Source of the DNA: Candidatus Cloacimonadota bacterium
Lineage (GTDB): Bacteria > Cloacimonadota > Cloacimonadia > Cloacimonadales > TCS61
Assembly: GCA_016935235.1 (NCBI GenBank)
Contig: JAFGRJ010000038.1
Coordinates: forward strand, 1-33,356
Reading direction: 5' to 3'
DNA length: 33,356 nucleotides
The notes beneath the pieces were generated by a model. That model searched no databases. It saw only the letters and a program-made list of their open reading frames with translations, and was not told where the DNA came from. The translations under genes were made by a program, and so were the position numbers. The first letter of the stretch is position 1. Each line of letters starts with the position of its first letter. Below are positions 1-33,356 of this stretch, one piece after another.

Positions 1-458
1 AGATTCTCTTCATTATTTCCCAGGATGAAGACAACCAGTTGATCATTAGCCCAGAGATTATTCCTGGGATAAATCCCCACTTTTTCTTCTCCAATCTTCC
101 CGGCAATTTCATCACCGAGAATACCCCGGACATATTCTGATACTTTCCCGGTTGAAGCATAATCCGCGTAGAAAATAAGGTTGTTGAAACGGTAAAACTG
201 CTCAAGGTTATTATATTCAGCTTTCTTTATCTCGAAATAATTTTCGTTCTCAGTTGTAAAATAGAATCGTTCCAGAGATTCTCGCAGTGGTCTTTCAGCA
301 TATGTCCAGATGTTATCATCGACAAATACATAGACTGTCTGGGGATGACCCCAAGCCATCGGCAGACGGGACGCGGTTCCGGTTTTTCTTTCCTTGTCTC
401 TCTCCCCGCAGGAGAAGAGCAGCGAGCCAAATATCATGATAAATAGGACTTTTCTCAA
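1..458 (-). CDS. Lipoprotein, possibly DUF4837-like; 3' end outside window
   Basis: Manual minus-strand translation from TTG at 458: LRKVLFIMIFGSLLFSCGERDKERKTGTASRLPMAWGHPQTVYVFVDDNIWTYAERPLRESLERFYFTTENENYFEIKKAEYNNLEQFYRFNNLIFYADYAS..., open to the window edge. Signal peptide with a lipobox-like FSC. The ORF-track entry 227..430 is a different frame and is probably spurious. The family call is from memory and weak. Confidence 0.7.
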   Translation of the reverse strand, partial: MRKVLFIMIFGSLLFSCGERDKERKTGTASRLPMAWGHPQTVYVFVDDNIWTYAERPLRESLERFYFTTENENYFEIKKAEYNNLEQFYRFNNLIFYADYASTGKVSEYVRGILGDEIAGKIGEEKVGIYPRNNLWANDQLVVFILGNNEEN

Positions 459-1027
459 AACTTTTTCCTCAGCAGTGAGACAAAGTAGATCAGACCGGAA
501 AATATGGTGAAGAAGACAATGGTCCAGAAAAATATATTGATTCCCCTTATAATATATAGGCGGAATCCATCAAGATCGGGGAAGATGATGATGAGGGAAT
601 TTAGAATTAGAGCCAGCGTTATTCCGAACATCTGCATCACTGTTTTTATCTTGCCCCAGATGTTGGCGGGTATGAATATCTGACGGGCAGCAAATATTTC
701 TCTCAGGATAGATACTACAACCTCTCGAAATATTATTATGTAGACAGCGATTCTACTGATATAATTCAATTTGAGAGCCAGAACCAGGATCGCTGCTATT
801 ACTAGCAGTTTGTCGGCCAGAGGATCCATGATCTTCCCAAAATCGCTGATAACATGATACTTTCTGGCTAATAAGCCATCATAATAGTCTGTTATGCTGG
901 CTGCGATAAAAATAAAGGTTGCCCATAACATGGCGGTGTTTCCCCTGCTGATAAAGGTCAGCCAGATGAAAACCGGCACCAGGACCATGCGGAATATGGT
1001 TAAGAAATTAGGAATATATTTTTTCAT
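455..1027 (-). CDS. pgsA: CDP-diacylglycerol--glycerol-3-phosphate 3-phosphatidyltransferase
   Basis: CDP-alcohol phosphatidyltransferase motif D-Y-x-D-G-x2-A-R-x8-G-x3-D-x3-D (TDYYDGLLARKYHVISDFGKIMDPLADK); multiple TM segments. Confidence 0.92.
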   Translation of the reverse strand: MKKYIPNFLTIFRMVLVPVFIWLTFISRGNTAMLWATFIFIAASITDYYDGLLARKYHVISDFGKIMDPLADKLLVIAAILVLALKLNYISRIAVYIIIFREVVVSILREIFAARQIFIPANIWGKIKTVMQMFGITLALILNSLIIIFPDLDGFRLYIIRGINIFFWTIVFFTIFSGLIYFVSLLRKKF

Positions 1028-1806
1028 CTTATTCTATATCCTACGATCAGACCTGAGACTACCGTGCTCAGGAGTAGAGTGACAAATTCAGCTCCCAGTA
1101 AGCGGATTTCAGGAAAAAATGGCAAGTATTTAAGATAGAAAGCCAGAAAAAATAACAGCAGTGCCACCAGATAGGGAATAAATAGAATCAGCGAAGAATC
1201 GATGGCATAAGACCTTTTGCGTAAATTAATCTGTCCTCCTGAAAGTTTGTAAATCCTCCAGTATTCATCTTTCTTGTATTCAAAGTGAATACGGAGGAAT
1301 ATAGTGATGAAGAGGAAAAGAACAACATAGAAGACATTCGCATACAGGTATAATTTATCCAGAAGTTCTATCTTGTGCTGGGTTATGGTCCAGTGCTCTT
1401 CATTGAAATTGATAATAATCCCTGAGTATAGCTTCAGAATGCTATTTTCGAGAAGGATCTTCTGATCGTTATCAAATAGATTGCCATTGAAATAAAGTGT
1501 GATTACCCCTGGCAGGTGATAGCTTTCCAGAATTTCCCTGGCGTATTCCAGATCGTAAATTTCGATCAGCTTGGAGATGAGGGCATTGTCTGATTCTGTG
1601 ATGATCGACTCAATGAAGGGAAAATTGGATAGAATCGATGCCAGTGAGTCTATCTTCTCCTGATTGCTCAAAATAAGAGTCATGGGCAAGATCCCGCGCT
1701 CTGCATAATAAACTTCTTTCTGGTATCTGTAACCAAGGTGAATTGAATTCCAGATTATAAAGAGGACAAGGATAATCATAATCTGAAAGATAATTGATGT
1801 TTTCAC
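1024..1806 (-). CDS. ftsX: FtsX-like permease subunit (divergent)
   Basis: N-terminal TM, extracytoplasmic domain, three C-terminal TMs, 'YKLSGGQINLRKRSYAIDSSLI' resembling the FtsX segment before TM3; 4-nt overlap with the upstream FtsE-like ORF. Confidence 0.7.
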   Translation of the reverse strand: MKTSIIFQIMIILVLFIIWNSIHLGYRYQKEVYYAERGILPMTLILSNQEKIDSLASILSNFPFIESIITESDNALISKLIEIYDLEYAREILESYHLPGVITLYFNGNLFDNDQKILLENSILKLYSGIIINFNEEHWTITQHKIELLDKLYLYANVFYVVLFLFITIFLRIHFEYKKDEYWRIYKLSGGQINLRKRSYAIDSSLILFIPYLVALLLFFLAFYLKYLPFFPEIRLLGAEFVTLLLSTVVSGLIVGYRIR

Positions 1807-2420
1807 ACTTGTAGCAGCTTTTTCAAATGAATGCGGTAATAAAGGTCAAAATCATCAATTTTCTTCTTTGTGGCAGCTATTATGGTTGTACCATTATTAA
1901 CGGCATAATCACAAATAATTCCTGCTTTCTGTGCGTTCATGCGGTCGAAATAGATGTCGAAGTCATCTAGCAGCAACAGGTAGGGTAATTGCACAACCGC
2001 GCGGATAAGTTCCAGGAATTTCTGCTCGGAATAGGAAACATACCTGACCTTGTGATCTATTTTTTCGTTGAGCTCGGCTGTGCGGCACAGATCGGTGATT
2101 TTCTGTTTCTGTCTTAGAGTCAGGTTGCGAAAAGGCAAAATAAGATTGTTCCAGACAGTTTCTTCGGGAAGAAGATGGGGAACGGTTTCCAGTAGTATGG
2201 ATTTCTTGCGTTTTTTGAATATGGCAGGTGATTTTTCAGTGATGGAAATATTACCATCATACTTTTTGAAATCACCGTGTATTGTTTTTAAAAAAATGCT
2301 TTTGCCATTATTATTATTGGCGATGATATTTATCTTTCTGCCACTTTCCAGCATCAGTTCGTCAATACTGAGAAGAAGCTCTTTCTTGATGTTCAGATTA
2401 AATTTTTCTATCCGTAACAT
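1803..2420 (-). CDS. ftsE: FtsE-like ABC ATPase (degenerate nucleotide-binding motifs)
   Basis: ABC-like fold layout: ANNNNGKS (Walker A position), YVSYSEQKFLELIRAV (signature position), LLLLDDFD (Walker B); located directly upstream of the FtsX-like gene. Confidence 0.7.
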   Translation of the reverse strand: MLRIEKFNLNIKKELLLSIDELMLESGRKINIIANNNNGKSIFLKTIHGDFKKYDGNISITEKSPAIFKKRKKSILLETVPHLLPEETVWNNLILPFRNLTLRQKQKITDLCRTAELNEKIDHKVRYVSYSEQKFLELIRAVVQLPYLLLLDDFDIYFDRMNAQKAGIICDYAVNNGTTIIAATKKKIDDFDLYYRIHLKKLLQV

Positions 2421-2456
2421 TTTTGTTGGTGCCTGATTTCAATTTTATTATCTGGC

Positions 2457-3065
2457 TCACACCTTTTTTAAAACAATGCCAATCCTGTTTTTGCCGGCTA
2501 AAATAAATTTTCCGTTGATTTTTAGGTCAATGTTTTTTATGTTTTTTTCAATTTCCTGAACCCTGTCTGCGGGGTAACTCAAATAAGCTTTTCCGGCTGG
2601 CTTCAGCTGCTGCTGCAAAAAATTAAGGATGTCCATTTGCTGGCAATACAGTTCATGGCGAGCTATGGTTCTTTCTCGGTCTGGACTGAGCCTGTGTTTT
2701 CCCAGAGAGTGGTAGGGCGGATTGGATACGATCAGGTCAAAACCACCGCCAGTAAAGTCAGCTTCTTTCAGGTCACCCTGGAGAAATTCGATCTGTAAAC
2801 CGCATAATGCTGCGTTTGTCCTTGCCAGTTCGACAAGTTCCTGCTGTATTTCCAGTCCCAGACATGTCCATCGGGGACGGTAATATTTCAGCATTATTGC
2901 AATGATCCCGTTACCACTGCCCAGATCAAGTGTTTTTTTTGTCTTATCCCTGTTTTCTTTCAGCACCCATTCCACAAGTCCAGCAGCATCCGAAGATACA
3001 CCACTGCTGGATGTCTGGTAAATCTTTTGCCCGAAGGGCAGTAAAACTGGAATCAGCTTTTTCAT
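2457..3065 (-). CDS. tRNA1(Val) (adenine-N6)-methyltransferase-like SAM-dependent methyltransferase
   Basis: SAM motif LDLGSGNGIIAIML and NPPY catalytic motif (DLIVSNPPYHSLGKHRLSPDRERTIARHE), as in COG4123/TrmN6. Confidence 0.8.
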   Translation of the reverse strand: MKKLIPVLLPFGQKIYQTSSSGVSSDAAGLVEWVLKENRDKTKKTLDLGSGNGIIAIMLKYYRPRWTCLGLEIQQELVELARTNAALCGLQIEFLQGDLKEADFTGGGFDLIVSNPPYHSLGKHRLSPDRERTIARHELYCQQMDILNFLQQQLKPAGKAYLSYPADRVQEIEKNIKNIDLKINGKFILAGKNRIGIVLKKV

Positions 3066-3068
3066 CGA

Positions 3069-3506
3069 TCAGCTGCTGGTATGACCAAAGCCACCATTGC
3101 CGCGTCTGGTTTTATCCAGATCCTTTACCTCAATGAAATCTGCAGTTTCATGATGGTTTATTACCATCTGAGCTATTCTGGTTCCTGGTTTCAGGACATA
3201 TTCATCTTTGCTGAAATTGAAAAGGATGATCTTTACCTCTCCCCGGTAATCAGAATCTATTGTGCCTGGAGAATTCAGGATACCCAGCTGGTGGTCTATT
3301 GCCATTCCGCTGCGAGGTCTTATCTGGGCTTCGTATCCGGCTGGTAAGGAAAGGGCTATTCCGGTTGGGACAAGTTCAAGTGTTCCCGGTTTCAGAGAGA
3401 TGTCTGCGCTATTGGCCGAGTAAATATCGTAACCGGCAGCATTGCTGGTCATCCGTTCAGGTATTAATGCCCTTGAGTTCAGCTTTTTAATTTTTACTTT
3501 TATCAT
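3069..3506 (-). CDS. dut: dUTP diphosphatase
   Basis: dUTPase motifs: AGYDIYS, RPRSGMA, GTIDSDYRGE, GTRIAQMV, RRGNGGFGHTSS. Confidence 0.95.
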   Translation of the reverse strand: MIKVKIKKLNSRALIPERMTSNAAGYDIYSANSADISLKPGTLELVPTGIALSLPAGYEAQIRPRSGMAIDHQLGILNSPGTIDSDYRGEVKIILFNFSKDEYVLKPGTRIAQMVINHHETADFIEVKDLDKTRRGNGGFGHTSS

Positions 3507-3759
3507 ACAGTCTCCTTAATAGCTAATATGAAATTTGTTGTTGCTGTGGAATATGAAAACCGGGAACCTGAATTGAGGGGAATTTTACCTGGCGAAATTC
3601 GTTAAGAGGACCGAACCTCATCACATAAGAACAGCAACAGGATGACATCTCCCTGGAGTTCGGCATACTGATGAAAATCCCAAAGGTTATTTTTTCACGA
3701 GACATTATACTGGCTGTTTTATCAGGATATTCTTTTTTATTATTATGGGATATTATGGG

Positions 3760-4653
3760 TCAGAATTTCCTGGTTAGAATAAAGTCGCAGAGCATTTGCA
3801 GGAGTTCAGCTTTCTCACCATAGGGTTTGAGGATATCCTTGGCCTCGCTGATGAGTTTCTCAGCTGTTTTTCTTGATTCTTCCAGTCCGTGAATTGCCGG
3901 ATAAGTAACTTTCTTTACCTTCCTGTCTTTACCTACTGATTTACCCATACTCTCCATGTCGCCTTCAATATCCAGGATATCATCGGTTATTTGAAAGGCA
4001 AGTCCCAGTTTTGAACCGAATTTTTCCAGAGTCTTTATATCCTCTTCGGGAGCGTCAGCCAGATAGCAGCCGAATCTTATGGAAAGATTTATTAAACGGG
4101 CGGTTTTGTTATGATGAATGTATTCGAGCGTCTTGGTGTCGACTTTTTTGCCTTCGCTAAGGATATCGACCATCTGACCGGCTATCAGACCGCTGTGACC
4201 CATCTCGACAGACATTTCTTTGATCATCTGCAATCTAATTCTCTCATCCAGATTACTGGCGTTGATAGTATCAAAAGCATATACAAGAAGGGCATCTCCG
4301 GCAAGAAGTGCTATATCGGGTCCAAATACTACGTGACAGGATTTTTTGCCTCTGCGGAAATCATCGTTGTCAATTTCCGGCAGGTCATCGTGGATAAGGG
4401 TATAACTGTGCAGCATTTCGATAGCCCCGGCAATGAGCAGGGTTTTCTTTATGTTGCTATCGAACAGGAGATAGGTGTTAATAAGCAGATAGGGCCTAAG
4501 TCTTTTACCACCGGCAAACAGAGTGTGCCGGATAGCCTTGTGAATCTGTTTCGGATACTCATCTTTTCTGGGCAAAAAGCGGTCAACTTCAATATTAACG
4601 AGCTCCCTTTTCTCTTTCAGATCCTTCTTGAGTAACATCTTATTACTGCTCAT
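3760..4653 (-). CDS. ispA: Polyprenyl (farnesyl/geranylgeranyl) diphosphate synthase
   Basis: DDLPEIDNDDFRRG (first Asp-rich motif), GGKRLRPYL, QITDDILDIEGD (second Asp-rich motif). The track start at 4770 is a TTG giving a 39-aa out-of-frame read-through of xseB; ATG at 4653 (MSSNKMLLKK) is the more plausible start. Confidence 0.9.
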   Translation of the reverse strand: MSSNKMLLKKDLKEKRELVNIEVDRFLPRKDEYPKQIHKAIRHTLFAGGKRLRPYLLINTYLLFDSNIKKTLLIAGAIEMLHSYTLIHDDLPEIDNDDFRRGKKSCHVVFGPDIALLAGDALLVYAFDTINASNLDERIRLQMIKEMSVEMGHSGLIAGQMVDILSEGKKVDTKTLEYIHHNKTARLINLSIRFGCYLADAPEEDIKTLEKFGSKLGLAFQITDDILDIEGDMESMGKSVGKDRKVKKVTYPAIHGLEESRKTAEKLISEAKDILKPYGEKAELLQMLCDFILTRKF

Positions 4654-4873
4654 TACAGTCCTCTCGCGGTTTAGAGTCCTTGGTTGTATTACTGGTAAGA
4701 ATATCGATCCTGTTCTCAACTTCACTGAGTTTCTTCTTACAGAAATCCACCAGCCGGGAACCTTCTTCAAACAGCTTTATCACTGTATCCAGTTCCTCTA
4801 TGCCTGTTTCCAGCTGCTGTACTATTTCCTCCAATCTTTTTATTGCTTTCTCGAACTTGATTTCCGCAGCCAT
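4643..4873 (-). CDS. xseB: Exodeoxyribonuclease VII small subunit
   Basis: FEKAIKRLEEIVQQLETGIEELDTVIKLFEEGSRLVDFCKKKLSEVENRI matches the XseB signature; immediately upstream of ispA as often seen. Confidence 0.93.
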   Translation of the reverse strand: MAAEIKFEKAIKRLEEIVQQLETGIEELDTVIKLFEEGSRLVDFCKKKLSEVENRIDILTSNTTKDSKPREDCNEQ

Positions 4874-4952
4874 TGCTTATCCGATTATCATTATTTACTC
4901 AATTCAACTAAAAGTCAACAATTCATTTAATAAGATGGTATGAGCTTTGGTT

Positions 4953-5909
4953 TTAGTCTTTCGTGAGGATGATGTCGTCTTCCAATTTGTTTAGATAATG
5001 GTAGGGGTTACGATGCTTGTTGTAACGCAGAACTTCGTAGTGAAGGTGAGCACCGGTTGATCTTCCCGTGTTCCCCATCAAGGCAATGATTTCTCCTCTT
5101 CTGACGGGATCACCCTTTTTTACAAGGGTTTTATGGAGATGAGCATAAACTGTTTGATAGCCGAATTTGTGAGAGAGGACCAGATACTTGCCTATATTAT
5201 TCTTGGAACCGATTTCCTTCACCACTCCATCTGCAGTGGCGTAGATTGAAGTCCCTATCTTATTGCCGAAATCAAGACCGTAATGAAAGGACCTTTTTTT
5301 AGTAATGGGATGTATCCTCCAGCCGAAACCATCAGAAATTCTGCCATAAGTTGGATATATGGAAGGTGTGTTCTGGTAAAGCAGTTCCTTTAGTTTGACA
5401 TTATCAAGTAATTCCTGGTGGGTTTCGAAATCAAAGACGATTTTATTTTTCAGATGATTTATTTTGCTTAACACCAGATTATACTGGAGGTTAAGATTTT
5501 TATCAAAGGAGCTGAAGCTTGTATCAACCTGCGGATAACCACCCACACCGAGCTCCCTGATCTCTTTATTGATGGATTTAAAATTTTTTTCCGTACGGAT
5601 TTCATCTTCCCATTCTTCCATTAATCTCAGTTTGGTCAGAATTGAATCTATTTCGCTGGAAAGATTGCTTACTTTTGTTCGCAGAAGGAAATTTTCTGCC
5701 ATGATATCTTTAGCTTCAGAAATTTTATATTGATTATAAAAGATGTAAATGACTGATGCTGTTAAAAAAACCAGTAGAGCAATTATGAATGCAGCAATAG
5801 CAATACCAAGCCTCTGAGGAATTGTGAACTGCACTGGCCTGGTGGAATTAGTTGTAATTATAGAAAAATGCCACCGTTTTTTTACTGTCATATATTTCTC
5901 TAAAAACAA
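4953..5909 (-). CDS. M23-family (LytM) peptidoglycan endopeptidase with N-terminal TM and coiled coil
   Basis: HYGLDFGNKIGTSIYA and GRSTGAHLHYEVLR contain the LytM zinc ligands (HxxxD, HxH); single N-terminal TM. Confidence 0.93.
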   Translation of the reverse strand: MFLEKYMTVKKRWHFSIITTNSTRPVQFTIPQRLGIAIAAFIIALLVFLTASVIYIFYNQYKISEAKDIMAENFLLRTKVSNLSSEIDSILTKLRLMEEWEDEIRTEKNFKSINKEIRELGVGGYPQVDTSFSSFDKNLNLQYNLVLSKINHLKNKIVFDFETHQELLDNVKLKELLYQNTPSIYPTYGRISDGFGWRIHPITKKRSFHYGLDFGNKIGTSIYATADGVVKEIGSKNNIGKYLVLSHKFGYQTVYAHLHKTLVKKGDPVRRGEIIALMGNTGRSTGAHLHYEVLRYNKHRNPYHYLNKLEDDIILTKD

Positions 5910-6055
5910 TTGTCAACAGAGAAGGATGTAACTAAGATGTCAAGTAATTTAAGAAGTGGTGTTAATATGACAAAATTCCCATCCACAAGAAGTATGATAA
6001 AATACTTGACCAGATAAGGAAATGATTTCAAAGGAACAAAAAAATGGGAGGCTTG

Positions 6056-6952
6056 ATGATAAAAAATTTCGGGGAACTTGTAGCTCGGGTAAAGAAATTA
6101 CCCAACAAGACAATTGTTATTGCTGCTGCCCACACTTCCTCGGTCCTGGAAGCTGCTGTTATGATCAAGAAAGAAAATCTGGCCAATGCCCTCCTTACCG
6201 GCGATCAGAAGGAAATAGAAAATTTTCTTCGAAAAAATTATCCCGGGATGACGGATGCTTTTAAGATCTACGATACTGGGACTGACCTGGAAGCTGGAGC
6301 GGTGAAAGCTGTAGATCTTGTCCGGGAAGGGCAGGCAGATATAATCATGAAAGGAAAATGTGAAACTTCTTCCCTGCTGAAGGCTGTTCTTGATAGGGAA
6401 AGAGGCCTGAGAACCGGTGAGATCATGAGTGATGTGCTTGCCTATGAGACAGAGGAGAAAATAATATTGATGGGGGACGGTGGTTTTGTTCCACTTCCTG
6501 ATCTTAATCAAAAAGTATCCATCATTAATAACTGCATCAAGGTCGCCCATAGCCTGGGCAATCCCTGTCCCCGCGTAGCACTGTTAACACATTCCGAGAA
6601 AGTGAATCCCAAGATACAATCAACAGTGGATGCTGCCCTCATTACCCAGATGAGTCTGCGTAAACAGATTGTTGGCTGCGTGATTGATGGTCCCCTTGCC
6701 TTTGACAATGCCGTGAACAGAGAAGCTGCCCAATTGAAGGGAATAGATTCTCCCGTAGCCGGTAATGCTGATGTATTAATTGTTCCCAATATTGAATCCG
6801 GAAATATCTTCGGCAAGGCACTTACCTATTACTGCCATTACCGGATGGCACATGTGGCGATGGGAGCAAGAGTGCCCATTTTGATAACCTCACGGGCTGA
6901 TGAGGCTGAAACAAAATTCCTTTCTGTGGCTTTAGGAATAATTTCTTCCTGA
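6056..6952 (+). CDS. ptb: Phosphate butyryltransferase / phosphate acetyltransferase family
   Basis: VIAAAHTSSVLEAAVMIKKE, GKCETSSLLKAVLDRERGLRTG, LLTHSEKVNPKIQSTVDA, GPLAFDNAV, DVLIVPNIESGNIFGKAL are Ptb hallmarks. Track start is 6044; ATG at 6056 follows GGGAGG and is a better start. Confidence 0.88.
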   Translation: MIKNFGELVARVKKLPNKTIVIAAAHTSSVLEAAVMIKKENLANALLTGDQKEIENFLRKNYPGMTDAFKIYDTGTDLEAGAVKAVDLVREGQADIIMKGKCETSSLLKAVLDRERGLRTGEIMSDVLAYETEEKIILMGDGGFVPLPDLNQKVSIINNCIKVAHSLGNPCPRVALLTHSEKVNPKIQSTVDAALITQMSLRKQIVGCVIDGPLAFDNAVNREAAQLKGIDSPVAGNADVLIVPNIESGNIFGKALTYYCHYRMAHVAMGARVPILITSRADEAETKFLSVALGIISS

Positions 6953-6972
6953 GAAAAAGGAATCAGAGAATC

Positions 6973-7440
6973 TTGTATAAAATTAAAATTATCTGCCTTG
7001 GTAAAACCCGTCAGGAGTTCATCAAGAAAGGTATTGCCGAATACCAGAAACGGATTGCGCCCTGGAGTGATATCAACTGGATAATCGCTCCTGATATAAG
7101 TATCAAGAAAAACAGCATTCCTTCTGAAATAATGAAAAAAGAAGCACTTCGGTTGAATGATCATATGACAGGGGAGGATTTCAATATTGCCCTGGATGAA
7201 AATGGGCGAGAAATGGGATCGCTAGAATTTGCTGAGTTACTTAACCAACTGAAAGGTAAGAAAGGTGTATCCTTTTTTATCGGAGGAATATACGGATTAG
7301 CAGAAGATATAAAAAAGAGATGCGATAGGGAACTTAGTTTTTCCAGACTTACCTTTACTCATCAGATGATCAGGCTTATTCTGATAGAACAACTATATCG
7401 TGCATTTACTATTTTGGCAGGTAAAAAATACCACTATTAA
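6973..7440 (+). CDS. rlmH: 23S rRNA (pseudouridine1915-N3)-methyltransferase
   Basis: MYKIKIICLGKTRQEFIKKGIAEYQKRI, FFIGGIYGLAEDIK, SFSRLTFTHQMIRLILIEQLYRAFTILAGKKYHY (SPOUT C-terminus). TTG start. Confidence 0.95.
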   Translation: MYKIKIICLGKTRQEFIKKGIAEYQKRIAPWSDINWIIAPDISIKKNSIPSEIMKKEALRLNDHMTGEDFNIALDENGREMGSLEFAELLNQLKGKKGVSFFIGGIYGLAEDIKKRCDRELSFSRLTFTHQMIRLILIEQLYRAFTILAGKKYHY

Positions 7441-7481
7441 TAAAGACAAGTTTTCTTTACATTTTGAACGGCGAGGAATAT

Positions 7482-7952
7482 TCATTCTCGTAGTGTGGCA
7501 ATGAGCCGCTGTTCATTAAACAGAAGCTTCAGGGCTTCATTTATATCTTTCATGACAATATCTGCATTGACTATTGCGGTACTGCTTGCTCCTTCCTCCT
7601 GCATTACTGCTATTGCCAGAGCAGCATTTTTCAGCATAAGAAAATCATTGGCCCCGTTCCCGAGTGCGATTGACCTATCCTTTCCCAACTTTTTTAAATA
7701 AGTCAGTTTATTCTTTGCCTCATGATACGGAGGTATTACCTTGCATGTAACCGGCAGCCTCTCAAGTTGCCGGAGGGCGTTACCAAAGGTGTCGGCAGTG
7801 ACAACATGGATCTGGAGTGACCTGCTGAGAGTGGTGATGTTCTCGGCGACACCGGATCTCAGTTTACCGTCCAGGGCAATGGTCCCATTAAAATCAAGCA
7901 GCAGGTACTCCAGCTGAAGAGATTTTTTCCCTGGAATTTCTATTCTTATCAT
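7482..7952 (-). CDS. HAD-superfamily hydrolase, soluble P-type-ATPase-like (COG4087-like)
   Basis: LLLDFNGTIALDGKL (HAD motif I), VVTADTFGNALRQL, IALGNGANDFLMLKNAALAIAV (motif IV). Confidence 0.8.
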   Translation of the reverse strand: MIRIEIPGKKSLQLEYLLLDFNGTIALDGKLRSGVAENITTLSRSLQIHVVTADTFGNALRQLERLPVTCKVIPPYHEAKNKLTYLKKLGKDRSIALGNGANDFLMLKNAALAIAVMQEEGASSTAIVNADIVMKDINEALKLLFNEQRLIATLRE

Positions 7953-8013
7953 TATCTATCCTTACCAGTCAGATCGCATCTATCTAGATGTCAACAATCA
8001 TTATATTAACTGA

Positions 8014-10353
8014 TCACCCGGAGTTTTCACTGAATTTGATCCTGAATTGAGTACCATTTTTCGAGGACATTTCTATATTGCCGTGTATCTGTTTGACAAG
8101 AGTGTTAACAATCTGCAGACCCAGGGTAGATGTATTCTGATAATCTATATCGGCAGGAAAACCGCAGCCATTGTCAGCCACAATGAGAGTATAGTTTTCT
8201 TTGGTATCACCTTTCAGGCTAATGGTTATTTTGCCTTCCTGCTTGCCCTTGAAAGCATGTTTAAGAGAGTTGGATACCAGTTCGTTAACTATCAGACCAC
8301 AGGGAATTGCCTTGTTCAGATCGAGAAAAATATCAGATATATCGAAGTAAAGAGAAAAATGGTCACCTTTCTGAATATAGGTATTATAAAGAAATCGGAC
8401 AAGGGATCGTATATAATCTGTGAAATCGATTTTCTTGAGGTTGGTGGAAAGGTAAAGTTTTTCATGGATAATTGACATTGATTTAACCCGGTTGAAAGAT
8501 TCCTGGAACATCTCCAGTGTTTTCTTGTCCTTGGTATAGCGGGATTGCAATTTAAGCATACTTGATATTATCTGCATGTTGTTTTTGACCCGATGATGAA
8601 TTTCCTTAAGAAGAATCTCCTTTTCTTCCAGGGAAGATTTTATTTTCTTTTCCTGATTCTTTCTTTCTGTTATATCAATAAATAGTGCCGATGTTCCCTG
8701 AAAATCTCCATTATTGAACAATGGCGTGGCACTGACCTGGATGTATCTGGTGATGCCGTTCTTATCAGTAATGAATGTTTCATAACGGGAGGAAATGCCT
8801 TTTCTCCTGAGCTCGGTAAAAGAAATGACCCTGGCCGCTTCCTGAGGATCTGTGAAATCTGCTATGCTCTTTCCCATAAGGTACTCCACGGGATATCCGA
8901 AAATCCTGGCAGCGGCGGGATTAACAAAGGTGAAGACATCTTCTCTGTCAACAATAATAAAACCCTCTTCTAGGTTGGCAATTAACTCACGGTATTCCCT
9001 TTCGCTCTTCTGGAGCTCATGGTTGATTTTCTCCAGTTGAGCAGTTCTTTTCTGTACTTCCGACTCCAGTTCATCACTGAGTTGCCGCAGCATAATATTG
9101 GCTTTATTCTTCTGACGATAACGGTAGTATATGATGAAAATAAATATCATGGCCAGTAGAAAAAGACAGATGAGCAACCATTTGGTAAGATTGTTCTTCT
9201 CAATTTCAAGTTTATATATCTCTATTTCTCTTTCCCTCTTTTCCGCATTGTATTCTATTTCTAACTCGGTAATTATCTTTTCTCTCTCTATACTCTTGAG
9301 GGAATCATCAAGGGTTTTATAGAGTCTATAATTTTCGTAAGCTTTACGGTAATCGTGTTCTCTGTTAAAGAGACTATCCAGGATGGTAGCGCTGAACACA
9401 ATGAGTTCTTTGGCATCAATCTCCCTGGCCAGTCGGATGCTTTCCTCCAGATTGATTCTGGCATTTTCCAGGTTGTTTTCATAAAGGTCCAGTTTACCTA
9501 ACAGCATCAAATTTCTGGCCAGACACCACCGGTTATTCTGTTGACGGCAGAGACGAAGGGAATTTTCTATATATTCTGCAGCCATTACCCGATCACCCAT
9601 ATCCATGAAGGTAATACCAATTGCACTCAGCAGGTTAGGATTGGTCGAATAGGGATCGATCCTGTTATATAGATCCTGAGCTCGATAATAATATTTTATC
9701 GCCTGCTGGTAATTTTTCAGTTTGTGATTAAGCTCTCCCAGGCGGTTATACACCCTTGCCTCACCCTCAAGATTCTTGGTTTCCTGGTATAAATGCAAAG
9801 CCTTTTCATAGTATGACTGAGCTTCATCAGTCTTGGAAAGGATAGTCTTAATCGTGCCGATATTGTTATAAATATAGGCGATATGATCCTTGTCATTGCG
9901 GGACTCGTAAATCAACAGGGCAGCAAGATACTCAGCCACAGCTTTTTCATACGCTCCCTGTAACCAGTAGGAATTTCCAATGCCACTCAGGGCAAGAGCC
10001 TGTTCCTCTTCATCCCTCTGTTTTAAAGCGGAATCCAGAGATTTCTGATAGAATTCCTGGGCAAGGAGAGCATTACTCCTGTTATAATGGATATTACCAA
10101 TTCTGCGGTATACATTGCATAGATATTCGTTTAAATTGCTCTCTTCTATTTCGCTCAGATATTTCTCATAATATAACAGGGCCAGATCAAGTTCATTCTG
10201 CTGGAAATAGGAATCGCCTAATTCTAATAACCCGGTTAATTCAGAACTCTCTTTTGTCCTGTTGACATCAGTGAGGTTTTCTTCAGCAGGTAAGGAATTC
10301 CTCATAAAAACAATAATCAGAATTAATAGGAGATAAATTTTGCCAATTTTCAT
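8014..10353 (-). CDS. Sensor histidine kinase: signal peptide, periplasmic-predicted TPR array, TM, coiled coil, PAS, HisKA_2-type H-box, HATPase
   Basis: MKIGKIYLLLILIIVFM signal; multiple TPR repeats; TM WLLICLFLLAMIFIFIIYY; PAS segment ELIANLEEGFIIVDRED...; EIHHRVKNNMQIISSMLKLQ H-box; NELVSNSLKHAF and DNGCGFP ATP-binding motifs. Confidence 0.9.
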   Translation of the reverse strand: MKIGKIYLLLILIIVFMRNSLPAEENLTDVNRTKESSELTGLLELGDSYFQQNELDLALLYYEKYLSEIEESNLNEYLCNVYRRIGNIHYNRSNALLAQEFYQKSLDSALKQRDEEEQALALSGIGNSYWLQGAYEKAVAEYLAALLIYESRNDKDHIAYIYNNIGTIKTILSKTDEAQSYYEKALHLYQETKNLEGEARVYNRLGELNHKLKNYQQAIKYYYRAQDLYNRIDPYSTNPNLLSAIGITFMDMGDRVMAAEYIENSLRLCRQQNNRWCLARNLMLLGKLDLYENNLENARINLEESIRLAREIDAKELIVFSATILDSLFNREHDYRKAYENYRLYKTLDDSLKSIEREKIITELEIEYNAEKREREIEIYKLEIEKNNLTKWLLICLFLLAMIFIFIIYYRYRQKNKANIMLRQLSDELESEVQKRTAQLEKINHELQKSEREYRELIANLEEGFIIVDREDVFTFVNPAAARIFGYPVEYLMGKSIADFTDPQEAARVISFTELRRKGISSRYETFITDKNGITRYIQVSATPLFNNGDFQGTSALFIDITERKNQEKKIKSSLEEKEILLKEIHHRVKNNMQIISSMLKLQSRYTKDKKTLEMFQESFNRVKSMSIIHEKLYLSTNLKKIDFTDYIRSLVRFLYNTYIQKGDHFSLYFDISDIFLDLNKAIPCGLIVNELVSNSLKHAFKGKQEGKITISLKGDTKENYTLIVADNGCGFPADIDYQNTSTLGLQIVNTLVKQIHGNIEMSSKNGTQFRIKFSENSG

Positions 10354-10622
10354 TAAGGAAAAAGAATTTTATTATTTTTCTTATGTCAATCAGTTTATAA
10401 ATGCCTTGAATATTATTTCATTGTACTGGAAGGGATTGCCCTGATAGAAACTGAACAAAAAGCGACCGGAGTTCAGGGTTATGGTAAAAGGATAAGATTA
10501 TCTAGCCATTTGCTCAACTTCTTAATAAAAGTACAGGATTGTCAACGGAATCAGGGCTTATTTTTTTATTGAGAACTGAGAAATAGCTTGATCTCGGATG
10601 GCATACTCAACTCTGGCTGTAC

Positions 10623-11849
10623 TTAAAGATTACCTTTCAGCAGATTTTCCAGGGGACCTCTGTATTTTGCAGGAATGACATCTTCCATAATTATTTCATC
10701 ACATTCATTAAATAAGGCGAATTTCCCAAGTTTGTTCACGAATTTAGGCAGAACTGTATCAGCTGCGAGCATCTCGGGTTCCAAGAAGACTTTTTTCAGC
10801 ACCAGTATCCTGGTCCTGCGATCAGCTTTGGCATCGAGCCGGGCAACCAGTTTATCGCCATATAGAACGGGCAAGACAAAATAACCGTATGTCCTTTTCC
10901 GGGGAGGCAGGTAGCATTCCAGGGCATAGTTGAAACCCAGAAGAGACTCTGTCCTTTTTCTGAGTATGATAAGATTATCAAAAGGAGATAAAATATGGAT
11001 CAATTTATCCCGAGACCTTTTATTTTCGCAGGACTCCAGAAGGTGAGGAAAAGTGAAATATTCTTTTTCTTTTCCCGGGTTCAGTCCAATGCGGACAATC
11101 TCCTCTTCTTCCTGCATGGCATTTAGGCATGAAAAGATAACTTTTTTTTCGGAACCGGGAAGATAGTCCTTTATATCACTTGCTGTTACTACCCCGTTGG
11201 CAGCGATGGACTTCCTGATGAGAAAACGACCCATTTCTTCCTCATGAGGATAAGTTCTATCTACCCAATCAGGAAGTACTCTGGCAGTAAGATCATAGTA
11301 CCTCTGAAAATTCTTTCTTTCTGTAACCATTAACTCACCCTGCCAGAACAGCAATTCAAGAGCGGTTTTTGCCGGCTTCCAGCCCCACCAGGGACCCCGC
11401 TCCGCGTCCTCGGGATTTGCAAAATCCTTTGAACTCAGGGGTCCTTCGCACTTTATTCTCTCCCAGACAGATTTGATTACGGCACTGTGTTTTTTTCTTA
11501 TCTGCTCCGCCCAGGAATATCTGCCTTCCGCAAAAGCCTTCATCCTGGGCAGATAAAAGCGGTAATCCGTCATTGGCAAATAGGAGGCGGCATGACCCCA
11601 GTATTCGAAGATAAGCCTGTCCTGAGATTGAAGTTCATGCAGCTGTTGCGCGCAATAATCTTCTTTCCTCGTCCACAGGGTATGATGGTGTGCCCGTTTG
11701 ATCACCGAGATTGTATCTATCTGAATATATCCGAGTCTGTCAATGATCTGGATAATACCCTGCTTGCCGGAAGGCAGGACGCTTGCGGGAACCAGCAACT
11801 GTGCAGAAAATATGATATTATGAACTTGGGTGATGGATATTGTAATCAT
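10623..11849 (-). CDS. ycaQ: Winged-helix DNA-binding protein, YcaQ/HTH_42 (DUF1006) family
   Basis: RLGYIQIDTISVIKRAHHHTLWTR, EYWGHAASYLPMTDYRFYLPRM, LSPFDNLIILRKRTESLLGFNYALECYLPPRKRTYGYFVLPVLYGDKLVARLDAKADR. Confidence 0.9.
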   Translation of the reverse strand: MITISITQVHNIIFSAQLLVPASVLPSGKQGIIQIIDRLGYIQIDTISVIKRAHHHTLWTRKEDYCAQQLHELQSQDRLIFEYWGHAASYLPMTDYRFYLPRMKAFAEGRYSWAEQIRKKHSAVIKSVWERIKCEGPLSSKDFANPEDAERGPWWGWKPAKTALELLFWQGELMVTERKNFQRYYDLTARVLPDWVDRTYPHEEEMGRFLIRKSIAANGVVTASDIKDYLPGSEKKVIFSCLNAMQEEEEIVRIGLNPGKEKEYFTFPHLLESCENKRSRDKLIHILSPFDNLIILRKRTESLLGFNYALECYLPPRKRTYGYFVLPVLYGDKLVARLDAKADRRTRILVLKKVFLEPEMLAADTVLPKFVNKLGKFALFNECDEIIMEDVIPAKYRGPLENLLKGNL

Positions 11850-12100
11850 ATCTTTTCATTACCGCAGAAAGCCGGCGTTTCCGGTTGATGTTCTTTTCTT
11901 TTCCAAATTGAAAACCTTCCTGCTGCATATATTTCCTTACTCGCTGCAATCATCATACATAGAGCTGTTTACGTGTTTTCCTGCCTGTTAATATCTGGAA
12001 CAAGAGGAAAAAACGCAACTTCGTAACCCTGTCAGATTCTCGTCAGATGTACCTGAACATTTTCACTTAATCTGGATGATGTGTCAATCATATCATTACG

Positions 12101-12130
12101 ACCTATGAAATTAATCTGTAGATTTCAGGT
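12101..12130. repeat. Imperfect inverted repeat ACCT[at]GAAAT-N10-ATTTCAGGT upstream of the TrmB-family gene
   Basis: Read directly: acctatgaaattaatctgtagatttcaggt; 9-bp arms with a 2-nt bulge. Confidence 0.6.
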
Positions 12131-12157
12131 AAAAAAATCTTGACAGGGTTGATGTGT

Positions 12158-12186
12158 ATGGAGATTGTCGTCTCCATGATGACGAC
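12158..12186. promoter_or_regulatory. Two overlapping inverted repeats (candidate operator or alternative hairpins) upstream of the TrmB-family gene
   Basis: ATGGAGA-ttgtcg-TCTCCAT (12158-12177) and GTCGTC-tccatgat-GACGAC (12167-12186), both perfect; a consensus TTGACA lies at 12140-12145. Confidence 0.6.
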
Positions 12187-12220
12187 GTGCCCTAACTTCC
12201 TGAAACTATAAGGAATTAAG

Positions 12221-13018
12221 ATGAATGCTTTAGTCGGGGATCTGATTAATCTGGGGTTAAGTGAACTGGAAGCCAGAGTATATCTGAATCTTCTCAAAAA
12301 AAAGTATTTTACCGCTACCGAATTGGCTAAGGCATCCAGGATTCATCGTACCCAGATTTACGATATCCTGTCTAACCTTGTCCAGAAGGGAATGTGCGTG
12401 GAGATTCTGGGCAGCATTAAGAAATACGAAGCTGTAGATCCGAAAAGGGTCATGAATAATTTCGCTGCCAATCTGGATGTGAAGAAACAGACAGCCCGGC
12501 AGTTGTCGGAATCTCTCAGCCAGGTATTTTCAAACAATATCAATAATCTCGATCCTCTTGATTTTATCAAGGTGTTGAGGACTCCCACCTCGATTCGCGA
12601 GCATGTCTTCGCATTGATCCAGCAGGCAGAATCTATGGTGAGGGTATTCAATAAACCGCCATATGCCATGAATCCGGCACGTAATGAACCGGAGACCAGA
12701 AGTCTTACCAAGGGAATCAGGCACTGCTGTATTTACGAGGTGGAAGAGGAAACTGCTGCTTTTATTGAAAGGATAGAATATTTCCGGGATCAGGGAGAGG
12801 AAGTTCGGCTTGCCCGAAAACTCCCCCTGAAACTGGTTATCTTTGACAGCAGGTGTGTGGTCATGACCCTTTATCATGCAGGTGAACCAGGTTCTCAGTT
12901 CACCGCCATGTCGGTTGAACATGCTGATTTTGCTCTGGCAATGGCAGATATTTTTGATCTTTACTGGAATAATTCCATGACCTTGGAAGAATACAAGGAT
13001 AAACAGAGGAAAAACTAA
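12221..13018 (+). CDS. TrmB-family HTH transcriptional regulator
   Basis: LINLGLSELEARVYLNLLKKKYFTATELAKASRIHRTQIYDILSNLVQKGMCVEILGSIKKYEAVDP matches the TrmB winged-helix domain; C-terminal PLD-like regulatory domain. Confidence 0.88.
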   Translation: MNALVGDLINLGLSELEARVYLNLLKKKYFTATELAKASRIHRTQIYDILSNLVQKGMCVEILGSIKKYEAVDPKRVMNNFAANLDVKKQTARQLSESLSQVFSNNINNLDPLDFIKVLRTPTSIREHVFALIQQAESMVRVFNKPPYAMNPARNEPETRSLTKGIRHCCIYEVEEETAAFIERIEYFRDQGEEVRLARKLPLKLVIFDSRCVVMTLYHAGEPGSQFTAMSVEHADFALAMADIFDLYWNNSMTLEEYKDKQRKN

Positions 13019-13029
13019 AGGAGACTATT

Positions 13030-14985
13030 ATGAAAGCAACATTATGGTTAATTCTATTGGGGCTTTTACTTGGTAACAGCCTGCTTCTGGCAGTATGGAG
13101 TAATGATCCGTCCAGTAACACTCCGGTCTGCGTTCTACCGGGTTCCCAGGCATTACCTAAAGTAGCCACCAGTCAAAGCGGTGATACTTATATAGGCTGG
13201 TTCTCCAATGAAACTGGCAATTACGATGTAAAATTGCAACGGTTTGACCGCCTGGGGGAAATTTACTGGCAGGATAATGGAGCACTTATCAGTGATAACA
13301 CCTCCATGACCTGGTTGACCGACTGGGACATGAAAGTAGATCTGGAGAATCATGCCATTCTCGTCTTTCAGGATATTAGGGATGAAGGTTTCAATAACAT
13401 CTTTGCCTATCGTATTTCACCTGCGGGAGCTTTCGTGTGGGGGGAAGACGGATTGCAATTGAGTGACAGTCCTGCCTTTGACGTTTCTCCTAAAGTTGCG
13501 ATAACTTCAGAAAACAATGTTGTAGTTGCCTGGCAATCGGATGATGTGGTTATTATGCAGAAGATATCACCGGACGGAACATTACTCTGGGGTGAAACCG
13601 GTATCACGCTGAGTTGTGCCAACACATATTCCTGGCCGCAATTGATCGGTGTTGAAGATGATAATATCATCCTGAAATTATTCGAAGATTCAGGTCCTAT
13701 CTGGTCGCCCACCAGGCATATCCTGGCTCAGAAATTCGATGGTGAAGGTAATGCGGTCTGGGAAGACTTTACGATCATTACCGATGCCGGTGGGATCTCT
13801 GCCTGGACTCAGATCATGGCTCTGGCTCATGACAACAGTAACGGATTTTATATTGCCTGGCATGATGACAGGGATATGGATATGATTTCCAGTGCCTTTG
13901 TTCAGCACGTCAACAGCGAGGGACAGAACATGTTCCTCGAAGATGGTGTGGAAGTGGCAACCCAGGGAGGAAGGCAGAGATTTTATCCGGGTCTCGCTTA
14001 TTTGACGAGTACTGATGAGATATTTGTATTCTGGAATGAAATGGATGCTGCTCAGAATCAGCGGGGAATATATGGTCAGAAATTCGACAACACCGGTAAC
14101 AGGCTCTGGGGTAATAATGGAAAGACAATTATTGAGATCTCTACGACGGATGTTCTCCCGATCGGGGTAAGAGCTTCTCAGAATGAAATCATAGTCGTTT
14201 ACGAACAAGCACATCAAAGTCTGTTTTCTTTGATAAACGCCGTGCTTCTGGATAGTGAAGGCGAATTTATCTGGGCTCAGCAGACGGTGATAATGTCCTC
14301 ATTCCTTTCCGAAAAACTTCATCCTGAAGTGAACCGTTATCATAATTGGCAGTGGATAGCCGTATGGGAGGACAGGCGTTCGGATGATGGCGATATTTAC
14401 GCCCAGAACATTCTTCTGAATGGCGAACTGGGACCGGGAATGGAGCCGCCGCTCAACGTTCAGATAGATCCCGCCACGGCAGAGTTGACCTGGGAAGCAC
14501 CCAATGAAGATGTAGTCATGTACTATGTTTATCTTGATGAAAACCTGGTGGAGATAACATCTGAGCTTTCTTATATTTTTGAGGGCCTGGAGAACGGACA
14601 GGATTATACTGCCGGTGTTTCCGCTTTCTACAATGAAGGGGAATCCATCGTAATCACCGTGGAATTCACTTATAATGGCACGGATGTTGATGAACAGCAG
14701 CTAATGATGCCTGTTACCCGGATAAGGAATTATCCCAATCCCTTCAATCCGCAAACCTGTATTGCATTCAATCTTAGACAATCCGGGAGAGTGGTCCTGG
14801 ATATCCATAATGTGAGAGGGGAATTGATTATGAGAATCTTTGAGGATAATCTGGAAGCTGGAGACCACTCATTTATCTGGAACGGCACGGATCAGAAGGG
14901 ACAGGAACTTCCTTCAGGAATTTACTTCTATCGCCTTGAGGCAAATAAATACATTCATAACGCTAAAATGCTGTTACTGAAATAA
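13030..14985 (+). CDS. Secreted protein: signal peptide, about seven propeller-like repeats, FN3-like domain, FlgD-like/T9SS-type C-terminal domain
   Basis: MKATLWLILLGLLLGNSLLLA signal; repeated QKxxxxGxxxWxxxGxxIS motif; PPLNVQIDPATAELTWEAP FN3; IRNYPNPFNPQTCIAFNL...GIYFYRLEANKYIHNAKMLLLK sorting-type tail. Confidence 0.85.
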   Translation: MKATLWLILLGLLLGNSLLLAVWSNDPSSNTPVCVLPGSQALPKVATSQSGDTYIGWFSNETGNYDVKLQRFDRLGEIYWQDNGALISDNTSMTWLTDWDMKVDLENHAILVFQDIRDEGFNNIFAYRISPAGAFVWGEDGLQLSDSPAFDVSPKVAITSENNVVVAWQSDDVVIMQKISPDGTLLWGETGITLSCANTYSWPQLIGVEDDNIILKLFEDSGPIWSPTRHILAQKFDGEGNAVWEDFTIITDAGGISAWTQIMALAHDNSNGFYIAWHDDRDMDMISSAFVQHVNSEGQNMFLEDGVEVATQGGRQRFYPGLAYLTSTDEIFVFWNEMDAAQNQRGIYGQKFDNTGNRLWGNNGKTIIEISTTDVLPIGVRASQNEIIVVYEQAHQSLFSLINAVLLDSEGEFIWAQQTVIMSSFLSEKLHPEVNRYHNWQWIAVWEDRRSDDGDIYAQNILLNGELGPGMEPPLNVQIDPATAELTWEAPNEDVVMYYVYLDENLVEITSELSYIFEGLENGQDYTAGVSAFYNEGESIVITVEFTYNGTDVDEQQLMMPVTRIRNYPNPFNPQTCIAFNLRQSGRVVLDIHNVRGELIMRIFEDNLEAGDHSFIWNGTDQKGQELPSGIYFYRLEANKYIHNAKMLLLK

Positions 14986-15022
14986 ATTTCATTATCAGGA
15001 AGCAGAATCTGGTTTTGACACG

Positions 15023-15062
15023 AAAAAAAACGCCGTTGTTGATCACAGCGGCGTTTTTTTTT
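15023..15062. terminator. Strong intrinsic terminator (symmetric, potentially bidirectional)
   Basis: aaaaaaaacgccgttgt-tgatc-acagcggcgttttttttt: about 17-bp stem including A/T flanks and one T-G pair, followed by a T tract; 38 nt after the stop at 14985. Confidence 0.92.
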
Positions 15063-15172
15063 GGAAGGTCACTTCCACTGGGAACCAAGATAGGTTAAGA
15101 ACATGGCTGGAAAGAGTTGTATCGTATCTCAGTGTGATGAACCCAATTCAATAAGTTTTTTAAAGGGGTTTT

Positions 15173-15238
15173 GTTATAACTGCTATAAGTTATAGATCGA
15201 GCATGGAATAGTAGAGGGATTAGTATAATAACTTATAG
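15173..15238. repeat. Cluster of AT-rich inverted repeats containing ATAACT/AGTTAT
   Basis: GTTATAAC (15173-15180); TATAACT/AGTTATA (15175-15181/15188-15194); CTATAAGTTATAG palindrome (15183-15195); CTATAAGTTAT vs ATAACTTATAG (15183-15193/15228-15238), all exact. Confidence 0.6.
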
Positions 15239-15334
15239 GCTGAGTAAGTTGATATGCCCAAAGATTTTTTAAATTGACAGAGTATGCTGTTTTCCGGATT
15301 TTTCAGGCGAGTACTTGTAAGAGAGGATATCTTC

Positions 15335-18300
15335 ATGAAACTTCTATTGGTTGCATCCTTGATGATTTTATGGATGAATTTACCGGGTCTCACAATATAT
15401 CATGACAATATTATCCCAGTTATAGAGGATCGTGGGGATTACAATGTAATAGGCTGTGATTCGGGAGTGTTTGCTGATGAACCCGGTAAACCGGCAATAC
15501 CTCTTACGAAAGTTTTTTTTCTGCTTCCGGAAGATGAAGACATAAGATCGATAAATATAATACCTGCACAGACCGAGCATATCACACTGGAGAAGCCACT
15601 GTTCCCGTCGCAGGCTGCAGTTCCGCTGATCAAGGTTAATGATCCCCGTTTCATTCCGCCCGATCCCCTCATCTACTCAGGAACGAAAAGGTATCCGGAG
15701 GAACCCCTTTTTCAACTTGGTTCCGGATGGTTGGGAGATTGCCATATCGGCTTTGTTTCTTTTTATACTGCCAGTTATGATCCCCATGGTTCAATACTTG
15801 AAGTTCCCCGGAGTTTCAGGATTGAAGTAGTTACTTTCCCAATACAACAGGGAATTTCTCTGCCCGATGGTTATGTTTCCCGGATAATCCGGGGCAAGCT
15901 GGGATTGGCAGACAGCAGAAGCAGCGCTGAAAATGTTTATCTGCTGATAACCCCCGAGTCATTTCTGGAACATTATGAGCCTCTGCTGGAATGGCGTTAT
16001 CAACAGGGACTGGCTGTCTATTACATTACCGTGGAAGAAATTCAGAACCAGTTTCAGGGCAGTGATATCCAGGAAAAAATCCGCAACTGTATCATAGATT
16101 ATTACAGCAACACAAGCGTGTCTTTCGTTACTCTTGGCGCTGACGTGAATTATATTCCTGATCGCAAGGTCTTTGCCTTTGACTGTGCGTATGGAGGTTC
16201 CCCGGATGAGAATGATATACCCTGTGATATGTATTACTCATGCTTGAACGGTAACTGGGATGCTAATGAGAATAATGTGTTCGGAGAGGATGACGACGAA
16301 ACAGATTTCTTCCCGGAAGTATTTGTGGCACGTATCCCCGCTAATTCTGCTGAAGAGGTAGATGACTACATTAATCGGCTTCTCTATTACGAAAAAGGAT
16401 ACTGTGATGATTATAACCGTGCCGGAGGGATGTCCATGGAATTATGGCCGGGATCACAGAGTCAGATCTGCCAGCAGTTTATTTATAATACTTATTTCCC
16501 GGATTATTATGATATTAATCTTCTTTACGGAGCAGAAAACAATGTGGACAATGTTTATGAGATGCTGAACCTGAATCAGAATATCGTACAACATACAGGC
16601 CATGCCAGCCGCAATGCCATAACATTACAATCCGGTCATATTACAGCCGACAATCTGTATATGCTGGAAAACGAATATGGCGGATTGTTTTATTCCATTG
16701 GTTGCTGGTCCGCTGCTTTTGATTATCCCTCTATTGGTGAAAAACTGCTGATTACTCCTGAGAAAGGTCAACTTGCTTATATTGGCAATTCCCGTTATGG
16801 CTGGGGTGCCCCCTCCGCTCCTGGTTTTGGTTTCTCCGAGTTCTTTCAGAAAGAATATTTCCGCAACCTGTTCTGGGAAGAAGAAACACTGCTGGCGGAA
16901 GCTAATGCTATTCAGAAAATTGATTTCATACCATATTTTTATGGGACTTCGGTCTATAAATGGATTGCATACGAGCTGAATGCACTGGGTGATTCCTATT
17001 TTAACCTTTACACGGCAAATCCCTCACTGGTTATTGCCGAATGCTTTCTGCAGGACAGTTTGGCAGTAATCAATATCAGTAGCGGTGATTCAGGGCTGGC
17101 CAATATGACGGTAACCTGCGGAGAATACAGGGATTATACCGATGTCAACGGAGAGGTGATTTTGCCTGCTGCTTGTCTGCAACAGCAGATCGTTTTCTAT
17201 AAATACGGATATGAGTGTCTTACAATAGATGAGGGTAATTTCCAGAACAACATCTTCATTGGTAGTATTACCGGAAACCTGCAGGAGGATGGTTATCTTC
17301 AGGGCGAGAGTCTCACCATCGGCTCTGTCCTGTATAATTATACTCCCGACTCCATTGATTTCAACGTGGAATACTCCTGCCCCGCCGAGATAATGATACT
17401 CGGAACAGGTCAAAATCCTGTAAGTATTGAACCTTTTAGCCAGCTTGCTCTCGCGGATCTGGATGTTCATATACTTCCTGTATCTGAATCCCTGCAGTTG
17501 CCTTCAGGCACAGAGATTGATCTCCAGATAAGCATTATTGATATCAATTCCGGCAACTCCTTAACCAGCAGAATCGTTCCGATCCTTGTTAAAGCCCCGG
17601 AACTTGTCCTTAATTCCCTTAATTTTCTGGATCAGTTATTTCTACCGGGAAGCCAGATATGTTTTGACTTTGAAATCCAGAATCAGGGATTGATGCCAGC
17701 GAATGGACTGAGCCTGACCTTTTTCTCCGATTCTGCCGATCTCGATTTTGAAACACCGTTTTTTGATATTTATCTATGGCTTGATCCCGGTGAATCTGTA
17801 TGTTTAAGTAATAAAATTTTTCTTCCCCAGGAAGCAACTTCTGGCGATGTTTTGTCCATCGGACTGGAGATGGATACGAACTGTCAAGAACAGAACTATG
17901 ATTTTTCCCGTATCCTGGCATTACCAATAGGTGAAGCTGGTTTTAACGATGATTTTGAGAATGGATTCACCTGGGATTCAGACGATTTCTGGCAATTAGT
18001 CGATACTTATGCTCACAGTGGGAATTACAGCCTGTCCTGTCGTCCAGAATCAACAGGGGAATATAACGCAGCCACCCCCGTGTTTGTCTATATGCCATCC
18101 CAGGAGTTAGGTTTCTGGTATAAATACAGGATGCCAATGTATGGGGAAGATGGCGTATATTTCCTGCTGGATTGCGCAGGTCAGACCGACACATTATTGT
18201 TCCTGGGAGCAGGGGGTGCTCTGTCGGATGAAAAGAGACCTGTCCTGGCATATATCGAAAGTGATTGGGCAGAATATAAGATAAACCTCGATGAATACCT

Positions 18301-18757
18301 GGAGTATGAACTGGAGACTGGGGAAGCCTTCTCTCTGCAGCTGCAGTTCAAATTCGCGGAAGAATTCCCCGGTTTCAACCAGTATGCTCTCATGAATGAT
18401 ATTGGTGTGTTCATAGATGATATAAGTATTGATGCTGATTTCGGAGAACCGGTAAGTGATCAGGGACATGATATCCCGGTCGGTATCAGTGTTTATCCCA
18501 ACCCTATTCTGGCAGGACAGAACCTGCACATCCTTTTCAATCTCAGCGGAAGTGGAGATATTACTGCAGCATTGTACAATCTTAAGGGTCAGAAAGTGAT
18601 CTCCCTGGCGGGGAGAGAACCTTTGCAACAGGAACAGGCAGAATTATACTGGGATGGCAGAGATGGGAATAACCGACTCCTGGATTCGGGAATATATTTT
18701 CTTTTTTTGAAGAAAGGAAACAGAGAATATATAAGAAAAGTCACCTATTTTAAATAG
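15335..18757 (+). CDS. Peptidase family C25 (gingipain-like) secreted protease with T9SS/FlgD-like C-terminal tail
   Basis: ENVYLLITPESFLEHYEPLLEWR..., DADVNYIP-like region (TLGADVNYIPDRK), GNWDANENNVFGE...DFFPEVFVARIPANS, candidate catalytic HTGHASRN and YSIGCWSAAFD; C-terminal GISVYPNPILAGQNLHILFNL...DSGIYFLFLKKGNREYIRKVTYFK. Track start 15284 replaced by ATG 15335 preceded by AGAGGAT. Confidence 0.87.
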   Translation: MKLLLVASLMILWMNLPGLTIYHDNIIPVIEDRGDYNVIGCDSGVFADEPGKPAIPLTKVFFLLPEDEDIRSINIIPAQTEHITLEKPLFPSQAAVPLIKVNDPRFIPPDPLIYSGTKRYPEEPLFQLGSGWLGDCHIGFVSFYTASYDPHGSILEVPRSFRIEVVTFPIQQGISLPDGYVSRIIRGKLGLADSRSSAENVYLLITPESFLEHYEPLLEWRYQQGLAVYYITVEEIQNQFQGSDIQEKIRNCIIDYYSNTSVSFVTLGADVNYIPDRKVFAFDCAYGGSPDENDIPCDMYYSCLNGNWDANENNVFGEDDDETDFFPEVFVARIPANSAEEVDDYINRLLYYEKGYCDDYNRAGGMSMELWPGSQSQICQQFIYNTYFPDYYDINLLYGAENNVDNVYEMLNLNQNIVQHTGHASRNAITLQSGHITADNLYMLENEYGGLFYSIGCWSAAFDYPSIGEKLLITPEKGQLAYIGNSRYGWGAPSAPGFGFSEFFQKEYFRNLFWEEETLLAEANAIQKIDFIPYFYGTSVYKWIAYELNALGDSYFNLYTANPSLVIAECFLQDSLAVINISSGDSGLANMTVTCGEYRDYTDVNGEVILPAACLQQQIVFYKYGYECLTIDEGNFQNNIFIGSITGNLQEDGYLQGESLTIGSVLYNYTPDSIDFNVEYSCPAEIMILGTGQNPVSIEPFSQLALADLDVHILPVSESLQLPSGTEIDLQISIIDINSGNSLTSRIVPILVKAPELVLNSLNFLDQLFLPGSQICFDFEIQNQGLMPANGLSLTFFSDSADLDFETPFFDIYLWLDPGESVCLSNKIFLPQEATSGDVLSIGLEMDTNCQEQNYDFSRILALPIGEAGFNDDFENGFTWDSDDFWQLVDTYAHSGNYSLSCRPESTGEYNAATPVFVYMPSQELGFWYKYRMPMYGEDGVYFLLDCAGQTDTLLFLGAGGALSDEKRPVLAYIESDWAEYKINLDEYLEYELETGEAFSLQLQFKFAEEFPGFNQYALMNDIGVFIDDISIDADFGEPVSDQGHDIPVGISVYPNPILAGQNLHILFNLSGSGDITAALYNLKGQKVISLAGREPLQQEQAELYWDGRDGNNRLLDSGIYFLFLKKGNREYIRKVTYFK

Positions 18758-18875
18758 CCAGGGTTAGGGAAAGGTTATAGAAACCGTTCTCTTCAGAAAT
18801 TAATATTATATTTTTTCTTGCCTAAAATGGAAAGATCAAGTTTCGAAGAAAAAGTATGGCTGAATAAAAGAGGTT

Positions 18876-19256
18876 ATGGTGAATACGGAAAAATTACTGG
18901 CAGAAGCCAAGAAGGCAGCTAAAAATTCCTACAGCCCCTATTCAGGATTGCGGGTAGGTGCTGCTCTTGAGACGAAAAGTGGCAGGATCTTCACCGGCAG
19001 CAATGTGGAAAATTCTTCCTACGGTTTGACTAATTGTGCTGAAAGAACTGCTATTTTTAAAGCGGTATCCGAAGGAGAGAGAGATTTCATCGGGATGGTA
19101 ATATATTCTGATACTGATCGTCTCTTCTATCCCTGTGGAGCTTGCCGTCAGGTTATGGCTGAATTTGGAGACGAGTTATCAATTGTAATAATATCCAACC
19201 GGAATAAAGCAGAGACATCTCTATCCCAGCTTCTCCCCAGCATTTTTAGGTTGTGA
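18876..19256 (+). CDS. cdd: Cytidine deaminase
   Basis: YSPYSGLRVGAAL, GSNVENSSYGLTNCAERTAIFKAVSEG, YPCGACRQVMAEF zinc-deaminase motifs. Confidence 0.95.
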   Translation: MVNTEKLLAEAKKAAKNSYSPYSGLRVGAALETKSGRIFTGSNVENSSYGLTNCAERTAIFKAVSEGERDFIGMVIYSDTDRLFYPCGACRQVMAEFGDELSIVIISNRNKAETSLSQLLPSIFRL

Positions 19257-19339
19257 ATCTCTGTTCATTCACGAAATTACTTTTGTTTATTGTCTTTTAT
19301 GGATATATTTTGATTGAAGATAAAGCGGGAGGATTCTGA

Positions 19340-20278
19340 ATGTTGGATATTTTTAAATACGATCTGGCCATTATAGGCGGGGGTCCTGCAGGACTGAGTG
19401 CGGCTGTTTATGCAGCTCGAGGTGGAATGAAGACGATAGTATTCGAAAAATCCCTGGTAGGAGGGCAGATAGTTGTTACTGCTGAAGTGGAGAATTATCC
19501 CGGCATACCTGAAAATTTAAGTGGCTTCGAGATCGCGGAGCGTTTTCGTCAACATGCCGTGAAATTTGGAGCTGAGATCAGGGATGAAGAAGTTCGGGCT
19601 GTAGGCATGGAAGGATTATGCAAGATAGTTGAGACAGATAAGCAATCCTACCGGGCAAAATCATTAATAATAGCTACTGGAGCCCATCCTCGCAAACTGC
19701 AAGTCCCGGGGGAAGCTAAATACACGGGACGTGGTGTTTCCTACTGTGCTACTTGTGATGGAGCTCTGTACCGTGATAAAATTGTGGCAGTGGTTGGCGG
19801 AGGAGATTCCGCAGTTGAAGAAGCAATCTTTCTGACCAAGTTTGCCAAGAAAGTATATATTATTCACCGCCGCGATCAGTTAAGGGCAGTCAAGATGATT
19901 CAGGAAAGGGCTTTGAAGAACAAGAAAATCGAGATTATCTGGGATTCGGTGGTTCAAGGTATTGAAGGGGGAGATTTGGTAGAAAAATTATTTCTCTTCA
20001 ATCATAAAGAACAAGTTATCTCAGAGCTACAAGTAGATGGGATTTTCATCTACGTGGGAATAATACCTAACAATGAGCTTGTTGAGTCACGAGTTAATCT
20101 TGATGGGCAGGGATTTATTCTTACAGATGAAACCATGCACACTAACGTACCAGGGATATATGCCGCCGGTGATATAACCCATAAAGCACTGCGGCAGGTG
20201 ATTACAGCTGCTGCTGATGGAGCCACTGCAGCCTTCTCTGCTGAGAAATGGATCGAGGAAAATCGCGATAACTTCTGA
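19340..20278 (+). CDS. trxB: Thioredoxin reductase
   Basis: [31 protein letters not shown] redox Cxx[46 protein letters not shown]. Confidence 0.95.
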
Positions 20279-20306
20279 GGTGAATCAAAGACCGGGGTAA
20301 TTAGTA

Positions 20307-20573
20307 CTATATTGTATCATAACTTTCTACTTTTACCCCGTCCAGATAAAGGAACTTAGGCTTCTCCGGTGATCCGCTTTTCTTGATTTTGTCACTGTCG
20401 CTATCTTCCACATAACGCCAGATCTCCCAGGATTCACCTTCACCATCGATGCAGAAAGTTACTTTTTTCTTTATGAAGTCATCAATAATGAACTGGATTG
20501 AACTAAGCGGTTCCGCTTTTGTTACCGGTACACAGAATTTCTTCCGGTCATACACATATTTCTCTTTTGCCAT
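20307..20573 (-). CDS. Hypothetical small protein (88 aa)
   Basis: Complete ORF with ATG start and an upstream GAGGGAGAAAATAA Shine-Dalgarno-like sequence; balanced protein-like composition. No family recognised. Confidence 0.6.
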   Translation of the reverse strand: MAKEKYVYDRKKFCVPVTKAEPLSSIQFIIDDFIKKKVTFCIDGEGESWEIWRYVEDSDSDKIKKSGSPEKPKFLYLDGVKVESYDTI

Positions 20574-20727
20574 TTATTTTCTCCCTCAAAACCAATAACT
20601 CTTTTATCTATCATTCAGGAGTTATATAGTGTAATAACACGCTTGGATATTAAAACGTATTTAACAGTAACCGAATATGGATTTTAAAATTATTTAGGCA
20701 AGAAGTAATTTCAATATTTATTTGATA

Positions 20728-21951
20728 CTAATCAAATATACTGCGCTCATTAAGGAATTTTAGAATAAGAGAAACAGAAAAAACATTGATAATTAAACTT
20801 GAACCACCATAACTGATAAAGGGCAGAGGAATCCCCGTCGTGGGAACAAGACCGAGGTTCATCCCGATATTTACAAAAATCTGAAAAGTTAGGATTGCCA
20901 GAATTCCTACACTGATAAAATGAAGCTCTTTCCTTTTCAGAAAGGTTATAGACTTGGCAATGCGATAAAGAAAAAGATAGAATAAGATCAGGGTCAGCAG
21001 GCATCCGATGAATCCCAGTTCTTCTCCGATTACAGAGAAAATGAAATCGGTATGATGTTCAGGTAGAAAATTGAGATTTTTCTGGCTTCCCAGGAGAAAT
21101 CCCTTTCCCAGCAATTTTCCGGAGCCGATGGCTATTTTAGACTGGATTATCTGGTAACCGGCTCCAAGGGGATCCCGGGACGGATCTATAAAGCTGAGGA
21201 TGCGGTTTCTCTGATAGGTTTTCAGACCATACCAGATATAGGGAGTAATGAAGAATATAAAGGTGTTGCAGGCGGTATTTATACCAATGATGATCCAGGA
21301 CAGGTGTGTACGGTAGAGTATTGCTGTTAAAATGATCATGTATAAAATGAAGACAACAGGTGAGATAAATGAGGTGATCACTGTAATTATGGGGCTGAGC
21401 ATTATGATCAGGAAGTAATTTGGCAGATCTGATGATGCCAGCATTACCAGAAATATAACTACAAAGGTCATGGCAGATCCCAGATCAGGTTCCAGTAGAA
21501 TCAGAGAAGCGGGAATAAAGACTATGATGAATGTTCTGACAAGAATCCTCCAGTCAGTTATGCCCGGTTTGGATATTACCCGGGCAATAAACATGATAGT
21601 GGTCAGTTTTGCCAGTTCCGAAGGTTGAATATTGAACAATCCAAGCGAAATCCAGCGATGGGAACCCTTGATTTCCGGCATGAAAAGCACCACAACCAGC
21701 AACAGCAGAGATAGAATATAGGATGGTACGACCAGCAGATCAATAATGGAATATTGAATACGCATCACACCCAGAAATAACAGTAAAGCTATGGCAATCC
21801 AGATGATCTGTTTGTAATAATAATCGACCCTATGAAATTCGGATCCTATTTTAGTAGTAGAAGCTGAATATATTGCTAATACTCCCCCTAAGAGAAGCAG
21901 CAACATCAGGATGAACAGGAACCAGTCTAATCTTTTCAGATAATGGAACAT
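20728..21951 (-). CDS. rodA: Rod shape-determining peptidoglycan glycosyltransferase
   Basis: SEDS family: GSHRWISLGLFNIQPSELAKL, LLEPDLGSAMTF, LGLVPTTGIPLPFISYGGSSLI. Confidence 0.96.
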   Translation of the reverse strand: MFHYLKRLDWFLFILMLLLLLGGVLAIYSASTTKIGSEFHRVDYYYKQIIWIAIALLLFLGVMRIQYSIIDLLVVPSYILSLLLLVVVLFMPEIKGSHRWISLGLFNIQPSELAKLTTIMFIARVISKPGITDWRILVRTFIIVFIPASLILLEPDLGSAMTFVVIFLVMLASSDLPNYFLIIMLSPIITVITSFISPVVFILYMIILTAILYRTHLSWIIIGINTACNTFIFFITPYIWYGLKTYQRNRILSFIDPSRDPLGAGYQIIQSKIAIGSGKLLGKGFLLGSQKNLNFLPEHHTDFIFSVIGEELGFIGCLLTLILFYLFLYRIAKSITFLKRKELHFISVGILAILTFQIFVNIGMNLGLVPTTGIPLPFISYGGSSLIINVFSVSLILKFLNERSIFD

Positions 21952-21959
21952 GAATGTAC

Positions 21960-23714
21960 CTATTTTCTTTTCATCTTATCATAGAAAAACACGATTCTGC
22001 TGGCCAGAGGAGCAGCAACACTTCCTCCGTGACCGGCATTTTCCAGGAATACGGTGAATGCGATCTCGGGTTCCTCCCAGACAGCATAACCGGCAAACCA
22101 GGCATGTGTTTCTTCGCCCATATGGTTTTCAGCAGAACCTGTTTTACCATATATGGTTATATTATTTAACCGGGCAGCGGAACCAGTGCCATACCTCTCA
22201 TTGACAGCCTTGAGAAGAGCATTTTGAAGCAATTTGATATTTTTTTCGCTTACAGGCAGATTCTCCTCCCAAGGAATAAATTCTTTGCTACAGGTCTCTT
22301 CAATTGTCCTGTTCATGAGATGAGGTTGTTTCCAGAGACCATCGTTGGCGATGGCAGCAAAATAACAGCATAGTTGCAGGGGAGTGCAGAGAATCTCTCC
22401 CTGTCCGATGGCAAGATTGACCTTGGGTCCGATTATCCCGGCATATTTTCCGAAGCTTTCCTTGTACCACTTTAAATCAGGGAAAAAACCATCCCTTTCG
22501 CCGATCAAGTCGATGCCTGTTTTTACTGTTAACCTGTTTTGACAGGTGAACTCCTTCATCCTGTCCAGTTCAATCCGGGTGGACAGGTCATAGAAAAAAA
22601 CATCACAGGAATATTTTATGGCATTGATAATTTCCAGCCTGCCATGCCCCTCTTCATGCCAGCATTTAAAGAAACGGTCACCGATCTGCAAACCACCTGT
22701 ACATTCAGATAATTTCTCTGTGGGAGTGATTAAACTGTCTTCCAGACCCAGAGTTGCAACGATTGGTTTATATGTTGAACCGGGAGGATATGTTCCATGA
22801 ATGATTCTATCCAGCATGGGGTTGCGTGGATCATTTATCAGGTTGTTCCATTCTTCCATGCTGAGCCCGGCAGCAAAAAGATTAGGGTCGAATTCCGGTT
22901 TACTGACATAAGCCAGGATGCCTCCAGTCCTGGTGTCACAGACCACGACCGCACAGTTCTTGTCTTCCGGCAGGATAGTATTGATAAAATTCTGCAATTC
23001 ATTATCGATAGTGAGAATTATATCGGCTCCGTCCACTGGATCTTTATGCAGGTTATGTTTGAAGAACTGAAGATTTCTTCCGCTGGAATCGACCTGAAGG
23101 ATATCATAACCACTCTTTCCCACCAGGAGGGATTCATAAAATTTTTCCAGGCCGGTTTTACCGATTATACTGTTGATGGAATAACCCGTTTTTTTAAGAT
23201 TTTCATATTCATCTTCGCTGATTCTTCCCACATAACCAACAAAATGGTTATTATAGATATAATTCCGGATAGATTCGGATTTGCAGGTCAGGGAAGGAAA
23301 ATCGTTGATATGTTCTGAGAGGAAGACCACTTTTTCATAAGGGATGTTCTGGATCAACAGGATTTCCTGGAACATCCGGAACTTGCTGTTGGAAATTATT
23401 TCGTCTATCTCCACCTGGCTGCTCCGGAAATAGTCATCGATAAATTTGCTGACTTTTTTCCTGTCCTTTATCTGTCCCGGGATGATATACAGGCTGAAAG
23501 AGGGTTTATTAAGCGCTATGGGTCTGTACCGGCGGTCGAATATTTCTCCCCTCATGGGCAGGATTGTCTTCAGTCGGACAAAGTTCTTCTCGGAAATAGC
23601 AGCGTATTCATCACCTTTGAAGATCTGAAGATGGAAAATACTGGTCAGAAGAAGAAGAAACAAACAGCTGATCCAGAAAATGCTGATCCTTGATGTTTTG
23701 GGTGTATTATACAT
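21960..23714 (-). CDS. mrdA: Penicillin-binding protein 2
   Basis: Transpeptidase motifs YPPGSTYKPIV (SxxK), YSCD (SxN-type) and GKTGSAEN (KTG); N-terminal TM and PBP dimer domain. Confidence 0.95.
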   Translation of the reverse strand: MYNTPKTSRISIFWISCLFLLLLTSIFHLQIFKGDEYAAISEKNFVRLKTILPMRGEIFDRRYRPIALNKPSFSLYIIPGQIKDRKKVSKFIDDYFRSSQVEIDEIISNSKFRMFQEILLIQNIPYEKVVFLSEHINDFPSLTCKSESIRNYIYNNHFVGYVGRISEDEYENLKKTGYSINSIIGKTGLEKFYESLLVGKSGYDILQVDSSGRNLQFFKHNLHKDPVDGADIILTIDNELQNFINTILPEDKNCAVVVCDTRTGGILAYVSKPEFDPNLFAAGLSMEEWNNLINDPRNPMLDRIIHGTYPPGSTYKPIVATLGLEDSLITPTEKLSECTGGLQIGDRFFKCWHEEGHGRLEIINAIKYSCDVFFYDLSTRIELDRMKEFTCQNRLTVKTGIDLIGERDGFFPDLKWYKESFGKYAGIIGPKVNLAIGQGEILCTPLQLCCYFAAIANDGLWKQPHLMNRTIEETCSKEFIPWEENLPVSEKNIKLLQNALLKAVNERYGTGSAARLNNITIYGKTGSAENHMGEETHAWFAGYAVWEEPEIAFTVFLENAGHGGSVAAPLASRIVFFYDKMKRK

Positions 23715-24192
23715 CCAGTCTCAATTTGATCCTGTCCAGAATGACCAGGATATAAATGAATATTACAGAAATAAAAGTATTATACAGCACTGACAGGATA
23801 AAATTCGTTACCTGGGTGAGATTCAATTGATTAAGGAATAGATAGTAAAAAAGGAAAAAGGAATAATAGATAAGATTTAGGAGGAACATGCTGAGGGCAA
23901 TTCCGGAGAATCTATCCTTATTGATATTTTTCTGGAGTGTAGAAACTATAACAGAGAGGATAAGGCAGCTGATTGTATTAAGTCCCAGCAGGATAGGATA
24001 GGTAAGGTCGTAAGCCAAGCAGAGGAAAAAAGTTATGGTAACTGCATTTTCATGGCGAAGATTAACACTCAGGAAAGCAACATAGGCAACAAAGAGATTG
24101 GGTATAATACTGGCAATGGCGATTTTTGCAGCGAGGAAAATCTGCAAATACAGTATTATTATGCCCCAGACCAGTAATTTTAATGTCCTCAT
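23707..24192 (-). CDS. mreD: Rod shape-determining protein MreD
   Basis: Small multi-TM protein, 'SIIPNLFVAYVAFLSVNL...YDLTYPILLGLNTIS'; position between mreC and mrdA. Confidence 0.85.
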   Translation of the reverse strand: MRTLKLLVWGIIILYLQIFLAAKIAIASIIPNLFVAYVAFLSVNLRHENAVTITFFLCLAYDLTYPILLGLNTISCLILSVIVSTLQKNINKDRFSGIALSMFLLNLIYYSFFLFYYLFLNQLNLTQVTNFILSVLYNTFISVIFIYILVILDRIKLRLDV

Positions 24193-24860
24193 TTGATTTT
24201 TCTCACCAGGCAGATAGGAGTCAATTCATCTCCCTGCCCCTGGGGATTATCACGCATTACCTTCTCCATGAATTTCTTATCGATACCGGCACTTCCGCCT
24301 ATCATCCAGCATCCTCCGATGTCATTGATGTCCATGACAGCAGTTTCATTTCCCAGTGCCGCCTGGATTTGAGCAGCTACCAGCGCTGGATTTCGTGGTC
24401 CTTTAATGACGCATTGATCATAGGGAGGAACAGGGGAGGTGTGGGCAGCGTCGATAAGTGCAGCCTGCATTCCGGCAACCCTGTAGAAATCACCTTTTCT
24501 ACCCAGGAGTTTTCCCAGGGCGCCGATAAATGCTGCCAGAATGATGCGTAAATGTCCCACTTCGTCTACAGCACACTGCATACTGGTTGGAGATCTCAAT
24601 CCTATTCCGTATTTCACTTTTGCTACAAAACGCCAGAGAATCCTGGCCAGTAGGCCAACCTTGATTTCTGCTACCGACACAGCTCTACCCTGAGTGATAG
24701 CCAGGGGACTTTCGCTGATCGTTATGATGTCGTCCTTTTCAAGGATACCGGCAGTATATTTGCGAATTACTTCCAGAATATCATCCGTTGGTTGTAGAAT
24801 ATGTGTCCTGATAGGTATGCGCAGGAATTCCCTTTGATCAATTGTTATTTTCGAACTCAT
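24189..24860 (-). CDS. Coenzyme F420-0:gamma-glutamyl ligase (CofE/FbiB N-terminal)-like family protein
   Basis: LRIPIRTHILQPTDDILEVIRKYTAGILEKDDIITISESPLAITQGRAV, GDFYRVAGMQAALIDAAHTSPVPPYDQCVIKGPRNP, ALGNETAVMDINDIGG resemble the COG1478/PF01996 layout. Recognised from motif memory. Confidence 0.75.
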   Translation of the reverse strand: MSSKITIDQREFLRIPIRTHILQPTDDILEVIRKYTAGILEKDDIITISESPLAITQGRAVSVAEIKVGLLARILWRFVAKVKYGIGLRSPTSMQCAVDEVGHLRIILAAFIGALGKLLGRKGDFYRVAGMQAALIDAAHTSPVPPYDQCVIKGPRNPALVAAQIQAALGNETAVMDINDIGGCWMIGGSAGIDKKFMEKVMRDNPQGQGDELTPICLVRKIK

Positions 24861-25629
24861 TCTGAAAACTTATGTCCCTCTCGAATTTAAGTACGATGAT
24901 CGCGTCCAGCCTGGCAATATTCACGGCTCCCTGTACGTGCGCGTTCATGTGAATTTTATCAGGGGCTTCGGAGATCCTGTCAACTGTGCCCACCTTGAAT
25001 CCTTCTGGAAATATGGATGAAAGGTTTGATGATATTACTTCATCACCCTTTACAATATCAGAGCCCAGAGGAATAAGGGTCATATTGGTTTTTCCATTTA
25101 TATCAGATTTAAGAATGCCCTGCAGGTCGTTACGTTTTAATTTTACCCCGAGACTGAAAGTGGAATGTGTATAAGGAAGCACCACAGCAAAGTTCCAGGA
25201 AGTGGTGAGGATCTTTCCTACAATTCCCTTCTCTGTGATTACAGGATAACCGTTTCTAATGCCGTCCTTTTTGCCCTTATTGATAACAAAGAGACGTTCT
25301 TCAAAATTTCCTCTGTATCCTATAATATCCGCCAGCAGGTAATCCACAGGAAGATCTTGAGGAATAATTCGTTCGTCCTCCAGGTTTTCCAGTTCCTGTT
25401 CCAGGAGATAAGTTTTTACTACTTCCTGCGCCAGTTGATTTTCGAGGAAACGGTTTTTCTTTTCAACATTGAACAGGCTTTCGATCTTATTAAGAGTGTT
25501 TATGAAAGGCAGGTAGATGGTGTTATTAAGGAAAAATGCCTTATGCAGTCGCTGCTGATAGGTGCCCAGGAACAGAATAATTGCCAGGGAGAGGTAAATC
25601 AGGAATAAAAAGTGTCTTTTTAACATCAA
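24838..25629 (-). CDS. mreC: Rod shape-determining protein MreC
   Basis: N-terminal TM, coiled coil, then IIGYRGNFEERLFVINKGKKDGIRNGYPVITEKGIVGKILTTSWNFAVVLPYTHSTFSLGVKLKRNDLQGIL, typical MreC beta domain. Confidence 0.93.
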   Translation of the reverse strand: MMLKRHFLFLIYLSLAIILFLGTYQQRLHKAFFLNNTIYLPFINTLNKIESLFNVEKKNRFLENQLAQEVVKTYLLEQELENLEDERIIPQDLPVDYLLADIIGYRGNFEERLFVINKGKKDGIRNGYPVITEKGIVGKILTTSWNFAVVLPYTHSTFSLGVKLKRNDLQGILKSDINGKTNMTLIPLGSDIVKGDEVISSNLSSIFPEGFKVGTVDRISEAPDKIHMNAHVQGAVNIARLDAIIVLKFERDISFQNEFENNN

Positions 25630-26660
25630 TCTTCAATTTTCTTGATAAGCACTTCACGATATTCCTCAAGATTGTCAAGAACATGTCCACTGCCTTTAAG
25701 CACACATAGTAATGGATCCGGCATGATATGTACAGGAAGGTCGACAGATTCCTGCAGCTTTTTGTCGAGCCTTTTCAGCTGAGCACCACCTCCAGTCAGG
25801 ATTATGCCCCGTTCTGCTATGTCAGCAGCCAGTTCCGGTGCTGTTTTCTCAAATAGGCGTTTCACTGCGTCTATCATGGCTGCCACTGTTTCTGAAAGAG
25901 CTTCCCGGATTTCCTCGGAACTGACTTCCACGGTTATAGGATAACCGGTGATAATATCACGACCGCGGACCTCAGTCTTTAATTCCTTTTCCAGGGGATA
26001 GGCAGATCCGATATCGATTTTTATCTTTTCGGCAGTTTGGATTCCGATGAAAATGTTATTCCGCTTGCGCAGGTAGTTAACAATAGCCTGGTCCATTTTA
26101 TCTCCCCCGATTCGGATCGAACTGTGAACAACAATATGGGATAGGGAGATGATGGCGATTTCGGTGGTTCCTCCACCGATATCCATTACCAGGTTACCCT
26201 GTGGTTTATGGATGGGGAGATCAGCACCAATGGCAGCAGCGATGGGTTCGGAAATGATGTGGACCTCACGGGCTCCTGCGTGAAGGGCACTGTCACGTAC
26301 GGCCCTTTTTTCAACTTCAGTAATTCCGGAAGGAACACATACCAATACCCGCGGCTTGATCAGAAGCCTTCTTTTCTGTGCCCGGAAGATAAGGTTGCGC
26401 AACATCATTTCTGTCACCTGGAAATCAGCTATTACTCCGTCTTTCAGGGGTTTGATGATTCGTACTTCATCGGGATTCTTGCCCAGCATGTTCTTGGCTT
26501 CCTCACCAATGGCAATTATCTTCTTGCCATCAGTAGAGAGGGCAACTACCGAAGGCTCATCGATGACAATACCGACACCTTTGCGGTAAACAAGAGTGTT
26601 GGCAGTTCCCAGATCAATGGCAATATCATTGGAAAACAATCCTGATAGACCTTTAAACAT
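25626..26660 (-). CDS. mreB: Rod shape-determining actin homolog MreB
   Basis: DIAIDLGTANTLVYRKGVGIVIDEPSVVAL, LVCVPSGITEVEKRAVRDSA, GNLVMDIGGGTTEIAIISL, GIILTGGGAQLKRLD. Confidence 0.98.
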   Translation of the reverse strand: MFKGLSGLFSNDIAIDLGTANTLVYRKGVGIVIDEPSVVALSTDGKKIIAIGEEAKNMLGKNPDEVRIIKPLKDGVIADFQVTEMMLRNLIFRAQKRRLLIKPRVLVCVPSGITEVEKRAVRDSALHAGAREVHIISEPIAAAIGADLPIHKPQGNLVMDIGGGTTEIAIISLSHIVVHSSIRIGGDKMDQAIVNYLRKRNNIFIGIQTAEKIKIDIGSAYPLEKELKTEVRGRDIITGYPITVEVSSEEIREALSETVAAMIDAVKRLFEKTAPELAADIAERGIILTGGGAQLKRLDKKLQESVDLPVHIMPDPLLCVLKGSGHVLDNLEEYREVLIKKIED

Positions 26661-26994
26661 ATATCCTCCGCCCGAAAGACTTTATTAAAATACAATTGTT
26701 TTTTATTTTATACAATATTTCTTCTGTCAAGAGCTTTATATTAAATTCTGAAAGGGATTTAACAATATCTGCATTTTTTGACCCAATGAAAGAGAAAAAA
26801 TAAGAACCGTGTTGTAGGGGGGCTATTCAAATTGAAATTATCACAGAAATACTGATGATGATCAGTGGGGAACATTAAAAAATATTCTCTGTTAAACATA
26901 ATTTAAAAAATCCTTGCCTTAAAATAACCTTCCCATTATCTAGATTTCGGGAAATGCCATTGCCTTGACCTGCAGGGCAAAAAAATCTCATTTA

Positions 26995-28056
26995 ATGAGA
27001 ATAATGGAACAGAGAGAGGGTAAATTGCTGGATAGAGTTACCGATCCCCACGAATTAAACGAGGAAAAGGAGTTTGACCGTACTCTCAGACCCCAAAGAC
27101 TTGCAGATTTTGTCGGACAGGAGCAGATAAAGGAAATATTGCACATTGCGATCGCTGCCGCTAAACTTCGCAAAGAACCCCTGGATCATATCCTGTTCTA
27201 TGGTCCTCCCGGTCTGGGGAAGACTACCCTGGCTTATATTATTGCCCATGAACTTGAAACATCTATCAAGGTAAGTGCAGGACCGGTTCTGGAAAAAGCG
27301 CCGGATCTGGCCGGAATACTTACAAATCTGCAGAAATTTGATGTGTTTTTCATTGATGAAGTACACCGTCTCAACCATGTAGTAGAAGAATACATGTATC
27401 CAGCTATTGAAGATTTTGAAATGGAGATAATAATAGACAGTGGTCCCAGTGCACGTTCTCTTAAGATTGATATCGAACCCTTCACGCTGATCGGGGCTAC
27501 CACCAGGGCCGGTCTTTTAACTTCTCCCCTGCGGGCTCGTTTTGGGCTGGTTTTACGTCTGGACTATTATGACACTGCGAGTATCGAAAAAATTGTGCAT
27601 CGTTCTGCCGGATTATTGAAAGTGCCGATCGAGGAAGAGGGAGCAAGTGAGATTGCGCGCAGAAGTAGGGGGACTCCCCGGGTAGCTAACCGCCTGCTGC
27701 GCCGGGTGCGTGACTATGCCCAGATTCGGGGAGATGGCATTATCAGCCGTCAGATCGCGATTAAGGCACTGCAGATGTTGAATGTTGACAATGCCGGTCT
27801 GGATGACATGGATAAAAGGATCCTGCGTGTCATCATGGAGAATTATGGCGGAGGGCCGGTTGGTCTGAAAACCCTGGCAGTGGCTGTTGGTGAAGATCCT
27901 GGCACGGTCGAGGAAATTTATGAACCGTATCTCATCCAGCAGGGATTTCTGGACAGAACATCCCAGGGCCGGAAAGTTACCATGAAATCTTATCGCCATT
28001 TCGGCATTTCTCCCGATCAAGAGCAAATGACGATCTTCAAGCAAGATACAGAGTAA
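26995..28056 (+). CDS. ruvB: Holliday junction branch migration helicase RuvB
   Basis: RTLRPQRLADFVGQEQIKEIL, FYGPPGLGKTTLA, FIDEVHRLNHVVEEYMYPAIEDF, TLIGATTRAGLLTSPLRARFG. Track start 26965 is a TTG; ATG 26995 or 27004 is more likely. Confidence 0.97.
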   Translation: MRIMEQREGKLLDRVTDPHELNEEKEFDRTLRPQRLADFVGQEQIKEILHIAIAAAKLRKEPLDHILFYGPPGLGKTTLAYIIAHELETSIKVSAGPVLEKAPDLAGILTNLQKFDVFFIDEVHRLNHVVEEYMYPAIEDFEMEIIIDSGPSARSLKIDIEPFTLIGATTRAGLLTSPLRARFGLVLRLDYYDTASIEKIVHRSAGLLKVPIEEEGASEIARRSRGTPRVANRLLRRVRDYAQIRGDGIISRQIAIKALQMLNVDNAGLDDMDKRILRVIMENYGGGPVGLKTLAVAVGEDPGTVEEIYEPYLIQQGFLDRTSQGRKVTMKSYRHFGISPDQEQMTIFKQDTE

Positions 28057-28059
28057 CCC

Positions 28060-29382
28060 ATGACAGATCAACTAGCATTATTCGAAAGGAAGATAAAACC
28101 AACAAATGTGCCCCTGGCCGAAAAAATAAGACCCCGTACCCTGGATGAGATGAAAGGTCAGGATAATCTGCTTAGAAAAGGTTCTCAGCTACGCCACATG
28201 ATTGAGCACGATAAATATATCTCCTTTATCATGTGGGGCCCCCCCGGCACAGGTAAAACAACCATCGCCCGTATTGTGGAACACAGCACCAGCAGCAGAT
28301 TTGTTTATTTCAGCGCAGTCCTTTCCAGTATTAATGACGTTAAGAAGGTTATGAAGGAAGCTGAATACAACCTGCAGACCAATAACCGCAGCACCATTCT
28401 CTTCATCGATGAGATTCACAGGTTCAATAAATCGCAGCAGGATGCTTTCCTTCCTTATATAGAATCCGGTGCTGTGATCCTAATTGGAGCTACTACCGAG
28501 AATCCTTCCTTTGAAGTGATACCAGCCCTGTTGTCACGCTGCCAGGTTTTTGTGCTGGAACAGCTAACGGAAGCAGATCTGATCAGGATAATTACCAGAG
28601 CCCTGCAAGCCCTGCAGCAGGAAAATGTTCTGGAATCCAATCATATTGCTTACCTTGCTCAACAAAGCCAGGGAGATGGCAGGAAAGCCCTCAATTATCT
28701 GGAAAGTGTACTCAGTAATATGAAACCACAGCATAAAATCAGTATTGATTTTATAGCGGGAGTTCTTACCAGAAAACCTCTTTACTACGATAAGGATAGA
28801 GAAGAACATTACAATGTTATCTCAGCCCTGCATAAATCGCTGCGGGGAAGTGATCCCCAGGCCGGTCTCTACTGGCTGGCCCGGATGCTGGAAGCGGGTG
28901 AAGATCCCCTGTATATTGTCAGACGACTGGTTAGATTCGCATCCGAAGATGTCGGACTGGCAGATCCACAAGCTATCGTTCAGGCAATGGCTGTGAAGGA
29001 AGCCGTCCATTTTCTTGGCATGCCGGAAGCCAATACCGCCATAGCCCAACTTGTGGTTTATCTGGCTACTGCCCCGAAAAGCAATTCTCTCTATCAAGCT
29101 TATAACTCCGCCCGGGATGATGCCCAGAAGACAAGCCATCTTGGCGTTCCCCTCCATATACGTAATGCCCCCACCAAACTCATGAAAGAACTGGAATACG
29201 GTAAAGATTACAAGTATGATCACGAGTTCAAGAATGCATACTATTACCAGAAATATTTTCCCAACGCCATGTCTGAAAAAACATATTACCAGCCTTCCAG
29301 CTTCGGATTTGAAAAGGAGATCAAGAAACGCCTGGACTGGTGGCGGAAAATGAGGAAAGAGCAGAAGAAGGAATCTGGTTGA
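28060..29382 (+). CDS. rarA: Replication-associated recombination protein A (MgsA/RarA AAA ATPase)
   Basis: PLAEKIRPRTLDEMKGQDNLL, MWGPPGTGKTTIARI, FIDEIHRFNKSQQDAFLPYIESG, GATTENPSFEVIPALLSRCQVF. Confidence 0.95.
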   Translation: MTDQLALFERKIKPTNVPLAEKIRPRTLDEMKGQDNLLRKGSQLRHMIEHDKYISFIMWGPPGTGKTTIARIVEHSTSSRFVYFSAVLSSINDVKKVMKEAEYNLQTNNRSTILFIDEIHRFNKSQQDAFLPYIESGAVILIGATTENPSFEVIPALLSRCQVFVLEQLTEADLIRIITRALQALQQENVLESNHIAYLAQQSQGDGRKALNYLESVLSNMKPQHKISIDFIAGVLTRKPLYYDKDREEHYNVISALHKSLRGSDPQAGLYWLARMLEAGEDPLYIVRRLVRFASEDVGLADPQAIVQAMAVKEAVHFLGMPEANTAIAQLVVYLATAPKSNSLYQAYNSARDDAQKTSHLGVPLHIRNAPTKLMKELEYGKDYKYDHEFKNAYYYQKYFPNAMSEKTYYQPSSFGFEKEIKKRLDWWRKMRKEQKKESG

Positions 29383-29437
29383 TTTCAAGCTGAAAATTCC
29401 TTGACCAATCCTTTTAGAAACAAGTTTTAGAAAGAAA

Positions 29438-29464
29438 TTAGCACTCTAAGATTTAGTTTGACAA
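29438..29464 (+). promoter_or_regulatory. CIRCE-like element 1 (perfect left half, degenerate right half)
   Basis: TTAGCACTC-taagattta-GTTTGACAA; left half identical to consensus TTAGCACTC, right half 5/9 to GAGTGCTAA; correct N9 spacing. Confidence 0.65.
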
Positions 29465-29485
29465 CTTCCCCAATAAAATTAAATT
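29458..29485 (+). promoter_or_regulatory. Candidate hrcA-operon sigma70-type promoter
   Basis: TTGACA (29458-29463), 16-nt spacer, TAAATT (29480-29485). Confidence 0.5.
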
Positions 29486-29495
29486 GTCTTTTGAT

Positions 29496-29522
29496 TTAGC
29501 AGATTATTTACAGGAGTGCTAA
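29496..29522 (+). promoter_or_regulatory. CIRCE-like element 2 (degenerate left half, perfect right half)
   Basis: TTAGCAgat-tatttacag-GAGTGCTAA; left half 6/9, right half identical to consensus; N9 spacing; upstream of hrcA. Confidence 0.8.
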
Positions 29523-29533
29523 AAAGAGTCGGG

Positions 29534-30589
29534 ATGAAAAAGAATGAAATAAGGCAGGTTAATGTACTGATCTACCTGATCGAGGAGTATATTGATAACT
29601 GTGAACCTGTATCTTCAGGTCTCATATGTGACAAGTACATAAACCAGGCCAGTCCAGCCACAGTCCGGATAGATTTGAATAAGCTGGAGAAGGATAATTT
29701 GATTTATCAACCACATACTTCAGCCGGAAGGATACCCACTATCCAGGGTTACCGGCAGTATATCAGGTTCATTGCTTCTGATGTTGAGCATATGACCTTC
29801 CAGAAGGCTGATTTCCTGAGGGAACTTCTGGTAAAACATTACAAGGACACACCCCTGGCGCTGCACTATATAATGCAGTTGCTGGCTCAGGAGACGGACC
29901 AGTTGAGTTTTGTCGCAGAACCGGAAGTTTCCTATGGATATCTCGATAAACTTGAGGCATTCAAGATTTCAGATGATAAGTTATTATTTGTTGTAAGCCT
30001 TGATTCCGGGCTGGATAAAACGGTGATCCTCAAATGTGATCATCAGCTTACAGAGTTGCAGTTGAGGGCGCTGGTGCGTTATGTTAACGAGGAGTATGTC
30101 GGTCACAGGATCTATGATATTCAGAACAGGTTTATTAATGAAACTAGTGCAAAGGCGACAGATGAGAATCGTTTACTAAGGTTATTTCTGGAAGAGTTGC
30201 AGTCAGCGTTCACCGAGATAAGCAGTTATTTCATTCATTTTGATGGAAACATCAGTTTTCTGGAACAGCCCGAGTTCGATGACAAGAGCTCTATTCTGAC
30301 TTTTCTGGGTTTTGTCCAGAGACAGGATTATCTGGTTAACCTGATGCAGAAATTTGATTCCAGCCGCAGCTATTATGTTCTGATGGGAGAAGATATGGGT
30401 CAACCCCAGCTTTCCAATTATAGCCTGATATATTCTCGATATGAGATTTTTGGAATTCCAGGTTATCTGGGTATTGTAGGTCCTACGCGAATGAATTACC
30501 GCAGATATATTCCCATCATCAGGGACATGGCGAAAGTAATAACCAATACAACCAAGAAAGGCATGGTGGTACCGAGGGATGAACAGTAA
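29534..30589 (+). CDS. hrcA: Heat-inducible transcription repressor HrcA
   Basis: RQVNVLIYLIEEYIDNCEPVSSGLICDKY, SPATVRIDLNKLEKDNLIYQPHTSAGRIPTIQGYRQYI, GIVGPTRMNYRRYIPIIRDMAKVI. Track start GTG 29516 lies inside CIRCE element 2; ATG 29534 is preferred. Confidence 0.95.
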   Translation: MKKNEIRQVNVLIYLIEEYIDNCEPVSSGLICDKYINQASPATVRIDLNKLEKDNLIYQPHTSAGRIPTIQGYRQYIRFIASDVEHMTFQKADFLRELLVKHYKDTPLALHYIMQLLAQETDQLSFVAEPEVSYGYLDKLEAFKISDDKLLFVVSLDSGLDKTVILKCDHQLTELQLRALVRYVNEEYVGHRIYDIQNRFINETSAKATDENRLLRLFLEELQSAFTEISSYFIHFDGNISFLEQPEFDDKSSILTFLGFVQRQDYLVNLMQKFDSSRSYYVLMGEDMGQPQLSNYSLIYSRYEIFGIPGYLGIVGPTRMNYRRYIPIIRDMAKVITNTTKKGMVVPRDEQ

Positions 30590-31241
30590 GAAAAAATTGC
30601 AGAAAACAAAGGGGATGCAGCTTGAACCTGAGAAGACAGAAGATAAAATGGTCTCTTCCCAGGAACAGGAAGAATCATCTGGTGGTGAGAAGCAGCGACT
30701 GAGCTGGAAGGACAAATATCATCTTCTGGAATCTGAGATAGAAGCCCTGATGGATCAGAAGATGCGGCTGGCGGCAGATTTCGAGAACTTCAGACGTCGC
30801 ACCAACAGTGAAAAGGCTGACTGGATAAAAAATGCTACGGAGAGACTGGTCCTGGAAATCTGTGATGTATTTGATAATTTTGAAAGAGCCCTGCATCCGG
30901 AGACCGAGAAAAGCAGCAAGGATTCTTTCCGTCAGGGAATTGAACTGATATTCCACCAGCTGGGAGAATTATTGAAGAAAGAAGGTGTAAAGAAAATTGA
31001 GGGTCTGGGAAAGGAATTCGATCCGCAATTCCATGATGCTCTGGTACACATTCCTTCCGATTTTCCGGAAAACAAGATTGTAGCGGTAATTCAGAATGGT
31101 TATACGATGAACAATAAATTAATCCGGGCTGCCAAAGTTGCTGTTTCTAACGGACAGAAACCTGTTCTGCCAGAAGATCCCGGAAGAAAGAAAGATGAAA
31201 ATGATAAGGATTTAGAAAAAGTTAAGCAAGAGGATAAATAG
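30579..31241 (+). CDS. grpE: Nucleotide exchange factor GrpE
   Basis: [89 protein letters not shown]. Confidence 0.95.
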
Positions 31242-31249
31242 GAGGCAAG

Positions 31250-33226
31250 ATGGGTAAAATTATAGGTATAGATTTGGGAACCACTAATTCCTGTGTTGCT
31301 GTTATGGAAGGTGGAAAACCAGTTGTAATACAGAATGCTGAAGGTTCTCGCACGACTCCATCGGTAGTAGCTTTTACCAAGGACAAGGAAAGATTGGTGG
31401 GTCAATTGGCGAAGAGACAAGCTGTAACCAATCCCAGGAATACAGTATCCTCCATTAAGCGATTCATGGGTAGGCAGCTTAATGAGGTAGGTTCTGAAAT
31501 CAAAAGTGTCACTTATCAGGTTAAAGGTGGAAAATTTGGTGAGGCCACCGTACATATTGATGTGGAAAACAAGGATTTTACACCTCAGGAAATTTCTGCC
31601 ATGGTACTCACAAAGATGAAGGAAACGGCAGAAGCACATCTGGGTCAGAAAATTACGGAAGCGGTTATAACTGTTCCAGCTTATTTTAATGATGCTCAGC
31701 GTCAAGCCACCAAGGACGCCGGTCGCATATCCGGTCTTGATGTGAAAAGAATAATTAATGAGCCTACAGCGGCAGCCCTGGCTTATGGACTGGAAAGTAA
31801 GAAAGAAGAAAAAGTGGCAGTCTATGATCTGGGTGGAGGGACTTTTGATATCTCCATTCTGGAAGTGGCTGAGGGTGTGGTGGAAGTTCTCTCCACAAAT
31901 GGTGATACCCACCTTGGCGGGGATGATTTCGATAAAAAGATAATGGACTGGATTCTGGAAAGTTTCAAGAAACAGGAAGGGATAGATATATCGAATGATC
32001 CAATGGCTATGCAGAGAATTAAGGAAGCTGCTGAGAAAGCTAAGGTAGAGCTTTCCGGAACACAGACTACCAATATTAACCTGCCCTTTATCACAGCGGA
32101 CGCTTCAGGTCCCAAACATCTGAATCTCAATCTGAGTCTGTCCGAATTCAATCGCATGACCCATGACCTGGTGGAAAGAACCCTGGGTCCTTGCCGTCAG
32201 GCTCTGAAGGATGCTAAACTTTCCCTGGGTGAAATTGATGAGATAATCCTGGTGGGAGGAAGCACCAGAATCCCGGCGGTCAAGAATGCTGTAGAGAAAT
32301 TCTTCAATAAGAAACCAAACCAGAGTGTTAATCCGGATGAAGTGGTTGCCGTGGGGGCAGCCATTCAAGGAGGTATTCTGGCTGGTGATGAAAACCTGAG
32401 TGACATTCTGCTCCTTGATGTTACCCCACTCACACTGGGCATTGAAACGCTGGGAGGTGTTATGACTCCCCTGATCGAAAGAAACACCACTATTCCTACC
32501 AAGAAAAGCCAGATCTTTTCCACGGCATCAGATAACCAGCCGGCAGTCGGCATCGTGGTACTGCAGGGAGAAAGAACTATGGCCAAGGATAATCGCAGAT
32601 TGGGCAGTTTCGAACTGACCGGGATTCCACCGGCACCTCGTGGGATTCCTCAGATTGAAGTTACTTTTGATATCGATGCTAATGGCATACTGCATGTATC
32701 AGCGAAGGATAAGGGAACTGGCAAGGAACAATCAATTAAAATTGAAAGAACAGGTACCCTGAGTGAGGAAGAAATTCAGCGCATGGTCAAGGATGCTGAA
32801 GCACATGCTGATGAGGATAAGCATATGAAGGAATCGGTCACAGCAAGAAATGAACTGGACACCTTGATCTTCAGTACTGAGAAAAGTCTGCAGGAATATG
32901 GTTCCCGGTTATCATCTGATGAACGCAAGAAAATAGAGGAAGCAATAAAAGAAGCAAAGGAAAAGATGAAAACCCTGACCGATAAGTCTGCCAGCAAGGA
33001 TGAATTTGAGAAAGTCCGTGATGAACTGGGACGTAAGGCCCAGAAACTTGGCGAAATAGTCTATGCTGAAATGCAAAGGCAACAGGGCGCACAGGCGGGA
33101 CCGGGAGCAGAAACTTCGGAAGCGGAATTCGATGCCAGTAAAATGCATGGCAAGTCAGGAAGCGAAGAAGAAAAGGACCAGGGTCCTGTAGATGCTGATT
33201 TTGAGGTTGTTGACGATGATAAATAG
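31250..33226 (+). CDS. dnaK: Chaperone protein DnaK (Hsp70)
   Basis: [71 protein letters not shown]. Confidence 0.99.
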
Positions 33227-33252
33227 CAGTGATCCTGAATGAAGGGTAAGGT

Positions 33253-33274
33253 AGAGGTTGTATTGTCAACCTCT
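33253..33274 (+). repeat. Perfect hairpin in the dnaK-dnaJ intergenic region
   Basis: AGAGGTTG-tattgt-CAACCTCT, 8-bp perfect arms, extendable by a T-G and a G-C pair; no following T tract. Confidence 0.75.
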
Positions 33275-33297
33275 GCTGCTGCTGACAAGGAAATTGA

Positions 33298-33356
33298 ATG
33301 TCCAAAAGAGATTATTATGAAATTCTGGGATTGGAAAAAAATGCCACCGAAGCAGA
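33298..33356 (+). CDS. dnaJ: Chaperone protein DnaJ (5' end only)
   Basis: ATG at 33298: MSKRDYYEILGLEKNATEA..., canonical J-domain start; runs off the window. Not in the ORF track. Confidence 0.93.
   Translation, partial: MSKRDYYEILGLEKNATEA

Follow-up and report, generated by a model that had tools for sequence, protein, structure and literature searches.

The hrcA-grpE-dnaK locus and its predicted promoter

The window analyzed here, meaning the whole stretch of 33,356 nucleotides, comes from Candidatus Cloacimonadota and contains ruvB and rarA followed by hrcA, grpE and dnaK (Table 1). The start of hrcA was assigned to the ATG that begins MKKN and is aligned with residue 1 of relatives, while the GTG at 29516, which would give a longer open reading frame, is an unlikely start. 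The window HrcA is 51-75% identical to the Cloacimonadota records of the named genome collection and about 50-74% identical to relatives in genomes of the same order. Exceptions in the collection are two MAG records titled Armatimonadota (L063 and L064), which share 72% identity with the window in HrcA and are probably mislabelled Cloacimonadota. Of the in-frame stops reported in the hrcA of relatives, the one examined (L080) is the ordinary terminal stop.

Table 1. Genes and predicted regulatory features at the hrcA promoter, in positions of the window
Feature	Position	Strand	Basis
E1, upstream CIRCE-type operator (predicted)	29438..29464	+	N9 geometry 20 bp before the -35, common to 72/92 leaders
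E1 left arm, TTAGCACTC	29438..29446		
E1 spacer	29447..29455		
E1 right arm, GTTTGACAA	29456..29464		
-35 hexamer TTGACA	29458..29463	+	promoter scan; invariant in fused (type A) leaders
-10 hexamer TAAATT (TAnnTT at N16 in the clade)	29480..29485	+	promoter scan, leader comparison
TTGTC, extension of the -10 region	29484..29488	+	conserved: G 0.91, C 0.88, genus-weighted
E2, downstream CIRCE operator (predicted)	29496..29522	+	covers predicted start and leader
E2 left arm, TTAGCAGAT	29496..29504		
E2 right arm, GAGTGCTAA	29514..29522		
hrcA, heat-inducible repressor	29534..30589	+	TIGR00331, 208.9 bits, cut-off 197.2
grpE	30579..31241	+	GrpE models, E down to 6e-45
dnaK	31250..33226	+	TIGR02350, 972.6 bits

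In the promoter scan TTGACA pairs with TAAATT at N16 spacing (10/12 promoter match), and an N16-TAnnTT after the -35 is also found in other chaperone promoters of the clade. The TTGTC at the -10 region repeats GACAA (29460-29464) in inverted form at a distance of 24 bp. It is conserved through the whole order but absent from the sister families, and could represent either an extended -10 or another operator. Matches to TTGACA-N16-TAnnTT across two genomes gave a mixed picture, with some promoters ending in TTGTC, TTTTC or TTATC.

A first, sequence-only reading of this DNA had noticed two perfect arms, TTAGCACTC and GAGTGCTAA, separated by 67 nt, and had assigned each to an N9 element with one degraded arm, the two elements being offset by 58 bp. 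Both arms and both elements (E1 and E2) lie exactly where it placed them, and these two arms are the only perfect copies of the arm 9-mer on either strand of the window. When CIRCE elements with up to three mismatches are searched for, E2 is the sole match in the window, and 1 of 100 shuffles yielded one. E2 has the inverted 9-bp arms of the TTAGCACTC/GAGTGCTAA type with N9 between them that define a CIRCE/HrcA operator, and it agrees with the general consensus at 15/18 positions (order mean 6.8 + 8.3 of 9 + 9). E1 agrees with it at 14/18, one arm at 5/9, and the -35 hexamer occupies positions 3-8 of its right arm.

Another proposal for the two perfect arms was a long-range 9-bp RNA stem in a longer transcript. 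This stem is present in the minimum-energy fold of 29430-29540, but the fold itself is unremarkable (z = -1.4) and E1 lies upstream of the -35, outside a transcript that starts from this promoter. Nor do the outer arms covary: they have 587 complementary positions where shuffled arms have 585.1 ± 3.9, and 0.36 of the shuffles reach the observed value. Neither the arm covariation nor the unusual stability of an RNA leader stem was found, and with its position also against it we consider the stem extremely improbable.

Two layouts of the hrcA leader

We compared 92 hrcA leaders of the order, anchored on the -35; the leader L058, which has no recognisable promoter, was excluded. A fused layout (type A) is found in 72 of the 92, covering 33 genera and 11 families, so that the pair of putative operators around one promoter, claimed from a single leader, recurs in all of these. 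In type A the left arm of E1 lies exactly 20 bp before TTGACA, the N9 spacing of E1 is always preserved and E2 starts 55-58 bp after the start of E1. Matches of at least 8/9 to TTAGCACTC stand exactly 20 bp before TTGACA in 68/92 leaders, where a Markov model expects about 0.00016 per leader, and elsewhere matches of this quality occur solely 34-35 bp before TTGACA (17 leaders). Since the relatives keep the left arm at a fixed distance from the -35, a chance origin of E1 is excluded.

The left arm of E1 averages 8.5/9 over the 72 species, with its G and C positions at 1.00, and the outer arms of the pair are in general better kept (8.5 and 8.3 of 9) than the inner ones (5.6 and 6.8). The E1 spacer is also strongly conserved in type A, as TMA-n-WTTTW with A at -9 and TTT at -6 to -4, whereas ordinary CIRCE spacers lack such strong conservation. 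This may reflect contact by another factor or by the polymerase, and the spacer is possibly a proximal UP element.

A separated layout (type B) is found in 19 leaders of six genera, all within the window's family. Here E1 comes closer to a complete CIRCE, usually TTAGCACTC-N9-GTCTGCTAA and 16/18 or better in most leaders, and ends about 8 bp before the -35. Where E2 is retained, it begins 70-74 bp after E1, with a single exception. Counted from the start of the -35, E2 begins 35-38 bp downstream in nearly all leaders of both types. In two separated leaders (L030 and L031) E2 is lost and E1 is kept. One genome (G014, a 61% complete MAG) retains the promoter and HrcA and has lost both hrcA sites, so the two-site design is not essential. 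This genome has apparently lost hrcA autoregulation but keeps a CIRCE at groES (L019, L185).

One of the questions raised by this geometry is whether the HrcA dimers at E1 and at E2 make contact and so loop the DNA, or form a cooperative assembly, around the promoter. Two imperfect sites that flank one promoter and whose offset varies little (57 ± 1 bp in most of the leaders), together with the better-kept outer arms, would fit such bridging, which the sequence-only reading had suggested. However, the conserved helical phase of a looping pair was not found: the offset moves from 55-58 bp to 70-71 (and 73-74) bp, about 1.3 helical turns, and the phase is not restored. The offset is also already fixed by the promoter geometry, E2 keeping its distance from the -35 in both layouts, E1 persists alone in two genomes, and the sites at groES, htpG and clpB are single CIRCE elements. 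Based on this evidence, bridging appears unlikely.

The history of the two layouts can be approached through two sister families of the same class (f12 and f13, outside the order), in which the promoter spacing is the same as in the order. These have one near-perfect CIRCE (16-18/18) and, unlike the order, no E1; the CIRCE lies 37-41 bp after the start of the -35, which is the E2 position. A single canonical CIRCE in relatives had been named beforehand as a finding that would speak against the paired reading, and it does occur, but only outside the order. The single CIRCE of these families is an ancestral-looking state and does not overturn the paired reading; most simply, E2 would be the old site and E1 a gain made at the base of the order. 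All other families sampled have type A, and type B arose inside the window's family. On well-supported branches of the HrcA tree the B label has to change three times or more, and one B leader stands beside A leaders within a single genus.

The right arm of E1 and the embedded -35

CIRCE right arms in the clade read GANTGCTAA, or GTTTGCTAA at groES, and against these forms the right arm of E1 matches at 6-7/9, so that the 5/9 first given for it holds against the general consensus but undersells the arm. Compared with the groES arm of its own genome, GTTTGCTAA, the hrcA arm GTTTGACAA differs only by CT to AC at arm positions 6-7, which turns TTGCTA into TTGACA, and the hrcA arm found in the Cloacimonas family (GATTGACAA) is also two changes away from the local arms. 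The right arm therefore diverges because the -35 is embedded in it, as had been proposed, the difference being just the two bases that make TTGACA.

Position 1 of the fused arm lies outside the -35 and is G in 70/72 type A, 5/19 type B and 0/11 sister leaders. Between A and B this gives a Fisher p = 1e-10, or p = 2e-4 by genera (33/33 v 2/6), p values that are inflated by relatedness. Such a G is expected if HrcA still reads the arm, and the promoter does not explain it.

The degenerate arm could also mean that E2 is the sole working operator and that E1 is a relic kept as promoter or UP-element DNA, to which the 5-6/9 match to the general consensus and the AT-rich spacer, conserved like a possible UP element, would correspond. 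A relic is hard to reconcile with a left arm held across 72 species at its GC positions too, with a full CIRCE at E1 in 19 relatives, with a position-1 G chiefly in fused arms and with the two genomes that lost E2 and retained E1, and we give this option a very low probability. Because those 19 leaders of the window's family carry a fuller E1, E1 is taken as a CIRCE and not as a mere promoter flank. The best reading is that E1 is a real HrcA operator whose fit was probably given up in part for a strong -35, and that E2 takes a share of the repression.

Regarding the fused pattern outside hrcA, two loci (L150 and L153) were checked and both lie in other contexts. A CIRCE-like element with the right arm GATTGACAA was seen before hslV (L152, 1427-1452; G051:C320), where no clear -10 lies downstream.

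Other promoters of the regulon

The window's element stands in a class I chaperone context, at hrcA itself, and its own genome also has CIRCE elements at groEL, groES, hsp20/clpB and htpG. Both here and in G043, a complete genome, the CIRCE ends 6-8 bp before the -35 at htpG, clpB and hsp20 and lies over the start at groEL. A single CIRCE between hsp20 and the divergent nitroreductase-clpB pair (L003:1501-1527; G000:C151) has a -35-like box about 8 bp away on each side and could serve both sides.

At groES, 20/43 leaders have N16-TAnnTT behind a TTGCTA that lies inside the CIRCE right arm, N16 being the peak among the spacings. Alternatively, TTGAC[GT] lies 13 bp before the CIRCE left arm in 27/43 leaders; TAnnTT shows no preferred spacing behind it, and an upstream promoter with a different -10 is possible. 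The parallel between groES and the E1 of hrcA is supportive but not proof. A place upstream of the -35 or overlapping it is a normal one for operators in the clade, and this supports E1 as a working site. The genes of an ABC transporter, an unusual HrcA target, also have a CIRCE upstream, 6 bp from a TTGACA that follows it (ATPase and permease; L157, G000:C70:3863-3889).

Proposed load sharing and mechanism

By genus, matches at E1 rise from 13.8 of 18 in type A to 15.7 in type B (p = 0.0003) and those at E2 fall from 15.1 to 13.5 of 18 (p = 0.02), p values that are not corrected for ancestry. The trade-off is also seen inside the window's family (E1 p = 0.002, E2 p = 0.01, again not ancestry-corrected), and it rests on six B genera, several of them related by the tree. 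Where E1 is free of the -35 it is the better site, and E2 is decayed or gone. The comparison suggests that the two sites are partly interchangeable.

We propose that the hrcA-grpE-dnaK promoter of the order is probably closed by HrcA at two CIRCE operators, E1 and E2. At E2, the older site just downstream of a start predicted at about 29490-29494, HrcA would block initiation or escape. E1 would have been added upstream with its left arm intact and its right arm overwritten at two positions to spell the -35, and HrcA bound there would cover the -35 and the AT-rich upstream stretch, thereby competing directly with RNA polymerase. Each site should be weaker than a perfect CIRCE, so that E1 and E2 would share the load by additive repression and, since neither is at full strength, the promoter could be released readily when HrcA is inactivated by heat. 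A stronger version, in which HrcA acts as a two-site cooperative gate in Cloacimonadota, with E1 half-broken by the -35, the dnaK operon released at a low threshold and the conflict between operator and promoter resolved in two interchangeable ways, seems doubtful to us.

These leaders offer a natural experiment on the sharing of letters between an operator arm and a -35, with about 90 species fused or separated and single-site sister families beside them. They also extend the HrcA regulon and its operator positions to the phylum Cloacimonadota, and the layout of E1 and E2 can guide promoter annotation there.

Comparison with known systems

In our literature search no paper on HrcA in Cloacimonadota was found, and in the titles and abstracts of the open library, whose scope leaves out most subscription papers, we found no description of a CIRCE arm shared with a -35. 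A single CIRCE over the start is a common arrangement, seen for example in the footprints over the start site in Campylobacter jejuni (PMC7464140). Operators of this kind, including the Bacillus subtilis type, have the same TTAGCACTC-N9-GAGTGCTAA geometry, and E2 likewise lies over the start. In contrast to the Cloacimonadota order with its E1, they consist of one site and lack an upstream site that overlaps the -35.

The closest likeness is the dnaK operon of Lactococcus lactis, in which, as cited in PMC1676014, two CIRCE elements overlap the promoter, so that two CIRCE elements at one dnaK/hrcA-type promoter are common to both systems. The Cloacimonadota pair differs from L. lactis, as far as that citation goes, in the -35 that shares the letters of an arm, in the conservation across the order and in the alternating separated layout. 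A dnaK promoter with two CIRCE elements is thus known already, and what appears to be new is a variant in which the sharing between an arm and the -35 is conserved across an order.
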